Positions 1 to 64,000 of a stretch of 64,000 nt of DNA are shown piece by piece (positions within the stretch are counted from its first letter, which is position 1; each line of letters begins with the position of its first letter). Source of the stretch: Flagellimonas taeanensis (GTDB lineage: Bacteria; Bacteroidota; Bacteroidia; Flavobacteriales; Flavobacteriaceae); contig NZ_QXFO01000027.1 in assembly GCF_003584105.1 (NCBI RefSeq), positions 186,001 to 250,000 on the forward strand. The letters are read 5' to 3'. The notes under the pieces are model-generated. The model searched no databases. It saw only the letters and a program-made list of their open reading frames with translations, and had not been told where the DNA came from. A program made the position numbers and the translations under genes.

Positions 1-2073
1 TGCCAAATTCTCCAAGGTTTCCTTTTTCTCTTTGGCGGTCCTGAACCGATTGAGGTAATCCACGGTAACCGGCATGTCCTTCAACCGTTCGGAAAAAGTG
101 CGATGATGTTGAAATGCCAAAATGGTTGTGGGTACCAAAACGGCTACCTGTTTGCCATTATCCACGGCCTTGAATGCCGCGCGAATGGCCACTTCGGTCT
201 TTCCAAAACCAACATCCCCACAGATGAGTCGGTCCATGGGTCGTTCGCTCTCCATGTCCATTTTTACATCTTGGGTCGACTTTTCCTGATCGGGCGTGTC
301 CTCGTACAGGAAGGAAGCCTCTAGTTCGTATTGCAAATAACTATCAGGGGCGCACTGAAACCCTTTTTCCAGGCGACGTTTGGCATATACTTGGATCAGG
401 TTGAAGGCAATCTGCTTGACCCGGCTCTTGGTCTTTTGTTTTAGGCTTTTCCAGGCTGCGGAACCCAGTTTGTAGATTTTGGGCGGTGCCCCGTCCTTAC
501 CGTTGTATTTTGAGATTTTGTGGAGCGAATGGATACTGACATACAAAATATCGCGGTCGCCATAGATCAACTTGATGGCCTCCTGCTTTTTGCCCTCGAC
601 ATCAATTTTTTGGAGCCCGCCGAACTTTCCTATACCGTGATCGATATGGGTTACGTAATCCCCTATCTCCAGTTTGTTGAGTTCCTTGAGGGTGATGGCT
701 TGTTTCTTGGCATAGCCATTTTTAAGGTGGAACTTGTGGTACCGCTCAAAGATCTGATGGTCCGTATAGCAGGCCAGTTTCAGGTCATCATCAATAAAAC
801 CTTGATAGAGGGGTAGTACGATTATTTTGTAATCCACACTTCGACTACGCTCAGTGTCCTTGCTGTTTTCATTTTCTTGTTGGCTGAGCGTAGTCGAAGC
901 CAAATCATCAAAAATATCGTGGAAGCGTTTGGCCTGCTGCTCGGTGGAGCAGAAAATATAGTTGGTATACCCTGCTTTCCGGTTTTCGTTGAGGTTTTCG
1001 ATCAACAGGTCGAACCTTTTGTTAAAGGCGGGTTGGGGTTTTGTATGAAATTGTATTTCGTCACTTCGACTTTGCTCAGTGACCATATCGCCTATATTTG
1101 GGGTGCTGAGCGGAGCCGAAGTCCCAATCTCAACACATAAAAAATCCTGCAATTGCTCCTTCAGCAAAGCTGAATCCGTAAAAAGCTCTTTGGGCTCTGC
1201 ATGTTTGATCTCCGTGCCCAATTTGGCAAAACTTTCCTCGGCCTTTACAAAAAACGAATCGATTCGGTCGTAGATCAGCGCCGGATTTTTGGCAAAAACT
1301 ACCGTTCGGGGAGAGATATATTTTAGAAAACTCTCCCGTGATTCCTGCAAGAACTTGTTCTCCACATTGGGGATGATGGTGATTTTCTTCACCTTGTCCG
1401 TAGAGAGTTGGGTCTCCACGTCAAAAGTTCGGATGCTGTCCACTTCGTCCCCAAAAAATTCAATGCGATAAGGTTGGTCATGAGAGAAGGAGAATACATC
1501 CACTATACCGCCACGAACGGAAAACTCCCCAGGTTCGGTCACAAAATCCACCCGTTTGAACTGGTATTCAAAAAGCACTTCGTTCAAAAAATCGAGGGAG
1601 AGGGTATCTTCCAGTTTTATTTTCAGGGTATTCCTGTCCAATTCCTTTCGCGTGACCACTTTTTCAAAAAGGGCATCGGGGTAGGTGACAATCACCGCTG
1701 GTTTTTTCCTAGAGTTGATGCGGTTGAGCACTTCGGCACGCAACAACACATTGGCATTGTCCGTTTCCTCAATTTGGTAGGGCCTTCGGTAACTGCCCGG
1801 ATAAAAAAGTACATCGTTCTCCCCGATCAACAGTTCAAGGTCGTTCAAGAGATATGCCGCTTCTTCCTTGTCGTTCAGAATCAATAGAAAAGGAGAGTCA
1901 ACAGTTTTAAAAACCTCTGAAACCGCAAAGGACAAGGAAGAACCAACGAGTCCTCTAACATTTATTCTTCTATTCTTATTTTGGGCGGATTCAAGGGATT
2001 GGGTAATAGTATCCCTCAATTTCCCGAGAGCGGGAGACTGTGCAAAAAGCTGGGAAATCGGGGCTTTGGTCAA
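1..2073 (-). CDS. mfd: Transcription-repair coupling factor Mfd, 3' part beyond the window
   Basis: The minus strand is open from the left edge to about 2.1 kb and reads as the first 691 residues of Mfd, the ATP-driven translocase that removes stalled RNA polymerase and recruits UvrA. Visible parts are the UvrB-like N-terminal module (SYRRPYQIEE, FSVRGGIVDVFS near 90-200), the RNA-polymerase-binding segment (GDYVTHIDHGIGKF near 455) and helicase motif I (ICGDVGFGKTEVA near 620). No ATG precedes the conserved start of homology, so TTG at 2071-2073 is the likely start; a perfect TAnnTTTG box lies 17 bp upstream. Two palindromic repeats sit in frame at about residues 318-337 and 392-412, in a linker where relatives, as I remember them, are shorter. 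The C-terminus is off the window. Confidence 0.95.
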   Translation of the reverse strand, partial: MTKAPISQLFAQSPALGKLRDTITQSLESAQNKNRRINVRGLVGSSLSFAVSEVFKTVDSPFLLILNDKEEAAYLLNDLELLIGENDVLFYPGSYRRPYQIEETDNANVLLRAEVLNRINSRKKPAVIVTYPDALFEKVVTRKELDRNTLKIKLEDTLSLDFLNEVLFEYQFKRVDFVTEPGEFSVRGGIVDVFSFSHDQPYRIEFFGDEVDSIRTFDVETQLSTDKVKKITIIPNVENKFLQESRESFLKYISPRTVVFAKNPALIYDRIDSFFVKAEESFAKLGTEIKHAEPKELFTDSALLKEQLQDFLCVEIGTSAPLSTPNIGDMVTEQSRSDEIQFHTKPQPAFNKRFDLLIENLNENRKAGYTNYIFCSTEQQAKRFHDIFDDLASTTLSQQENENSKDTERSRSVDYKIIVLPLYQGFIDDDLKLACYTDHQIFERYHKFHLKNGYAKKQAITLKELNKLEIGDYVTHIDHGIGKFGGLQKIDVEGKKQEAIKLIYGDRDILYVSIHSLHKISKYNGKDGAPPKIYKLGSAAWKSLKQKTKSRVKQIAFNLIQVYAKRRLEKGFQCAPDSYLQYELEASFLYEDTPDQEKSTQDVKMDMESERPMDRLICGDVGFGKTEVAIRAAFKAVDNGKQVAVLVPTTILAFQHHRTFSERLKDMPVTVDYLNRFRTAKEKKETLENLA
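839..899. repeat. Palindromic repeat inside mfd, copy B
   Basis: Perfect 16-bp inverted repeat: CTTCGACTACGCTCAG at 839-854 and its reverse complement at 884-899, with a 29-bp spacer. It keeps the mfd reading frame and adds the peptide STTLSQQ...DTERSRS. The same core (CTGAGCGnAGyCGAAG) recurs in the gap at 2.1-2.75 kb. Confidence 0.85.
1064..1121. repeat. Palindromic repeat inside mfd, copy A
   Basis: Inverted repeat with arms CTTCGACTTTGCTCAG (1064-1079) and CTGAGCGGAGCCGAAG (1106-1121). The arms are imperfect complements, with three mismatches. It also stays in frame and encodes TSAPLSTPN...TEQSRS in Mfd. The arm decay suggests it is older than the copy at 839-899. Confidence 0.8.
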
Positions 2074-2089
2074 TCCAAAAACTTTGCGG

Positions 2090-2097
2090 CAAAGATA
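2090..2097 (-). promoter_or_regulatory. -7 promoter element of mfd
   Basis: On the minus strand the bases read TATCTTTG, a perfect match to the Bacteroidota -7 consensus TAnnTTTG. It lies 17 bp before the proposed TTG start, which implies a very short leader and supports that start. No clear -33 TTG is visible. Confidence 0.5.
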
Positions 2098-2119
2098 AAC
2101 TGAAATGTTTTTAGGGAAA

Positions 2120-2742
2120 ATGTTTTTTGAATTTTCTCGTCGCTTTGCTTTGTTGAAATGACAAAGCGCCCCTAGGTCATTCTGAGCGGAGCGAAGAATC
2201 TAATTCAAAATGACAAATTGTTGGTGTTTTCGTAGGGTACCCTGAGCGGAGTCGAAGGGTACTTTACGACCAATCAGATGTATATTAAATGATTGGACAC
2301 GAATGGCACAAATTATCCCGAATATTCTATTGTCATTCTGAGCGGAGCGAAGAATCTTATGTGTTTTTGGATTTCTCGTCGCTTTGCTCCATCGAAATGA
2401 CAAAGCACCTCTGGGTCATTCTGAGCGGAGCGAAGAATCTCCACTTGAAGTTTACGGAAGGTTTTTAGTTCTATCTATTATGGGATGCTGAATCAAGTTC
2501 AGCATGACAAGAGTATGATTAGATTTCTCGTGACCTTGCTCCATCGAAATGACAGAGCACCTCTGGGTCATTCCGAGTCAAGCGAAGAATCTCCACTTGA
2601 AGTTTACGGAAGGTTTTTAATTCTATCTATTATGGGATGCTAAATCAAGTTCAGCATGACAAGAGTATGATTAGATTTCTCGTCGACTTGCTCCATCGAG
2701 ATGACAAAGCACCACTGGGTCATTCTGAGCGGAGCGAAGAAT
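2120..2742. repeat. Array of degenerate palindromic intergenic repeats, including a tandem duplication
   Basis: This gap holds no credible gene. It has five copies of a TCATTCTGAGCGGAGCGAAG-type arm ending in AATCT (near 2178, 2333, 2414, 2570, 2721) and one GAGCGGAGTCGAAGGG variant near 2243. Several are paired with an inverted, diverged partner of the form TTTCTCGTCGCTTTGCTCC (near 2134, 2374, 2523, 2676). About 160 bp is duplicated in tandem: 2430-2530 and 2588-2690 share the same run from CCACTTGAAGTTTACGGAAGG to GATTAGATTTCTCG with few changes. Each copy also holds a second small palindrome, CTGAATCAAGTTCAGCATG or its variant. Repeats of this look are frequent in Flavobacteriia genomes; their function is unknown. 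Confidence 0.85.
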
Positions 2743-3369
2743 CTAAACTCTAACAACGGTATCCTCCACAATGGCAAAAATCTCATCCTTTTTGGACGGT
2801 TTTAGGGTATAGGTTCCGGTAAATTCCCCAAATGCGGGCAACACCATTTGGTTTCCCGATTTGAAAAAGCAAGGAAGTCTCAAATGTTGACGACCAAAGC
2901 CCCGTAATCTCACGGCAGGGTGAATGTGTCCGCAAAAGGTGAACAGCCCTTCACGCATCTCGGGGTGATGGGTCAATAAAAAATCATCCATAATCAGTTC
3001 AGGAAAAATCTTAACGTCCAGTTTTTCAAACTTTTCCGGGGCGATGATGTCGTGGTTACCTGAAACCAAAATCATCTCAGCAGGGGTTTTGGCCACCCAG
3101 TTCTCGAACAATTCCCATTCCTTGTTCAAGGACGAATGGAAGAGGTCGCCCAAAAAGCAGATTTGAAAGGGTTGGAAATCGGACACGATCTTGTCCAATA
3201 GAACAAAATTCTTGTGTATCGCCTTTCGGGGAACTGCTGCTCCGAACTTTCGAAAATGGGATACTTTCCCTAAATGCACATCACTGATAAGCAAAAGGGA
3301 TTTCTCTTCCCAAAAAAGTCCACCCAAAGGGTGGAGGGTAAAATTTTGTTGCCGGATGGAGATGTTCAT
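2743..3369 (-). CDS. pdeM: Ligase-associated metallophosphoesterase PdeM
   Basis: Calcineurin-like phosphoesterase of about 208 residues. The metal-binding motifs appear in order: DVHLGK, GDLFHS, GNHD, THHPE and GHIHP. These match the PdeM/MPE nuclease family (TIGR04123) that clusters with an Lhr-like helicase, an ATP-dependent DNA ligase and a beta-CASP-like exonuclease in a bacterial DNA-repair module. The helicase lies 4.6 kb upstream; ligase and exonuclease are absent here. I take the ATG at 3367-3369 (MNISIRQQNFTLHP) as start by homology; an ATG at 3387 adds six residues. The stop codon abuts the last repeat of the intergenic array. Confidence 0.88.
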   Translation of the reverse strand: MNISIRQQNFTLHPLGGLFWEEKSLLLISDVHLGKVSHFRKFGAAVPRKAIHKNFVLLDKIVSDFQPFQICFLGDLFHSSLNKEWELFENWVAKTPAEMILVSGNHDIIAPEKFEKLDVKIFPELIMDDFLLTHHPEMREGLFTFCGHIHPAVRLRGFGRQHLRLPCFFKSGNQMVLPAFGEFTGTYTLKPSKKDEIFAIVEDTVVRV

Positions 3370-3410
3370 AAGCTCCAAAGATACCATAGCTTAATCGGAT
3401 TTGCCACAAC

Positions 3411-3439
3411 AAAAAAGCCCCGACATAATTGCCGGGGCT
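3411..3439 (-). terminator. Intrinsic terminator of the secreted nuclease gene
   Basis: Minus strand: AGCCCCG, a 10-base loop, CGGGGCT, then TTTTT. It lies 23 bp past the nuclease stop and before pdeM, so pdeM probably has its own promoter. Confidence 0.8.
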
Positions 3440-3461
3440 ATCTATTTGAAAAATAGTAAAA

Positions 3462-6400
3462 CTATCCTTTTTTGACGACAGGTAAGATTTTTATCAGTCT
3501 GCCATTTGTGTACACTTTGATAAAATAAATACCTCTTCGGTATGATTCCATATCGACAAGGGCCGATTCTGTTCCAATTGGTACATCCAATTGGGAAACC
3601 GTCCTCCCGATGAAGTTGTAGACAACAATCTGGACATTTTCATCGATGGGGCAACCAAAAGATACATTTACCGAGCCTACGAATGGATTGGGATAGGCAT
3701 TGGCCATGATTCGGCATCCATCCGACGAGGTATCACAAGAACCTAAAATGTCCCCGATGGCCAAGTGGTATTTAACCGCATATTGTGATACGCAGATTTC
3801 TCGACCGTTATGGCACATCGCCACTTTGGGATTTCTTGGATTATTGCCACAGCTTACGTCAATGACTTCCACGGTAATGGTCTCCATAGTGGAACAACCA
3901 TTTTCGTCGGTTACGATGACTTCATAATCTGTGGTCTGTTCAGGGCAAACCGTGATGCTGTTTCCTGTTTCGCCTGTGCTCCAAACAATTTCATAGGTAC
4001 CTGCTCCGCCTTCAACGGAAAGCACTTCCAAAGTGGTACAACTTTGAGGTTCGTAACCCAAATATACCGTAGCATCACCAGAAGTGGTCATTGTGATCAT
4101 GTCAGGCTCCGTAATGGTCACTTCTGCCTCAAATTGCTGTAGAAGGGCATCACTCACCACCACGGTATACGAACCGGCCCTAAGACCAGATGCCGTTTGC
4201 GTGGTCTGTCTATCGCTCCAAACATAGGTATATGGGGCAACGCCACCACTTACGGCAACGGTTGCTGTTCCATCCGCTTCTCCAAAACAACTTACATCAG
4301 TTGATGAAATGGATTCAAAGGCAAAAGGTTTGAGCATCAATCGTACCGAAACGGGCAAGTGGTCCGATGTGGTACTTGCATAATCGTAATCATAGAATTC
4401 ATAGTGCGATTGGGCCGAATGTTCAATGTATCTTGGCAATACTTCGTCGGTACCTGAAATGTGATCGATCATATCCTGTTCGAACACATAGGAACGGAAG
4501 CCGTTTTCACTGAGTGTTGCGGTGAACACACTGTAATTTGCAGCATCGTTCACGTAATTTTCATAGGAACTTACCGTGGTTGAAGTGATATCGGCAACGG
4601 TCACATCCACATCGTCATTATAATCGCCCAATAGGATGAGGTTCCGATCAGCGTAATACACATCCAAGCTATCTTTGAGCACTTCCACATCATACTTCCG
4701 CATATCGTAGCGCAACTGGGCATCACTGCTTCCGTTGGCACGGGCATGTAGGGCCACAAAATCATAGGTTTCGGTTTCCCCGTTGATGGTAATATCGGCT
4801 GTCATCAAGAAAGGCAATCTTCCACTGGCATAAAAACGATCCGGTTCGCTAGGGTAATCTGTCAAAGCTGAAGTGTCACCCCCGTTGTAATAGGGATGAA
4901 TGGATTCCAACAAAACCTTGGTATCGGTGACGGTGACGGTCTCTGTATTGTAAATGAAGCCTACTTTTTGATGGACCCCTGGATCGTTGGGATAGGAGAC
5001 CGCAGGTGAAAGCACATAATCGTAACCGGGCAGTTCGCTGACCATTTCCGCAAAAAGGGCATCATCGGCGATTTCTTCCACAGCCAATACATCAGGTTGT
5101 AATTCGGCTATTACCGCTTTTACACTGTCCTTTTGGATGGCATCAGAATCTGGGTCTCCCGCTGCAGGGGAATTGCCTTCATCGCCAAACCATTCTATGT
5201 TCCATGTGGCCACTTCCAATGTACTGGCCTTGTCCACTTCCACAGGAAGTGCTGGTGGCACATAGTCGCCTGCACAGGCAAGGTCGGTCCGGATCCTGGG
5301 CAATAATTGATATAATTCAAAATACTTTCCAACCACTCCAATGACCTCACCACAGGTTTCAGGTTGGGCAAGACCCACCAAGCTTTCCACATCGCCATCG
5401 ATACGCAGTTCACCGGGACCACTAATATCACTCACCACATAGTTGGAATTCCCAAACAAAAGATCTCCGGGTTTTGGGAAGGTCACATCCACTATCCTGA
5501 CCAATTCTGCTGGGTGCTGGTTCATTTCGGCCAAGGTGATGTCCGATGGAACAATCGGTTCGCTGGGGGTGCCGTTGGAAGTGACCTCGGTGACCGGACT
5601 GATCTGGATCTGTTCGTTGAAAGAGCTTCTAACACCGGTAATGGTAATGGAATCCCCAATCATGAACACTCCGTCTCCGTGAACTTGTTCATCAAAAACG
5701 GCAATGGCTCCTGTTTGGTCCTGAATGTAGGCAGAGCCTGCAAATTGGTCTGTAACGGTCAACACACCACTTATGGTCACCAATGTACCATCGCTTAAAG
5801 CACGTGCTTCGGCAATGGTAATGAGTTCTGGGTTTTCGTTGTTACCGCCTCCACCATAGGTGCCGATGGGGAACGGTAATCCGGCCGTGTCATTTGTGGT
5901 AGTATCGTCCAAGGCATCGGTACCACTATAGGTCCAATTGTCCAGCTCAAAGGTGACACCATCAGGACCTGTTCCATTTTTTCGATAGGCCCAGCCATCC
6001 ACATAATCCCATGCCTGTCCTGTTCCATCCATATTGATATCCCCAAAAACATCAATTACTGCTCCTTCAAAAAAGAGCTCAATGGCATCATCGCCATTAA
6101 TGGCGGCCGAAGATGAGGTATAGTCGGGTGCAAATCCAAAATAGCTTTCAAAACCAGTACTTTCACTGGCAATGTAGATAAAGGTACCTCCTGGAACACT
6201 TACGGCAGGAAAGGTAAATTCCTCTCCATCGGTACCTCCACCGTTATTGGCAGAACCGATTCCGTAAATACTTAAATCTGCAATATCATTTGAAACATAG
6301 AGTTCGATGGCCTTGGGTACACCTCCGGTCAAAGGGCCGTCCACAACCCCGGTAATGATGAGGTCCGGACCATAGGCACCTAAAGGAAACGGAGTGGCGG

Positions 6401-7811
6401 CCGTATCATTGGTAAGGGCACCATCCATGGCATCAATGCCACTAAAAATCCAATTGTCGATGACAAAAGTACTTCCATCAGGTCCGGTGTCGTCCTTACG
6501 ATAGGCCCAACCGTCCACATAGTCCCATGCTTGGCCCGAACCATCCAGGTTGATGTCACCAAACACATCGATGACGGAACCATTGAGAAACAATTCAATG
6601 GCATCATCACCATTGATGGCCATGGACCCGGAGGTATAGTCGGGTGCAAACCCGAAGAAGCTTTCAAAACCTGAGGTTTCGGTGGCGACATATATGTGTG
6701 TGCCGGCAGTCACGGCATCGGCGGGAAAGGTAAATTCCTCCCCATCGGTGCCACCACCATTATTGGCTGAACCCAAACCATATACACTGAGATCGGCAAT
6801 ATCTTCCAAGGCATAAAGTTCCACTCCTTTGGGAACCCCTCCGGTCAAAGGACCATCATAAACCCCCGTAATGATTAGACCAGCCACAGTAGGTGTGCTG
6901 GAATCGGTGTGGGCATCGGCAGCAACCCCTGTGGAATACATCAAACTGGGATCATAGGACCAGATTCGGTAACCATAACTCGTGTTCTCCAATAAACCTT
7001 GGTGGTCAAATGTTGAGGCGTTTCCAACATAAATTACAGTGGCCCCATTGGGCAATGTATCCCCTTCTGAATAGGTTGTTTCATTCACTAAAGTTTCAGA
7101 AACAGTGCCACTTGCAATGGTAGCAACCACAACGGGATTGCTATCGGTATTTAAGTTCCAAGAAAGGGAAATGCTGGAAGTACCTGTTGATGTAGCCGTA
7201 AAATTGGAAACATTGTCCACTGTTGGGGTTACCACTCCACCAAAGGTGCCAATCGGGAATGGATTGGCGGCCGTGGCGTTTTGGGTTTCATTGTCCAGAG
7301 CATCCGTGCCACTGTAGGTCCAATTGTCCAACACAAAGGTGCTACCATCTGGCCCGGTCCCATTTTTACGGTAGACCCATCCATCCACATAGTCCCATGC
7401 TTGTCCGGTTCCATCTACGTTGATGTCGCCGAACACATCGATCACTGAACCGTTAAAGAAAAGTTCGATGGCGTCGTCACCATTGATATTGACGGCGGAA
7501 TCCATGTAATTAGGAGCAAATCCGAAAAAATTGGTGAATTCCACATCTTCGGTAGCTATGTAAATAAAAGTCCCTGCGGTTGCCGCATCGGCGGGGAAGG
7601 TAAATTCCTCACCATCGGTACCACCACCGTTGTTGGCCGATCCCAAACCGTAGAGGCTGAGGTCAGCAATATCGTTCTGGACATAGAGTTCCACGGCCTT
7701 GGGAATGCCCCCGGTAAGGGGTCCGTCCACAATTCCGGTAATTTTCAAATCTTGGGCAGATGAGCCAAGAATAAAAGAAAAAAGAAATAAGAGAAAGTAA
7801 ATTTTCTTCAT
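3462..7811 (-). CDS. Secreted T9SS multidomain endonuclease/exonuclease/phosphatase-family nuclease
   Basis: 1449 residues. Order of parts: signal peptide (1-19), lamin-tail-like domain copy 1 (22-190), a fibronectin-III-like stretch (195-305), lamin-tail-like copies 2 (310-478) and 3 (484-652), a DUF5689/OB-like domain (660-770), then an endonuclease/exonuclease/phosphatase domain (865-1150). That domain keeps WNIEWFG, AVEEI, ALHARANG, LLGDYNDD and TSDHLPV, so the catalytic Asn, Glu, His and Asp-His positions are present. A SprB-type repeat follows (1167-1240), then a second Ig-like module and a T9SS type-A sorting domain (about 1367-1449, starting NAYPNPF). It is inferred to be an extracellular DNase used for nutrient or matrix DNA. 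It interrupts the pdeM-helicase pair and has its own promoter and terminator. Confidence 0.9.
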   Translation of the reverse strand: MKKIYFLLFLFSFILGSSAQDLKITGIVDGPLTGGIPKAVELYVQNDIADLSLYGLGSANNGGGTDGEEFTFPADAATAGTFIYIATEDVEFTNFFGFAPNYMDSAVNINGDDAIELFFNGSVIDVFGDINVDGTGQAWDYVDGWVYRKNGTGPDGSTFVLDNWTYSGTDALDNETQNATAANPFPIGTFGGVVTPTVDNVSNFTATSTGTSSISLSWNLNTDSNPVVVATIASGTVSETLVNETTYSEGDTLPNGATVIYVGNASTFDHQGLLENTSYGYRIWSYDPSLMYSTGVAADAHTDSSTPTVAGLIITGVYDGPLTGGVPKGVELYALEDIADLSVYGLGSANNGGGTDGEEFTFPADAVTAGTHIYVATETSGFESFFGFAPDYTSGSMAINGDDAIELFLNGSVIDVFGDINLDGSGQAWDYVDGWAYRKDDTGPDGSTFVIDNWIFSGIDAMDGALTNDTAATPFPLGAYGPDLIITGVVDGPLTGGVPKAIELYVSNDIADLSIYGIGSANNGGGTDGEEFTFPAVSVPGGTFIYIASESTGFESYFGFAPDYTSSSAAINGDDAIELFFEGAVIDVFGDINMDGTGQAWDYVDGWAYRKNGTGPDGVTFELDNWTYSGTDALDDTTTNDTAGLPFPIGTYGGGGNNENPELITIAEARALSDGTLVTISGVLTVTDQFAGSAYIQDQTGAIAVFDEQVHGDGVFMIGDSITITGVRSSFNEQIQISPVTEVTSNGTPSEPIVPSDITLAEMNQHPAELVRIVDVTFPKPGDLLFGNSNYVVSDISGPGELRIDGDVESLVGLAQPETCGEVIGVVGKYFELYQLLPRIRTDLACAGDYVPPALPVEVDKASTLEVATWNIEWFGDEGNSPAAGDPDSDAIQKDSVKAVIAELQPDVLAVEEIADDALFAEMVSELPGYDYVLSPAVSYPNDPGVHQKVGFIYNTETVTVTDTKVLLESIHPYYNGGDTSALTDYPSEPDRFYASGRLPFLMTADITINGETETYDFVALHARANGSSDAQLRYDMRKYDVEVLKDSLDVYYADRNLILLGDYNDDVDVTVADITSTTVSSYENYVNDAANYSVFTATLSENGFRSYVFEQDMIDHISGTDEVLPRYIEHSAQSHYEFYDYDYASTTSDHLPVSVRLMLKPFAFESISSTDVSCFGEADGTATVAVSGGVAPYTYVWSDRQTTQTASGLRAGSYTVVVSDALLQQFEAEVTITEPDMITMTTSGDATVYLGYEPQSCTTLEVLSVEGGAGTYEIVWSTGETGNSITVCPEQTTDYEVIVTDENGCSTMETITVEVIDVSCGNNPRNPKVAMCHNGREICVSQYAVKYHLAIGDILGSCDTSSDGCRIMANAYPNPFVGSVNVSFGCPIDENVQIVVYNFIGRTVSQLDVPIGTESALVDMESYRRGIYFIKVYTNGRLIKILPVVKKG
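5855..7745 (-). repeat. Three tandem-type copies of a ~500-bp domain-coding unit in the nuclease gene
   Basis: Units at about 7241-7745, 6377-6880 and 5855-6360 encode nearly the same ~168-residue domain (TGIVDGPLTGG ... NGDDAIELF ... GQAWDYVDGW ... LDNWTYSG). DNA identity is high in places (for example the CCACATAGTCCCATGC run recurs), which points to recent duplication and risk of misassembly. A fibronectin-like segment lies between units 1 and 2. Confidence 0.85.
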
Positions 7812-7834
7812 AGTGTGAGGTTGTAAAGTGTTCA

Positions 7835-7864
7835 GAAAACTAAAATCTTAAAATTTTGACAAAA
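7835..7864 (-). promoter_or_regulatory. Putative promoter of the secreted nuclease
   Basis: Minus strand shows TTTTG, a 17-base spacer, then TAGTTTTC (7 of 8 to TAnnTTTG). It lies about 25 bp before the ATG at 7811. Confidence 0.4.
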
Positions 7865-7926
7865 TCAGATCACCGCTGAATTAAGAATTCGTTAAGGGGT
7901 GGTTTTTTCGATGAACTGCACCTTAA

Positions 7927-10407
7927 TTATTTAGTTTGAAGAGATTTGACCATACGTTTGATGCGATCGGCCAGTTTTTCGTTGGACAACTTTTCCCGTA
8001 ATCGATCCGTAATGATCGGAAAGGAAAAAGGAGTGGGTTTTGTGCACTGTTTCCATACAATTTCCTGTTGGGCGATCCGTTCCAAGGCCAACCGCAAACG
8101 GCCTTCCTCCAATTGGTGTTCAAAGGTTTCGGTATAGGCTTGTTGGTATAAAAGATTGTCATCCTCAAAATCCTTGAACACATCGAACAACAATTCGGAA
8201 CTGCTTTGCAGGTGCTTCATTTTTATCCCTTTCTCTGGATAACCCGTGAATACCATCCCGCTGATAACAGCAATATCGCGGAATTTGCGCCGCGCCATCT
8301 CGTTGGAGTTCAAACTTTTTTGAAGGTCGGACAGCATATATTCCGAAGTGAAGAGGTCATTGTCCAAAATGCCCTGAATGTCGATTTTTTTATCCGATAG
8401 CAGCTCAAAACCATAATCGTTGAAGGCGAGGGAGCAGGTAATGGGGGTCAACAGACTAATGCGATAGGCCAACAGACTGCTCATGCCTTCATGGATGGCA
8501 CGCCCTTCAAAAGGATAAAAAATATGATGGTAACCATCACTCGTCTTAAACGTTTCGATCAGAAATTGATGGGGTTGGGGCACCAAACTTTCTTCCCGTT
8601 GTTTGGCGAACATGGGGGCAAGGGATTGGATTTCTGCGGATTGTTCCTCTTGGGGCAATTCTGCCGTGTACAGTTCTTGGCGGAGCAGTTCCGACATTTT
8701 AGCGGAGAAGCTTAACCTGCCGCCCATCCAACTGGGGACTTTATTGGTACGTTTGGAGGAATTTCGGACGTGGGCCGACATGCCTTTTATCCGAATGAAT
8801 TCCAGATTTCTGCCTGCAAAGGTGAAGACATCTCCCGGACTCAATTTAGAGATGAAATACTCCTCAATGGAACCGATGTATCCTCCCTTTTGGTAGCGCA
8901 CATGAATGGTGGCATCGCCCACAATGGTCCCAATCTGGAATCGGTGCCTCATGGCAACCGCCCTGCTGTTCACGATGAATTTGCCGTCTTCTTCCACCTC
9001 TACTTTTTTGTACTCGTCATAACTCTTCAAGCTTTGGCTGCCCATCACCAAAAAATTGAGCAACCACTGCCATTGTTCCTTCGAGAGGGCCTGATAACAA
9101 AAGGTCTGTTTGACTTCCTGATAGATTTCATCGGGATAAAACCCATCGGACACTGCCAAGGTGGTCAGATATTGAATAAGTACATCAAAGCTGTTGAGGT
9201 AAGGAATACGATCTTCCACGGCATTGTGAACAACCGCTTTTTGCATGGCCGAAGCTTCGATGAGTTCCATGGCATGGGTGGGCAAAAAATAGATCACACT
9301 TTCTTTCCCGGGCCGGTGACCGCTTCGCCCAGCACGTTGCAGAAAACGAGCGACTCCTTTGGGTCCCCCGATCTGTACCACGGTTTCCACGGGGGCAAAA
9401 TCCACACCAAGGTCCAAACTAGAAGTACACACAACGGCTCTTAGACTTTCATTACGGATGGCCTGTTCGACCCACAGTCGGGTTTCCTTGTTGATACTGC
9501 CATGGTGCATGGCCAGTTCCCCTGCATATTCCGGGTGTTGCTCCAAGATTTTTTGAAACCAGATTTCACATTGGCTTCGGGTGTTGGTAAAAAGCAGGGT
9601 GGTCTTACTTTGGTTGATGATGGGAATCACCTCTTCCAAAAGATGCAGGCCCAAATGTCCCCGCCAAGGAAAGGTTTCCATTTCCTTGGGAATGATGCTC
9701 TTGACCGTGATTTTCTTGTTCATCTCTGCCTTGATCAAAACTGAGTTTTCCAGTTCTTTGGAGGTGGGCCCCAAAAGTACTTCCCTTGCCTGTTCCAGAT
9801 TACCGATGGTGGCCGAAATGCCCCAAATGCGAAGGTTTTTGCAAACGGTTTTCAGGCGGGATAGGCCCAATTCCATTTGAACGCCCCGTTTGGTGCCCAA
9901 AAGTTCGTGCCATTCGTCCACCACAATGGCGATGCAATCCTTAAAAAGTTTTGCGTAGCCTTTGGAAGACAACAGCAGATGCAGACTTTCGGGAGTGGTG
10001 ATCAAAAGATCGGGCATGGCAGTTCTTTGCTTTGATCTTTCTTTGTTCGAAGTATCCCCGGTGCGGATGCCCACGCTCATTTGGGTGCCCAAATCTTGGG
10101 TGATCCGTTCCGCAGATTGTTTGATCTCTTGGGAAAGGGCACGGAGCGGTGTGATCCATACTGCTTTTAGACCCTTTTTGTGTTTTGTTCTGTAATCCGG
10201 ATGGTTTTGGATGTAGTTCAACACAATGGGAAACCACAGCGCATAGGTCTTTCCGCTTCCAGTAGGGGCGTTCAAAAGGCCATGTTTCCCATCCATGAAA
10301 GCAATCCAAGTCTGTTTTTGGAAAGGAAAAGGCTTCCAACTTTGTTGATGGAACCAATTTTCGGCAATATGGAACAATTCAGGATCTTTCAGGGGATGGG
10401 TGTTCAA
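7927..10407 (-). CDS. Ligase-associated DEXH-box DNA helicase (Lhr-core like)
   Basis: 826 residues, the normal size for TIGR04121 helicases. Motifs in order: NAPTGSGKTYA (Walker A, ~40), TPLRAL, TTPESL, VVDEWHEL (DEXH box), GISATIGN, then domain 2 with HHGSINKETR, SSLDLGVDFAPV and QRAGRSGHRPG (motif VI). A winged-helix and Lhr-core C-terminal region follow. It is a 3'-5' helicase thought to act with PdeM, ligase and exonuclease in strand-break repair. The start is TTG at 10405-10407; the first internal ATG falls near residue 34, just before motif I, so TTG is required. It ends 116 bp before the nuclease start. Confidence 0.92.
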   Translation of the reverse strand: MNTHPLKDPELFHIAENWFHQQSWKPFPFQKQTWIAFMDGKHGLLNAPTGSGKTYALWFPIVLNYIQNHPDYRTKHKKGLKAVWITPLRALSQEIKQSAERITQDLGTQMSVGIRTGDTSNKERSKQRTAMPDLLITTPESLHLLLSSKGYAKLFKDCIAIVVDEWHELLGTKRGVQMELGLSRLKTVCKNLRIWGISATIGNLEQAREVLLGPTSKELENSVLIKAEMNKKITVKSIIPKEMETFPWRGHLGLHLLEEVIPIINQSKTTLLFTNTRSQCEIWFQKILEQHPEYAGELAMHHGSINKETRLWVEQAIRNESLRAVVCTSSLDLGVDFAPVETVVQIGGPKGVARFLQRAGRSGHRPGKESVIYFLPTHAMELIEASAMQKAVVHNAVEDRIPYLNSFDVLIQYLTTLAVSDGFYPDEIYQEVKQTFCYQALSKEQWQWLLNFLVMGSQSLKSYDEYKKVEVEEDGKFIVNSRAVAMRHRFQIGTIVGDATIHVRYQKGGYIGSIEEYFISKLSPGDVFTFAGRNLEFIRIKGMSAHVRNSSKRTNKVPSWMGGRLSFSAKMSELLRQELYTAELPQEEQSAEIQSLAPMFAKQREESLVPQPHQFLIETFKTSDGYHHIFYPFEGRAIHEGMSSLLAYRISLLTPITCSLAFNDYGFELLSDKKIDIQGILDNDLFTSEYMLSDLQKSLNSNEMARRKFRDIAVISGMVFTGYPEKGIKMKHLQSSSELLFDVFKDFEDDNLLYQQAYTETFEHQLEEGRLRLALERIAQQEIVWKQCTKPTPFSFPIITDRLREKLSNEKLADRIKRMVKSLQTK

Positions 10408-10449
10408 CGTTGTACTTGGATTGAAAATTACGAATTTCTTTTATGGGGA

Positions 10450-10484
10450 TTTGCCCTCCTTTTTTGCGATAAGATTTATATTTG
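10450..10484 (+). promoter_or_regulatory. Putative promoter of the TerB-like gene
   Basis: TTTG at 10450-10453 and a perfect TAnnTTTG box (TATATTTG, 10477-10484) with a 23-base spacer, 18 bp upstream of the ATG. Confidence 0.5.
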
Positions 10485-10502
10485 TGCCACAAAATTTGAG
10501 AT

Positions 10503-10931
10503 ATGCCCATTTTAGACCTTTACGAGCACGGCGACCATAGAAAAAACCTGGCCCATTTTGCCACTTTGGCCAGTTTGGCATCCATAGATGGAGAGATCAA
10601 TTCCGAAGAACGGGCAATCTTGGAAAAGTTTGCCTTCAAACTTGACATTACCGAGGCTGAGTTCAAGGAGGTCATGAAGAAAGAGAACAAATATCCCATT
10701 GAGACCCCGCACAGTGGCGAGAAAAGGTATCAGCGTTTATACGATTTTTTCCAAATCATCTTCTCGGACCATGATATTGACGATCAGGAGCGTAGGATGG
10801 TTGAAAAATATGCCATTGGTCTTGGGTTCTCACCAAAAAAGGCCTCCCACATCATCGATAAATCCATTGCCATCTTCAAGGGTAAGATTGACTTTGAGGA
10901 CTACCACGAAATTGTCAAAAGGGAAGATTAA
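10503..10931 (+). CDS. TerB-family protein
   Basis: 142 residues, all helical in character. Residues about 10-140 resemble the TerB/TerB-C fold ([43 protein letters not shown]), with two acidic DGEINSEE / DHDIDDQE stretches that in TerB proteins can bind metal ions. The family is linked to tellurite resistance or envelope stress, but single-gene TerB proteins have no settled role. It converges on fbp, and the two stop codons overlap at 10928-10931. Confidence 0.75.
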
Positions 10932-11935
10932 GAGTTGGACATAAATTCCTCGGCCTTCTCCACCATTTTTTTACTTCCGCAGAAAAAGGGGACCCTTTCA
11001 TGTAGCTCAGTGGGCTGAATGTCCAATATACGCCTGAACCCATCGCTCGCTTTGCCATGGGCCTGTTCTGCCAAAAAGGCCATGGGATTGCACTCGTACA
11101 GCAAACGAAGTTTACCATTTTGTGATTTGCTGCTCTTTGGGTAGATGTAGATGCCTCCTTTGATCATGTTACGGTGAAAATCCGACACCAGCGATCCAAT
11201 ATATCGGGAGGTATAGGGTCGGTCACCTTCCTCCATCTGGCAATATTTGATGTAGTCTTTCACCCCTTGCGGAAAATGGATATAGTTCCCTTCGTTCACC
11301 GAATAGATCTGGCCTGTTTCAGGGAACTGCATATTGGGGTGTGACAGATAAAAAGTCCCCAGGGCAGGGTTCAGCGTAAAGCCGTTCACCCCGTGTCCGG
11401 TGGTATAGACCAACATGGTGGACGTTCCATAAATGATATAGCCTGCTGCAATCTGATTTTTTCCAGGTTGCAAAAAATCTTCAAGGGTCACCGGGGTACC
11501 TACCGGGGTAACCCTTCGGTAAATGGAAAAAATGGTCCCCACGGACACGTTTACGTCGATATTTGAGGAGCCATCCAAAGGATCAATCAGCACTACATAT
11601 TTGTTTTGGTGCTGTTTGTCAAAACTGTTGATACTGATAAAATCATCCTCTTCCTCGGAAGCTATTCCACATACGATTTCCCGGTTCTTCAAGGTCTGTA
11701 TGAACTTTTCATTGGCCAGGACATCCAATTTTTGTTGGTTCTCGCCCTGAATGTTGGTGTCCCCGGCCGCACCGATGATGTCCACAAGACCTGCTTTGTT
11801 CACTTCATGGTTCACCACCTTGGCGGCCAAGCGGATGCCGTTCAGCAATCGGGAAAGCTCCCCGGAGGTGTATCGAAATGAATTTTGGTTGGCGATGATG
11901 AACTCGCCCAAGGTGCGGTGCTGTTTTTCAAACAT
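10928..11935 (-). CDS. fbp: Class 1 fructose-1,6-bisphosphatase
   Basis: 335 residues from the chosen ATG. Hydrolyses fructose-1,6-bisphosphate to fructose-6-phosphate in gluconeogenesis. Family signatures are complete: [32 protein letters not shown] (metal-binding and phosphate site), [14 protein letters not shown], and [19 protein letters not shown]. The start at 11935 ([12 protein letters not shown]) matches relatives. The upstream ATG at 11971 would sit inside the apparent promoter, so it is rejected. Flavobacteria rely on this enzyme when growing on amino acids or other gluconeogenic substrates. Confidence 0.96.
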
Positions 11936-11957
11936 GGAAGGTTGTTTTATTTGTGGA

Positions 11958-11986
11958 CAAATATCGTGCATTTTGTGAAACTACAA
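11958..11986 (-). promoter_or_regulatory. Putative promoter of fbp
   Basis: Minus strand: TTG, 18-base spacer, then GATATTTG (7 of 8 to TAnnTTTG). It places the transcript start about 15 bp before the ATG at 11935 and excludes the ATG at 11971. Confidence 0.5.
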
Positions 11987-12018
11987 CGATTTCGCTGACG
12001 TCAATTTTTGTAATTTTA

Positions 12019-12026
12019 TAACTTTG
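12019..12026 (+). promoter_or_regulatory. -7 element upstream of GNAT/lysC
   Basis: TAACTTTG, a perfect TAnnTTTG match, 19 bp before the GNAT ATG. No well-placed -33 element is seen. Confidence 0.4.
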
Positions 12027-12045
12027 AGTTTTATTTGTAACAATT

Positions 12046-12528
12046 ATGGAATACGCTATCAGAGATGCCAGACCCGATGACATGGAACAAGTATTGGCCC
12101 TTGTCCAGGAACTGGCCCATTTTGAAAAGGAACCCAATGCAGTTGAAATCACCAAAGAGGATTTGGTGAAAGATGGTTTTGGGGAAACCAAGTTGTTCCA
12201 TTGCTTTGTGGCCGAGACAGATGAGGGCATTGCCGGAATAGCCCTGGTATATCCCCGTTATTCCACATGGAAGGGCCCTGCCATCCATTTGGAGGATTTG
12301 ATCGTCTCCAAAAATATGAGAGGAAGCGGTCTGGGGACTGCCTTGCTGGATCAGGTGGTTCGGTATGGCCATGGCTTGGGTGTAAAGCGGATATGCTGGG
12401 AGGTCTTGGACTGGAACGAGCCGGCCATTGAATTTTATGAGAAAAAAGGGGCCAATGTGCTGCGGGATTGGGATGTGGTACAGTTGGACGAGAACGGAAT
12501 CAAAAAATATATGGAAAGTCTGAACTGA
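12046..12528 (+). CDS. GNAT-family N-acetyltransferase
   Basis: 160 residues forming one GNAT domain. The acetyl-CoA loop is VSKNMRGSGLGTALLD (about 88-104), followed by the conserved WEVLDWNEPAIEFYEKKGA near the C-terminus. This resembles the diamine/spermidine acetyltransferase (SSAT/PaiA-like) subgroup in which the C-terminal Tyr acts as general acid, but the substrate cannot be read from sequence. It lies 26 bp upstream of lysC and is probably co-transcribed with it. Confidence 0.85.
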   Translation: MEYAIRDARPDDMEQVLALVQELAHFEKEPNAVEITKEDLVKDGFGETKLFHCFVAETDEGIAGIALVYPRYSTWKGPAIHLEDLIVSKNMRGSGLGTALLDQVVRYGHGLGVKRICWEVLDWNEPAIEFYEKKGANVLRDWDVVQLDENGIKKYMESLN

Positions 12529-12554
12529 ACTTTCCCAAAAGCAACATACGGTAA

Positions 12555-13805
12555 ATGAGAGTTTTTAAGTTTGGAGGGGCCTCTGTGAAGGATGCTGAAG
12601 GAGTACAGAATGTAGTGAATGTGTTGAAGGAGGTGGGCTACCAGGATACTTTGGTGGTGATTTCTGCCATGGGAAAGACCACCAACGCCATGGAAAAGGT
12701 GGTAGAGGCTTATTTTAATGACAAGAACGGACTTTCTGCCGCCATTCAGGAAGTGATCGAGTATCACAATGGGATATTGTCCGACTTGTTCAAAAATCCC
12801 AAACATCCCATCCACGAAAGGGTAAAACTGCTTTTTGAAGAAGTGAAGGGATTTCTGGCCTGGAACAAGTCTCCTAAATACGGATTTGTATATGACCAAG
12901 TAGTGGGGTATGGAGAACTGTTCTCCACTACTATCATGAGTGCCTATCTGAACGAAGTGGGCCTTTCCAACACTTGGTTGGATGTACGGAGCATGATAAA
13001 GACGGACAACAATTACCGGGATGCCCAGATCAATTGGGAACGGACCCAAACCGAGGTGTCGGCCAGGGTGGACATGTCCAAATTGAATATCACCCAGGGC
13101 TTTTTGGGCAGCGACGACAACAATTTTACCACAACTTTGGGCAGGGAGGGATCGGATTATACCGCCGCCATTTTGGCCTATTGCCTCAATGCGGAATCCG
13201 TGACCATCTGGAAAGATGTGCCAGGGGTCCTGAATGCCGATCCAAGGAATTTTCAGGAGACTACGCTTTTGGACCTGATCTCTTATAGAGAAGCCATAGA
13301 GTTGGCTTTTTACGGTGCCTCGGTAATCCACCCCAAAACGTTACAGCCCTTGCAAAGAAAGGAAATCCCACTTCACGTGAAATCGTTCATCAACCCAAAG
13401 GACAAGGGAACCACAGTGGGCAAGGGAGTTGGGATCGTTCCAAAAGTTCCCTGTTTCATCGTCAAAAAGAACCAAGTCCTGCTCAAGCTCTCCACCTTGG
13501 ATTTTTCCTTTATTGTGGAGGACAATATCAGCGAAATATTCAAGTTGTTCCACGACCATAGGCTGAAAGTGGACATGATCCAGAATTCGGCCATCAGCTT
13601 TTCGGTTTGTCTGGACAATAAGTTCAATGGACTCAACCCCATGTTGGAAGAATTGAAGAGAAAGTTCAAAGTGGTCTGCCACGAAGATGTATCGCTGTAT
13701 ACCATCCGTCATTTTGATGACGAAGCGGTGAAATCCCTTCAAAACGGAAAATCCGTACTCGTGGAGCAACGGGGCAAGGAAACGGTTCAACTTGTTGTAA
13801 AATAA
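12555..13805 (+). CDS. lysC: Aspartate kinase (monofunctional)
   Basis: 416 residues. Phosphorylates aspartate as the first step to lysine, threonine, methionine and diaminopimelate. The nucleotide-binding motif is FKFGGASV at residues 4-11 (T to A against the usual KFGGTSV). Also seen are TTLGREGSDYTAA and WKDVPGVLNADPR of the kinase core, and FYGASVIHPKTLQP. Two ACT-like segments follow from about residue 300 (VLLKLSTLDFSF..., ISFSVCLDN), which suggests feedback control by an amino acid. No homoserine dehydrogenase domain is fused. It follows the GNAT gene closely. Confidence 0.93.
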   Translation: MRVFKFGGASVKDAEGVQNVVNVLKEVGYQDTLVVISAMGKTTNAMEKVVEAYFNDKNGLSAAIQEVIEYHNGILSDLFKNPKHPIHERVKLLFEEVKGFLAWNKSPKYGFVYDQVVGYGELFSTTIMSAYLNEVGLSNTWLDVRSMIKTDNNYRDAQINWERTQTEVSARVDMSKLNITQGFLGSDDNNFTTTLGREGSDYTAAILAYCLNAESVTIWKDVPGVLNADPRNFQETTLLDLISYREAIELAFYGASVIHPKTLQPLQRKEIPLHVKSFINPKDKGTTVGKGVGIVPKVPCFIVKKNQVLLKLSTLDFSFIVEDNISEIFKLFHDHRLKVDMIQNSAISFSVCLDNKFNGLNPMLEELKRKFKVVCHEDVSLYTIRHFDDEAVKSLQNGKSVLVEQRGKETVQLVVK

Positions 13806-13885
13806 GTACTTCGGTATATATACAGGGCCTAAAAAGACAATGGCCGTAATTTTCTATCTTTACCCCTACCTAAATACAAATGTGC

Positions 13886-15703
13886 ATGGGGTTGGTTACT
13901 GCGAAAGAAGTGGCAAAGGTGGTCCATCTGGACAAATATGGCTTTTTGGGAACTTTTGTTGGGTGGCTTTTGATGGTTGCCACCAAGATCACCACCATAA
14001 ACCGGTTTTATAACAAGAACAAGGAACTTTCGGGGCCAGAATTTCTGGATGCCATTCTTGAGCATTATGAAATCGATTTTGAGATTCCTGAAGAGGATTT
14101 GAAGAGACTCCCCAAATCCGGGCCCTACATCACCATAAGCAATCATCCCCTTGGGGGAATAGACGGGGTGCTGCTCCTGAAGCTATTGTCGAATGAACGT
14201 CCTGATTTTAAGATCATTGCTAATTTTCTGTTGCATAGGATCGAACCTCTGAAACCCTACATCATGCCCGTAAACCCTTTTGAGAGCCATAAAGATGCCA
14301 AGAGCAGCATTACAGGGTTCAAAAGTGCACTCAACCATTTGAGGGAAGGCCATCCACTGGGGATTTTCCCGGCAGGGGAGGTGTCCACCTACAAGGATGG
14401 AAAGTTAGTGGTGGACAAACCATGGGAGGAAGCGGCCATCAAACTGATCCGAAAGGCGGAAGTGCCCGTGGTACCCATCTATTTTCATGCGAGGAACAGT
14501 CGACTTTTTTATGCGCTTTCCAAAATGAACGATGTGTTCCGAACGGCCAAACTGCCGTCGGAGCTGACCTCACAGCGAATGCGGCCCATAAAGGTGCGGA
14601 TCGGCCAGCCCATATCGGTGGCCACCCAGAACGAGGAGGAGACTTTGGAGTCCTTCACCGAATTGCTCAGAAAAAAAACCTACCTGTTGGCCAATGCCTT
14701 TGAAAAGGAACGGCTGATCGACAAGGTCCCGACCTCTTTGAAAATCCCGAAACCGCCCCAAAAAATCGCAACGCCCATCAATGCGAAGGTGCTTGCTGAA
14801 GAAATAGAACGATTGCGCGAAAAGGATTGCCGTGTGCTCCAGAGCAAAAATTATGAAGTGTTCCTAGCCAAGCAAGAAGATATGCCCTTTTGCCTGAACG
14901 AAATCGGAAGGCAACGGGAAGTGACCTTCCGTGAAGTGGGAGAGGGGACCAACAATGCCATCGACCTGGACAAGTTCGATTCCTATTACCATCATCTTTT
15001 CCTTTGGGACGATGATGAAAAGGCCATTGTTGGGGCCTATAGGATGGGGTTGGGGTCCGATATTTTTGAAAAGTATGGCATAGACGGGTTCTATCTCCAA
15101 GACCTTTTCCGGTTTGAACCGGAACTTTATGGAATGATGGCCAAGTCCATTGAAATGGGAAGGGCCTACATCATCAAGGAATACCAACAAAAGCCCATGC
15201 CATTGTTCTTGCTCTGGAAGGGCATCGTGCATACTACATTGAGACATCCGGAGCATAAATACCTCATTGGAGGGGTGAGTATCAGCAACCAGTTCTCCAA
15301 TTTTTCAAAATCCCTGATGATCGAGTTCATGAAATCGAATTACTGGGATCCTTACGTGGCACAGTACATCCGCCCTAAAAAGGAGTTCAAGGTAAAACTC
15401 AAGGATGCTGACAAGGAATTTGTTTTTGATGAGACCCAGGCAGACCTGAACAAGTTTGACAAGCTCATCAACGAGGTGGAGCCCGGGAATCTAAGATTGC
15501 CTGTATTGATCAAAAAGTACATCAAGCAGAATGCAAAAGTAGTGGCTTTTAATGTGGACCCTCTCTTCAACAATTCTGTGGACGGGCTTATGTACATTAA
15601 GATTGCCGATTTGCCCGAAAGTACAGTGAAACCTGTTATGGAAGAGTTTCAGGCCGAGTTGGAGCGAAAGATGGCCGAAGGCAATGGGCCTGTGGCCAGC
15701 TAA
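13886..15703 (+). CDS. olsF: Bifunctional ornithine-lipid synthase, OlsF type
   Basis: 605 residues. The N-terminal half is a PlsC-like acyltransferase with motif I NHPLGGID (HX4D near residue 87) and motif III IFPAGE. The C-terminal half (about 310-500) is an OlsB-like GNAT domain (REVTFREVGEGTNN, DLDKFDSYYHHLFLWDD, GAYRMGLGSDIF). This order matches OlsF proteins, known from Serratia and Flavobacterium johnsoniae, where one domain N-acylates ornithine and the other O-acylates the product. Ornithine lipids are phosphorus-free membrane lipids. The ATG at 13886 is preferred; an ATG at 13880 adds two residues. The gene converges with the GNAT gene at 15708, 4 bp away. Confidence 0.85.
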   Translation: MGLVTAKEVAKVVHLDKYGFLGTFVGWLLMVATKITTINRFYNKNKELSGPEFLDAILEHYEIDFEIPEEDLKRLPKSGPYITISNHPLGGIDGVLLLKLLSNERPDFKIIANFLLHRIEPLKPYIMPVNPFESHKDAKSSITGFKSALNHLREGHPLGIFPAGEVSTYKDGKLVVDKPWEEAAIKLIRKAEVPVVPIYFHARNSRLFYALSKMNDVFRTAKLPSELTSQRMRPIKVRIGQPISVATQNEEETLESFTELLRKKTYLLANAFEKERLIDKVPTSLKIPKPPQKIATPINAKVLAEEIERLREKDCRVLQSKNYEVFLAKQEDMPFCLNEIGRQREVTFREVGEGTNNAIDLDKFDSYYHHLFLWDDDEKAIVGAYRMGLGSDIFEKYGIDGFYLQDLFRFEPELYGMMAKSIEMGRAYIIKEYQQKPMPLFLLWKGIVHTTLRHPEHKYLIGGVSISNQFSNFSKSLMIEFMKSNYWDPYVAQYIRPKKEFKVKLKDADKEFVFDETQADLNKFDKLINEVEPGNLRLPVLIKKYIKQNAKVVAFNVDPLFNNSVDGLMYIKIADLPESTVKPVMEEFQAELERKMAEGNGPVAS

Positions 15704-15707
15704 ACGA

Positions 15708-16199
15708 TCAGTCCATCCCTACGGTGCTGCTACGCCTTTCGAACAAAAGATTGTCTTTCCAGGCTCCGTGAATTTTGCCTATGCGCTCGCGCTTGCCAAT
15801 ATATCGAAAGCCCATCTTTTCATGGAGTTTGATGCTACCCGTATTTTCGGGAAAAACACCGGACTGTAGGGTCCAAAAACCTGCTTTTTCACTTTCCTCG
15901 ATCAAGCGTTCCATCAGCAATTGACCTATTCCCTTGCCTCGGCTCTGGGTGGAAATATAGATGCTGACCTCGCCGACACCGCCATAAACGCAACGGCTGG
16001 ATACCGGCGATAGGGCTGCCCAACCCAAAAGGATGCCATTATCCTCGGCAACCAATCTGGAATGCTCGGTGTGGGAGCTGTCCCATTGCCCATAATCAGG
16101 GGCACTGGTCTCAAATGTGGCGAATCCGGTAGCTATTCCCTCGGAATAGATGTTGGAAACCTGTTCCCAATCTGAGGCGGTCATTTGTCGGATTATCAT
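15708..16199 (-). CDS. Phosphinothricin/arsinothricin-type GNAT acetyltransferase
   Basis: 163 residues, Pat/YncA-like. It has the family start (IRQMTASDWEQVSNIYSEGIATGFATFET), the GEVSIYISTQSRGKGIGQLL acetyl-CoA loop and SGVFPENTGSIKLHEKMGFRYIG. Such enzymes acetylate phosphinothricin, methionine sulfone or, in ars operons (ArsN1), the antibiotic arsinothricin. It lies 11 bp downstream of a DUF6428 gene and an arsR, so an ArsN-like role is inferred from context, not shown by sequence alone. Confidence 0.8.
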   Translation of the reverse strand: MIIRQMTASDWEQVSNIYSEGIATGFATFETSAPDYGQWDSSHTEHSRLVAEDNGILLGWAALSPVSSRCVYGGVGEVSIYISTQSRGKGIGQLLMERLIEESEKAGFWTLQSGVFPENTGSIKLHEKMGFRYIGKRERIGKIHGAWKDNLLFERRSSTVGMD

Positions 16200-16210
16200 A
16201 GCACGTTAGA

Positions 16211-16699
16211 TTAACAGCAACCTGATCCAGGGGTACAGCACGCCTTTTCCTCGACAGGATCTTGGACAACCACGCCGCAGGTCTCCTTGGCCTTGCAATC
16301 CGTTTTTTCAATGGATAGCTTCAAGACAAGCGCCTTGTTGTCCAGTACGTAATCGCTCACAAAAAGCTGGGCGGTATGGAATTCAGGATTGCTATATTCA
16401 AATTTGACCTCCGCGTCTTGGACTATGGGTTTGATACGGTCCACCTTGTTCAGGATGCCCAACGCTTTATAGGCGGACATTAACTCGGTTTTGTCCTTTT
16501 CCTTTGGACTTTCCCAAAGTTGGACAATGGTCTCTTTCCAAAAATCGGTATTGGCACCACAGTCAACAGCGTCAATGGTAATGTTCTTCACTTCGGTAAT
16601 GTGGTAGTTGGCCCCTACGAACCAATCAGGTGCATATTCAAAGAGCAAACTTTTGTCTTGGTGTTGTTTTAAAAGGGATAGGAATTCAGATGTTTTCAT
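16211..16699 (-). CDS. DUF6428 family protein
   Basis: 162 residues from the ATG at 16697-16699, 2 bp past the arsR stop; an in-frame ATG at 16711 overlapping arsR is less likely. It resembles DUF6428 proteins that I know mainly as arsR neighbours in Bacteroidota; function unknown. No signal peptide or membrane segment. Cysteines are scattered (ETCGV) and cluster at the C-terminus (CCTPGSGCC), a plausible soft-metal or arsenite-binding tail. Middle gene of an arsR-DUF6428-GNAT operon. Confidence 0.75.
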   Translation of the reverse strand: MKTSEFLSLLKQHQDKSLLFEYAPDWFVGANYHITEVKNITIDAVDCGANTDFWKETIVQLWESPKEKDKTELMSAYKALGILNKVDRIKPIVQDAEVKFEYSNPEFHTAQLFVSDYVLDNKALVLKLSIEKTDCKAKETCGVVVQDPVEEKACCTPGSGCC

Positions 16700-16701
16700 G
16701 G

Positions 16702-17025
16702 TTAACAGCAATTACGGTTAATATTGGAAAAGAACAGATGGAAGGACTGTTGCAGTTCTTCCCAACGTTCTTGGTTGATGCAGTAGCAAAGGTTTTTTCC
16801 TTCGAAGGTGCCTTTGAGGAGGCCTATTTTCTTGATTTCGTTCAAGTGTTGGGATATGGTGGGTTGGGAAAGGCCAATGACATCCACAAGGTCGTTGCAG
16901 ATGCAGTTGTCCTGTTTGCTGATGTACTCCAAAATGGCAACCCTGGCAGGGTGTGCCATGACCTTGGCAATTTTTGCCAGCTCATTGTGGGTTGCGGAAA
17001 ACATATAGGTTTTGGAGGCTCCCAT
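16702..17025 (-). CDS. arsR: ArsR/SmtB-family metalloregulator
   Basis: 107 residues. Winged helix-turn-helix with the ArsR core (KVMAHPARVAILEYI, LSQPTISQHLNEIKKIGLL). Cys41 and Cys43 in CICNDL lie on the helix that carries the As(III)-sensing cysteines in classical ArsR, and a second pair, Cys106-Cys107, ends the protein. It should repress its own operon until arsenite or a related thiophilic ligand binds. The palindrome at 17051-17064 is a likely operator. No ACR3/ArsB pump or ArsC reductase is encoded nearby. Confidence 0.9.
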   Translation of the reverse strand: MGASKTYMFSATHNELAKIAKVMAHPARVAILEYISKQDNCICNDLVDVIGLSQPTISQHLNEIKKIGLLKGTFEGKNLCYCINQERWEELQQSFHLFFSNINRNCC

Positions 17026-17050
17026 ATTCTTACCAGATTAAATGAAATTT

Positions 17051-17064
17051 AATATTGCAATATT
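17051..17064 (-). promoter_or_regulatory. Candidate ArsR operator
   Basis: AATATTGCAATATT, a perfect 14-bp palindrome 26 bp upstream of arsR in an AT-rich promoter region. Position and symmetry fit an ArsR-dimer site; binding is inferred. Confidence 0.5.
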
Positions 17065-17082
17065 ACGATGATATATTGAAAT

Positions 17083-17116
17083 AAAAAAGCCGAATGGAAA
17101 ATATCCGGCTTTTTTG
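17083..17116 (-). terminator. Intrinsic terminator after the TM2 gene
   Basis: AGCCG and CGGCT arms with a short loop, flanked by A6 on one side and T6 on the other, so it could work in both directions. It lies just past the TM2-gene stop. Confidence 0.75.
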
Positions 17117-17118
17117 TA

Positions 17119-17499
17119 TTAGAACCAAGGTTTTTTGCCCACTTGATATGTATTATAAAACTCTTCATCAGATTTGGTCAGGTAAATGATACCTTCAATC
17201 AAACCAATAAGTGGCGGAATCCATACCAAAAAAGCGCCAATTACAAGACATACAAGTAGGTAAGACAGCAATGTGATGCCTAGTAGGATGAAACCTTCCT
17301 TGTTATAGCCCAGGATGAATTTGTGTACACCTAATGAGCCTACGACAATGGCTAAAATGCCTGCTAGAATCTTTTTATTGTCACCACCAGCGCCTTGAAG
17401 ACCTTCTTTGAATTCGTTGGCGGTTTTTTTGGCACCTTCAGTAAAATCTTTGGCAGCTTCTTCTGCTTTGTCTCCTAAGTCTTTTTTTTCTTCGGACAT
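17119..17499 (-). CDS. TM2-domain membrane protein
   Basis: 126 residues from the ATG at 17499 (MSEEKKDLGDKAEEA). Residues 1-40 are a charged amphipathic helix rich in Lys, Glu and Ala. Residues about 48-115 form a TM2 domain: two hydrophobic helices (ILAIVVGSLGVHKFILGY, LLSYLLVCLVIGAFLVWIPPLIGLIEGIIYL) joined by a short turn with the family GVHKF..G motif. The role of TM2 proteins in bacteria is not established. An upstream in-frame start at 17547 adds a 16-residue hydrophobic stretch and is less likely. Confidence 0.85.
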   Translation of the reverse strand: MSEEKKDLGDKAEEAAKDFTEGAKKTANEFKEGLQGAGGDNKKILAGILAIVVGSLGVHKFILGYNKEGFILLGITLLSYLLVCLVIGAFLVWIPPLIGLIEGIIYLTKSDEEFYNTYQVGKKPWF

Positions 17500-17550
17500 T
17501 GTTTTAATGTGTTGGTTAATGAAAGTTAAATGTAGGAAATAAATCAATAT

Positions 17551-17937
17551 CTACAGAAATGCTTTATCAACAGGTTCCCAAAGTTCGAGTTTGTTGCCCT
17601 CGGGATCCATGATCCAACCAAATTTTCCATACTCATATTCTTCAATTTCACCGATGACCTGAACCCCTTCCTTTTTAAGAATCTCCAGTAGCTCCACAAG
17701 GTTTTCCACCCGAAAGTTCATCATAAACTGTTTTTCGCTGGGCTTGAAATGGGACGATTTTTCGTCCATAGGACTCCATTGCGTCATGCAGTCCTTGCCC
17801 TCTTGGTCCTTCCACCAAAAGGAGCAGCCGTATGGGTCCGTGTTGAGCCCCAGATGAGCCTTGTACCATTCCTTGATCTTGTCCGGGTCCTTGGTCTTAA
17901 AGAAAAAACCGCCCAATCCTGTTACTCTGTTTTTCAT
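17551..17937 (-). CDS. VOC-family (glyoxalase-like) protein
   Basis: 128 residues with paired beta-alpha-beta-beta-beta modules. It begins VTGLGGFFFKTKDPDKIKEWY and ends GWIMDPEGNKLELWEP, as in glyoxalase/bleomycin-resistance-like proteins. The terminal Glu of KLELWEP is a usual metal ligand in the fold. Substrate unknown. It overlaps the DUF1801 gene by 4 bp, so the two are translationally coupled. Confidence 0.85.
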   Translation of the reverse strand: MKNRVTGLGGFFFKTKDPDKIKEWYKAHLGLNTDPYGCSFWWKDQEGKDCMTQWSPMDEKSSHFKPSEKQFMMNFRVENLVELLEILKKEGVQVIGEIEEYEYGKFGWIMDPEGNKLELWEPVDKAFL

Positions 17938-18392
17938 GATTTTTTGATGTTTTGTTCATAGATCTTGATCCATTCCTGCGGGGTCATCTTTTGGCACAGT
18001 TCTCCAATGAGTTTATAGGGAATGTTCTGGATGTTCTTGAAACGGATACAGCTTTTGCCCATATCCAGTTTGGTGCTCACATGTTTGGGGTATTCATTTA
18101 CGAACCAATCGTGAATTTCTTTATCGGCATAGATGGCCGTATGGTACAGCGCCACGAAATTTTTCTGTGAGGCAATGTTGGCAAAGGGTAGGGGAAGTTT
18201 TGGGTCGCAATGGTAGCCGTCCGGATAAAGGGAGTGGGGCACCACAAAACCGATCATCCCATAATTGATACATTCCTCAAAGCCCTTGGGGAGGTTGTTT
18301 TTTAAGGTTTCCCGCAATTTTGAAATGGCCTCTTTGCGCTCTTCGGGCACTTTGCTGATGTATTCTTCCGGTGTTTTGGCATCTATGGTCAT
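17934..18392 (-). CDS. DUF1801 domain protein
   Basis: 152 residues. The DUF1801/YdhG-like core is evident: VPEERKEAISKLRETLKNNLPKGFEECINYGMIGFVVP, then NFVALYHTAIYAD and LDMGKSCIRFKNIQNIPYKLIGEL. The fold is shared with frataxin-like YdhG proteins, but biochemical function is unknown. It is directly upstream of the VOC gene (4-bp overlap) and 7 bp downstream of the DUF4199 gene, in a run of small minus-strand genes. Confidence 0.85.
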   Translation of the reverse strand: MTIDAKTPEEYISKVPEERKEAISKLRETLKNNLPKGFEECINYGMIGFVVPHSLYPDGYHCDPKLPLPFANIASQKNFVALYHTAIYADKEIHDWFVNEYPKHVSTKLDMGKSCIRFKNIQNIPYKLIGELCQKMTPQEWIKIYEQNIKKS

Positions 18393-18399
18393 ATTGGAG

Positions 18400-18906
18400 T
18401 TATTTTCGGTATAATAGCAAAGATGAAAGCAGACTGATGATAAACCCTATGATGAAAACCGTTAGGGCCATGAAGGTGAAGGACATCAGAGGGTTGGAAA
18501 ATTGCTTGCGTTCTGCTTCCAGTCGTTCCAGTTGCGCTTCCAGTTGGTCCGCAGGGAATGACGCCCTCAAGCTCTCCGCGGCATTTTCATAGTATTCGGC
18601 CATGAAATCAGGATTCAACACCTCGGTGTAAAAGACATCCAAAAGCCCAAAGACAAGGGCGGTGATGAGGCTGATCAGCATACCAATGATCAATGCATCC
18701 TTGAAACGTACCTTGCCCATGTTTTCCTTGTCCCTATAGTGTTTGATCCCGAAATAGACAAAACTAAGGGAGAGGATAATGGACACATAGCCCAATACCT
18801 CCTGTAATGACAAAGAGAGGTCGTCCAAGACAAACCAACTGATCAGAAAGAGGACACAAATGGTGATGGCACCATAGGCTCCAAACTTAACTACTGTTTT
18901 TTTCAT
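18400..18906 (-). CDS. DUF4199 family membrane protein
   Basis: 168 residues from the ATG at 18904-18906. Four hydrophobic segments: 8-25, 33-52, 71-92 (LIIGMLISLITALVFGLLDVFY) and 143-165. A charged loop sits between the third and fourth segments, as in DUF4199 proteins of Bacteroidota. Function unknown. The upstream neighbour is a membrane LuxR-type regulator, a pairing that suggests a small envelope-sensing unit. Confidence 0.8.
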   Translation of the reverse strand: MKKTVVKFGAYGAITICVLFLISWFVLDDLSLSLQEVLGYVSIILSLSFVYFGIKHYRDKENMGKVRFKDALIIGMLISLITALVFGLLDVFYTEVLNPDFMAEYYENAAESLRASFPADQLEAQLERLEAERKQFSNPLMSFTFMALTVFIIGFIISLLSSLLLYRK

Positions 18907-19004
18907 GGTTTTTAGTTTAAATGGTTGGACCAAAAGTAGCGGTGCGGTACAGTTGAGGACTCATACTAAAGTACCAAAATCGGGGAAAATTCCTTTGAAA
19001 AAGT

Positions 19005-19421
19005 CTAGATGGACAATATTTGCAGGTCTTTTGCCCTTTGTATGGCCTGGGTTCTCCGTTTGGCATCGAGCTTTACAAGGAGGTTGGAAACGTGGGTCTT
19101 GATGGTGCTTTCGGAAACAAAAAGGGTGTTCGCGATTTCCCTGTTGGACAATCCCTTGGAAATATGAACCAGTACCTCATACTCCCTTTTGCTTATGCCG
19201 AGCTGTTCCACTTTTTTTAGGTCGATGGAACCACTTGGTTCTGCGGATGGACGAATGGTCTTTCTGTTGATGTATATCCCGACGAAGAAAAAAACAAGGG
19301 CTATTCCGGAAATGATGATCTCAATGGAAGCATCCCCTGAAAGGTAGGCATAAGAACTCAACTTGAAGAGTGCCAACAAGGCAATGATCAATGCGGAGAA
19401 AACAAAAATGGTTTTTTTCAC
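19005..19421 (-). CDS. Membrane-anchored LuxR-type transcription regulator
   Basis: 138 residues. Two hydrophobic helices at the N-terminus (about 4-25 and 34-51) are followed by a LuxR helix-turn-helix (residues ~73-130: LGISKREYEVLVHISKGLSNREIANTLFVSESTIKTHVSNLLVKLDAKRRTQAI shortened here in meaning, all typical GerE-domain positions). There is no receiver domain. The start is GTG at 19419-19421. A DNA-binding domain tethered to the inner membrane implies control by membrane state or by the adjacent DUF4199 protein; this is inference. Confidence 0.82.
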   Translation of the reverse strand: MKKTIFVFSALIIALLALFKLSSYAYLSGDASIEIIISGIALVFFFVGIYINRKTIRPSAEPSGSIDLKKVEQLGISKREYEVLVHISKGLSNREIANTLFVSESTIKTHVSNLLVKLDAKRRTQAIQRAKDLQILSI

Positions 19422-19430
19422 CCCATAAAA

Positions 19431-20363
19431 TTAGCAAAATTTGGTCTTGATCTTGTCCACTATGGTCTGTGCCAATTTTTCCTTGCTTTCCACGGTCCAT
19501 CCGGCCACATGGGGGGTCAGTAGCACGTTCTTTGCCTTTCGGAGGTATTTGAAGGCTTTGGGTTTTTGGACGAACATGTTCTCAAAGGATTTTTTCTCAT
19601 ACTCCAGTACATCCAGGCCAGCGCCCAATATCTTTCCTGATTTTAACGCCGTGACAAGGTCCTCGGTCACCACACATTTGCCCCGTGCGGTGTTCAACAG
19701 CCAAAATGGTTTGTGAAACCCATTGATGAACTCGGAATTCACCATGCCTTGGGTAAGTTCCGTTTGGGGTACGTGCAGGCTCACCACATCGGATTTTTGT
19801 TGGAACTCCATGATTCCCACCTGGCGGGCATTGTCGTCGTCCACTCCGCCCACGATGTCATAACAGATCACTTCTACATCGAAACCTCTCAGTTTTTTTG
19901 CAAACGCCTTTCCCATGTTTCCATACCCGATGATTCCCACAGTCTTGCCGTCCAGTTCCACGCCGCGGTTGCCCTCACGGTCCCATTTGCCTTTTTTCAC
20001 CTCGCGGTTGGCCTTGCACATATGGTTCATCAGGGAGAGGAGCATGCCCAAAGCGTGTTCGCCAACGGCGTTGCGGTTGCCCTCGGGCGCCGAGGCTAGA
20101 AATATGCCTCTGTGCTTTGCATATCGGATATCGATGTTTTCCAATCCGGCCCCGACCCTGCCAATGAACTTCAGGTTGGTGGCCTTTTCCAAAAATTGCT
20201 GGTCTAGTGTGAACCGGCTCCTGATGATCACACCATCGTATAAGTGGATTTTTTTCTCCACTTCTTCTTTGGTAGAGGTATAGTCTTCGTGGTTTTCAAA
20301 TCCCAATTGGGCAAATTGCTCCAAGAGCAATGGATGGTTGGTGTCAACGTGGAGAACTTTCAT
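19431..20363 (-). CDS. D-2-hydroxyacid dehydrogenase (phosphoglycerate-dehydrogenase-like)
   Basis: 310 residues from the ATG at 20361-20363 (MKVLHVDTNHPLLLEQF); the longer frame to 20480 runs back into the cupin gene and is rejected. Rossmann motif GIIGYGNMGKAFAKKLRGFDVEVICYD lies near 145-170. Catalytic Arg and His environments appear as NTARGKCV and TPHVAGWT, and the Glu as GLDVLEYE. It could be SerA-like or act on another 2-hydroxyacid; no ACT regulatory domain is present. Confidence 0.88.
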   Translation of the reverse strand: MKVLHVDTNHPLLLEQFAQLGFENHEDYTSTKEEVEKKIHLYDGVIIRSRFTLDQQFLEKATNLKFIGRVGAGLENIDIRYAKHRGIFLASAPEGNRNAVGEHALGMLLSLMNHMCKANREVKKGKWDREGNRGVELDGKTVGIIGYGNMGKAFAKKLRGFDVEVICYDIVGGVDDDNARQVGIMEFQQKSDVVSLHVPQTELTQGMVNSEFINGFHKPFWLLNTARGKCVVTEDLVTALKSGKILGAGLDVLEYEKKSFENMFVQKPKAFKYLRKAKNVLLTPHVAGWTVESKEKLAQTIVDKIKTKFC

Positions 20364-20382
20364 GGGGTCAAAGATACGATTC

Positions 20383-20748
20383 CTAGATTTTTGGATAGTG
20401 GGTCTGGGTTTTTTCGTGTTGGACCTTGCCGGTATGCGAAGTGGACAGTTTTTCAAAGAGCAGCACATGCACCTCTTCACCGTTCTTGGTCATCGGGTTG
20501 TGCTCCACCCCTTTGGGCACTACAATGATCTCACCTTCGCGAACCACTTCGGTCCTGTCCCTAAATTGCATATAGAGGGTCCCTTTGATCACTTGGAACA
20601 GCTCGTCCTCGTTTTCGTGGGAATGCCAGACAAATTCGCCCTGCAGCTTGGCAAGCAACACTTGCATATCGTCCACAACGGCTATTTGGTGCGGGTGCCA
20701 TTGCTTCGTGAATTCGGCATGTTTTTCTTTTAGGTTGATGGGTTTCAT
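20383..20748 (-). CDS. Cupin-domain protein
   Basis: 121 residues, single cupin barrel. Motif 1 reads VWHSHENEDELFQVIKGTLYMQF (His-x-His...Glu metal ligands) and motif 2 IIVVPKGVEHNPMT (His). The C-terminal ~25 residues hold THTGKVQHEKTQTH, rich in His and Lys. The metal ligands are intact, so an enzymatic or metal-binding role is possible; substrate unknown. It ends 19 bp before the dehydrogenase start. Confidence 0.85.
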   Translation of the reverse strand: MKPINLKEKHAEFTKQWHPHQIAVVDDMQVLLAKLQGEFVWHSHENEDELFQVIKGTLYMQFRDRTEVVREGEIIVVPKGVEHNPMTKNGEEVHVLLFEKLSTSHTGKVQHEKTQTHYPKI

Positions 20749-20758
20749 ATTATAAAGA

Positions 20759-21118
20759 TTAATGGGTAGGTATAGGTAGATTGTGCATTTTTAAGAATGA
20801 AAACTTATCCCAGTAGCCTCGTTGGAATTTGATTTTCCCATCCACAACATGAAAGAAACCGCACCCCCTGAGGCCCAAAGGGTCTTTCCACTCCAAAATG
20901 GCCCATTCGCCATCTTCGAATATATTTTCTATGATACAGACCATATCCGCGGCCGCGAATTCATTCTTGAACATTTCAAGGATGGCGTCTTTTCCTTCTA
21001 TGGGGTCGTTGGCCACTTGATGGTTTATGGCATCAACATGGTACAGCTCTGCCAAAGCCTCGGCATTGGCCGTATTAAAAATTTTCACCCACTGTGTTAT
21101 CAATTCCCTTGGCGTCAT
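20759..21118 (-). CDS. SnoaL-like/NTF2-fold protein
   Basis: 119 residues. Typical SnoaL layout: ITQWVKIFNTANAEALAELYHVDAINHQ at the N-terminus, DPIEGKDAILEMFKNEF, then the GEWAILEWKDPLGLRGCGFFHVVDGKIKFQRGYWDKFSFLKM core. Such cone-shaped proteins bind small hydrophobic ligands or act as isomerases; no specific function can be assigned. It lies 10 bp from the neighbours on both sides. Confidence 0.82.
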   Translation of the reverse strand: MTPRELITQWVKIFNTANAEALAELYHVDAINHQVANDPIEGKDAILEMFKNEFAAADMVCIIENIFEDGEWAILEWKDPLGLRGCGFFHVVDGKIKFQRGYWDKFSFLKMHNLPIPTH

Positions 21119-21128
21119 TCGTACTTTT

Positions 21129-22484
21129 TTATATCCCCAAGATCAGTTTGGCGATGGAGAAATAGATCAAGATTCCAAAAATATCATTGCTCGTAGTGAT
21201 GAATGGTCCCGTGGCAATGGCAGGGTCAATACCACGCCTGTCCAAGAATACAGGGATAAAGGTCCCGATGAGGGCCGCGATGATGATCACCAGAATAACG
21301 GCGATCCCAATGGTAATGGAGACCACGTAAGGGGTGTTAAACAAAAAGTGACTGACCAATAGCACCACTGCAGCAATGGCAATGCCGTTGATGAGCCCAA
21401 TGGCGAATTCTTTCAAAAGCCGTTTCATGACCTCCCCTTTGACGGTATCGTTGGCCAATCCCTGTACCATAATGGCCGAAGATTGCACCCCAACGTTACC
21501 TGCCGTTGCCTGGATGAGGGGCACGAAAATGAGCAATATGGGGAAGTCTCCCATCAAAGGTTGGAAACTGTTGATGATGCTTGCTGCACCGATGCCCCCG
21601 AACATGCCTATGAGCAACCAGGGCAGACGTGCACGGGTGATTTCCCAGATGCTGTCATCGGCCTCCACTTCCCGGGAGATACCTGCGGCCATTTGATAAT
21701 CCTTATCGGCCTCTTCCCGGATCACGTCCACAATGTCATCAATGGTGATGCGCCCCACCAGTCTCCCTATCTCGTCCACCACGGGAATGGCCTCCAAGTC
21801 GTACTTGGACATGATCTTGGCAACTTCTTCTGCCTTTTCGTTCACATTTACCGAATCCACTTTAGGAATGTAGACATCTTTGATATTGGTCTTTGTAGAA
21901 GTGGTGAGGAGATCTTTTAAGGAGAGTCTTCCCTTGAGTATTCCATCATCATCCACCACATAGATGGAGTGGACCCTGGTCACATTTTCGGCTTGGGCAC
22001 GCATTTCTTTCACACAGGTGAGCACGTTCCAGTTTTCGTTCACCTTCACGAGCTCTTTGGCCATCAATCCCCCCGCGGTGTCTTCATCATAGCGCAACAG
22101 GTCCACAATGTGCCTGGCATGCTCCCTGTCCTCGATTTCGGAAATGACCTCTTGGATGATTTCCTTCGGAAGTTCGTTGATGATGTCCACAGCATCATCG
22201 GTATCCAGTTCCTCCAACTCGCTGGCAATCTCCTTTGCGGTAAGATTGCCCAATACAGCCTCCCGGATGTCCTCGTGCATTTCGGCAAGGATATCGGAGG
22301 TTTTTTCACTGTCCAACAGTTTGATCAGATAGGTGGCCTCGTCCACATCCAGTTCATCGGCAATCTCTGCGATGTCGGCATAGTGGAATTCCTGCATCAT
22401 CGACTGGAGCTCGGTGTTCTTCTGCTCCGCGATCAATAGCTGGATCTCTTCTAAAAGCTCGTCTGTAAGTTTAAACGGGGTCAT
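21129..22484 (-). CDS. mgtE: Magnesium transporter MgtE
   Basis: 451 residues, the normal length. N-terminal superhelical MgtE-N domain (1-130, [12 protein letters not shown]...), a CBS pair (about 135-255, [24 protein letters not shown] and [25 protein letters not shown]), a plug helix, and five membrane helices (about 285-450) with the conserved [23 protein letters not shown] pore segment. It imports Mg2+ and is gated by Mg2+ binding to the cytosolic domains. The start overlaps the rsmA stop by 14 bp, so the two are coupled. Confidence 0.95.
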
Positions 22485-23331
22485 CGGCTATCTTTTGGGT
22501 CAACGTTACAAAATCTGCCACACTGAGCTGTTCTGGGCGTTGGTCAAAGATAGTATCTTCTTTGAGATTATCAGAGAGTCCGAAGGTTTTAAGACTGTTG
22601 CGGATGGTCTTCCGTCTTTGGTTGAAGGCCGTTTTCACCACTTTGAAAAAAAGACGTTCGTCACAGGCCAATTTTTGTTTATCCCTTCGGATGAGTCGCA
22701 AGACACCGGAATCCACCTTTGGTGGCGGGTCAAAAACGGTAGGTGGCACGGTGAAGAGGTATTCGGCCTCGTAGAAGGCCTGGACTAGTACGGACAGGAT
22801 GCCATAGGTCTTGCTCCCCGGTTTTTCACAGATACGTTGGGCCACTTCTTTTTGGAACATGCCTGAAAATTCCGGGATCTGTTCCCGCATCTCCAGCATT
22901 TTGAAAACTATCTGGCTGGAAATGTTGTAGGGGAAATTGCCCGTGATGGCAAACGGCTCCTCACCATAGAGCTCGGTCAGGTCGAATTTTAAAAAATCGG
23001 CCTCGATGACGTTCAACCGATTGTTTTTTTGGAGGATTTCCGAATGTTCCAAGGGAAAACTGTGGTTCAGGTACACAATGGATTCCGCATCGAGGTCCAT
23101 GGCCACGAGGTCCAAGTCTCGTTTGAGCAGATGTTTGGTGAGCACGCCCATTCCGGGGCCGATCTCCAGCACGTTTTTGTACCCTTTTAGGGTAAGGGTT
23201 CCTGCTATTTGTTCGGCAATGGTCTCATCCTTGAGGAAATGTTGTCCCAAATGCTTCTTGGCCCGAACGGCACCTTCTTCCTGTTTTTTGGCTCCGCCTT
23301 GGGCAGACCATTTTTTCTTCTTTTTGGACAC
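22471..23331 (-). CDS. rsmA: 16S rRNA dimethyladenosine transferase
   Basis: 286 residues. Dimethylates A1518 and A1519 (E. coli numbering) near the 3' end of 16S rRNA. SAM-binding motif [16 protein letters not shown], catalytic [15 protein letters not shown], and the classical [12 protein letters not shown] start of the fold are all present. A Lys-rich 23-residue extension (MSKKKKKW...) precedes it; the start is GTG at 23329-23331. The C-terminal domain carries RRDKQKL and [13 protein letters not shown]. It is coupled to mgtE. Confidence 0.95.
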
Positions 23332-23349
23332 GGCCGGTTTTTTTGCAAG

Positions 23350-23658
23350 TTACTGGGAATTTTCGATATAGACCCATGCCTCCAGCCCAGATTCCAAAGG
23401 GAATTTCACCCGTTTGTAGGCATTGGACTCATACACATCGGCCTTTTCCAGGTCGGTGATGGTGACTTTGTACACGGTCCCCTTCACTTTGTCTTTGGCA
23501 TCCGCTGTCCGCATGACCAAGGGATACTGTCCGTAAACGGCATTTTCCATTTTTTTGAAGCCCAAAAGGGCATCCGGATGGCCTTCCACGAGATGTCCAA
23601 ATACATCTTGCTGTACCTGCTTTTCCTGCAGGGTGCCGTACGTGAAAAGGTATTCCAA
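23350..23658 (-). CDS. Gamma-glutamylcyclotransferase-like protein
   Basis: 102 residues starting with TTG at 23656-23658, 4 bp past the upstream stop. The AIG2/GGCT start motif is EYLFTYGTLQ, and relatives begin MEYLFxYGTL, so the long frame back to 23778 (inside the DUF4286 gene) is spurious. Other family marks are VKGTVYKVT and ADVYESNAYKRVKFPL, with the catalytic-Glu region. It is probably a small-molecule cyclotransferase acting on gamma-glutamyl amines or peptides; substrate unknown. Confidence 0.85.
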   Translation of the reverse strand: MEYLFTYGTLQEKQVQQDVFGHLVEGHPDALLGFKKMENAVYGQYPLVMRTADAKDKVKGTVYKVTITDLEKADVYESNAYKRVKFPLESGLEAWVYIENSQ

Positions 23659-23662
23659 AGTG

Positions 23663-23980
23663 CTAGGGGATTTGTTGACTGATGACTTCCAATTCGGTCC
23701 TGAAGGCCACAAATTTGTTGGGGAAGTTTTTTTGTGCCTCGGCCCGCAGGCGGCTTGCATCTTCCCTGTAATAGGCATCGAGGGTCTGCCTGTCCTTTGT
23801 GGTATATTGGATGGAATAGGTGACCCCGCCCATATCTTCCTCCACCAAGACCTTGACCATTTTGGCGTGGGAGAATTTACCGGTTTCCAACATATCGGGA
23901 ATGTGTTTGTCCCTCATCCATACCAACCACTTGTCATGGACACTTTCATCAATATTGATGGTTACGTTGTATATGAGCAT
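23663..23980 (-). CDS. DUF4286 family protein
   Basis: 105 residues. Opens with MLIYNVTINIDESVHDKWLVWMRDKHIPDML, the DUF4286 signature, followed by GGVTYSIQYTTKDRQTLDAYYREDASRLR. This looks like a ferredoxin-like alpha-beta barrel of unknown function, widespread in Bacteroidota. Likely co-transcribed with the GGCT-like gene. Confidence 0.85.
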   Translation of the reverse strand: MLIYNVTINIDESVHDKWLVWMRDKHIPDMLETGKFSHAKMVKVLVEEDMGGVTYSIQYTTKDRQTLDAYYREDASRLRAEAQKNFPNKFVAFRTELEVISQQIP

Positions 23981-24095
23981 TTGTCGTTTTGAATTTCGAT
24001 ACAGGTGAAAATTAGTCTATTTTTTTGGGAATCCAATAGTTTCAGGCGTCATGAAATAAATGTCGATAGTGAGCGATTGAAAAATCTTTATGATG

Positions 24096-24120
24096 AGATT
24101 CCCGCCTTCGTGGGAATGAC
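24096..24120. repeat. Short hairpin repeat, ATTCCCGCCTTCG type
   Basis: ATTCCC/GGGAAT stem (24098-24103 and 24112-24117) around GCCTTCGT, followed by GACG. It sits 8 bp past the TPR-gene stop. This type of intergenic hairpin recurs in many bacterial genomes; it could protect the 3' end of the mRNA. Confidence 0.6.
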
Positions 24121-24127
24121 GACGTGA

Positions 24128-25915
24128 TCAATTAATGGCGTCCCCACGGAGCTTTCTAAAATTGGTCCGGGCCTGAGGAAAATAATAGCTGTCCTGATAG
24201 TTGTAGATGATCTTTTCGAAATGGGCCTTGGCCTTTTCGGGCTCGTTGAGGATGTTCTGGTAGAGCTCTCCCAAGGCAAAATGGGCATCATCGGCCAGAA
24301 TACCATCCGCATAGAACTCCACGATTTTTTTATAGTTGAACTCGGCACTCTCATACTCCTTTTGTTCCTCGAAAAGCTGGGCCTGTTTCAGTAGGGCCTC
24401 GTCCTCGATCTTTTCCCCTTTGTGGTTCTGCAAAATGTCCTCGAGGGTCTCAATCGCCTCTTTGTTCTTGTTTTGATATGCGAGCAAATCTGCCCGGGCA
24501 TATTTTTTCAACGCGGTCTGGGTGGAATCTTCCAGTGAATTATCGGATATCAAAAGGCTCAGTTGCATGGCATCGTTGGCAATGAGTTGGGAGGTGGAGC
24601 CCCTGAGCACTTTCAATTGGGTGAGGGCCCAATCAAAGTCTCCTTTGTAAAAACTGGTCTGTGCCACCTTGAAGCGGGCATCCTGTCCGAGCACATCGTT
24701 CTTGAGGCTTTTTTGTACCTGGGTATAGAGGATGAGGGCCTCATTGAACCGCTGATCATACACCAGAATATCCCCGAGGGCCAGTTTCACGTAGGCCATG
24801 GCCACTCTTCCCATGGGCAGTTCAAGGCTTTCCTTGAGCATGCCAATGGCAGGTTCGGGTCTTTCCCGCTTGAAAGTGAGAAAATTGGCGTAGGCTATCT
24901 GCAGCTGTAACGTTTGGCTTTGGTTCCCGTATTCTGCCACGAGGTCCTTGAACTGTTTTTCCACATCGTCCAACATTTTTTCCGTGGGGTTTTCCAGCAC
25001 AATATCGATCAGTTGGAGTTGGGCATTCAGTTTGACCCTTGGTTCGCCGCTGTTGTCCACAATGTACTGGAAAATGGAGGTGGCAGTTTCAAGGTCCTTG
25101 TCCTCCAGGGCAATCTCCCCCAGATTTTCCAAACGATCCATGTTGCTTCCTTCGGTACGCTTGTAAATGGCCTTTTCCTGCCCAAAGGCGCTGTTGTATT
25201 GTTTTTGCTGCACAAAGAGCCAACTCAGGAGTTCGTTCCAAAGCACATCGGGGTTTTGTTGTGCATTTCTGAGGAGTACCTTTCTGAGCAGGGCGTTGTT
25301 TTCGTCCGTGGCGTCTTCGGAAATAAAATCATCGATGTTCCGAAGCACATTGGAGCGGGATGTTTTTCCTTCCCAAATCAGGTTGAGATAGGATTGGTAC
25401 ATTTTTTCAATATCGCCCTGTTCCCCATAAATGCGTGCCAGTTGAAAATCGTAGTTCAAATCTGGCTTGAGTTCCATGGCCCTGGAGTAGGCCCGTATGG
25501 CATAGTCGAGCAAGGCATATTTTTGGAAGCGGTATCCCACACTGTATCCATAATTGGCGTTCTCGTCAATTTTTTGGATGGCCTGCTCATAGTACACCGC
25601 TGCTTTTTCAGATTGGTCCTGAAGGGTGTAATTGTAACCCAGTTCAATAAAAAAAGTGGGAAAGGCGTAGGGGTCGGCTATCTTCTCCAGCAAAAAGGCC
25701 TCGGCCTCATCGTAGCGTTCCAATTGTTGGTAGCAGGCCACCAGTCCCTCGGCATAATCGGTCCGTCTGGGATTGGTCTCCGCCAACTTTTCGTAGAAGA
25801 CCACCGCTTTTTCATAATCCCCATCATTGAAGTACTGTTTGGCCAAAAAGTCCTCTTGGGCCATGGCCGAGACGTGGAGCACGCAGAATGATATGAGAAA
25901 CAAAAAGTGCCGCAA
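24128..25915 (-). CDS. Secreted or periplasmic TPR-repeat protein
   Basis: 595 residues. Signal peptide (1-20, ending VSAMAQ), then at least ten tetratricopeptide-like helix pairs across the whole chain, for example DGDYEKAVVFYEKLAETNP, KAAVYYEQAIQKI, ESAEFNYKKIVEFYADGILADDAHFALGELYQNIL near the C-terminus. These scaffolds bind partner proteins, often in envelope assembly. The start is TTG at 25913-25915, supported by a TATATTTG box 16 bp upstream. Located downstream of serS but with its own -7 element. Confidence 0.85.
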   Translation of the reverse strand: MRHFLFLISFCVLHVSAMAQEDFLAKQYFNDGDYEKAVVFYEKLAETNPRRTDYAEGLVACYQQLERYDEAEAFLLEKIADPYAFPTFFIELGYNYTLQDQSEKAAVYYEQAIQKIDENANYGYSVGYRFQKYALLDYAIRAYSRAMELKPDLNYDFQLARIYGEQGDIEKMYQSYLNLIWEGKTSRSNVLRNIDDFISEDATDENNALLRKVLLRNAQQNPDVLWNELLSWLFVQQKQYNSAFGQEKAIYKRTEGSNMDRLENLGEIALEDKDLETATSIFQYIVDNSGEPRVKLNAQLQLIDIVLENPTEKMLDDVEKQFKDLVAEYGNQSQTLQLQIAYANFLTFKRERPEPAIGMLKESLELPMGRVAMAYVKLALGDILVYDQRFNEALILYTQVQKSLKNDVLGQDARFKVAQTSFYKGDFDWALTQLKVLRGSTSQLIANDAMQLSLLISDNSLEDSTQTALKKYARADLLAYQNKNKEAIETLEDILQNHKGEKIEDEALLKQAQLFEEQKEYESAEFNYKKIVEFYADGILADDAHFALGELYQNILNEPEKAKAHFEKIIYNYQDSYYFPQARTNFRKLRGDAIN

Positions 25916-25931
25916 TCGCTTGTTTTTATTT

Positions 25932-25939
25932 CAAATATA
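25932..25939 (-). promoter_or_regulatory. -7 element of the TPR gene
   Basis: Minus strand TATATTTG, a perfect TAnnTTTG match, 16 bp before the TTG start at 25915. No convincing -33 element. Confidence 0.45.
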
Positions 25940-25993
25940 ACGTAGAAATGCCCGGGATTCTGTTAAGCGAATCCAAATAATCGATTGAAAACC

Positions 25994-27265
25994 CTAGTCG
26001 ATCATATCGAAACCACAATAAGGGACCAGCACTTCGGGAATCTGGATGCCGTTTTCGGTCTGGTAATTTTCCAAAATGCCCGCCAATACCCTGGGCAATG
26101 CCAAAGAGCTGCCGTTCAAGGTGTGGGCCAATTGGCTCTTGCCTGTCTCGTCCTTGTAGCGGAGCTTGAGACGATTGGCCTGGAAAGTCTCGAAATTGGA
26201 AACGGAACTGATCTCCAACCAACGGTCCTGCGCTGTGGAAAAGACTTCAAAATCGTAGGTGAGGGCAGAGGTGAACCCCAGATCGCCCCCACAAAGGCGA
26301 AGGATGCGGTAGGGCAATTTCAGTTCCCTAAGGATGTTCTTCACATGCTCCACCATTTCGTCCAAGGCCTTGTAGGAATTGCCGGGGTGTTCCAAGCGCA
26401 CAATTTCCACCTTGTCGAACTGGTGCAAGCGGTTGAGTCCACGCACGTGGGCGCCATAGCTTCCGGCCTCCCTTCTGAAACAAGGGGTGTACCCCGTATA
26501 TTTGATGGGAAAATCGCTTTCGGCCAACAAATCGTCCCGGTGCAGGTTGGTCACGGGCACCTCGGCGGTCGGGATAAGGTATAGGTCATCGGCCTGCACA
26601 TGGTACATTTGCCCTTCCTTGTCGGGCAATTGCCCCGTACCATAGCCAGAGGCTTCGTTGACCAAGTGCGGCACTTGCATTTCGGTATATCCCGCTTCGG
26701 TGTTCTTGTCCAGGAAATAGGAAATCAGGGCACGTTGCAGACGGGCGCCCTTGCCTTTATAGACAGGAAACCCGGCCCCGGTGATCTTGACCCCCAGTTC
26801 AAAATCGATGATGTCATATTTTTTGGCCAATTCCCAATGTGGTAATGCCCCCTCGGATAGTTTGGGGATGTCGCCCTCGCGGTAAACTTCCTCGTTGTCC
26901 TCTTCGGAACTCCCGGCAGGCACCAAGGCATGGGGCATGTTGGGAATCAGGTACAATTGCTCCTGCAGGGCGGTCGCAGTGGCATTCAAGTCGTCGCCCA
27001 ATTGTTTTGACGCTTCCTTTAGACCAGCGGTCTTTTCCTTCAGTTCATTGGCCTCTTGTGCTTTTCCAGATTTGAAGAGCATTCCAATTTCCTTGGAAAG
27101 TTTGTTGGACTCGGCCAAAGTGTTGTCCAATTGGGTTTGTATGGCACGTCGTTTTTCATCGAGTTCCAAAACCTTGGACACCATGGGTCCTGCATCGATA
27201 TTGCGCTTTTTTAAAGCAGTGATGACATTTTCCTTGTTTTCCCTGAGAATCTGTAATTGAAGCAT
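25994..27265 (-). CDS. serS: Serine--tRNA ligase
   Basis: 423 residues, standard length. Charges tRNA-Ser with serine. The N-terminal coiled-coil arm spans about residues 30-110 (LDEKRRAIQTQLDNTLAESNKL). Class II motifs follow: motif 2 FRREAGSYGAHVRGLNRLHQFDKVE and motif 3 NGSSLALPRVLAGILENYQ. A clean promoter (TTG-N20-TAAATTTG) sits directly upstream. Confidence 0.97.
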   Translation of the reverse strand: MLQLQILRENKENVITALKKRNIDAGPMVSKVLELDEKRRAIQTQLDNTLAESNKLSKEIGMLFKSGKAQEANELKEKTAGLKEASKQLGDDLNATATALQEQLYLIPNMPHALVPAGSSEEDNEEVYREGDIPKLSEGALPHWELAKKYDIIDFELGVKITGAGFPVYKGKGARLQRALISYFLDKNTEAGYTEMQVPHLVNEASGYGTGQLPDKEGQMYHVQADDLYLIPTAEVPVTNLHRDDLLAESDFPIKYTGYTPCFRREAGSYGAHVRGLNRLHQFDKVEIVRLEHPGNSYKALDEMVEHVKNILRELKLPYRILRLCGGDLGFTSALTYDFEVFSTAQDRWLEISSVSNFETFQANRLKLRYKDETGKSQLAHTLNGSSLALPRVLAGILENYQTENGIQIPEVLVPYCGFDMID

Positions 27266-27282
27266 GGCCTTATTTTGAGCCG

Positions 27283-27313
27283 CAAATTTAATCGAATATT
27301 AAGAAGTCCCCAA
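27283..27313 (-). promoter_or_regulatory. Promoter of serS
   Basis: Minus strand: TTG (27311-27313), 20-base spacer, TAAATTTG (27283-27290), a full match to the Bacteroidota -33/-7 pattern, ending 17 bp before the ATG. Confidence 0.6.
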
Positions 27314-27317
27314 CTTA

Positions 27318-28634
27318 TTATTCCTTGGGTGACGGGAGAATCCATTCGTTGTGGGAGAAATGCTTCCATGGCACACTGGCCAGATCTACTTCGGGGTCGA
27401 TGAACTCATGGTACGACCCCTGGTTCACCTTTACCTTGTTGTCCACAAAAACTTGGACGTCCTCCCCTTTTTCGGCAAACTCTTTTTTGAGGCGTTGGGC
27501 AAACTGCCATGAAAAATCAGGATAGCAGGCCACCCGATTGCGCTGTTTGGCGGTGAGATGATCATTCAGGGAGATATAGGTCACCTTTTCGGTTTCCTTG
27601 TTCACGACCCGATAGCGGATGGTCCCGGAGCGGCTGCGCAGCATCATGCGCCAGCTCAATCGATGCCCCTCTTCGGTCCAGAGCACATCATCCACAAAAA
27701 AATGGTGCCTCAGGGGCAATGCGATCTGTATCACAAAGTAGATGCCCAAGACGCCCAAAATGCGGCTTTTGTTTTTTGGAAGAACAAGGGTTTCGTCCAT
27801 TTCAACGGTCTTGGTCTTGAGAAAAATGTTCCGGATGGTCTGTGGTTCAAAAAAGAACAGGGTAAAAGCAAGGGACAGATAGGGGAAGATCCCGATCTGG
27901 AACACGATGCTGTTGAAAAGGTGGAAGAATATGGACAGCACAAAGGCAATTTTCCGTGTGGGCTTCCACAATAGCGCGGGAACGATGAGCAGATCAAAGA
28001 GAATACCGAAGATGGCCACAATTTTGTGCACCCATTTCTGTTGGAGCAGCTCACCGATGAGGGCGTAATCTTTTTTGGACTGCATCAACACTTCTATCAT
28101 GCTGAAATCCAGCCAATCGGCATATAGTTTGGCAACGGATGCGTAGGTATAGACGATGAACAATTGCAGAATGATGGTCCACCGTATCCAGTTGGGCATG
28201 CTGTGCGACCGTATGTTGGGATGGAGCCTTCCATCCAGCGAAGCATCCTTGTGGGCCGGGAAAAAGGCCATGATGTAGGCCAATAACATCAACAGGTAAT
28301 AATGGTTGTTGTAGGACGTCTTTTGCATCAGATAGACCCCGGTCCACATCAGGGCAAAGGCAAGTGCCGCGAAACGGTACCGATAGCCTAGGGCGATCAT
28401 AAGCCCCAAAGTGCCCATGATGGCAAAATAAATGTACATGCCGTTGCCCGGAAGGGGCTGCAGCCACTCAAAACCGATGAAGGAGAAGGTGAATTTGGGT
28501 TCCACCAAGGTTCGCCGCACCCAACCGGTAGCTATGGCGCCATAACATTCCGCACTCACCAAAAGCCCGTAGAAAATGCGAAAGACGATGAGTTGGGCGT
28601 TGTCTATCTTTTTGAACAGGAAATTGGCTCGCAT
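27318..28634 (-). CDS. HTTM-domain (vitamin-K-dependent carboxylase-like) membrane protein
   Basis: 438 residues. Residues about 1-290 hold several transmembrane helices with HTTM features (QLIVFRIFYGLLVSAE, SYNNHYYLLMLLAYIMAFFPAHKD, FFHLFNSIVFQIGIFPYLSLAFTLFFF). A soluble C-terminal part of about 130 residues follows (DHLTAKQRNRVACYPDFSWQFAQRLKKEF). The family is related to vitamin-K-dependent gamma-carboxylase; bacterial substrates are unknown. Its ATG immediately follows the ribF stop with no gap, so the two are co-translated. Confidence 0.85.
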   Translation of the reverse strand: MRANFLFKKIDNAQLIVFRIFYGLLVSAECYGAIATGWVRRTLVEPKFTFSFIGFEWLQPLPGNGMYIYFAIMGTLGLMIALGYRYRFAALAFALMWTGVYLMQKTSYNNHYYLLMLLAYIMAFFPAHKDASLDGRLHPNIRSHSMPNWIRWTIILQLFIVYTYASVAKLYADWLDFSMIEVLMQSKKDYALIGELLQQKWVHKIVAIFGILFDLLIVPALLWKPTRKIAFVLSIFFHLFNSIVFQIGIFPYLSLAFTLFFFEPQTIRNIFLKTKTVEMDETLVLPKNKSRILGVLGIYFVIQIALPLRHHFFVDDVLWTEEGHRLSWRMMLRSRSGTIRYRVVNKETEKVTYISLNDHLTAKQRNRVACYPDFSWQFAQRLKKEFAEKGEDVQVFVDNKVKVNQGSYHEFIDPEVDLASVPWKHFSHNEWILPSPKE

Positions 28635-29564
28635 CTATTTGGAGATTAGTTCCAACGAGTAGTCTTTGTCCTTTTTCAGTTGCGCCTTGAGTTCTTCAAT
28701 GGAACTGAATTTTTGTTCGTCCCTGATGCGGTGGAGTAGGGCCACCTGTATTTTTTGGTCGTAGAGGTCTCCTTCAAAGTCGAAGAAATTGACTTCTATG
28801 CTCTTTTCGGTGCCATCTACCGTGGGGTTGTACCCTATGTTCATCATGCCAAAATGGACTTTTCCTTTGATGGTGCTGCTGACCACGTAGGCCCCTGTCT
28901 TTGGAATGAGTTTATAGGTTTCGGCAATGTGCAGGTTTGCCGTGGGAAACCCGAAGCCCCTGCCCATTCCCTTTCCTTTCTTCACGGTTCCTGTGAGCAT
29001 GTAGGCATAGCTCAGGTAATTATTGGCCGTGGTGATGTCGCCTTCCAAAAGTGCCTTTCTGATCTTTGTGGAACTTACCGAAATGTCATCCACTTCTTGG
29101 GCGGGGATTTCTTCTACCTCAAAATCCAGGGCGTTGCCAAAGGCAATGAGGTCTTGGATGTTGGCATTTCTGTTACGCCCGAACCTATGGTCATAACCGA
29201 TGATGATTTTTTTGGTCTTGAGACCGTCCACCAAAACATCGCGCACAAAATCTGTGGCGGATAGCCTCGAAAATTCCTTTGTAAATGGGTGCACGATCAA
29301 ATAGTCCAGGCCCAAGGTTTCCAATATCTGGGTCTTTTCCTCCAAGGTGTTCAGGAGTTTGATGTCCACATCTTTTTGCAGGACCATCCGTGGATGGGGG
29401 AAAAAAGTGAGGACGGTGGATTTAAGGCCTGTTTTTTTGGCATTGTTTGTGAGGCGTTCCAATATCTTTCGGTGACCTAGGTGCACACCATCAAAGGTGC
29501 CGATGGTGGTCACCGTTTGGAATTGAATATGATTGAAATGAGAAATGTTCTGGATTGCTTCCAA
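28635..29564 (-). CDS. ribF: Bifunctional riboflavin kinase/FAD synthetase
   Basis: 309 residues. The N-terminal nucleotidyltransferase domain has TIGTFDGVHLGHRKILERL and IIGYDHRFGRNRNANI; the C-terminal riboflavin-kinase domain has GFPTANLHI and GAYVVSSTIKGKVHFGMMNIGYNPTVDG. Converts riboflavin to FMN and then FAD. The start is TTG at 29562-29564 (MEAIQNISHFNH), which matches relatives. First gene of a ribF-HTTM pair and divergent from the metalloprotease gene. Confidence 0.95.
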   Translation of the reverse strand: MEAIQNISHFNHIQFQTVTTIGTFDGVHLGHRKILERLTNNAKKTGLKSTVLTFFPHPRMVLQKDVDIKLLNTLEEKTQILETLGLDYLIVHPFTKEFSRLSATDFVRDVLVDGLKTKKIIIGYDHRFGRNRNANIQDLIAFGNALDFEVEEIPAQEVDDISVSSTKIRKALLEGDITTANNYLSYAYMLTGTVKKGKGMGRGFGFPTANLHIAETYKLIPKTGAYVVSSTIKGKVHFGMMNIGYNPTVDGTEKSIEVNFFDFEGDLYDQKIQVALLHRIRDEQKFSSIEELKAQLKKDKDYSLELISK

Positions 29565-29587
29565 CTGATCAAGAAATAAAAAAGGCT

Positions 29588-29595
29588 TACATTTG
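29588..29595 (+). promoter_or_regulatory. -7 element of the metalloprotease operon
   Basis: TACATTTG, a perfect TAnnTTTG match, 25 bp before the ATG at 29621. Confidence 0.45.
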
Positions 29596-29620
29596 AATTA
29601 TTACTATGCCCTGAATCGGT

Positions 29621-32600
29621 ATGAAAGCTAAATTACACCTTGTTTTTTCAATAACCATAATTTTTAGCTGCTTTTACGTTCATGGGCAGCAAGCGTATTG
29701 GAAATCCATCCCCAAGCAATCCCACCTGAAGAGCGTGTCCATCAAGGATATGGCAAAGGCCAAAAAGATGTTTACGTTGGACAGGGGCCTTTTTTCCAAG
29801 GAGGTGGGGTCGATGTCCTCTTCCAAAGGAAAACAAATGGTCTACCTGCCGGGTGCCGATGGTGAAGTCGTTCCTTTCTATTTGGAGGAAACCCCGGTGT
29901 TCCACCCCGACCTTGCAAAAAAATATCCCGAAATCAAGTCCTACACAGGGGTAAGCCCCGATGGAAGACTTAAGATAAAGCTCAGTAGTTCGCCAAAGGG
30001 CCTAGAGGGCATGGTAGTGGACCTCGGCACGCACAAAAAAACCTTTATGGAGCCGGTGTCCAATGCAGTGGACACCTATGTTGTTTATGACGAAGGGGCC
30101 GGAGCGGCCGAAAAGGACAACTTTATCTGCGAGACCGAAAAATCCGTCTTGGCCACAGCGAAGACTATTGTGCCCTTGGTAGATGACCAAGTGTTACGAA
30201 AGTTTAGGATCGCTGTTTCGACTACAGGGGAGTACACCTCTTTTCATGGAGGCACGGTTGCAGGGGCTTTGGCGGCCATCAATGCGACCATTACCAGGGT
30301 GAACGAGGTTTTTGAGACCGATCTAGGGGTCACATTGGAACTGGTGGCCAATAACGACCTGATCATTTTTACGGATCCTACTACGGATCCTTATAGTAGC
30401 AGTTTCAATTCGCAGGTACAATCTACACTCACCTCGGTCATAGGAGAGGCCAATTATGATGTGGGCCATTTGTTCCACAAGGTACAATTGGCTTCCCAGA
30501 ACAATGGGAATGCAGGTTTTATAGGCTCTGTTTGTATCGATAACAGGAAGGGAAGTGCTTTTTCATCTTCTTCCATCCCGCAGGGAGATGTCTTTGACCT
30601 CGATTTCGTTTCACACGAACTCGGGCATCAGTTTGGAGCGAACCATACTTGGTCCTTTGAATCAGAGGGTACAGGGGTACAAGCTGAACCCGCCAGTGGG
30701 AGCACCATCATGGGGTATGCAGGAATTGTGGAAGGCAACAATGTTGCACCCAACGGCGATGATTACTTCCATTACAATAGTATTCTTCAAATATCCACTT
30801 ATCTGGAAACGGTTTCCTGTGCTGTGGAAACACCATTGACCAATGCGCCACCTGTGCTTGCCCCAGTGGACGATTTCATCATCCCCAGAGGTACAGCTTT
30901 TGTGCTGGAAGGAAGTGCGACGGATCCCGATGCAGGGGATATACTCACCTATACTTGGGAACAACTGGACGATGGTGTGGTGACCACGGCAAATTTTGGC
31001 GCCACGAACCCCAGTGGAGCCATTTTTAGGTCATTGCCCCCAAGCACGGACCCAACTCGCTATTTTCCCAGACTTGCGGAAGTCGCCCAAGGTAATCTGA
31101 CCCAGACCAACCCCGTAGAGGGCAGCGCATGGGAAACGGTGTCTGAAATTGAACGGGATTTGCGGTTTGCCTGTACGGTAAGGGACAATGCGGCCGGTGG
31201 GGGACAGGTCATTTCTGATGTATTGGAGGTAAAGGTAATCAAGGCCGCAGGCCCCTTCGTGGTTACTTCACAGGCTTCGAACGAAATTTACCAAGCTGGT
31301 TCCGTCCAAGAAATCACATGGGATGTCGCGAATACCAATGTCTTGCCCATAGACGCCAAGACCGTTGATATTTTTCTTTCCTTGGATGGAGGACTGAGCT
31401 TTCCCATAATCCTGTTGGAAAATACCCTCAACGACGGAAGCGAAGAAGTCCTTTTGCCCGGAAGCGTTACAAGTTCTGCAAGGGTCATGGTAAAGGCAAG
31501 CGAAAATATATTTTTTGCCGTGAACGCCTCCAATTTTGCCATTGAGGAAGCACAAGTGGTATTGAACTTCGATGCCCTAGACTTTGAGGTTTGCCAGCCA
31601 GATGATATTGTGATCCCATTTGCCTATGAAACCTATTCGGGCTTCGGAGAAACATCCACTTTTTCTGCGGATGTCCCTGTGGGCCTCAACGCTGTTTTTG
31701 CTCCAGTGGACGCCAATGCCAATGATACGGCCGTGAATCTCACGCTTTCCAATACGAGCGGAGTTGCTCCCGGGGTATATGATATTACGGTGACCTCCAC
31801 TTCTGCCTCTGTGACCAAGAGCGTGGTACTGTCCTTAACGGTGCAGGATGGGGTGTTTGCAGATGTTTTGCCCACTTCCCCTACAAACGGGGAGACAGAG
31901 ATTTCCTTGAACGCCCAACTTCTTTGGGAGGAAAGTCCACTGTATTCAAGCTACGATGTGGAAATTGCGACCGACATTGGTTTTGTGAATGTGGTGGAAT
32001 CTGTCACAGTACCCTTCAATTTTTACAAGACCACGGACCTCCAACCGGAAACCGAATATTTTTGGAGGGTTCGCCCCAGTAATGGCTGTGGTACGGGAAC
32101 CTTTGGCACTCCTTTTAGTTTTACCACTTCGCAGGTCAGTTGTAAGAGTTCCGAAGCTAGGAATGTCCCTCAGGATATTTCATCCGTGGGGACACCTTTG
32201 GTGACCTCTTCCATACAGTTTTTTGAAGACCTTCCGATTTCGGACATCAATGTGAATCTGGAAATTGACCATTCCTATCTGGAGGATCTCATCGTTACCT
32301 TGATTTCGCCAGCGGGCACAAGGGTGGCCCTGATTTCCAATACCTGCGGGGAATTGAACAATATCAATGCGGTCTTTGATGACGACGGGGATCCCATTTC
32401 ATGCTCCGGTAGCCCTGCAATTTCGGGAACAGTACAGCCTTTGGGCTCGCTGGGTTCGTTGCAGGGAGAGTCCATTTTGGGAGAGTGGACATTGGAGGTG
32501 AAGGACACCGCTCCGAGTGATGGAGGTGTGTTGGTGGCATTTTCCCTCGATATTTGTGTGGAGGGCGTTTACAGACCGGACGATGATGAAGATGGGGTTT

Positions 32601-33391
32601 TTGATGATGGCGATGATCTGTGTTTGGGAACGCCGAAGGGTGTCGAGGTGGACACCAATGGCTGTGCCATCTATCGGTTTGCTTCAGATAATTTTGGTAT
32701 CGAGGTCCAAAGCGAAAGTTGCAGGAGCAGCAATAATGGCTCCATCACCATTGTTCCTGAGAATACATCCATTGCCTATACCGTTGTTTTGGAGGGTGGA
32801 GGGGCTCCGGTGAATGTTGATTTTACCAATTCCCATACTTTTGAAAATCTCAGTGCAGGGGAATATTCCTTCTGCATCACGGGGACCAATGGAATGATCA
32901 CTTATCAGGAAGTGTGTTTCACTGCGGTGATCACCCAACCCGATGAACTGGACATTTCAGCCGTTTTGAACTCAAATGTCTTGGACCTTACCCTAAGTGG
33001 GGCGACCTTGTTCAATGTGGAACTCAATGGCCTGGTCACCCAAACAGAATCATCCAAAACACAACTGACCTTGAAAGATGGGGTCAATACACTGAGGGTG
33101 TATTCCAGCCTGCCTTGCCAAGGCGTTTTTGAAAAGACCTTTTTCTATTCGTCAAGACCGATACTTTCCCCTAACCCTGTCGACGCCGTTACAGAAGTCT
33201 ATTTGGGCGGTTTTGAAGGAGATGTGAGGATAGAGGTTTTCTCAGTCAACGGACGGTTGGTCCTTAGTGATGACCGAAAAACCATAGGGGACAACCTTCA
33301 ATTGGACCTGTCCATGTTACCAAAGGGGATTTATTATCTCGGTCTGGAAAAAAATGGAGTGCGTGAAGTGTTTAAATTCATAAAAAGATGA
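29621..33391 (+). CDS. Secreted M12B (reprolysin-like) metalloprotease with P-domain and T9SS signal
   Basis: 1256 residues. Signal peptide (1-22), a propeptide to about 185, then a zinc metalloprotease domain (about 190-405) with HELGHQFGANH (His332, Glu333, His336, His342) and a downstream IMGYAG Met-turn. After that come Ig/cadherin-like modules, a fibronectin-III domain (about 755-850), a proprotein-convertase P-domain (about 865-980: INVNLEIDHSYLEDLIVTL, GEWTLEVKDTAPSDGG), a calcium-type repeat (DDDEDGVFDDGDDLC) and a T9SS type-A sorting domain (about 1180-1256, LSPNPVDAVTEVYLGG ... GIYYLGLEKNG). It is an extracellular, probably surface-released peptidase. The lipoprotein gene overlaps its stop (ATGA). 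Confidence 0.92.
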   Translation: MKAKLHLVFSITIIFSCFYVHGQQAYWKSIPKQSHLKSVSIKDMAKAKKMFTLDRGLFSKEVGSMSSSKGKQMVYLPGADGEVVPFYLEETPVFHPDLAKKYPEIKSYTGVSPDGRLKIKLSSSPKGLEGMVVDLGTHKKTFMEPVSNAVDTYVVYDEGAGAAEKDNFICETEKSVLATAKTIVPLVDDQVLRKFRIAVSTTGEYTSFHGGTVAGALAAINATITRVNEVFETDLGVTLELVANNDLIIFTDPTTDPYSSSFNSQVQSTLTSVIGEANYDVGHLFHKVQLASQNNGNAGFIGSVCIDNRKGSAFSSSSIPQGDVFDLDFVSHELGHQFGANHTWSFESEGTGVQAEPASGSTIMGYAGIVEGNNVAPNGDDYFHYNSILQISTYLETVSCAVETPLTNAPPVLAPVDDFIIPRGTAFVLEGSATDPDAGDILTYTWEQLDDGVVTTANFGATNPSGAIFRSLPPSTDPTRYFPRLAEVAQGNLTQTNPVEGSAWETVSEIERDLRFACTVRDNAAGGGQVISDVLEVKVIKAAGPFVVTSQASNEIYQAGSVQEITWDVANTNVLPIDAKTVDIFLSLDGGLSFPIILLENTLNDGSEEVLLPGSVTSSARVMVKASENIFFAVNASNFAIEEAQVVLNFDALDFEVCQPDDIVIPFAYETYSGFGETSTFSADVPVGLNAVFAPVDANANDTAVNLTLSNTSGVAPGVYDITVTSTSASVTKSVVLSLTVQDGVFADVLPTSPTNGETEISLNAQLLWEESPLYSSYDVEIATDIGFVNVVESVTVPFNFYKTTDLQPETEYFWRVRPSNGCGTGTFGTPFSFTTSQVSCKSSEARNVPQDISSVGTPLVTSSIQFFEDLPISDINVNLEIDHSYLEDLIVTLISPAGTRVALISNTCGELNNINAVFDDDGDPISCSGSPAISGTVQPLGSLGSLQGESILGEWTLEVKDTAPSDGGVLVAFSLDICVEGVYRPDDDEDGVFDDGDDLCLGTPKGVEVDTNGCAIYRFASDNFGIEVQSESCRSSNNGSITIVPENTSIAYTVVLEGGGAPVNVDFTNSHTFENLSAGEYSFCITGTNGMITYQEVCFTAVITQPDELDISAVLNSNVLDLTLSGATLFNVELNGLVTQTESSKTQLTLKDGVNTLRVYSSLPCQGVFEKTFFYSSRPILSPNPVDAVTEVYLGGFEGDVRIEVFSVNGRLVLSDDRKTIGDNLQLDLSMLPKGIYYLGLEKNGVREVFKFIKR

Positions 33392-34074
33392 TTCGGAAGA
33401 TTTTAGGACTGGCCATATTGGCTTTGTTGGTTTCATGTGGGGGTGATGATGGTCCACCTCCTGCACCGCAGGGGGCAGAATTGGTGTTTCCCGATGAAAA
33501 CTCCGAGTGCACCACGGGAACCAGTGTGAACGAGACTTTGAGCCAAGTCACTTTTCAATGGAAGGCTTCCAAGAACACGGAAAGTTATACGTTGAGTGTG
33601 GTCAATCTTGACACCAATGTGCCACAGACCATTTCAACTTCGACCACTTCGGCCAGCCTTTCCATTGCCAAAGGCACCCCTTTTGCATGGTCAGTCACTT
33701 CCCGTAGCTCCCGGTCCGATCAGGTGGCCTCTAGTGAGACCTGGTTGTTCTATAATGCTGGATCGCAGACCACATATCCTCCCTTTCCGGCCCAATTGGT
33801 AAACCCACTTTCAGGGTCTACAGTATTGAAAAACATTGCCAACGAAGTGGTCCTGGAATGGGAGGGTGCGGATGTGGACAATGATGTCGCCTCGTTTGAT
33901 GTGTTCTTCTCGGCTAGCAATCCTCCAGAAAGTTTTGTGGGCACCACCAGTGCTAGAACAATGAAACTGCCAGTGGTCGTGGAATCGGCCACGGTATATT
34001 ATTGGAAGGTCATCACCACCGATCAGGAAGGGAACACTTCGGATTCTGGGGTGTTTGAGTTTAAGGTGTACTAA
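33388..34074 (+). CDS. FN3-like lipoprotein coupled to the protease
   Basis: 228 residues. Lipoprotein signal with lipobox LLVSCGG (Cys17) and a GGDD sorting context typical of Bacteroidota. Two fibronectin-III-like sandwiches follow (about 30-125, VTFQWKASKNTESYTLSV; and 135-228, VVLEWEGADVDNDVASFDVFFS ... YYWKVITTDQEGNTSDSGVFEF). The ATG overlaps the protease stop by 4 bp, which argues for stoichiometric expression and a partner role such as surface anchoring; function otherwise unknown. Stop codons overlap with convergent pth. Confidence 0.8.
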   Translation: MIRKILGLAILALLVSCGGDDGPPPAPQGAELVFPDENSECTTGTSVNETLSQVTFQWKASKNTESYTLSVVNLDTNVPQTISTSTTSASLSIAKGTPFAWSVTSRSSRSDQVASSETWLFYNAGSQTTYPPFPAQLVNPLSGSTVLKNIANEVVLEWEGADVDNDVASFDVFFSASNPPESFVGTTSARTMKLPVVVESATVYYWKVITTDQEGNTSDSGVFEFKVY

Positions 34075-34706
34075 GGCCTATTGCCGTTGAACTGGTTCAT
34101 GGTGTTCTTCACACCGGCAAAAATAAAGGAGCGGATAAGTTCGGTCGCTATTTTTAAACGTTCGGGCATGGCCTTCGTCTCTTCCTCGTTCCACTCGCCC
34201 AATACATAATCTACCTGTTTTCCTTTGCCAAAATCGGCCCCCACGCCAAACCTAAAACGGTTGTACTGGACCGTCTGCAATACATTTTGGATATCCTTTA
34301 ACCCATTATGTCCCCCATCGCTTCCTTTGGTCTTGAGCCGAATGGTGCCAAATGGTAGATTGATGTCGTCGGTGATGATAAGGATATTGTCGAGGGGAAT
34401 GCTCTCTTTGTCCATCCAATATTTCACTGCTTTGCCGCTAAGGTTCATATAGGTGGAAGGTTTTAAGCAAATGATATTCTTTCCCTTATGCTTAAAGGTG
34501 GCCACTGCCCCAAGTTTGGCATCTTCAAAAGTAAAGTCTTCCTGTTCTGCCAAAAAATCCAGGACCTTGAACCCGATGTTGTGGCGTGTTTCGGCATACT
34601 TGGGGCCAATGTTCCCAAGGCCTACGACGAGAAATTTTTTCATGGGGTCTTTTTCTTGCAATAGCTGCTTTGGTGTGCCAAAAAGCTTGTTGATGAAACT
34701 GAACAC
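34071..34706 (-). CDS. pth: Peptidyl-tRNA hydrolase
   Basis: 211 residues, with the core starting at MKKFLVVGLGNIGPKYAETRHNIGF (ATG at 34643). Catalytic His is in ETRHNIGF, and the Asp in ITDDINLPFGTIRLK; the KGSDGGHNGLKDI and GADFGKGKQVDYVLG stretches complete the fold. It releases tRNA from peptidyl-tRNA dropped by ribosomes. The first 21 residues (MFSFINKLFG...) form an extension I recall from other Flavobacteriaceae annotations; translation may start at either ATG. A terminator-like hairpin separates it from rplY. Confidence 0.94.
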   Translation of the reverse strand: MFSFINKLFGTPKQLLQEKDPMKKFLVVGLGNIGPKYAETRHNIGFKVLDFLAEQEDFTFEDAKLGAVATFKHKGKNIICLKPSTYMNLSGKAVKYWMDKESIPLDNILIITDDINLPFGTIRLKTKGSDGGHNGLKDIQNVLQTVQYNRFRFGVGADFGKGKQVDYVLGEWNEEETKAMPERLKIATELIRSFIFAGVKNTMNQFNGNRP

Positions 34707-34724
34707 TCGGTGAATGGAATTTTC

Positions 34725-34777
34725 TTAAAAATACAAAAGCATCCCAAATTTTACCGAAATAAAAACAGGGATGCTCT
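34725..34777 (-). terminator. Hairpin between rplY and pth
   Basis: AGCATCCC (34738-34745) pairs with GGGATGCT (34768-34775) across a 22-base loop; on the minus strand the hairpin is followed by TTTGTATTTTT. It probably ends or attenuates the prs-rplY transcript before pth. Confidence 0.55.
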
Positions 34778-34795
34778 TGAAAAAGGTTATTTGGG

Positions 34796-35440
34796 CTATT
34801 CCATAGCCTCTGCCTCTGTAGTGGCCTCGCCACCTTCAGCAACTTCGGCTCCTTCAGCCCCTTCTTCTTCATCTTCCGCCTCATCGGCAATGGATGTCCT
34901 GGAAGCTTTCACCTGTACAATGGCGGTGCTTTCTGGGTGAAGAATGGTGTAATCGTCGCTCAACACGGTTTCCACGGCAATGGTTCCTCCGATCCTCAAC
35001 TTGGAAATATCCACGGTGATAAAATCGGGAAGAAGTTCAGGTAGGGCCTTGATGGACAGTTTTCGTTTTCTGAAAAGCAAGCGTCCACCGTTACGCACCC
35101 CTGGGGAGTTTCCTTCCAAACGAACAGGGATGTCCATGGTAACGGGCTTGTCCTTGAACAATTGGTAGAAATCCACGTGAAGGATTTTGTCGGTCACTGG
35201 GTGGAACTGGATGTCCTGCAGAACGGCATCCAATTTTTGGCCATCTTCCAACTCAATCACAGCTGTGTGTGCGTTTGGAGTGTACACCAAATCTCTGAAT
35301 TCCAGCTCTTCAGCTGAAAAGTGCAATGGTTTTTCCCCTCCGTACAGCACGCAAGGGACCTTACCAGCATTACGTAGGGACTTGGTAGCAACCTTGCCCA
35401 CGCTTTCTCTTTGGGATCCTTTGATTGTAATTGACTTCAT
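34796..35440 (-). CDS. rplY: 50S ribosomal protein bL25, CTC-type
   Basis: 214 residues. Opens with [34 protein letters not shown], the bL25/Ctc N-domain that binds 5S rRNA, followed by the Ctc-type C-terminal beta domain ([22 protein letters not shown]...). It ends with an acidic Glu/Ala-rich tail (about 185-214). It lies 20 bp downstream of prs; this prs-rplY-pth order is common in Bacteroidota and other bacteria. Confidence 0.95.
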
Positions 35441-35460
35441 TGTTATATATTAAAATTGAT

Positions 35461-36402
35461 TTACATTAAAAATTTTGATGATATCGAGGTGTTGTGGTGC
35501 ACCCTGTGCATCACGTCCGCAAAAAGGTCGGCACAGCTCAATACTTTTATTTTGTTTTGTTTGTGATCGATCGGAATGGAATCGGTGATGATGAGTTCCG
35601 TCAATTTTGATTTCTCTATTTTTTCGTAGGCGTTTCCGGAGAGCAGACCGTGGGTGGTCACGGCACGTACACTTTCGGCCCCTCTTTCCATCATCAGGTC
35701 GGCAGCCTTGGTCAGTGTACCGGCTGTGTCTACCATATCGTCCACCAAAATCACATTCTTGCCCTGCACATCGCCGATCAGTTCCATGTGGGAAATGACA
35801 TTGGCCTTGGCCCGTTGCTTGTAGCAGATGACTACATCGCACTCCAGGGCCTTGGAATAAGCATAGGCCCTTTTTGAGCCACCCATGTCGGGGGATGCGA
35901 TACATAGGTTGTCCAAGTTCAATCCCTTCAAATAGGGGAGGAACAGGGTGGATGCGAACAGATGATCTACGGGTTTTTCAAAAAATCCTTGAATCTGGTC
36001 TGCGTGCAGGTCCATGGTGATGATGCGGGTTGCACCGGCGGTTTCCAACATTTTGGCCACCAGTTTGGCGGCGATGGGAACGCGTGGCTTGTCCTTTCTA
36101 TCTTGCCTGGCCCATCCGAAATAGGGCATTACGGCCGTAATGTGCCTAGCTGAGGCCCTTTTGGCAGCGTCCAGCATCAGTAGCATTTCCATCAAGTTTT
36201 CCGAGCTAGGGTTTGTGGAACCTATAATGAAAATCCGTGTTCCGCGGATAGACTCTTCGAACGAAGGCTGGAATTCCCCGTCACTATATCTGGAGAATTG
36301 GATCTTTCCCAGTTCCGCACCATAGGAAGCGGCTATTTTCTTGCCCAGTTCAATACTTTGGGTACAGGCAAAAATTTTGGGTTCGGGAACTTGATAGGAC
36401 AT
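35461..36402 (-). CDS. prs: Ribose-phosphate pyrophosphokinase
   Basis: 313 residues. Makes PRPP from ribose-5-phosphate and ATP for nucleotide, His and Trp synthesis. Visible motifs are FIIGSTNPSSENLMEMLLMLDAAKRASARHITAVMPYFGWARQDRK in the N-domain, the metal site MDLHADQIQGFF, and the PRPP loop ILVDDMVDTAGTL. Expressed from a promoter with TAAATTTG 51 bp upstream. Confidence 0.96.
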   Translation of the reverse strand: MSYQVPEPKIFACTQSIELGKKIAASYGAELGKIQFSRYSDGEFQPSFEESIRGTRIFIIGSTNPSSENLMEMLLMLDAAKRASARHITAVMPYFGWARQDRKDKPRVPIAAKLVAKMLETAGATRIITMDLHADQIQGFFEKPVDHLFASTLFLPYLKGLNLDNLCIASPDMGGSKRAYAYSKALECDVVICYKQRAKANVISHMELIGDVQGKNVILVDDMVDTAGTLTKAADLMMERGAESVRAVTTHGLLSGNAYEKIEKSKLTELIITDSIPIDHKQNKIKVLSCADLFADVMHRVHHNTSISSKFLM

Positions 36403-36452
36403 TACAAACTCTTGTTAACTAGCTTTTTAAAGTACTTTTTTGCAAAGAGGTG

Positions 36453-36460
36453 CAAATTTA
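36453..36460 (-). promoter_or_regulatory. -7 element of prs
   Basis: Minus strand TAAATTTG, a perfect TAnnTTTG match, in the AT-rich gap between prs and tRNA-Leu. Confidence 0.45.
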
Positions 36461-36501
36461 AAAATTAATTCGGGTTGCTAAAGGATAAATGGAAGTATTT
36501 T

Positions 36502-36534
36502 TTGGTTGTAAATAAAATTATTTTTTTAGCTTTG
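36502..36534 (+). promoter_or_regulatory. Promoter of tRNA-Leu
   Basis: TTGGTTG (36502-36508) and TAGCTTTG (36527-36534, a full TAnnTTTG match) with an 18-base spacer; 28 bp to the tRNA 5' end. Confidence 0.6.
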
Positions 36535-36562
36535 CAGTCGCATTTGAAAAAATGTCCAGTAT

Positions 36563-36644
36563 GCCTTGGTGGCGGAATTGGTAGACGCGCTGGATTCAAA
36601 ATCCAGTGTCTTCGGACGTGTGGGTTCGATTCCCACCCAAGGTA
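36563..36644 (+). tRNA. tRNA-Leu (CAA)
   Basis: 82-base class II tRNA. Acceptor stem GCCTTGG pairs with CCAAGGT, the anticodon stem-loop is CTGGA-TTCAAAA-TCCAG with anticodon CAA, and a long variable arm TGTCTTCGGACG is present. The T arm is GTGGG-TTCGATT-CCCAC. The 3' CCA is not encoded. Reads UUG codons. Confidence 0.97.
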
Positions 36645-36647
36645 CTA

Positions 36648-36690
36648 AAAAACCCTGACGATCAATTGATTGTCAGGGTTTTGTCTTTTT
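36648..36690 (+). terminator. Intrinsic terminator after tRNA-Leu
   Basis: AACCCTGAC (36651-36659) pairs with GTCAGGGTT (36672-36680), followed by TTGTCTTTTTT. Confidence 0.85.
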
Positions 36691-37150
36691 TGAAAGTGAT
36701 GCAAGAGAGACAGTATTAAGGCGAAAAATGATTGAATTTATAGTCATTTAAGATTTCATAATGTACCTATCACGTTTGAATCAATTGATGGCCAAGTTTG
36801 GATGGTGCCAATGATATGCGGTTGGAGGGAACAGTTTAATAACTATCTTTATTCGAACCAATTTTTTGGGACCCTTTTTCAAAGCCCTGCAAATATCTTG
36901 TTACCAATAGGGAAAAGGGTTTTTGCGTGTCTATTTGCCAATACTTCACAATACTTCAAGGTGCCGGAACCTGTTCCTATATGAGCTTAGTTGCTTTAAC
37001 TTAAAAAGGATATCTGTAGCTTGATTTGGGAGCACAATGTCTTGAGGCGGATATGATGTACCATTATCGATAGGCGTTTGAGAAAATTTAAGCTTTTAGA
37101 GGTTTATCGATCAAATCTTCGCCATTGGGAAGCCCATTTAAAATGAAAGA
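36691..37150. other. Gap with no credible gene
   Basis: About 460 bases between the tRNA terminator and the AraC-type gene. A 60-codon frame at 36802-36984 has no family resemblance or start context. Nothing else is recognised. Confidence 0.5.
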
Positions 37151-37711
37151 ATGAAATTATACATCAAATATATGGTCAGTCTTCGCTGCAAAATGTTGGT
37201 AAAGGAAGAGCTGACAAAGTTGGGGCTGGACTACACTGCATTGAACCTAGGCATGGTCGAAACGATGGAGGAGATCACCCTTGAAAAACGCATCCAACTC
37301 AAAAAGAATCTGCTGAAGTCTGGGTTGGAATTGTTGGATGACAAAAAGAGCATATTGATTGAAAAAATCAAGAATGTAATCATCGAAATGATCCATCATA
37401 CTGATGAGATCCCAAAAACCAATTACTCTGGGTATTTGAGCGAAAAATTGGGATATGACTACACGTATTTGTCCAACACGTTTTCTGAAGTGAAAGGGAT
37501 CACCATACAGCACTATATCATTATGCATAAAATTGAAAGGGTAAAAGAACTGCTTTTATATGACGAACTCAATCTTGTCGAAATAGCATACAAGCTCCAT
37601 TATAGCAGCCCCGCACATCTCTCCAATCAATTTAAAAAAATCACCGGTCTCACTCCGTCCTACTATAAAAAGTTAAAGGTAAAAAGGACGCAAAACTTGG
37701 AAAACCTGTGA
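37151..37711 (+). CDS. Small AraC-family transcription regulator
   Basis: 186 residues. The C-terminal AraC/XylS double helix-turn-helix spans about 90-180 (GYLSEKLGYDYTYLSNTFSEVKGITIQHYIIMHKIERVKELLLYDELNLVEIAYKLHYSSPAHLSNQFKKITGLTPSYYK in substance). The N-terminal ~80 residues lack a cupin sensor and resemble the short module in this Bacteroidota subgroup (YMVSLRCKMLVKEELTKLGLDY). The signal is unknown. It starts a plus-strand run of small stress-type genes. Confidence 0.88.
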   Translation: MKLYIKYMVSLRCKMLVKEELTKLGLDYTALNLGMVETMEEITLEKRIQLKKNLLKSGLELLDDKKSILIEKIKNVIIEMIHHTDEIPKTNYSGYLSEKLGYDYTYLSNTFSEVKGITIQHYIIMHKIERVKELLLYDELNLVEIAYKLHYSSPAHLSNQFKKITGLTPSYYKKLKVKRTQNLENL

Positions 37712-37816
37712 TATATGTAAAGTTTACAATTATTTGTGTAGTGAATCCCACCTAATTCTTGCGCACCTTTGTTCATTGCTGGTAATTAGATGATCGGCTC
37801 GACAACAAACCACGCT

Positions 37817-37975
37817 ATGGACATTTTTAAAGAAAATATATCGGTTAAAGGAATCCTCGAAAAACTTCTCAGTCTTTCCCTGCCGAATATCGAGGGCCCA
37901 AGATCAAAACATGAAAAAGAAAGTGAATTGCACCAAAGTTCAGTGCCTGGGTTGATTCGAATTAAAAATAATTGA
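37817..37975 (+). CDS. Possible 52-aa small protein, or part of an sRNA
   Basis: Frame MDIFKENISVKGILEKLLSL... of 52 residues, predicted partly helical. I do not recognise it. What favours a real transcript is the perfect 12-bp terminator hairpin about 85 bp downstream, which belongs to no other gene. An in-frame ATG at 37790 adds nine residues. It may be a peptide, or the region may be a non-coding RNA. Confidence 0.3.
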   Translation: MDIFKENISVKGILEKLLSLSLPNIEGPRSKHEKESELHQSSVPGLIRIKNN

Positions 37976-38060
37976 AAGTAATCTTTAATGCAATGTTGGC
38001 TCATATGCTTTGAAGCAATTTAATTTGTTGATACGTGCTTTTAATTTTTTAAAAGCCCAA

Positions 38061-38097
38061 AAAAGAGCAGGAACTAAAAAATACTGCTCTTTTTTCT
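38061..38097 (+). terminator. Strong intrinsic terminator
   Basis: AAAAAAGAGCAG (38061-38072) pairs perfectly with CTGCTCTTTTTT (38086-38097); 13-base loop. It ends whatever is transcribed after the AraC gene. Confidence 0.8.
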
Positions 38098-38282
38098 TGG
38101 TGCTACTTTCCCTTGCCAATAGAGCATTTTACGATCATCGTCCCAACCATTCCAATTATCCTAAACCAACACTAAACACTCGGTCGTGAGAAAATGTGCC
38201 ATCTATTTTATTCTGTTCATAACAATGCTCGTTCTGGCCGGCACATTGCCATGAAGCCATCATAACTTAAAATAAATACAAC

Positions 38283-38399
38283 ATGTCAAAAGAAAAAGAA
38301 GGAAAGAAAAAGTCAGGAAAAACACCCGCTTCAAAAACCCCTAAGGAAAAAAAGGCAGCCAAGAAGGCCAAGCGGAACATCAAGAATAGACCGGAATAG
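38283..38399 (+). CDS. 38-aa lysine-rich basic protein
   Basis: ATG at 38283 to TAG at 38397-38399. The product has 38 residues, of which about 16 are Lys or Arg (MSKEKEGKKKSGKTPASK, then KEKKAAKKAKRNIKNRPE). It is highly basic, with no hydrophobic core, like the tails of small nucleic-acid or ribosome-binding proteins. The codons read cleanly and the next gene starts 33 bp later. Function unknown; a DNA or RNA compaction role is only a guess. Confidence 0.6.
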   Translation: MSKEKEGKKKSGKTPASKTPKEKKAAKKAKRNIKNRPE

Positions 38400-38431
38400 C
38401 GGGGAGGGGACCAATTTATATTTATTCAATT

Positions 38432-38764
38432 ATGGAAAAGGGTGAATTTGAGGAATCCAGGACGTTTAACTTGGCGGATATGCTGGAGTTCGATTCCAAT
38501 GCCATTGTGGTAAAGAACATCAGTGTCCAGAACAACTGTGTCATACAGGCATTTGCATTTGATTTTGGCAAGGTGTTGTCCCATAACGAATCTCCTTTTA
38601 TTCGATTCATCCATATCATTGAAGGAAAGGCCGAGGTTGTCATAAACGGCAATTCCAGTTTTATGCAGAGAGGGGATTCCATACTTGTCCCTGCATATAC
38701 ACCCTGCTCCTTTGAGGCAAATCATAAGTTTAAGATGTTATGCACTACCATAAAAAATGAATGA
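38432..38764 (+). CDS. Cupin-domain protein, AraC-sensor-like
   Basis: 110 residues. A single cupin/RmlC-like barrel: FAFDFGKVLSHNESPFIRFIHIIEGKAEVVINGNSSFMQRGDSILVPAYTPCSFEANHKFK in outline. It resembles the sensing half of AraC regulators but has no DNA-binding domain. His and Glu metal ligands are mostly replaced, so it is more likely a ligand-binding or structural cupin than an oxygenase. Found 440 bp downstream of an AraC regulator that lacks a sensor, which makes a two-part regulator conceivable. Confidence 0.75.
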   Translation: MEKGEFEESRTFNLADMLEFDSNAIVVKNISVQNNCVIQAFAFDFGKVLSHNESPFIRFIHIIEGKAEVVINGNSSFMQRGDSILVPAYTPCSFEANHKFKMLCTTIKNE

Positions 38765-38773
38765 CGCATCGAT

Positions 38774-39004
38774 TTGATCTACACAAAAGCATTTCCAGTG
38801 AAAAAGAATTACACAACAAAAGGATATAAAAAAGGAGATCTTGTTTACGCAAAGGTAAGGCCCTGTGTCGTCCTTGTTGTGCGATTGTACGTCCGTAAGG
38901 TCTATTACTGTGCCATCCAGAACGAACCTGCAGCAAATGAATTGGTTTATTTGGACAGTGAACTTAGGCCATATGCGGGTAATCTATGTACTGTTAAACA
39001 TTGA
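38774..39004 (+). CDS. Hypothetical 76-aa (or 68-aa) protein
   Basis: Frame opens with TTG at 38774; GTG at 38798 gives the more natural KKNYTTKGYKKGDLVYAKVRPC start. No known family. The middle is beta-rich (VRPCVVLVVRLYVRKVYYCAIQN) with conserved-looking Asp, Tyr and Lys, suggesting a small SH3-like or KOW-like barrel. It directly follows the cupin gene. Function unknown. Confidence 0.55.
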   Translation: MIYTKAFPVKKNYTTKGYKKGDLVYAKVRPCVVLVVRLYVRKVYYCAIQNEPAANELVYLDSELRPYAGNLCTVKH

Positions 39005-39070
39005 CAACCAATAGTATGAACGAAAGTGCATAGTTTTATTGAGAAAGCGAGTTTGGGACCTTGTACCATA

Positions 39071-39104
39071 AAAAAACCATCTTTAAAAAAGATGGTTTTT
39101 ATTT
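39071..39104. terminator. Bidirectional terminator between the hypothetical gene and csp
   Basis: AAAAAACCATCTTT pairs with AAAGATGGTTTTT around a short A-rich loop, with T runs on both strands; serves both convergent genes. Confidence 0.85.
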
Positions 39105-39123
39105 GTTCTTGGATTATGGAATC

Positions 39124-39321
39124 TTAGTTGATCAATAATTCAACATTTACGGCGTTCATGCCCTTCTGGCCCCTTTCCATGGTAAATTTTACCTTATCGT
39201 TTTCACGGATCTTGTCTATAAGACCGGTTTGGTGTACAAATACATCATCATTGGAATCATTGGGTTGAATAAAACCAAAACCCTTTGCTTCATTAAAAAA
39301 TTTTACTGTTCCTTCTTGCAT
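39124..39321 (-). CDS. Cold-shock domain protein
   Basis: 65 residues from the ATG at 39319-39321 (MQEGTVKFFNEAKGFGFI). CspA-fold RNA chaperone with RNP1 KGFGFIQ and RNP2 DVFVHQTGL. The longer frame to 39381 adds an unlikely AT-rich leader-derived peptide. It lies 68 bp downstream of the desaturase stop, and both could respond to cold. Confidence 0.93.
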   Translation of the reverse strand: MQEGTVKFFNEAKGFGFIQPNDSNDDVFVHQTGLIDKIRENDKVKFTMERGQKGMNAVNVELLIN

Positions 39322-39389
39322 TACTTTATATTTAATATTAATATTCTGTTCAATTCTTATTTTTATTTTGTTCTTATACAATCACCTTT

Positions 39390-40520
39390 CTACCCGGTAA
39401 GAACAGGTTGTGCCTTCCCTAACTTTCGTAAGACCCCAACATGGTCGATGATGGCAGCGATAAATGTTCTTTTTGTGTTATAAGGAAACCCATATTCCCT
39501 GGCAGTATCCGCTACGATACCAGATATTTTTCTGTAATGTATATGACAGACATTGGGCAATAGATGATGCTCCACTTGGTAGTTCAGCCCACCTATTAGC
39601 CAAGAAAACAGTCTGCTCTTTGGGGAAAAATTCGTTGTTGTGGCCAGTTGGTGGTCTGCCCAGTCACTTGAAATCATTCCATCCTCATTAGGAAGCGGAA
39701 ATTCCGTGTTGGGCATGATGTGCGCCACTTGAAACACGATGCTGATCAACAAGCCTGTAACAAAATGCATACTTAGAAAGGCCAGGATGATGATCCATGG
39801 GGCCAGGGACACAACCAACAAGGGTATGACCAAGTCATATGAAAAGTATATCAACTTCCATCCAACAATCTTCATAAGTGCATTTCGGTAACCATTCTTT
39901 TTGTCGAAAAATCCCATTTTTCGATACCGGTCAAGTCTGATGAAATCTTTGGTGGTAATCCAAGAGACGGTGGACAGCCCATAAAAAAACCACACATATA
40001 AGTATTGGAACCTGTGTAGTCCGTTCTTTTTTGCATGTGGGGAAAACCTAAGGAAAAAAGGGGCGTTGATGTCGTCGTCCGCGCCTTCTATGTTGGTATA
40101 GGTATGATGGAGTACATTGTGCTGGATCTTCCAAACGGCGGCATTACCACCTATAAGGTTCATGGTATATCCAAGATATTTGTTCACTTTTTGATTTTTG
40201 GAGTAAGATCCATGGATGGCATCGTGCATAATGCCCATTCCAATTCCGGCCATTCCAATTCCACTTATGATATAAAGACCAAAAAGCAACAAGGGAGCGG
40301 TAACCATCCCGGTATTTATGAAAATCAAGGGGGTAAAAAAAACAGTGAGCATGATCATGGTCTTCAAAACCATGCTTTTGTTGGCATGCCTACTGATATT
40401 GTTCGTTTTAAAATAGGTACTGACCCTGTTTCTCAAGGTTTTTGAAAAATCAGAGTTTGAATTTTTTGAAAATCTTGGCTTGTTAATGTCGTTAATTGCG
40501 GTTCGGTCTTGTTCACGCAT
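39390..40520 (-). CDS. Membrane fatty-acid desaturase
   Basis: 376 residues. The three His boxes of acyl-CoA/lipid desaturases are present: HDAIHGSY (HxxxH), HNVLHHTY (HxxHH) and QVEHHLLP (QxxHH). Four hydrophobic stretches lie at about 50-95 and 175-270. The QxxHH third box points to the linoleoyl-CoA/front-end-like group without a fused cytochrome b5. It would introduce double bonds to keep membranes fluid, in line with the adjacent cold-shock gene. Confidence 0.9.
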   Translation of the reverse strand: MREQDRTAINDINKPRFSKNSNSDFSKTLRNRVSTYFKTNNISRHANKSMVLKTMIMLTVFFTPLIFINTGMVTAPLLLFGLYIISGIGMAGIGMGIMHDAIHGSYSKNQKVNKYLGYTMNLIGGNAAVWKIQHNVLHHTYTNIEGADDDINAPFFLRFSPHAKKNGLHRFQYLYVWFFYGLSTVSWITTKDFIRLDRYRKMGFFDKKNGYRNALMKIVGWKLIYFSYDLVIPLLVVSLAPWIIILAFLSMHFVTGLLISIVFQVAHIMPNTEFPLPNEDGMISSDWADHQLATTTNFSPKSRLFSWLIGGLNYQVEHHLLPNVCHIHYRKISGIVADTAREYGFPYNTKRTFIAAIIDHVGVLRKLGKAQPVLTG

Positions 40521-41193
40521 GTGATGTAAAGGAATAATGGATAAGCGAAATTGGCTTGGGCGTGTTGAAGAATTGTCCGGATGTGGGGACCATTACATAA
40601 TTGTCCAAATCCACACAGGCTTCACCATCCTTAACGTTTGGCTTAAAATATTTGACTACGTTGTAAATTAAAAAGAAGAGAGCTGAAAATGAATCGAGGA
40701 CCTGCGTAGACTAAATTGACTTGGGCTTTCTGAATTTTAACCTTACAAACTTACCATTTATCCCGACAGTATTCCCCAATAATGTGTTAATTGTTGAAAA
40801 TAAGTGTTTTAAGGAACGAAACTGTTTTAAGTGTCGAATTGCTGTAACTAGGGCAATAGGAATCAAAAAAATGATTGTGGACCATGAAAGTAGGGCCATT
40901 CCCTATTCTAAAATAAACAGGACAAATAAGTACATTTCCAATTTAAATCCTTTCCTTTACGGTGCATCACGGATCATGGACGATGATTGCTCCAATCCTT
41001 AAATAAAAAGATTGCCCTCTCCTTTACCTATTTCCAAATTCGCAAGGGGCCACTTCTTAGTTATTTTTTGCTTGAACCAATAATAGCGTTTTAAAGGCCC
41101 AACAGGCCTAAAGTCCAAAGTTGTATATGCCAGGGGGCCACCATATCCCTCAAAATGGCAGTATCTAATAATTGTTAATAATAAGAAGAAAAC
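40521..41193. other. Gap with no credible gene
   Basis: About 670 bases between the divergent desaturase and rpsU genes. Frames at 40721-41002 (plus) and 40999-41355 (minus) lack any family resemblance; the second is antisense to rpsU. Promoters for both neighbours must lie here, but no clear TAnnTTTG pair was found. An untranslated regulatory leader for rpsU is possible. Confidence 0.5.
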
Positions 41194-41388
41194 ATGCTGA
41201 TAGTAAAAATATTGCCCGGCGAGAATATAGAAAGAGCGTTGAAAAGGTATAGGAACAAGGTGAGGAATACCCAACAGCTGAAACGTATCCGGAACAACCA
41301 GGAGTTTACCAAAAAATCCGAGGAGAAGAGAGAGAGTCTGAAAAAGGCGATCCATAAGAATGAATATTTAAAAATGAATGAGGAGTGA
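41194..41388 (+). CDS. rpsU: Divergent 30S ribosomal protein bS21
   Basis: 64 residues with the bS21 layout: VKILPGENIERALKRYRNKVRNTQQLKRIRNNQEFTKKSEEKRESLKKA in outline, Arg/Lys-rich helices. Relative to the usual Flavobacteriaceae bS21 it differs at many positions, so it may be a second copy. In Bacteroidota bS21 helps bury the anti-Shine-Dalgarno of 16S rRNA, so a variant could change translation choice. It lies 4 bp before the NYN gene, which has an AGGAG sequence, unusual in this phylum. Confidence 0.9.
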   Translation: MLIVKILPGENIERALKRYRNKVRNTQQLKRIRNNQEFTKKSEEKRESLKKAIHKNEYLKMNEE

Positions 41389-41392
41389 TTTT

Positions 41393-42130
41393 ATGGACAA
41401 GGATTTAAACCTTGCCGTCCTAATAGACGGTGACAATATTCCCTCCAAATATGTCAAGGAAATGTTGGAGGAGATTGCCAAATATGGAAACCCGAGCATT
41501 AAGAGGATCTATGGGGATTGGACAAAGCCAAGTTTGGTGAAATGGAAGGACGTGCTGCTAAAGAATGCCATTACGCCCGTCCAACAATACGGATATACCA
41601 CGGGAAAGAACTCTACGGACAGTGCCATGATCATCGATGCAATGGACATACTGTATTCTGGAAAGGTGAATGGTTTTTCACTGGTATCCAGCGACAGTGA
41701 CTTTACTCGGTTGGCCATACGGCTGAGAGAGGCGGGGATGACCGTTTTTGGCATTGGTGAACGAAAGACCCCGGACCCCTTCATCGTTTCATGTGATAAG
41801 TTCATCTATCTCGAAATACTGCACAAGACCCATGCAGGGGAATCCAATGCTCCCGAAAAAAACGAGAAGAACAAGGTTGACAAGATTACTCCAAAGGTTG
41901 TGGATCTGATTCTTTCCACCATTGCCGATGTGGAGGATGAAGAGGGTTGGGCCTTCTTGGGCGAGGTGGGGACACTACTGCAAAAGAAACAGCCCAATTT
42001 TGATGCAAGGAACTATGGGTTCAAGAAGTTGACACCTTTGGTCAAGTCCATTGCCCAAATTGAAACTGGGTCAAGAAAAAACCCAAAGGGGAATGGGAAC
42101 CTGATCTATGTAAGGGCAGTACCTAATTAA
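41393..42130 (+). CDS. NYN-domain RNase-like protein with LOTUS/OST-HTH domain
   Basis: 245 residues from the ATG at 41393. The NYN (PIN-like) domain, residues ~4-145, holds the acidic sites DGDN, TDSAMIIDAMDIL and SSDSDF, as in LabA/Limkain-type proteins. The C-terminal part (about 165-245, WAFLGEVGTLLQKKQPNFDARNYGFKKLTPLVKSI) is an OST-HTH/LOTUS-like RNA-binding domain. It is likely an endoribonuclease or RNA-binding regulator. AGGAG sits 7 bp before the start. Middle gene of bS21-NYN-sigma. Confidence 0.88.
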   Translation: MDKDLNLAVLIDGDNIPSKYVKEMLEEIAKYGNPSIKRIYGDWTKPSLVKWKDVLLKNAITPVQQYGYTTGKNSTDSAMIIDAMDILYSGKVNGFSLVSSDSDFTRLAIRLREAGMTVFGIGERKTPDPFIVSCDKFIYLEILHKTHAGESNAPEKNEKNKVDKITPKVVDLILSTIADVEDEEGWAFLGEVGTLLQKKQPNFDARNYGFKKLTPLVKSIAQIETGSRKNPKGNGNLIYVRAVPN

Positions 42131-42141
42131 AAACAAATCCG

Positions 42142-43008
42142 ATGAGACCTTTATCAATATCAAAACAGATCACAAAAAGGGAGGCACCCTCCCTTACGAT
42201 GTACCTTAATGACATAAGCCGCATTCCGATGATCACCGAGAACGAAGAGGTTGATTTGGCGGTTCGTATCAGGCAAGGAGATACCAAGGCCTTGGAAAGA
42301 TTGGTATCGGCCAATTTACGATTTGTTGTGTCCGTGGCAAAACAGTACCAGTCTCGTGGGCTCAATTTGCACGATCTTATCAATGAAGGGAATGTGGGGT
42401 TGGTAAGGGCCGCCTCAAAATTTGATGAGACACGGGGATTCAAGTTCATTTCCTATGCCGTATGGTGGATTCGCCAAGGGATAATTCAGGCACTTGCCGA
42501 AAAGTCAAGAATGGTAAGGCTGCCCTTGAACAAAATAAATGTGATCAATAAGATCAACAAAGCCACTTCCCAATTTGAGCAAAATAATGAAAGAGTACCC
42601 ACGGCAGAAGAAATTACAGAGCTGATAGATTTTTCCTTATCAGAGATCCAGATATGCTTGAACCTCTCCTCTTGGGCCATTTCAATGGATGAACCATTGA
42701 ACGCCGGAGATGGTGACCTGAACATGTACGATACAATGTCCTCCCAGGAATTTGGTCGACCAGAAGAAAAATTGATCAAGGATTCATTGCAATTGGAAAT
42801 CGATGGTATTTTGGAAATTTTGTCTTACCGGGAAGCCTTTGTGATCAAAATGTACTTTGGGATAGGAACAGATGATTCTATGGGAATGGAGGAAATCGCT
42901 TTTCATTTGGACCTCACGACAGAAAGGGTCAGGCAAATAAAAACAAGGGCTTTGAACCGATTAAGGAACTCTTCCAAGATTGATTTTTTGAAGGAGTATT
43001 TGGAATAG
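42142..43008 (+). CDS. Group-2 RpoD-like sigma factor
   Basis: 288 residues, close to the Bacteroidota primary sigma in length and layout but diverged. Region 1.2 PSLTMYLNDISRIPMIT, region 2 LRFVVSVAKQYQSRGLNLHDLINEGNVGLVRAASKFD then FKFISYAVWWIRQGI, region 3 PLNKINVINKINKATSQFEQ, and region 4 MEEIAFHLDLTTERVRQIKTRALNRL. Changes from the usual regions 3-4 (for example TERVRQIKTRALNRL against the usual RERVRQIKEKAIRRL) suggest an alternative factor. Start codon 12 bp past the NYN stop. Confidence 0.88.
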   Translation: MRPLSISKQITKREAPSLTMYLNDISRIPMITENEEVDLAVRIRQGDTKALERLVSANLRFVVSVAKQYQSRGLNLHDLINEGNVGLVRAASKFDETRGFKFISYAVWWIRQGIIQALAEKSRMVRLPLNKINVINKINKATSQFEQNNERVPTAEEITELIDFSLSEIQICLNLSSWAISMDEPLNAGDGDLNMYDTMSSQEFGRPEEKLIKDSLQLEIDGILEILSYREAFVIKMYFGIGTDDSMGMEEIAFHLDLTTERVRQIKTRALNRLRNSSKIDFLKEYLE

Positions 43009-43142
43009 GATATTTTGGTGGTTTTGGGTATATGGGACAAGAATCCTAGCCTTTGGAAATAGGAGCGTATGTTTTATTTGAACTGAAAGGTCACTGATAT
43101 TCATTTGAATATCAGTGACTTTTTGTTTATGGGATTCATTTA

Positions 43143-44141
43143 TCAAATGTTGATATTTACATAGACCGATAGCCTGTTCTTTGCTTCCACTTTACCATTG
43201 TTGAGGTTTTGTGAAATGGGCAACATGGTCGAAACCCCCAGGGCATACGTCCTGTAATTGATTTCAATGCCGCCTTTTCCAAAAAGGGCATTTCCGCCTG
43301 TATCGTTCACGGTCAATCCAAATTCTTCGTTTTCCTCAAAATGCTCGCCCCCAAGTCCAAGCTGCGGGGTGAGGGCAAAATCATTTCCGAAGTAATAGGT
43401 CTTGTAGGCGTTAAGGGCATAGTTGAATTGGTTACCGAACCTGTATTGCTTGTTGTTTTCTGTTTTGAAAGTATAGTTGGCCATGAGGGAAATCCCCCAA
43501 TTTCTATAGGTCATACCATAATTGGCCCCGAGAAGAAAGTCCCAACTGCCCGTGCCCAATTGAAAACTTGGGTTTACACTGCCTTCTAGATTTTCCTCGT
43601 CAAAGGTGCCCGTTGGTATTTTGACCCCTCCGCCAACTTGCAGCGTGTGTTCAGGTCTTATGGAGATGATGCTGTCCGGGGTCTGTTTCAGAACTTGATA
43701 AAACCCGAGGACGGTGGCATCCCCCAAGCCGTTGATGTGCTGTTCGGATTGATTGGAAAATGTTCTGGTGTGGAATTGGTAGGGTAGCACGGCATTCACA
43801 ATGAATTTTTTCCCCATGGGCAATTGTGTCCACAGCTGGACGGTATTGAAATCTTCATCCATCCAAGGCGAGTTGGCAAAAATGCCATCCCTGGAACGGT
43901 ATTTTTGGCCGATGTACCGTAGGCCTAGAAAATTGTTGTTAAGTCCGGTGCCAAAGCCCATGCTGCCTCCATTTCCCCCACAACCACAGGTGTCGCAAAA
44001 ATCGTCATAGCGCATAAGCATTGATAAATGGCTGGAAGGGCAAGGGGGTTTGGGCATTGTGTTTCCCTGTAGTGCGGAAATGCCCAATATCAAAGTGAGT
44101 ATGGATAAAATATACGTTTTCATCTGTTGTTTTTTATTCAT
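43143..44141 (-). CDS. Outer-membrane beta-barrel with Cys-rich N-terminus
   Basis: 332 residues from the ATG at 44139-44141. Signal peptide (1-27), then a short Cys-bearing segment with Cys34 and CDTCGCGG (Cys49, 52, 54), then about 270 residues of amphipathic beta strands ending in VNINI, typical of outer-membrane barrels. Fragments such as NTVQLWTQLPMGKKFIVNAVLPYQF recall transporter-type barrels sometimes labelled MetA-pathway-like. The CxxCxC region could bind copper. It is 8 bp downstream of the MbnH-like gene, so it is part of that operon. Substrate unknown. Confidence 0.78.
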   Translation of the reverse strand: MNKKQQMKTYILSILTLILGISALQGNTMPKPPCPSSHLSMLMRYDDFCDTCGCGGNGGSMGFGTGLNNNFLGLRYIGQKYRSRDGIFANSPWMDEDFNTVQLWTQLPMGKKFIVNAVLPYQFHTRTFSNQSEQHINGLGDATVLGFYQVLKQTPDSIISIRPEHTLQVGGGVKIPTGTFDEENLEGSVNPSFQLGTGSWDFLLGANYGMTYRNWGISLMANYTFKTENNKQYRFGNQFNYALNAYKTYYFGNDFALTPQLGLGGEHFEENEEFGLTVNDTGGNALFGKGGIEINYRTYALGVSTMLPISQNLNNGKVEAKNRLSVYVNINI

Positions 44142-44149
44142 TTCGTGGA

Positions 44150-45184
44150 TCAATATTCTGCAAAGCGTTCGTCTGCAATAAATTCAGTATCGGTAAGGGT
44201 CCCCAAAAAAGCGATCAACACCTCCTTTTCGGCATCGTCCAAGGAAATCCCCAATCTCCCCTCTGTTTTCAGCAAAGGGTCCAATGTGGGGGAATCCTGT
44301 ACGCCATTTTGGTAGAAGTTCAATACGGATTCCAGACTACCAAACCTTCCATCGTGCATATAGGGGGCCGTGAGCGAAACATTTCTTAGGCTGGGCACTT
44401 TGAACTTGTAGTTGTCACTGGCGCTTCCGCTTACTTCTGCGCGCCCTAGGTCGTTCAGGTTGGGATTGGGCGGTAGGCCATTGTTCCGGAAACTACCATC
44501 GGAAAATAGGTCGGTGGTGTGGCAACTGGCACACTTTTGCTGAAAGATGGACAACCCCCGTAGCTCTTGGTCGGTCAGGGATACCCCGTTCTCGTTCCGT
44601 ACGTATTTGTCATATTTGGAATTGTAGGAGACCATCATGACCATAAACTGGGCCATGGCCTTTAGGAAGTTCTCATGGTTGACCCCACCTTCCTCAAAAG
44701 CGGCATTGAAAGCTTTTTGGTATTCGTTGTCCGCTTGAAGTTTCTCAAGGACGCCGGTCATGGTTTCGCCCATCTCCACTTCGTTGGTGATGGGAATGAT
44801 GGGAAACAGGTCCAGATGGTTCGTGGCGCCGTCCCAAGCGAATTCCGAAAAAAAGGCCATGTTGGCAATGGAAGGGGTGTTTCGTCTCCCTTCCTTGTCA
44901 TCGATGCCGTGGCTGAACTGGTGTCCGTGGTGTGTAAAGGAAAATCGCTGTTCATGGCAAAAACCGCAGGAAATGAATCCGTTGGCAGACAGTTTTCCGT
45001 CATAGAACAATTTTTTCCCCAATTCAAAACCAAATTGGGTAGGAGGATTTTCGTTCACATTATAGACCATCGGCGGAAAGTTGGAGGGAACAGTTACAGG
45101 CAATGCCACATCTATATATGTTCCATTGTCGTTGCTGCAAGCACCCAATGCCAACAATACGGACGCCCATAAAAGATATTTCAT
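44150..45184 (-). CDS. Di-haem cytochrome-c peroxidase family protein, MbnH/MauG-like
   Basis: 344 residues, lipoprotein (lipobox LGACS, Cys16). Two haem c sites: CGFCH (73-77) and CASCH (218-222). Core features of the CCP/MauG family are PPTQFGFELGKKLFYDGKLSANGFISC and NVSLTAPYMHDGRFGSLESVLNFY. Standing next to an MbnP-like gene, it is probably the MbnH type, which oxidises a tryptophan in MbnP to kynurenine; a peroxide-detoxifying CCP is the alternative. A 22-bp hairpin (45207-45228) lies between the two genes. Confidence 0.85.
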   Translation of the reverse strand: MKYLLWASVLLALGACSNDNGTYIDVALPVTVPSNFPPMVYNVNENPPTQFGFELGKKLFYDGKLSANGFISCGFCHEQRFSFTHHGHQFSHGIDDKEGRRNTPSIANMAFFSEFAWDGATNHLDLFPIIPITNEVEMGETMTGVLEKLQADNEYQKAFNAAFEEGGVNHENFLKAMAQFMVMMVSYNSKYDKYVRNENGVSLTDQELRGLSIFQQKCASCHTTDLFSDGSFRNNGLPPNPNLNDLGRAEVSGSASDNYKFKVPSLRNVSLTAPYMHDGRFGSLESVLNFYQNGVQDSPTLDPLLKTEGRLGISLDDAEKEVLIAFLGTLTDTEFIADERFAEY

Positions 45185-45206
45185 GTGTTTGCTGTTTTGT
45201 AGTTAA

Positions 45207-45228
45207 GGGCTGTCCGTTAAGACAGCCC
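45207..45228 (-). other. Intercistronic hairpin between mbnP and mbnH-like genes
   Basis: GGGCTGTC and GACAGCCC with a six-base loop. No T-run follows on the minus strand, so it may adjust mRNA stability rather than terminate. Confidence 0.5.
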
Positions 45229-45243
45229 ATCACAAATTTTCTT

Positions 45244-46044
45244 TTAATGGGATTCCCCGCTTCCGTTGTGGACATGGTCCACAGTGAACATTTTTGAAGC
45301 ATTCGCCGCTATTTGGGGTGATTTTTCCTCACTGATCATGATAACGGCTTGTTCACTCAAGGCGATTTTGTTTTCCCCGTCAAGGATGTTGCCCGCATCC
45401 ACGACAAGGTGGATGATTGGGTTCGTGTCACCACTCACCAATGCTTCGGAACCTAAGTCCAAAGTGGTTTCTTTATAGTTGTCCAAGCTAGATCCGTGGC
45501 TCCCCATGTGGACCACAAAGTCTGTGGCATCGGTTACGGTCGGGGAAGTAAAGGTGCCTTCAAAATTGAGGAATTTGTATCCTGCCTGCCATGACCACAT
45601 CATGTTGGTGTTCTCCGCCTCGGTCAACAAATTTCCTTGTCCCTCGGCACCTTGAAGGTATTTTTCTTGGTCCACACCTATGCCAAAAGTGAGAGAAGTA
45701 TATTTTCCCGCGGGAACATTGTTAAGGACCACTTCGGTGTTGCCGGTTTCCTCGTTCACAATAAAGTAGCCCTCATCTTTTGGATAGGTAAAGACAGTAC
45801 CGTTTTTATCGGTCAGCCTAAAATTGCCCACAATGTAGTTGAGTCGGTTGATGGTGAGCGTCTCATTCTGGGAATTGGTATAACTTGAAGTGCCCAAAAG
45901 GAGATCGTCCCCGGCCACGCTATTGTCAAATTCGATGCGTACCGTTCCGTTCCCAGTCAGTTCCGTGGCATTGTCATCGTTGCTGCATGAGGAAACAAAA
46001 GCGAAGAACAATAGTATAATGGATAGTTTATAAAATGATTTCAT
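45244..46044 (-). CDS. MbnP-like copper-binding lipoprotein
   Basis: 266 residues from the ATG at 46042-46044; the longer frame begins at TTG 46053. Lipoprotein (lipobox FVSSC, Cys20). The MbnP family hallmark TNMMWSWQAGYKF is present, with Trp150 and Trp152; in Methylosinus MbnP one such Trp becomes kynurenine and copper binding depends on it. Also typical are INRLNYIVGNFRLTD, VPAGKYTSLTFGIGVD and a His-bearing C-terminus (FTVDHVHNGSGESH). It is encoded before its likely partner MbnH and an outer-membrane barrel. Confidence 0.87.
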   Translation of the reverse strand: MKSFYKLSIILLFFAFVSSCSNDDNATELTGNGTVRIEFDNSVAGDDLLLGTSSYTNSQNETLTINRLNYIVGNFRLTDKNGTVFTYPKDEGYFIVNEETGNTEVVLNNVPAGKYTSLTFGIGVDQEKYLQGAEGQGNLLTEAENTNMMWSWQAGYKFLNFEGTFTSPTVTDATDFVVHMGSHGSSLDNYKETTLDLGSEALVSGDTNPIIHLVVDAGNILDGENKIALSEQAVIMISEEKSPQIAANASKMFTVDHVHNGSGESH

Positions 46045-46225
46045 AATTTTCAATAGTTAAGCGTTTGGAGTCCCATGCTTCCAAGGCATAGGTTTCCAGT
46101 TAAACAAAATGATGAATGGATTACAGATGATTACATTGAAAATGCGATATCTGTAACTGTTGTGCACAGCGACATTGCTTCATGCATGGGTGCAAGAAGC
46201 TTTTATGTCAGTGAAATATTGAAAA

Positions 46226-46594
46226 TCAGCAATTGGGAGGGTGGAAAATGGAACCGATAAACTGTCTGGGTCCATTGGGGATCAGAAGGGGCAATACATT
46301 TTTGTCTGTTTCTAGCCCATTAAAATCGAAAAGCAGGATGTCTACAAAACCTATGGGATATTCCTTAAGGTCTATTGCGGGAAGGTTCTGTTTTTTTTCG
46401 TTCTGTTCTTCTTGGAGCATTTTGGCCAAATAACACTTTCCGTTACAGTCCATCATGGGCTTGTCCTTGTTGATACAGAGGTATTCGGCGATGTAGTCTT
46501 GGTTCACCACATACTCAAATACGGGAAGTACAGGCTTTAGCATGGCCACCATGTATAGCAGTGTAAAAAATATGGGTAGACCGTGACTTTTCAA
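46226..46594 (-). CDS. Small Cys-bearing membrane protein, copper-cluster type
   Basis: 122 residues, TTG start at 46592-46594. An N-terminal hydrophobic helix (GLPIFFTLLYMVAMLKPVLPVF) is followed by NQDYIAEYLCINKDKPMMDCNGKCYLAKML. The C-N-G-K-C-Y-L motif is familiar from short Bacteroidota proteins next to copper-handling genes, where it may hold a metal; I know no assigned function. First gene of the MbnP cluster; 182 bp to mbnP. Confidence 0.65.
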   Translation of the reverse strand: MKSHGLPIFFTLLYMVAMLKPVLPVFEYVVNQDYIAEYLCINKDKPMMDCNGKCYLAKMLQEEQNEKKQNLPAIDLKEYPIGFVDILLFDFNGLETDKNVLPLLIPNGPRQFIGSIFHPPNC

Positions 46595-46697
46595 GCGTCA
46601 AAAGGTTTGTCTGGCAAAGATAGAAAAGAAAGAATAACCAACTGTCCGTAGAATGTATTTCAGACGAATGATTCCTTTTTTTTGTCAAGAAGTAAAA

Positions 46698-47189
46698 TCA
46701 AGCCACGAGCAACTCCTTTTCCAAGGCCAAAAAATTCACTAGGACACTTTTGGAATCATAGATGGGGACTATTTTGATCTGGCACAGATAGCTTTCCCCA
46801 TTTTTTCGATAATTCAAAATGGAACCCGCAAAGTGTCGGTCCTGTTCTAGGCCGTTCCGGATTTGCTGTTTGCTTACTTTGGATGTTCGGGGCCCTTGAA
46901 GAAAGGAAGGTCTTTTGCCTAAAACATGTTTTTTGGGGTATCCCGTCATTTCTTGGAAACCGTCGCTTACCCAAACGATGTTTTGATAGGGGTCGGTAAT
47001 GACCAATGCGTCATAGGTTTCGAGTTGTATCAAATCTTCAATAGAGTCCCCGATCTTCCCTTTGAGGATGGATTTGACCTGCCTTACATCGGCATCTTTC
47101 CTGAGTTGTTCGAGCAGTTTGCGGTAGTACTCCGAATAGATATCGAAGCACAGCAAGGGAGAGATGAATTTTTTTCCTTCTACGTTCAT
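46698..47189 (-). CDS. LOV-like PAS protein lacking the photoactive cysteine
   Basis: 163 residues. A PAS domain (about 58-160) with the LOV layout: DALVITDPYQNIVWVSDGFQEMTGYPKKHVLGKRPSFLQGP, then GLEQDRHFAGSILNYRKNGESYLCQIKIVPIYD. LOV photoreceptors carry GxNCRFLQ; here the segment reads GKRPSFLQ (residues 91-98), with Pro94 in place of Cys. Flavin photoadduct chemistry is thus not possible, though flavin binding might remain. Residues 1-55 are helical. It lies 52 bp after metE and may be co-transcribed. Confidence 0.85.
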   Translation of the reverse strand: MNVEGKKFISPLLCFDIYSEYYRKLLEQLRKDADVRQVKSILKGKIGDSIEDLIQLETYDALVITDPYQNIVWVSDGFQEMTGYPKKHVLGKRPSFLQGPRTSKVSKQQIRNGLEQDRHFAGSILNYRKNGESYLCQIKIVPIYDSKSVLVNFLALEKELLVA

Positions 47190-47241
47190 AAGTGTATGAC
47201 AATTGAATTTGGGGCCGATGTCTGCATCGGCCCCGTTGATG

Positions 47242-49563
47242 TTAATGTGAAGGATGTTCTACGGTATCCCTCATTTGCCGGGCTGCGGAAACCATGGTCT
47301 TCAAGGCTTCCTTGGTTTCTTTCCATCCCCGGGTCTTCAATCCGCAATCCGGGTTTACCCAAATTTTGGATGCGGGCAGCACGTTTTGGGCCTTTTTGAG
47401 GAGTTCCAAAATTTCATCGGAAGACGGAACTCTTGGTGAATGGATGTCATAAACACCTGGTCCGATGTCGTTGGGATAATCGAACTCTGAAAAAGCATCC
47501 AAAAGCTCCATCTGTGATCGGGAACATTCGATGGTGATCACATCGGCATCCATGTCCGCAATGTCCTTGATGATGTCGTTGAACTCCGAATAGCACATAT
47601 GTGTATGGATCTGTGTGGAATCCTCCACACCGCTCGTGGACAGCTTGAATGCTCCAATGGCCCAGTCCAGGTAGGCTTTCCAATTCTTTTTTCGCAAAGG
47701 TAGTCCCTCGCGTATCGCAGGTTCATCTACCTGTATGATCTGAATGCCTGCTTTTTCAAGATCTACCACTTCGTCAAGAATGGCCAGGGCAATCTGGTTG
47801 CAGGTAATGGAACGGGCTTGGTCGTCCCGCACGAACGACCATTGCAGAATGGTAACCGGCCCTGTGAGCATCCCTTTTACGGGTTTTTCTGTCAATGATT
47901 GCGCAAAAGCGGTCCAGAACACCGTCATGGGCTTGGGTCTTGACACATCCCCGAAAATGATGGGGGGTTTCACGCATCGTGAGCCATAGCTCTGTACCCA
48001 CCCATTTTGGGTAAAGGCAAAACCTTCCAACTGTTCGCCGAAATATTCCACCATGTCGTTGCGTTCAAACTCACCGTGCACGGGCACATCGAGACCGATC
48101 TCTTCTTGAAAGTGTATCGCCTTTTCGGTCTCTTTTTTTAGAAAATCGATGTATTTCTGTTCGTTGAGATCCCCTTTCTTGAACAGGGACCGGGCCTGCC
48201 TCACCTCTGGGGTCTGGGGGAAGGAGCCGATGGTCGTCGTGGGGAAGATCGGCAGTTTTAAATGTGCGGCTTGTAAGACCTTTCTTTTTTCAAAGGGAGA
48301 TGTCCTTCGGAAGTCGCTTTCGTTGAGGTGTTCCACCCGTTTTTTTACCTCGGGTTTATGGATCCGCGTGGAGTCCTTCCTTTTCTCCATCGAGGCCAAA
48401 TTGTCCTTGAAGAGCTGGTGGGAGGTATATTGGGGGATTTCTGCAAGTGTTTTGAGGCTTTGGAGTTCCTCCAGTTTCTGTTTGGCAAAGGCCATCCAGT
48501 CCTTCACTTCCTTTGGAAGTGTTTTTCCGTGGCTCTCCAAATCCAGATCATTGGGTACGTGCAGGAGCGAACAGGATGGGGAGATGATGATGCGGTCTTC
48601 ACCCAATTGCTTTTTTGCTTTGTGGATATATTCCAAGGAATGTGCAAAATCATTTTTCCACACATTGCGACCGTCCACCACACCCAATGACAGGGATGTT
48701 TTTTCTCCAAGCTTTCCAGATTCCAAAACTTCGTCCAATAGATCGGGGCTTCGTTTCAGGTCCAGATGTATGGTACAGACAGGTAATGAAAGCACCGCAT
48801 CTAGATTATCCCCGAAACCTTCAAAATAGCTGGCCAACAGAATTTTTAATGAGGGAAACTTCTCGGCTATTCCCTGATATACTTTGGTAATGGCCTCTTG
48901 TTCCCCGGCCGTCAGATCTGTGGCAAGAATGGGTTCGTCCATTTGGACCCAAGTGGCCCCCTCTTCCACCAATTTCTCCAAAAGGATATGGTAAACAGGA
49001 AGTAGTTTGGGCAATAGGTCGAGCCTATGGAACCCGTCCTCTTTTTCCTTGCCCAGCAGTAGATAGGTCACAGGGCCCAAAAGAATAGGTTTGGTCTGAA
49101 TTCCCAAGGCCTTGGCCTCGTTGAACTCATCGATGATTTTTGTGGAAAGTAATCCAAATTCCTGGTCCTTTTCAAATTCTGGGACGATGTAGTGATAATT
49201 GGTGTCGAACCATTTGGTCATTTCCATGGCGATGACGTCCATTTCTTCTTTCTGATACCCCCTTGCCATGGCAAAATACAGGTCCATAAGGTTTCCTTGG
49301 GATTCCTTCACATCGAAATAACGTTTGGGAACGGCCCCGACCATTAGGGTGGTGTCCAAAACCTGATCATAAAAGGAGAAGTCGTTGGAAGGGATCAGGT
49401 CGATACCTTTTTCGTGTTGGAGCATCCAGTTTTCCTTTCGGATACGCTTTCCGGTTTCCAACAGGTCCCCCAAAGAGGTCTTGCCGGACCAATACGTTTC
49501 GCAGGCCCTTTTCAGCTCACGGTGGGCCCCGATTCTTGGGTAGCCCAAATTGCTTGTTTTCAT
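47242..49563 (-). CDS. metE: Cobalamin-independent methionine synthase
   Basis: 773 residues from the ATG at 49561-49563 (MKTSNLGYPRIGAHRELK); an upstream ATG at 49590 is unlikely. It transfers methyl from 5-methyltetrahydrofolate-triglutamate to homocysteine. Zinc-site motifs are THMCYSEF and NPDCGLKTRGW; the two-barrel layout is visible with TTTIGSFPQTPEVR at the second barrel start. It is controlled by the upstream cobalamin riboswitch, so it is used when vitamin B12 is scarce. Confidence 0.97.
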   Translation of the reverse strand: MKTSNLGYPRIGAHRELKRACETYWSGKTSLGDLLETGKRIRKENWMLQHEKGIDLIPSNDFSFYDQVLDTTLMVGAVPKRYFDVKESQGNLMDLYFAMARGYQKEEMDVIAMEMTKWFDTNYHYIVPEFEKDQEFGLLSTKIIDEFNEAKALGIQTKPILLGPVTYLLLGKEKEDGFHRLDLLPKLLPVYHILLEKLVEEGATWVQMDEPILATDLTAGEQEAITKVYQGIAEKFPSLKILLASYFEGFGDNLDAVLSLPVCTIHLDLKRSPDLLDEVLESGKLGEKTSLSLGVVDGRNVWKNDFAHSLEYIHKAKKQLGEDRIIISPSCSLLHVPNDLDLESHGKTLPKEVKDWMAFAKQKLEELQSLKTLAEIPQYTSHQLFKDNLASMEKRKDSTRIHKPEVKKRVEHLNESDFRRTSPFEKRKVLQAAHLKLPIFPTTTIGSFPQTPEVRQARSLFKKGDLNEQKYIDFLKKETEKAIHFQEEIGLDVPVHGEFERNDMVEYFGEQLEGFAFTQNGWVQSYGSRCVKPPIIFGDVSRPKPMTVFWTAFAQSLTEKPVKGMLTGPVTILQWSFVRDDQARSITCNQIALAILDEVVDLEKAGIQIIQVDEPAIREGLPLRKKNWKAYLDWAIGAFKLSTSGVEDSTQIHTHMCYSEFNDIIKDIADMDADVITIECSRSQMELLDAFSEFDYPNDIGPGVYDIHSPRVPSSDEILELLKKAQNVLPASKIWVNPDCGLKTRGWKETKEALKTMVSAARQMRDTVEHPSH

Positions 49564-49737
49564 TGCTAAAGCTTTTATAAAATTGAACAATTAGATAAAA
49601 GCTCCCTAGCTCAACTCCGCAGTGCCCTGAACAAGAAGAACGCCCAAGATTTTTCCACCGGATGACCAAGGGGAAAGGATAAGGGGACGCCCGACCTGCC
49701 CTATACGCGAAGGCACCGTCAAAATCCTACAAAGTAG

Positions 49738-49925
49738 GAACGATATGGGCAGGTATCCTGGCTTGTCCGATTTTTGCCAGCCTTCTCATCCCGTAGGACA
49801 ATGGCTCTTTTGGCAAAAACATGCTATCCCAAAATGGGATCGGACTTACAGTTGCGCGTCAGCTCGTGATTTGCACACGATTCCCTTTTAATCCCGACCT
49901 ATGTCGGAAACCCTTATCGTTTTGA
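49738..49925 (-). promoter_or_regulatory. Cobalamin riboswitch upstream of metE
   Basis: Read on the minus strand, 5' to 3': GCAAATCACGAGCTGACGCG, CAACTGTAAGTCCG, ACGGGATGAGAAGGCTGGC and the B12 box AGCCAGGATACCTGCC (49748-49763). These are the conserved blocks of the cobalamin aptamer. A CCTAC/GTAGG hairpin follows as a probable expression-platform element. The aptamer sits about 180 bp upstream of metE and should repress it when cobalamin is bound. Confidence 0.92.
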
Positions 49926-50204
49926 TAAAGAAATTAAGTAAAGAACTTATGGGCGTAAAAGTAGGCAATATTCTGCTCAATTGGATAGGCCAGGTTATTT
50001 GTGGAGAAAATAGTACTGCCGAATGACACTTATCAGCTTTTCTGGAAAGGGCACTTTTTAAGTTTGTTACAGTGATTTTTTGGCCACAAAATGGGAATGT
50101 TGATAAAAGTGTTGAGAACCTCATAGGGCCAATGTGAAATCCAAGTAAAGAAAATATGAATTTTACAATCGAGCTATTTCGTGCAACTCCAAAAAGTTTT
50201 CCAA

Positions 50205-51479
50205 ATGCATATTTCTCATATCACTAAAAGAGATTTTAGTACCCAAACATTTGATTTACACAAGATTACCAGTGCTATTCTAAAGGCCATGACCGCAGTG
50301 GACCATGGGCAGATCAGTGATGCGCAGGCCATTGCCGACAATGTCCAACGTACTTTGCTGGAGCGAAAGAGCAAGGACGAGCAGTATGTGCCGACCGTGG
50401 AAGAGGTACAGGATGTTGTGGAGAACGAGCTTATGAACAGTGAGTTCCATGACGTGGCCAAAGCATACATTATTTATAGGAACAAGAGGGCCCAAATGCG
50501 CCAAACGGACATTTTTGAAAAGCGCATCAACCTGAAGCCCTACGAGTATCCACAATTGTACGAATACGTGCCTGCGATCAGGCACTCGTATTGGATCCAT
50601 ACCGAGTTCAACTTTACCAGCGACATCCAGGATTTCAAATCTGGCCTGAGCGAAGTTGAAAAAAGTGCCATCAAGAACACCATGTTGGCCATATCCCAAA
50701 TAGAGGTGGCGGTAAAGACATTTTGGGGGGATATTTACCATCGCATGCCCAAACCGGAAATAGGGTCCGTGGGGGCCACTTTTGCCGAGAGCGAGGTGAG
50801 GCACCACGATGCCTATTCCCATTTGTTGGAGATATTGGGCCTCAACAACGAGTTTGAGAACCTCAAGAAAAAGCCCGTTATTATGAAACGGGTGCAGTAT
50901 TTGGAGACTGCCCTAAAAAATGCCAAGAGCGAGAACAACAAGGAATATGCTGAGTCCATTTTGCTCTTTTCCCTGTTCATCGAGCACGTTTCCCTCTTCT
51001 CCCAGTTCTTGATCATCATGGCGTTCAACAAGCATAAAAACATGCTCAAGGGAATTTCCAACGTGGTCGAGGCCACCTCCAAGGAAGAACAGATCCATGG
51101 CGATTTCGGAATCGATGTCATCAACATCATCAAGAAGGAGCATCCTGAATGGTTTGATCAGGAGTACAGGACCATGATCCAAGAAATATGCGAAGAGGCC
51201 TACCAATCGGAGAGCAAGATCGTGGATTGGATCTTTGAGGAAGGCGAACTTGACTTTTTGCCCAAGGCCGTGGTGAACGAATTCATCAAAAATCGATTCA
51301 ACAACTCGTTGGAGAGCATAGGCATTGCCAAAATATTCGATGTCGATCAAAAACTATTGGCACAGACCGAATGGTTCGATGACGAGATCATAGGAACAAA
51401 ACACGGAGACTTTTTTGTGAAAAGATCCATCAACTATAGCAAGAGAACACAAAGTATAACCAGCGACGACCTTTTTTAA
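50205..51479 (+). CDS. nrdB: Ribonucleotide reductase beta subunit with N-terminal ATP-cone
   Basis: 424 residues from the ATG at 50205; the GTG at 50181 is less likely. Residues 1-100 form an ATP-cone (ITKRDFSTQTFDLHKITSAILKAM, QYVPTVEEVQDVVENELM), followed by the dimetal radical domain. Glu197, His200 and Tyr204 (ESEVRHHDAY) match the Glu, His and radical Tyr of class Ia NrdB, and IEHVSLFSQF and SKEEQIHGDFG hold later ligands. ATP-cones are normally on NrdA; on NrdB they act by driving inactive oligomers when dATP is bound, as shown for a Leeuwenhoekiella enzyme. nrdA follows 2 bp later. Confidence 0.95.
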   Translation: MHISHITKRDFSTQTFDLHKITSAILKAMTAVDHGQISDAQAIADNVQRTLLERKSKDEQYVPTVEEVQDVVENELMNSEFHDVAKAYIIYRNKRAQMRQTDIFEKRINLKPYEYPQLYEYVPAIRHSYWIHTEFNFTSDIQDFKSGLSEVEKSAIKNTMLAISQIEVAVKTFWGDIYHRMPKPEIGSVGATFAESEVRHHDAYSHLLEILGLNNEFENLKKKPVIMKRVQYLETALKNAKSENNKEYAESILLFSLFIEHVSLFSQFLIIMAFNKHKNMLKGISNVVEATSKEEQIHGDFGIDVINIIKKEHPEWFDQEYRTMIQEICEEAYQSESKIVDWIFEEGELDFLPKAVVNEFIKNRFNNSLESIGIAKIFDVDQKLLAQTEWFDDEIIGTKHGDFFVKRSINYSKRTQSITSDDLF

Positions 51480-51481
51480 TT

Positions 51482-53278
51482 ATGGAGAACAAGACCCCAT
51501 CATCCCCGCAGATCACGGACCAGATCAAAGACAACAAGACCCAAGAACTTGTAAATGCCAGAAAGGATGCCTTGGCCAAACTCAAGACCAAAGAGGAAGA
51601 CAACGGGTTTGAATGGCTGAATGAATACAGCCGCAGTTTTTTGGGGTCGGGCTACCTCACCGAAGGGGCAACTCCGGAGGGACGTATCCGTGAAATTGCG
51701 GAAAGGGCCGAACATATTTTACAGATACCTGGTTATGCGGACAAGTTCTACAACTATATGTCCGAAGGGTTTTTCTCCCTGGCATCGCCCGTTTGGTCCA
51801 ATTTTGGGAAAAGAAGGGGGTTGCCCATCAGCTGTTTTGGGTCCCACATCGATGACGATATGGGGAACATCCTTTACACCCAATCCGAGGTGGGCATGAT
51901 GTCCAAATTGGGTGGTGGAACGTCCGGTTATTTTGGAAAGATCAGGCACAGGGGCGCCCCGGTGAAGAACAACGGACAAGCTTCCGGAGCGGTCCATATC
52001 ATGCAATTGTTCGAGTCCATGGTGGACGTGGTGAGCCAAGGTTCCGTTCGTCGCGGCCGTTTTTCGCCCTATCTGCCCATAGACCATAAGGACATCATGG
52101 AGTTCTTGGAAATAGGGACCGAAGGAAACCCGATCCAACAGCTTACCCACGGGGTCACCGTGACCAACCAATGGATGGAGGAAATGATAGCCGGCGATGA
52201 GGACAAACGGGTCGTTTGGGCAAAGGTGCTCCAGAGAAGGGGAGAAATGGGGTATCCCTATGTGTTCTTCTCCGACAACGCCAACAATGGGGCAGTGGAT
52301 GTGTATAGGGACAAAGATCATCGTATTTATGCCAGTAACCTTTGTACGGAGATCATGTTGCCGTCCAACGACAATTGGTCCTTTGTTTGTGTGCTTTCCA
52401 GTATCAACCTGTTGCACTACGACAAATGGAAAAACACCGATGCCGTGGAGACCATGGTCTATTTCTTGGATGCCGTGATCACCGAATTCATCGAAAAGTT
52501 GGAGGCCTACAGGGATTCTACCGATCGTGATGACAGACAGACCTTCCTCTTTATGGAAAGGGCCTATAACTTTGCCAAGGAAAACCGAGCCTTGGGTCTA
52601 GGGGCCTTGGGCTGGCATTCTTTGTTGCAGTCGAAGAGGCTCGCTTTTGATAGCCAGGAGGCATACAATCTGAACAACGAAATATTCAAGGCCATCAAGG
52701 ATCGTTCCTACAAGGCATCCGAAGAATTGGCCGAACGTTTTGGCGAACCTGAGGTACTGAAAGGCTATGGCAGAAGGAACACGACCTTGAACGCCATTGC
52801 ACCGACCACTTCCTCAGCCTTTATCTTGGGCCAAGTGTCGCAGGGAATAGAGCCTATCTGGAGCAATTGTTACGTGAAGGACATTGCAAAGATCAAGGTG
52901 ACCATCAAGAATCCTTATCTCATGGACCTGTTGGAGGAAAAAGGACAAAATACCGCAGAGGTCTGGAAGAGCATCCGAGATATGGACGGTTCCGTACAGC
53001 ATCTGGAGTTTTTGACCGAAGAGGAGAAGGCAGTTTTCAAGACCTATTCCGAATTGGACCAGTTGGACATTGTGTACCAAGCTGCCAACAGACAGAACCA
53101 TATTGACCAGGGCCAATCGGTGAACATCATCGTGCACCCCGACATGCCCACGAAGGACATCAACAAAATCCACGTAACGGCATGGAAACTGGGGCTGAAG
53201 TCTTTGTACTATCAGCACAGTATGAATGCCGCACAAAAGTTCAAGCAAAAGAAAGAGTGCACCAGTTGCGAGGCGTAA
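51482..53278 (+). CDS. nrdA: Ribonucleotide reductase alpha subunit lacking an ATP-cone
   Basis: 598 residues, shorter than E. coli NrdA because the N-terminal ATP-cone is absent; the allosteric cone is on NrdB. Active-site cysteines are in SCFGSHIDDD (near 118), NLCTEIMLPS (Cys near 287, with the N-x-C-x-E motif) and FVCVLSSINL (near 303). The C-terminal redox pair is CTSCEA. Makes deoxyribonucleotides for replication and repair. A terminator follows the stop. Confidence 0.95.
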   Translation: MENKTPSSPQITDQIKDNKTQELVNARKDALAKLKTKEEDNGFEWLNEYSRSFLGSGYLTEGATPEGRIREIAERAEHILQIPGYADKFYNYMSEGFFSLASPVWSNFGKRRGLPISCFGSHIDDDMGNILYTQSEVGMMSKLGGGTSGYFGKIRHRGAPVKNNGQASGAVHIMQLFESMVDVVSQGSVRRGRFSPYLPIDHKDIMEFLEIGTEGNPIQQLTHGVTVTNQWMEEMIAGDEDKRVVWAKVLQRRGEMGYPYVFFSDNANNGAVDVYRDKDHRIYASNLCTEIMLPSNDNWSFVCVLSSINLLHYDKWKNTDAVETMVYFLDAVITEFIEKLEAYRDSTDRDDRQTFLFMERAYNFAKENRALGLGALGWHSLLQSKRLAFDSQEAYNLNNEIFKAIKDRSYKASEELAERFGEPEVLKGYGRRNTTLNAIAPTTSSAFILGQVSQGIEPIWSNCYVKDIAKIKVTIKNPYLMDLLEEKGQNTAEVWKSIRDMDGSVQHLEFLTEEEKAVFKTYSELDQLDIVYQAANRQNHIDQGQSVNIIVHPDMPTKDINKIHVTAWKLGLKSLYYQHSMNAAQKFKQKKECTSCEA

Positions 53279-53296
53279 CAATATCCCCACTACAAT

Positions 53297-53336
53297 TAAA
53301 AAAGGAGGTTTCGATAGTTTTCGGACCTCCTTTTTT
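53297..53336 (+). terminator. Intrinsic terminator of nrdBA
   Basis: AAAAAAGGAGGT and ACCTCCTTTTTT form a perfect 12-bp stem with a 14-to-16-base loop, just past nrdA and before a convergent gene. Confidence 0.88.
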
Positions 53337-53357
53337 GTTGAACTAACTAGAAATGTT

Positions 53358-53834
53358 TTAAATAATATTGATGTCCACCGAGGTCCTGCTCTGCCACCCG
53401 GTCTGGTCGGTCACGGAATAGGCGCAGTGGTAATCCCCTGGATCGATATCATCTGGAATGGTCACGGATATGTTGATCTCATAGGAGGTCGCCCCATTTT
53501 CAATAGTATGGTTCCCAATAAAGAGCAAGGGGTTCACTGCTTCCTTGATAGTCCCCAGTTCGCATTGGGCGCCTTGATCATCATGGGTGTGGTGGTCAAA
53601 GTTGTGATGGATGTTCAGGCTATAGGAAGCCAACGCCACATTGTCGGTCACCTTTGCCCTAAAAGAATAGCTCTTCCCCCTTTCCAAGGTTTGGCAGGCT
53701 TGCGGAAACCCGTCCGCATAGTTGACGCTAATAGAGGGTTTCTCTTCGTCAATGGTACTGTCACTGTTACTCGAACAGGCTGCTAGCAACAATACGGGAA
53801 CGGCACAGAAAAGATGTTTGAGAATCAATTTCAT
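53358..53834 (-). CDS. DUF4625 lipoprotein
   Basis: 158 residues. Lipoprotein (lipobox LLAACS, Cys20). DUF4625 beta-sandwich with KPSISVNYADGFPQACQTLERGKSYSFRAKVTD and a C-terminal DYHCAYSVTDQTGWQSRTSVDI. A His-rich loop, HHNFDHHTHDDQG, suggests zinc or copper binding. Function unknown; it follows a palindromic repeat and a second DUF4625 gene that belongs to the TonB-receptor operon. Confidence 0.8.
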   Translation of the reverse strand: MKLILKHLFCAVPVLLLAACSSNSDSTIDEEKPSISVNYADGFPQACQTLERGKSYSFRAKVTDNVALASYSLNIHHNFDHHTHDDQGAQCELGTIKEAVNPLLFIGNHTIENGATSYEINISVTIPDDIDPGDYHCAYSVTDQTGWQSRTSVDINII

Positions 53835-53889
53835 TTTGGATTTTTTAATTCGTTTGAAGATAAAGAGGCTGTCTAAAAAGGATTAAATT

Positions 53890-53977
53890 GTCATTTTGAG
53901 CGCAGTCGAAAAATCTCTACTATTTTAATATCGGATAGTTGAATTCTTGAAAGATTCTTCATTTCATTCAGAATGAC
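53890..53977. repeat. Palindromic intergenic element, GTCATTTTGAGCGCAGTCG type
   Basis: The left half (53890-53916) starts GTCATTTTGAGCGCAG; the right half (53952-53977) is its diverged inverted partner ending ATTCAGAATGAC. Same family as the array at 2.1-2.75 kb. Confidence 0.7.
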
Positions 53978-54003
53978 ACTTTTTGGACAACCTCTCATGA
54001 TTG

Positions 54004-54783
54004 TTACAATGCAGTTACATCGATATGGGTCTCATATTCCAGAGTGTTTCCATCCTCATCCTCAATGGTGAAAAGAATGTGGTATTCTCCAGCCGGAGCA
54101 GTTGCAGGAACGTCAATGTGCTCATGGAACTCCACCTCTGTCTGATCATGATAGCCTTCGGAATAGCTGTTCTCGAAATCCCATTCCACTTCACCTTCAC
54201 CGACCTCAAGCCCATGTCCGTGAATATCCACAGTAATTTCATGGATTCCATGTGCCGCATGGATAATGAATTCGGTATGCATATCGGAGCCCCTGACAAC
54301 GGTTTCACTGATGGAAATTTCACTCAAGGTAATGGCATCCATAATTTGGAGATGACCTTCGGCCTCGGTGCTGTTGCCCAACTCATCCGTCACGGTCAAC
54401 AGGACATGGTATTCGCCCGAAGGAATGTTGGAAGGGATATCGACATGCTCGTGGAAGGTTGGGTTGATGACCAAATAGCTGGCATTGGTATAGGTCTGTT
54501 CAAAGTCCCATTCCACTTCACCTTCGCCGGGTTCTAGGTCGTGGGCGTGGATGGCAAGGGAAATACTGCTCACCGTGGCAGGGGCAGTGATCTCTGCCTC
54601 CAAATGGATATCGGAGCCCTTGTAAGCCACTTGGTCTTCGGAGTGACTGCTTCCCTCTCCATATTCAAAGTTGGAAATGATCGGGGCGGCCGCAGTGGGT
54701 GTGCCCTCGTCATCACTGCTACAAGATTGCAAGAGGATTCCTAAAAAGGCAACGATTGCTAAAGGTTTAAGATTTGTTTTCAT
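54004..54783 (-). CDS. Tandem DUF4625 lipoprotein
   Basis: 259 residues from the ATG at 54781-54783. Lipoprotein (lipobox LLQSCSS, Cys near 18). Two DUF4625 units: about 35-140 (SISLAIHAHDLEPGEGEVEWDFEQTY, TFHEHVDIP) and 145-259 (EITVDIHGHGLEVGEGEVEWDFENSY, EFHEHIDVP). The repeated HAHDLEPGEGE/HGHGLEVGEGE and FHEHVD/FHEHID motifs are rich in His and Glu, and look like paired metal sites. Its ATG is 43 bp after the TonB-receptor stop, so it is probably in the same operon. Confidence 0.85.
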   Translation of the reverse strand: MKTNLKPLAIVAFLGILLQSCSSDDEGTPTAAAPIISNFEYGEGSSHSEDQVAYKGSDIHLEAEITAPATVSSISLAIHAHDLEPGEGEVEWDFEQTYTNASYLVINPTFHEHVDIPSNIPSGEYHVLLTVTDELGNSTEAEGHLQIMDAITLSEISISETVVRGSDMHTEFIIHAAHGIHEITVDIHGHGLEVGEGEVEWDFENSYSEGYHDQTEVEFHEHIDVPATAPAGEYHILFTIEDEDGNTLEYETHIDVTAL

Positions 54784-54825
54784 TCTTCTTTTGTTTTTGG
54801 TGTTATACTTCATTTGATTTAATTC

Positions 54826-57195
54826 CTAAAATGGAAAGGTCATTGAAACGGATAGGTTCCTGCCAGCTTCGGGAACATCAATGAGCCTATAAAAACTGGT
54901 GTGGTCGAAATACTCGGTGTTGAATGCATTGTTCAGTTTGATGCGCAATTGCGCCGGTTTCCCATTCCCAAAAAGAGGGATTCCCGTAGTTGCCGAAATG
55001 TTCAGTGCTTGATAGCCCTCCGTTTTTTCCTCGGGCGGAGCGATGTCGTTTTGGGCGGCCGTTACTCTTAGGTCGGCCATCAACCGTGGCGATTGAAAAA
55101 AAGCGATATCCTTGAATTGGTAACTCGCAGAGAACAATCCGGACAAGGGCGGTGAAAAGGGCAATGTAAAATCCTTTTTGGGTCCACTGGTCTGTCTGGA
55201 ATACACATACTCCACAGAAGCATCCAAGCGTAGAGCATCCGTTACGGGGACACCGGTCCTTGCTTCACCACCAAACCTGATGACCTTGCTCTGCGTGTAT
55301 TCATAGATCTGGAGGGTCTCATTATAATTGGGGGTCGGGTTCAGATAGATAAAATTTTCAAAAAAGTTGATAAAGGGACTTATCCCCAAAGTGAACTTTT
55401 CAGTGGAATGCTCCACATCCAGGTCCAATTGGTAGGACTGTTCAGGGTCCAAATCAATGTTCCCTCGCTCGTACCGGTACATATGATAGTTCACCCCGTC
55501 AGAAGCAAGTTCGTTGGCTAAGGGCATCCTAAAACTTTTCCCCAGGTTGATCTTATAGGTAGTGCCCTTGTTGAGGTAACTCAGACCGACCGAGCCACTG
55601 AAATTGCCAAATTCCAGACTTCTGTTCTGTGCCCGCTGCAAGAAAACATAGGAAGTGGTCCCATCGGCATTGTCCATAGGGGTTTGGAACCAATCAAAAT
55701 GCGATTGGGTATCCACAAGGCCCACATCGTAACGCAATCCGCCTTGAAAATGTAGGTTTTCGTGTATCCTGAAATGGTCAAAAACGAACGCACCCACAGT
55801 CAAGCGATTATACGTCGGGATCAGAAAGCCCCAGCCCCCTATGTTGTTGTCCTGAAATTCGGCATTGATGCCAAAGACCAGATCATGTTCGGGAGTAGGC
55901 CGATACGTGTCCTTCAGGTTTAAGGAATAGGTGTTTTTGGTAAAGACCCTTTCCCTGCTGTTGGACGGGGCGGGCATATATCCGTGTGGCACTGGTTCCG
56001 AATGTTCCTCCCTTTGGTTGTTCTGATAGCCCATATCCACTTGGAAAGTGTGTTCCCCTTTGTAGATTGTGGTGTTATGGGTAATCTTCAAATGGTTCAC
56101 TTGATGGAAGGGCAGGTCCACATCCCTACTGGAGCTATCATAATCAATGGAAGAATTTCGCACCTCAAGTCCGTGTGCATTGGCAAAAAAGCCGTTCTTG
56201 GCGTTTACATTGCTGAAAAAGGTCTCGGACTTGATATTATTGGACACAAAACCGATACTGAAACTCGCATTGGCTTCCCTGCCCGCCGTATTTCTCAGGT
56301 GGTTTTCATGCAGTTCAAAAATGTAGTTTTCATAGTTGATTCTGTCTGTGGGCACTTTGTAATCGCCATAGTCTCGGTAGGTCAGTCTTCCTCTGTAGAA
56401 CCACTTTTCCTTCCGCGCCTGTACCCCGGCAGAAATACCGAAAAGGTCATTGTTGGTCTCTCCCAACAGGTTTACCTCTCCTCCGAACGAGTTTGGTGCA
56501 GGAATTTTTTGGGGCTGGATGTCCACGACCCCTGCAATGGCATCGGAACCATAGAGCAAAGAGGCAGGCCCTTTGATGATCTGGATGTTGTCAATGCCGT
56601 ATTGATCGATTTCCAACCCGTGGTCGTTGCCCCATTGTTGTGCTTCGTGCTTGATACCGTTCTGTACCACGCTCACTCTGTTGAAACCCAACCCGCGAAT
56701 TACGGGTTTGGACTGTCCCGAGCCAATGGTGATGGTACTTACACCGGGGATTTTTCGTAGGGTCTGCATAAGGCTGCTCTCCCTGTTGCTTTCCAAAAAA
56801 TCCTTGGATACCCCAACGGTTATGGTGGACAGCTCCCGTGCTTTACGTTGCTCGGTCTTTCCGGTGAGTTCCACACCATCAAGATTGGTGACCGATTCTT
56901 TGAGCTGGATCACCACATTCTCCAGGTTGTCATTTACTTCTACAGTGAGCTGTTCCGTGGCATAACCTATATGGCTGATTTCAAAATGGTGACTGCCCTT
57001 GGGGATTTTGCCTATGACGAACTCCCCATTTTCGGAGGAGACGGCATAGAGGTTTAAACCGATGATGTTGGCACCAGCAATGGGTTTTAGGGTATTGGCA
57101 TCCACAATAATCCCTTTCAAGGAATGGGTCTCTTGTGCGGATGCCTGTGCACATAGGCTGATGAACAGCCATGCCACGAGCATGTTTTTGAACAT
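54826..57195 (-). CDS. TonB-dependent receptor, probable metal uptake
   Basis: 789 residues. Signal peptide (1-20), carboxypeptidase-regulatory-like domain (about 22-110, LKGIIVDANTLKPIAGANIIGLNLYAVSSENGEFVIGKIPKG), plug (about 125-235) and a beta-barrel to residue 789 ending LSVSMTFPF. It sits upstream of two His-rich DUF4625 lipoproteins and near a Fur-family regulator, so the cargo is likely a metal ion or metal complex. No SusD partner is present, which argues against polysaccharide uptake. Confidence 0.92.
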   Translation of the reverse strand: MFKNMLVAWLFISLCAQASAQETHSLKGIIVDANTLKPIAGANIIGLNLYAVSSENGEFVIGKIPKGSHHFEISHIGYATEQLTVEVNDNLENVVIQLKESVTNLDGVELTGKTEQRKARELSTITVGVSKDFLESNRESSLMQTLRKIPGVSTITIGSGQSKPVIRGLGFNRVSVVQNGIKHEAQQWGNDHGLEIDQYGIDNIQIIKGPASLLYGSDAIAGVVDIQPQKIPAPNSFGGEVNLLGETNNDLFGISAGVQARKEKWFYRGRLTYRDYGDYKVPTDRINYENYIFELHENHLRNTAGREANASFSIGFVSNNIKSETFFSNVNAKNGFFANAHGLEVRNSSIDYDSSSRDVDLPFHQVNHLKITHNTTIYKGEHTFQVDMGYQNNQREEHSEPVPHGYMPAPSNSRERVFTKNTYSLNLKDTYRPTPEHDLVFGINAEFQDNNIGGWGFLIPTYNRLTVGAFVFDHFRIHENLHFQGGLRYDVGLVDTQSHFDWFQTPMDNADGTTSYVFLQRAQNRSLEFGNFSGSVGLSYLNKGTTYKINLGKSFRMPLANELASDGVNYHMYRYERGNIDLDPEQSYQLDLDVEHSTEKFTLGISPFINFFENFIYLNPTPNYNETLQIYEYTQSKVIRFGGEARTGVPVTDALRLDASVEYVYSRQTSGPKKDFTLPFSPPLSGLFSASYQFKDIAFFQSPRLMADLRVTAAQNDIAPPEEKTEGYQALNISATTGIPLFGNGKPAQLRIKLNNAFNTEYFDHTSFYRLIDVPEAGRNLSVSMTFPF

Positions 57196-57398
57196 TTTGG
57201 GAAACGATAAATTCTTGCAATTGCCTCGGGAAGAGGCTTTAACATTGTCGGTTTTTTCCTAGGTCCTTGTTGCGGGTATAGCTGTAAATCAGCGGGTTTG
57301 CCTACTTTCTTACAAACCTATGGGATGCAAGGAAAGCGGCACAATCCCAATCATGGAATGGGACCGTTCAAACAGTGAACAAAGAAAAAAGGGATGGG

Positions 57399-57704
57399 TT
57401 AGGCAGAAGGAGGGGGCCTTGAAAAAAGAAGGCTGGGGTCAGTGTTGCAAGAAATTTGAAAATCATACCCAGCTTCTACTTTATGATGAAGGACAAATTC
57501 GACATTTGGTGACAACGGTTCCCCGGGGTCGCTAAGGACGGCTGGAGTATGGCTGTCCGCGGCAATGTTGTGACAGATGGCACAATGGTCCACATAATCG
57601 GTATCGTCATCGTGGGTAAGCACGTGAAGTCCAATAAGTTTCGTTGCCAGAAAAAGGGCAAGAAACATAAAGGAGATGCTATTTTTGAGACGATTTGCCT
57701 TCAT
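57399..57704 (-). CDS. Small His/Cys-rich membrane-anchored protein
   Basis: 101 residues. One hydrophobic helix (about 8-28), then LHVLTHDDDTDYVDHCAICHNIAADSHTP with His, Asp and Cys in a CxxC (CAIC) arrangement, and an apolar C-terminal half. Two ligand-rich stretches suggest metal binding. I have no family name. It lies 203 bp upstream of the TonB receptor on the same strand, so it may start that operon or be expressed alone. Confidence 0.6.
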   Translation of the reverse strand: MKANRLKNSISFMFLALFLATKLIGLHVLTHDDDTDYVDHCAICHNIAADSHTPAVLSDPGEPLSPNVEFVLHHKVEAGYDFQISCNTDPSLLFSRPPPSA

Positions 57705-57799
57705 AGGGATACAAACATATTAAAAAACCGCCGTTTTGTACCAGCAATTAGCTCTTTCGTATTGAACTTTTGTCAAATCCTGAATTTTGCGGGCCGTAA

Positions 57800-58711
57800 T
57801 CAATTGAATAATGCCTCGGTCAGTTCCTTGTTGACCACTGCTCCGGTAAAATTACCAAAATGTACCGCATTGGCCACAGATCGCATGGGGCTCGAGTTGT
57901 CGCCGCAGGCATAAACACCCTCAACTGTTGTTCGCTGTAGCATATCTGTTTTGATGTACCCTTGTTCATTCAGTTCACAGCCGAGGTCCATCGGGATCTG
58001 TGAATGTTGTTGAAAGGGAACGGCAGCGTACAAAGCGTCCAAATCAAGTTTTTCACCATTTTGGAAGACCACCTTTTGCATTTGGCCATTTTGATGCTCG
58101 ATTTCAACAATCTCCCTTTCATCAACAATGATGTTGTGCTTTTTCAACGTCTGGGATTGTTCCGGGGAAAAGGAAGCAGGGCCAGACGTCAGGATGGTCA
58201 GTTCATTGGTGAGATTGTTCACCAGTGAGGCCAAATGAAATGCCCGATCTCCTTGCGCAAAGATTCCAGTTTTCTTGTTTTTGAACTCATAGCCATGGCA
58301 GTAGGGGCAGTGTATGACGGTTTTGCCCCAGCAATCGGAAAATCCCTTGATGTCGGGCATTATATCCTTGATGCCTGAGGCAAAAATCAATTTTTTACCC
58401 AAAAAAGAGTGACCGGATTGTGTCTTGACCTCAAATTGATTGCCCTTTTTTACCCCTTCAGAAGCAAAACCCTCAAAAAAATGCACGGATGCATAGTGTT
58501 CCACCTGCTGTTTTGCCAATGATGAGATTTCCTTGGGGGTATTCCCATCTTGGGTCAGAAAATTATGGGAATGGGGCGTTTTTTGATTGCAGGGATTGCC
58601 ACTGTCAATGACCAAGGTCTGCTTCAACGATCGTCCCAAGGACATGGCAGCCGATAGTCCTGCATAACTGCCGCCGATGATGATCACATCAAAAATCTTG
58701 TCTTTTTCCAT
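57800..58711 (-). CDS. Thioredoxin-reductase-like FAD/NAD(P) oxidoreductase
   Basis: 303 residues. FAD site IIGGSYAGLSAAMSLGRS, redox pair CPYCHGYE, NAD(P) region and terminal GVYACGDNSSPMRSVANAVHFG. It follows TrxR/AhpF architecture, but its partner is not visible. Its start is divergent from the Fur-family gene with 78 bp between, so the two may share an operator. Confidence 0.88.
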   Translation of the reverse strand: MEKDKIFDVIIIGGSYAGLSAAMSLGRSLKQTLVIDSGNPCNQKTPHSHNFLTQDGNTPKEISSLAKQQVEHYASVHFFEGFASEGVKKGNQFEVKTQSGHSFLGKKLIFASGIKDIMPDIKGFSDCWGKTVIHCPYCHGYEFKNKKTGIFAQGDRAFHLASLVNNLTNELTILTSGPASFSPEQSQTLKKHNIIVDEREIVEIEHQNGQMQKVVFQNGEKLDLDALYAAVPFQQHSQIPMDLGCELNEQGYIKTDMLQRTTVEGVYACGDNSSPMRSVANAVHFGNFTGAVVNKELTEALFN

Positions 58712-58760
58712 AAGTGGTTTTATATTGGGATGGAGCTGACAAAATTAAAAATTAATCTTA

Positions 58761-58784
58761 TTATTGCAACAAAGTCGCATTAAT
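58761..58784. promoter_or_regulatory. Candidate operator in the Fur/TrxR-like divergent promoter
   Basis: ATTATTGC ... GCATTAAT form an imperfect inverted repeat around TGCAACAAAGTCGCA. The 6-base arms TGCAAC and GTCGCA differ at one position with a 3-bp spacer. Placement between divergent start codons fits a Fur-family dimer site; whether it is Zur, PerR or Fur is unknown. Confidence 0.4.
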
Positions 58785-58789
58785 ATTTT

Positions 58790-59164
58790 ATGAAACGAAG
58801 AAACACACCCACAAAGGAGGCCGTTCTCAACTTGCTTTCCCAGACCCAGAAGGCAATGAGCCATGACGCCATTGCGCAAGAGATCGATGTGGATGCCAAT
58901 AGGGCAACAATATATCGGGTGTTGAACCAATTTTGTGAGGATGGGGTCGTGCACAAGGTGGTGGCCGAGGATGGTAAACAATATTTCGCAGTCTGTATGA
59001 ACTGTGAAGGAAATGCCATGCCCGACCATCATTTTCACTTTCGTTGCACCAATTGCCACACCATAGAGTGTTTGGGGGAATCGGTGCATTTTTCGGTCCC
59101 TAAAGGTTATGAGGTAGAAAACGTGAACTGCCTGTTGACAGGGGTTTGCTTGAGATGCAAGTGA
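58790..59164 (+). CDS. Fur-family metalloregulator
   Basis: 124 residues. Winged-helix Fur fold with NRATIYRVLNQFCEDGVVHKV. Structural zinc site: Cys86xxCys89 and Cys120xxCys123; a His-rich segment DHHFHFRC precedes. An additional CMNC (69-72) lies in the dimer domain. It may be Zur-, PerR- or Fur-like. The neighbouring His-rich transport genes favour Zur, the TrxR-like partner favours PerR. Divergent from the TrxR-like gene. Confidence 0.88.
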   Translation: MKRRNTPTKEAVLNLLSQTQKAMSHDAIAQEIDVDANRATIYRVLNQFCEDGVVHKVVAEDGKQYFAVCMNCEGNAMPDHHFHFRCTNCHTIECLGESVHFSVPKGYEVENVNCLLTGVCLRCK

Positions 59165-59328
59165 TTTTGTAAAGTGCTAACAATCAATTGTATAATGTAA
59201 CTAATGGTCTTTTGGTAAATACTTTATCGGTTTTCAATGACTTCGATTACTTTCATCATTTATGCTATGTTTCACAACAAATGATGGATGCAATACAACA
59301 TAACTTCCCTTTTTTCCTTGGTAGTTGA

Positions 59329-59336
59329 TATGTTTG
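59329..59336 (+). promoter_or_regulatory. -7 element upstream of the DUF11 adhesin
   Basis: TATGTTTG, a perfect TAnnTTTG match. It overlaps the position just before the first in-frame ATG (59338), which therefore cannot be the start; the ATG at 59377 gives a leader of about 35 bases. Confidence 0.45.
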
Positions 59337-59376
59337 GATGGTCTTGCTATGCAAGGGCAGCCTCATCGACCCAACT

Positions 59377-62300
59377 ATGAACAGACCCCAGCCTCTGAAT
59401 AAACCAAGCATTTTCCTGTTATCCTTTCTTCTACTGTTCGTTTCAATACAAATGGGGTATTCACAGCAATGTGCAGTGAATGCAGGAGCAGACCAGATCA
59501 TTACCCAAATGACCCCTATCTTTTTGGATGCCGATACCCCTGTAGTGGGAACCGGTATGTGGACACAGCTATCCGGCCCAACATTGGTCACCTTTGATGA
59601 TGTCGCCGATCCTAAAACAGAAGTATTGGGGACCATCCCAGGAACCTACTTCTTTGAATGGACCGTCTCGGATGTGAGCTGTGATACGGCTTCCGATACG
59701 GTAGGCATTTCCATTGTAGGGGTAGATCTGTCCTTGACCAAAGAAATCAACAAATCACCCCCATTGGTGAGCGATAATGTCATGTTTACCCTTACGGTAA
59801 GCAATGCAGGGCCTGGTGCGGCAACTTCGGTGGAGGTGACCGACCTGCTCCCTTCTGGATACACCTATGTCTCCGACAATGGTGGAGGTGATTACAACGA
59901 TGCCAATGGTATTTGGAATGTGGGTACATTGGCCAGCGGTGGTTCGGAAAGTTTGAACATTCTGGCCATAGTAAACCCATCTGGGGATTATACCAATATT
60001 GCTGAAATCACGGGGCATGACCAAATCGATTTGGATTCGACCCCGAACAATGGGGTTCCAGGCGAGGATGACCAAGGCGAAGTTACGATCATACCCACCC
60101 CAGTTGTGGATGTTGCCTTGACCAAAACGGTCGATAATCTTATTCCAGACGTTGGGGAGGAAATCGTTTTTACCATCACGGTATGGAACGATGGCCCCAG
60201 TGATGCCACCAATGTGGTGGTTACCGATCTTTTGGCTTCGGGCTACTCGTTCATCAATGCGATGCCATCCATTGGAACATATGAAGCGACAAGTGGCTCA
60301 TGGTCGGTGGGAAATTTGGACAATGGTGCTGTGGAAACTTTGGACATCACCGTGGAAGTGCTCCCTACGGGAAACTATATCAATACGGCCGAAGTGACAC
60401 AGGTGTCCGAGGGCGATGTGGATTCGACCCCAGGCAACAATAGTAGCGCGGAGGATGACCAGCAAACCGTGGAACCGGTCCCTCTACCCGTATCCGATCT
60501 TCTTTTGCGCAAATCTGTGAATGTGTTGAGTCCGTATGTGGGCCAAGAGGTGATATTCAGTATCAGTGTGACCAATTTGGGGCCCAGTGACGTGACCGGG
60601 GTGGAAATCATGGATGTATTGCCAACAGGGTATACCTATGTGTCCAACAATAGGACAGCAGGGGTATACGATCCCGTTTCCGGCATTTGGGCATTGAATG
60701 GCGTCCTAGTGGATCAGAATACGGAAACCTTGAACATTGTGGCCACGGTCAATGCTACCGGAGAACATTTCAATGTGGCCGAAGTGATTTCTTCCAACAA
60801 TTATGACCCCAATTCAACACCGAACAACAACAATGTCTTTGAGAACGATCTGGACAGTGCGGGTACAACACCCATCCCAGCGGCCGATTTAATGTTGGAA
60901 CTGATGGTGGACAATGGGTTCCCAGATGTTGGTTCCCAGGTTACTTTCATCATTATATTGACCAATGAAGGCCCTAGTGAAGCTCTTGGGGTCATTGTGG
61001 AGGCCTTTTTACCCTCTGGCTATACCTATGTGTCCGATGATTCGAGTGGACGGTACAATCCTTTCAACGGTCTGTGGAACATAGGAAACATTGATGCGGA
61101 CAGCAGTTTGGAATTCCAGATGGTTGCCGAAGTGAACCCAGTGGGCGACTACAATTTTAAAACGGAAGTGGTTACCTCCAGGTTCCATGATCCGGATTCC
61201 ATTCCGGGGAATCATGTGTCATCGGAGGACGATCAGGCAGAACTTGCCACCGTGCCGAGACATGTGACGGATATTTCCATTTCAAAGACCGTGGACGACA
61301 TGAACCCAGATGTAGGGGATACCGTTGTGTTCACTGTCCAAGCGAACAATGCGGGACCCAATGACGCCACCGGTTTGGTGATAGAGGACAAACTGCAAAC
61401 AGGATATCGGTTTATTTCGGCCCAAACAACCGCCGGGACCTATGATGAGGCATCCGGTTCTTGGGACCTTCCCGACTTGTCCAGCGGTAGTTCGCAGACA
61501 TTGCGGATTTCGGTATCGGTGCTCCCCGAAGGGAATTACAGGAACACGGCCGAACTCATTGCACTGGATACCTATGACCCGGACTCCACGCCCAACAACA
61601 ATTTGGGGTCTGAGGATGATCAAGATACCGTATTGCCGGTTCCGGGGGCCGTGGCCGACCTTTCCTTGACCATGACCGTGGACAATCCCACACCCAATGT
61701 TGGGGATGTGGTGCGGTTTGTGATCAGTGTCACCAATAGTGGACCTTCGGATGCCATTGGGGTCGAGGTCACCAACCTGCTGCCCAGTGGTTACACCTAC
61801 CAGTCCCATAGTTCCACGGCAGGGGTCTATGCTGCCGGAGCAGGTGTTTGGAGCGTGAACAGGACCATTTTTGACCAGAACACCGAAAGTTTGGAACTCC
61901 TTGCCCGAGTGAATGCCCCAACGGCCTTACCCGGGGAATATCTGAACATCGTCTACATATCGGCCAGTCTGTTGGCCGACCCGGACAGCAATCCTCTTCA
62001 GGGCATGGATGAAGATGACCTTTCGAACGGTCTGGAAGATGATGATGAGGCCAGTGCGTTTGTGGTGCCACAGACCACGGACATTTCCATTTCAAAAGAA
62101 GTGGACAATCCGTTTCCCAACATCGGGGATGAGGTCGTGTTTACCATCTCCATCACCAATTTGGGTCCCGGTTTGGCATCTAACATCGGTATTGAGGAAC
62201 AATTGCCCACTGGGTATAGGTTTGTAAATGCTGAAACCTCATTGGGAATTTTTGAGGCATCTTCAGGATTTTGGGAAATTGAAACGCTCCAGGTATTGGA

Positions 62301-62718
62301 ATCGGCCACTTTAGAATTGACCGTTGAGGTATTGGACACAAATGATCATGTGAACCGGGCACTATTGTCTTATGTGGACCAATTTGATAGTGATGGTTCC
62401 AACGATATCGCCGAAGCTTTTGTGACACCGAGCTGCTTGGTGGTGTACAATGAATTTTCTCCCAATGGGGATGGGGTGAACGATTTTTTTACGATTGATT
62501 GTATCTCCCAATACCCTAACAACGTACTCCAAGTGTACAACCGATGGGGAAATATTGTGTTTGAGAAGCGTTCCTACAAGAATGATTGGGACGGAACCCC
62601 CAACGGACGGGCCATTATCCAAAAGGAAGATCGACTGCCCGTGGGCACATACTATTATCTACTCGATTTGGGGGATGGATCGGAACCACGAACGGATTGG
62701 CTCTACATAAACAGATAG
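59377..62718 (+). CDS. DUF11-repeat adhesin with T9SS type-B signal
   Basis: 1113 residues from the ATG at 59377. Signal peptide (1-31), an Ig-like module (about 32-113), then seven DUF11 repeats of roughly 125 residues (each opening like TDISISKTVDDMNPDVGDTVVFTV and containing GYTYVS or GYRFIS). It ends with a gliding-type C-terminal domain (about 1018-1113: NEFSPNGDGVNDFF, YNRWGNIVFEKRSYKNDWDG). Such T9SS type-B proteins are surface adhesins, some of them needed for gliding. The adjacent porP/sprF supports export by that route. Confidence 0.92.
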   Translation: MNRPQPLNKPSIFLLSFLLLFVSIQMGYSQQCAVNAGADQIITQMTPIFLDADTPVVGTGMWTQLSGPTLVTFDDVADPKTEVLGTIPGTYFFEWTVSDVSCDTASDTVGISIVGVDLSLTKEINKSPPLVSDNVMFTLTVSNAGPGAATSVEVTDLLPSGYTYVSDNGGGDYNDANGIWNVGTLASGGSESLNILAIVNPSGDYTNIAEITGHDQIDLDSTPNNGVPGEDDQGEVTIIPTPVVDVALTKTVDNLIPDVGEEIVFTITVWNDGPSDATNVVVTDLLASGYSFINAMPSIGTYEATSGSWSVGNLDNGAVETLDITVEVLPTGNYINTAEVTQVSEGDVDSTPGNNSSAEDDQQTVEPVPLPVSDLLLRKSVNVLSPYVGQEVIFSISVTNLGPSDVTGVEIMDVLPTGYTYVSNNRTAGVYDPVSGIWALNGVLVDQNTETLNIVATVNATGEHFNVAEVISSNNYDPNSTPNNNNVFENDLDSAGTTPIPAADLMLELMVDNGFPDVGSQVTFIIILTNEGPSEALGVIVEAFLPSGYTYVSDDSSGRYNPFNGLWNIGNIDADSSLEFQMVAEVNPVGDYNFKTEVVTSRFHDPDSIPGNHVSSEDDQAELATVPRHVTDISISKTVDDMNPDVGDTVVFTVQANNAGPNDATGLVIEDKLQTGYRFISAQTTAGTYDEASGSWDLPDLSSGSSQTLRISVSVLPEGNYRNTAELIALDTYDPDSTPNNNLGSEDDQDTVLPVPGAVADLSLTMTVDNPTPNVGDVVRFVISVTNSGPSDAIGVEVTNLLPSGYTYQSHSSTAGVYAAGAGVWSVNRTIFDQNTESLELLARVNAPTALPGEYLNIVYISASLLADPDSNPLQGMDEDDLSNGLEDDDEASAFVVPQTTDISISKEVDNPFPNIGDEVVFTISITNLGPGLASNIGIEEQLPTGYRFVNAETSLGIFEASSGFWEIETLQVLESATLELTVEVLDTNDHVNRALLSYVDQFDSDGSNDIAEAFVTPSCLVVYNEFSPNGDGVNDFFTIDCISQYPNNVLQVYNRWGNIVFEKRSYKNDWDGTPNGRAIIQKEDRLPVGTYYYLLDLGDGSEPRTDWLYINR

Positions 62719-62719
62719 C

Positions 62720-63652
62720 ATGGGAAGGAAAAAAAATAAGAGAACAGTATTGAGGTATCTGTGCAGTATGGCACTATTGGGAACCATCTTCGTTTCGGCC
62801 CAGCAAGATCCGCAGTTCACCCAATACATGTACAACACGATGAGCGTTAACCCCGCTTATGCAGGATCGCAGGGACATCTTACAGCACTTTTGATGCACC
62901 GTTCCCAGTGGGTGGGCATCAATGGGGCTCCCAATACACAGGTCTTGGCGGTGGATTCCCCCTTGGAGAACAAGATCGGGGTGGGGGGTGTGCTGGCCCA
63001 CGACGCTTTGGGCCCTTCTTCAGAAATATTCGTGGACGGGAACGTGTCCTATACCATACAGTTGGACAGTACCAATAGACAACTGTCCTTTGGGCTGAAG
63101 TTAGGTGGGAGGATCTTTGATGTTGATTTTTCCAAAGGGCTCATGGAAAATCCCGATATGGCCTTTCAGGACAATGTGAAGAGCAAATTCTTCCCTACCC
63201 TAGGTGCAGGGTTCTATTACCACACGGAAAAGGGATACCTGGGCTTTGCCGTGCCCAATTTCTTTTCGCAAAAACATTACGATGGGGAAGAACAGGAGAT
63301 TGCGGCAGAACGCCTCCACTATTATTGGATCGGGGGGACTTTCATGGACATCACACCAGATGTGGTGCTCAAACCCGCTTTTTTTGTCAAATGGGTACCT
63401 GGTGCGCCTATGATCGCTGATATATCGGCCAGTGCCCTGATCAAAGAGACTTTTACCGTGGGACTCGCCTACAGGTGGGACGATTCGTTTTCTACCTTGT
63501 TGGGAATGCAGATCAATCCCAACCTAAGCGCGGGCTATGCCTATGACCTCACTTCTTCCAATTTGGCAGGCTATACCGGGGGCTCACATGAGATATTCCT
63601 TCGGTATGAGTTCAAATCGCTCCAGAAGCAACTCCAACGACCTACCTTTTAG
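62720..63652 (+). CDS. PorP/SprF-family T9SS membrane protein
   Basis: 310 residues. Signal peptide to about residue 27, then FTQYMYNTMSVNPAYAGSQGHLTALLMHRSQWVGINGAPNTQ, the PorP/SprF signature, and a beta-barrel body. In Flavobacterium, SprF is needed to attach or export its neighbouring SprB-like adhesin. It begins 1 bp after the DUF11-gene stop, so the pair is co-translated. It is the probable secretion partner of that adhesin. Confidence 0.94.
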   Translation: MGRKKNKRTVLRYLCSMALLGTIFVSAQQDPQFTQYMYNTMSVNPAYAGSQGHLTALLMHRSQWVGINGAPNTQVLAVDSPLENKIGVGGVLAHDALGPSSEIFVDGNVSYTIQLDSTNRQLSFGLKLGGRIFDVDFSKGLMENPDMAFQDNVKSKFFPTLGAGFYYHTEKGYLGFAVPNFFSQKHYDGEEQEIAAERLHYYWIGGTFMDITPDVVLKPAFFVKWVPGAPMIADISASALIKETFTVGLAYRWDDSFSTLLGMQINPNLSAGYAYDLTSSNLAGYTGGSHEIFLRYEFKSLQKQLQRPTF

Positions 63653-63717
63653 GGTCAGGTCCATTCGGAATAGTCATTATCTTTATGGTATCAATACAGA
63701 AAGATTGAAAAGATGTT

Positions 63718-64000
63718 ATGGAAAGAAATGAACTGTACCCGATTTTCTTGAAGGTCTCCCAATTGAACGTGCTCATCGTTGGTGGGGGAAACGTGGGTCT
63801 GGAAAAACTGACCTTTTTGCTCAAGTCCAGTCCCAATGCCCAAGTGCAGATGGTGGCGTTGGAATTTCTGCCCGAAACTGTGGAATTGGCCCAAAAGCAT
63901 GATGTGGAAATGGTTCAAGAAGCTTACCACAAACAATTTTTGGAAGGAAAGCACATGGTCATTGCCTGTACGGACAAACCTGAGGTCAATGAACAGGTAT
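63718..64000 (+). CDS. Precorrin-2 dehydrogenase/ferrochelatase-like protein, 3' part beyond the window
   Basis: The frame opens at the ATG at 63718-63720 and runs off the right edge. The first 94 residues read MERNELYPIFLKVSQLNVLI, then a Rossmann loop VGGGNVGLEKL and IACTDKPEVNEQV, as in the N-terminal Met8/CysG-type dehydrogenase of siroheme synthesis. It converts precorrin-2 to sirohydrochlorin (and may chelate iron). The rest lies outside the window. Confidence 0.85.
   Translation, partial: MERNELYPIFLKVSQLNVLIVGGGNVGLEKLTFLLKSSPNAQVQMVALEFLPETVELAQKHDVEMVQEAYHKQFLEGKHMVIACTDKPEVNEQV

Follow-up and report, generated by a model that had tools for sequence, protein, structure and literature searches.

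The first gene of the 64,000-nucleotide stretch of Flagellimonas taeanensis DNA analysed here (the window) is mfd, encoding the transcription-repair coupling factor, and its frame contains palindromic repeats that are also found between genes. This raises the question of what these repeats are, and of how they came to be translated within a conserved protein. We have approached it through the architecture of the repeats, their distribution in this genome and in related mfd genes, and the small nuclease genes that similar palindromes enclose.

Hairpin units in the mfd gene

The initial annotation described two copies of an intergenic palindrome translated within Mfd, adding about 20 residues each, in the linker that precedes the RNA-polymerase-binding domain. 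When the cores are placed by their coordinates, the palindromes do lie in an mfd frame that is open throughout, and repeats are present at both sites (Table 1). Each "copy", however, is an inverted pair of ~24-nt units, so that there are four units in all, with every core in frame: 839-854(-) paired with 884-899(+), and 1064-1079(-) with 1106-1121(+). Allowing up to two mismatches, the window holds 7 core matches compared with a mean of 0.06 after shuffling. One copy was said to be perfect and the other decayed, and this is correct; the arms at 839/884 match exactly as reverse complements, whereas mismatches occur between those at 1064/1106, and the outer stem of the 1102-1125 unit is gone. 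Relative to shuffled sequences, both pairs are predicted to fold as DNA (835-903, z = -5.5; 1058-1125, z = -3.2) and as RNA (z = -5.8 and -3.3, respectively), while single 24-nt units fold weakly in the model.

Table 1. Features of the mfd region, in window coordinates
Feature	Position	Strand	Remarks
mfd (transcription-repair coupling factor), first 691 codons	1..2073	-	gene leaves the window at position 1; Pfam on the window's Mfd: UvrB_inter 150-236, CarD_TRCF_RID 468-523, DEAD 594-674
Site B insert, inverted pair of hairpin units (835-858 + 880-903)	835..903	-	translation ASTTLSQQENENSKDTERSRS
Core CTGAGCGTAGTCGAAG in site B	839..854	-	exact
Core CTGAGCGTAGTCGAAG in site B, inverted partner of 839-854	884..899	+	exact
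Site A insert, inverted pair (1060-1083 + 1102-1125)	1060..1125	-	translation TSAPLSTPNIGDMVTEQSRSD
Core CTGAGCAAAGTCGAAG in site A	1064..1079	-	one mismatch
Core CTGAGCGGAGCCGAAG in site A	1106..1121	+	exact
Single intergenic hairpin unit, core A family, upstream of mfd	2238..2261	+	core at 2242-2257

The gene forms one open frame across sites A and B (1201 aa from stop to stop), and the window's Mfd matches the Mfd structures of E. coli and others. The inserts span residues of about 392-412 (site B) and 318-337 (site A). The estimate of 20 residues holds for site B, but site A has gained only ~12: its linker (from the LF anchor to PQP) has 49 residues, and of the 69 linkers in which no repeat was detected, 44 have 35-38. 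Both sites do precede the RNA-polymerase-binding domain, with the correction that site A is some 130 residues ahead of it, since the RID match begins at residue 468. In an AlphaFold model of Mfd 1-691, which is poor as a whole (mean pLDDT 61), each site is a loop of low confidence flanked by secondary-structure elements (312-316/338-341 and 378-399/416-419).

A sequencing error, which the initial annotation had allowed for, is very unlikely in view of the 1201-aa open frame and the comparable inserts in many relatives. Chance is ruled out by the shuffled window, the shuffled linkers and a reversed-pattern control over the genome. Native Mfd residues are likewise ruled out, because in the alignment with other Mfd proteins the relatives without the core also lack the residues in question. 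No Rfam family matched at its gathering score in window positions 1-8000, and a plasmid blast gave no match. The intergenic region upstream of mfd (2074-2742) is dense in other repeats as well, with four copies of CATTCTGAGCGGAGCGAAGAATCT and two of GATGCTGAATCAAGTTCAGCATGACA (one with a mismatch) beside the one core A unit.

The repeat unit in the genome

A search of the 4.09-Mb F. taeanensis genome (G000), whose nearest named Mfd loci belong to the Flagellimonas/Allomuricauda group, found 49 exact copies of the core palindrome CTGAGCGNAGYCGAAG and none of its reversed control pattern. Four core neighbourhoods are identical between contigs C4 and C23 of this assembly (contamination estimate 5.83%), which points to redundant assembly; without them there are 45 distinct copies. 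The bases that flank the core are variable yet paired, being Watson-Crick at -1/+1 in 40/45 and at -2/+2 in 42/45, as compared to shuffled means of 16.6 and 16.1 (maxima 26 and 25). Each of these two positions shows three or four different pair types. Pairing at -3/+3 stands at 22/45 (shuffled mean 14.2, maximum 23), and farther out no position is above the shuffles. A fixed core with variable but paired outer bases thus defines the unit as a hairpin of 20-24 nt with a compensated outer stem. When the N of the core is a T, the core includes the sequence GTAG.

Many of the genomic copies are single units and not dimers; dimers of about 60-70 bp occur at 835-903 and 1060-1125, and there is a dimer at a locus of another genome (L413, see below). 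Seven of the 45 distinct copies are in frame in three conserved genes: three in mfd, three in leuS and one in prmC. Cores are also plentiful in other genomes, with 53 in G035 and 39 in each of G017 and G005.

The Mfd linker in related bacteria

Mfd was collected from 110 loci (30 from the F. taeanensis genome and its relatives, 80 from named records), of which 75 were aligned; the linker was measured in 109, with L098 excluded. Five repeat families, defined after the alignments had been viewed, were sought with mismatches: A (core CTGAGCGNAGYCGAAG), B (TCGAGCGNAGTCGAGA), C (CTGAANNAAGTTCAG), L (GCTGANCNTGTCGAAG) and D (CATTCTGARCGNAGNGAAGAATCT). A repeat is present in 40/109 linkers and, at the genus level, in 33/39 (four of the 39 being duplicates), against 10/2180 shuffled linkers and 20/2437 other windows of the same mfd genes. 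Inserts occur in further genera too: Aquimarina (L057), Psychroserpens (L053), Winogradskyella (L099) and Tenacibaculum (L097). Several members of the genus (L027, L028, L029) have no detected linker repeat. The Mfd linker is therefore a hot spot used by several repeat families, and is occupied in some relatives and empty in others. The element type first proposed was incomplete, in that these are dimers of short, REP-like hairpins and four or more further repeat families share this place in Mfd. With its different inserts at one place in related proteins, this loop provides a natural series for testing how essential proteins absorb selfish DNA.

At site B in the 75-row alignment, L017 has a similar insert, L054 and L058 shorter repeat-like ones, and L026/L039, L043 and L068 other short extra residues. 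Of the 20 matches in other windows of mfd, 14 are in an N-terminal window, 12 of these being of family B, so that this window is apparently a third insertion site (for example, IAQPLDSARGDS..KGLVGSS). Family B is found there in frame, at Mfd residues of about 25-40, in L003, L005, L008, L012, L021, L023, L025 and L030; the corresponding part of the window's own Mfd gave no family match. Two mfd linkers appear to have one palindrome nested in another with the frame still open, L003 (inside an A core) and L040 (TERPPAERAGSRS and HFDKPVRTCHTGGLSV, respectively). In the single-contig genome G018 (L149, C1:936500-941000) mfd seems to be split over frames, through either a sequencing error or a broken gene, and its N-terminal part has a further in-frame repeat, HPELVEG.

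Repeats in other proteins

The peptide TERSRS had been put forward as a searchable signature, and it is a usable one: either AERSRS or TERSRS was found in LeuRS, PrmC, MetRS and a DNA ligase. The core can be read in several open frames, however, of which this is just one; others read LSAVE, STTLS and FDSAQ. In the genus genomes with an intact LeuRS frame, this frame measures 943 to 1200 aa, as against 925 to 985 aa in the searched relatives from the order, and among the matches listed its inserts are at several sites; leuS of F. taeanensis contains A, B and C elements, distributed over three insert sites. Seven of the 20 PrmC loci of the genus (L200-L219) have the signature by eye, five as AERSRS and two in a near form, and the others have different inserts or none. 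TERSRS dimers also occur in the MetRS of G021 (metG, L239) and in the ATP-dependent DNA ligase of G034 (L369), where the spacer is similar to that of the mfd cassette in spite of the unrelated gene. These in-frame palindromes in mfd, leuS, prmC, metG and a DNA ligase gene bear out the likeness to Rickettsia palindromic elements that was originally suggested. For flavobacterial annotation in general, the peptides ERSRS, LSAVEG, LKQVQGD, SAVEK and AEPVEA mark translated repeats.

Some proteins carry a larger in-frame guest. DUF559 nuclease domains of ~105 residues, within inserts of 143-159 residues, are present in LeuRS (L236 and L237, leuS of G001 and G007), RecG (L283 and L287, recG of G012 and G018) and MetH (L274, metH of G034); the domain of L283 was recognized by Pfam and that of L287 by its sequence similarity to L283. 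In G001 and G007 the domain is at the LeuRS site that holds hairpins in F. taeanensis. Inverted palindromes resembling CCCCC..AAAGGGGGAG, of varying quality, stand at the insert ends, with end scores of 12 (L236), 15 (L237), 8 (L283) and 19 (L274) at the true ends; these scores have no control, which makes the palindrome claim weaker for DUF559 than for the GIY-YIG genes described below. Our first flank patterns, with wrong patterns or offsets, matched nothing or two loci only, and fixed-window flanks, which missed the insert ends, scored at least 18 in 0/19 (mean 9.1 vs a cross mean of 9.0).

GIY-YIG genes bounded by palindromes

One GIY-YIG gene of the F. taeanensis genome is enclosed by two inverted cores, at a distance of 13 bases from its start and 5 bases from its stop. 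A GIY-YIG protein of this genome is encoded at C23:77581-77930 (L235). The better-scoring GIY-YIG matches in 40 genus genomes, found with a profile that replaced early patterns that had missed many loci, yielded 92 usable loci at 35 independent positions, as judged by comparison of the outer flanks. No gene of UvrC length is among these sampled loci; 22/35 representatives have the strict GIY-YIG residue pattern and 35/35 a more relaxed version (Y-x-G, Arg before His, Glu). Using strictly non-coding flanks, an inverted match score of at least 14 and one random locus per position, we found inverted flanks at 15/35 positions vs 2.6% of mismatched pairs, the score being below 14 at the other 20; with the best locus per position the figures are 17/35 vs 3.3%. 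Scores of this order were obtained for 8/4000 random windows and for 30/872 intergenic-like windows, which overlap one another. Outside the genus, 23/29 new loci contain 25 small GIY-YIG ORFs, and 13/25 of these score at least 14 vs 2.2%. Some of the scoring flanks are terminator-like (L314 and L315 within the genus; L392, L398 and L405 outside it), and such flanks are absent from GIY-YIG genes of other types, for instance L267 and L352 (scores of 7.5 and 6.5). Inverted palindromes at both ends are nevertheless a feature of many of these genes.

The identity of the palindrome follows that of the protein. A flank repeat is common to 24/26 protein pairs with an identity of at least 0.55 and to 10/468 of those below 0.45, and the Mantel value for protein vs flank repeat is 0.315, the largest of 1000 permutations being 0.131. 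Inspection by eye gives the correspondences SDGSYYTGST with core A, SDNSYYTGMTND with TGAGCYTGTCGAAG, YRTTFYIGVT with CTGAACTTGTTTCAG, NGTLYIGMTNN with TTCCTGCGAAGGCAGGAA, and NKTTLYIGITNN with CATTTCGA..GAGAAATCT. Among the sampled loci, core A bounds the gene at only three independent positions (the groups of L255, L244 and L233), one of which is common to 10 loci and vertically inherited.

One locus was found in several states. It lies between two genes that, from their sequences, we take to encode homoserine dehydrogenase and a sulfhydrylase. Among the 30 genus loci surveyed (nine further genomes with a match were left out, and one had no match), 17 are empty, 11 contain a GIY-YIG gene, one has a dimer only (L413, in G005) and one has another insert. 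The two genes overlap as ATGA in 12/17 of the empty loci. The GIY-YIG gene has the core (up to two mismatches) on both sides, inverted, in 10/11 cases, L440 having it on the left only, and in 9/12 of the core-bearing loci the first core comes immediately after the upstream stop codon. The dimer-only state, seen in this single genome, could be a deletion derivative of the nuclease-bearing form. To our knowledge, the way in which RPE-like elements move has not been settled, and pairing each palindrome family with its own nuclease would give a direct and testable candidate for the mobiliser.

Origin and spread of the repeats

Considering all of the above, we would put at roughly two in three the probability that the mfd stretches consist of a short, mobile DNA hairpin in dimeric form, of which in-frame loop insertions have survived, and that the hairpin is mobilised by its cognate GIY-YIG protein. 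The protein would recognise its own hairpin and drive the copying of the hairpin-bounded unit, and the dimers without a gene would be non-autonomous derivatives moving in trans. The insertions would then pass through a sieve: those that break the frame or enter folded parts would be lost, and those in frame in exposed loops kept and translated. Such a sieve would follow from selection in general; as for the mobilisation by the nuclease, we infer it from sequence comparisons. A broader version of this scheme seems to us slightly better than an even bet. It supposes that the Flavobacteriales carry minimal mobile elements, consisting of a UPF0213-type GIY-YIG gene between its own hairpins, with each nuclease subfamily mobilising its own repeat family; gene-less dimers would take the role of REPINs and enter the loops of Mfd, LeuRS, PrmC, MetRS and DNA ligase, and DUF559 nucleases with another palindrome would likewise enter LeuRS, RecG and MetH as whole domains.

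The Mfd inserts could also be old cassettes that have been exchanged by recombination, or that remain after differential loss from a multi-cassette ancestor. This history is a real possibility, if one that we hold to be rather less than evenly likely, and it is compatible with a mobile hairpin. Insertion had initially been thought recurrent; occupation of the site certainly is, but a fresh insertion each time does not follow, as the spacer is common to cassettes of one type in different species, which would be expected equally from exchange, differential loss or fresh insertion. Searches with mfd cassettes as the queries lean towards old cassettes: the nine best matches of cassette A with its spacer are eight mfd genes and one ATP-dependent DNA ligase gene, and for cassette B the top seven are without exception mfd genes. 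So does the nearly random scatter of insert type on an mfd tree from which the linker and N-terminus were left out (39 rows, made up of 35 distinct sequences from the genus and four others), which requires 20 changes as compared to a shuffled mean of 22.1, with 30/200 shuffles as low. L009 and L022, which have the appearance of decayed C and L, were scored here as repeat-free. Well-supported sisters differ in type: L006 A and L015 B (100/100), L007 A and L019 C (100/98), L008 B and L012 C (100/98), and, with less support, L001 A and L002 B (84/68). Against exchange, the third-position identity of the flanks is not raised in same-type pairs except by 0.041 in the first 30 bases downstream (4/300 permutations as high), although the star-like radiation makes this a weak test of co-transfer, and flank comparisons between sisters show nothing consistent. 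The ligase dimer of L369, with its similar spacer in an unrelated gene, also counts against this history.

With regard to the mobiliser, an alternative to the GIY-YIG protein is that the dimers are REPINs moved by a present or former RAYT (TnpA_REP, a Y1 transposase), the GIY-YIG genes merely hitch-hiking between REPs. The dimer architecture and size are indeed REPIN-like, Y1_Tnp is present in 5/36 genus genomes, and a Bacteroidetes RAYT subclass is described, in the available part of PMC6006769, as having atypical flanking structures with copies elsewhere in the genome. Nevertheless, we consider this unlikely. The F. taeanensis genome, 99.99% complete, has no PF01797 (Y1_Tnp) match at E 0.001, nor is there a Y1_Tnp in the core-rich G035, G017 and G005, and inverted flanks scoring at least 14 accompany only 2/15 Y1_Tnp loci, both outside the genus and measured in rough windows. 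Moreover, hitch-hiking does not predict one repeat family for each GIY-YIG subfamily. Finally, retention of the inserts for a function, such as altered Mfd autoinhibition or an RNA hairpin that tunes translation, might be read from the occupancy at the genus level and from the strong predicted RNA folding, but it is highly improbable given that type, length and reading frame differ between sisters, that several members have no detected repeat and that the same peptides turn up in unrelated proteins.

Relation to known systems

Homing endonucleases and inteins offer examples both of GIY-YIG genes as selfish DNA and of nuclease domains in frame inside essential proteins. The DUF559 inserts of LeuRS, RecG and MetH resemble them; the present elements differ in their palindromic boundaries, in the gene-less copies dispersed in the genome and in having no splicing domain by Pfam (L236, L274 and L283).

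The closest published precedent that we found is that of the intragenic REPs, which are likewise short palindromes, dimerised, inside ORFs. According to the available text of PMC3733652 (2013), GTAG/CGTC REPs within ORFs add 20-30 residues, many of them in DNA repair and replication genes; over half are in dimers or groups; recB of two Xanthomonas has different REPs at about the same site; and the CGTC REPs are said to be without a dedicated transposase. The main text of that paper contains no mfd and mentions Bacteroidetes once, and neither a multi-family hot spot across a genus nor a nuclease partner is described in the text available. Intragenic REPs being already known, we regard the Mfd inserts as a further form of them; the nuclease link, if confirmed, would be more than that. 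The RPEs (Ogata et al. 2000, 2002, as cited in PMC10969869 and PMC6649704) are, in those accounts, palindromic selfish DNA of several families in frame in housekeeping genes; by description, and not by sequence, they differ in their length of ~150 bp (PMC10969869, in the part available) from the 24-nt units and ~60-70 bp dimers of the Flavobacteriaceae. REPINs and RAYTs (PMC3116915, PMC2817692 and PMC6006769, in their available parts) similarly combine inverted dimers of a short palindrome with repeats beside a cognate mobility gene, but their partner is an HUH Y1 transposase and here it is a GIY-YIG nuclease. Our literature search, which had most subscription journals outside its reach, found, among the papers listed, none connecting GIY-YIG genes to palindromic repeats and none describing Mfd inserts or a hot spot; the available portions of PMC12306157, PMC9769881 and PMC5808330 contain nothing on palindrome-bounded GIY-YIG genes or on Mfd inserts.

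The hairpin-bounded nuclease has sequence relatives of known structure in the UPF0213 proteins 1zg2 and 1ywl (E 1.5e-15 and 1.2e-11), which are labelled hypothetical and for which the structure table states no link with repeats. GIY-YIG genes also occur in tandem arrays of three to eight with a period of ~360 bp, in G078 (C34:6991-9748), G079 (C224:649-1580) and G018 (C1:510163-511105, L314).
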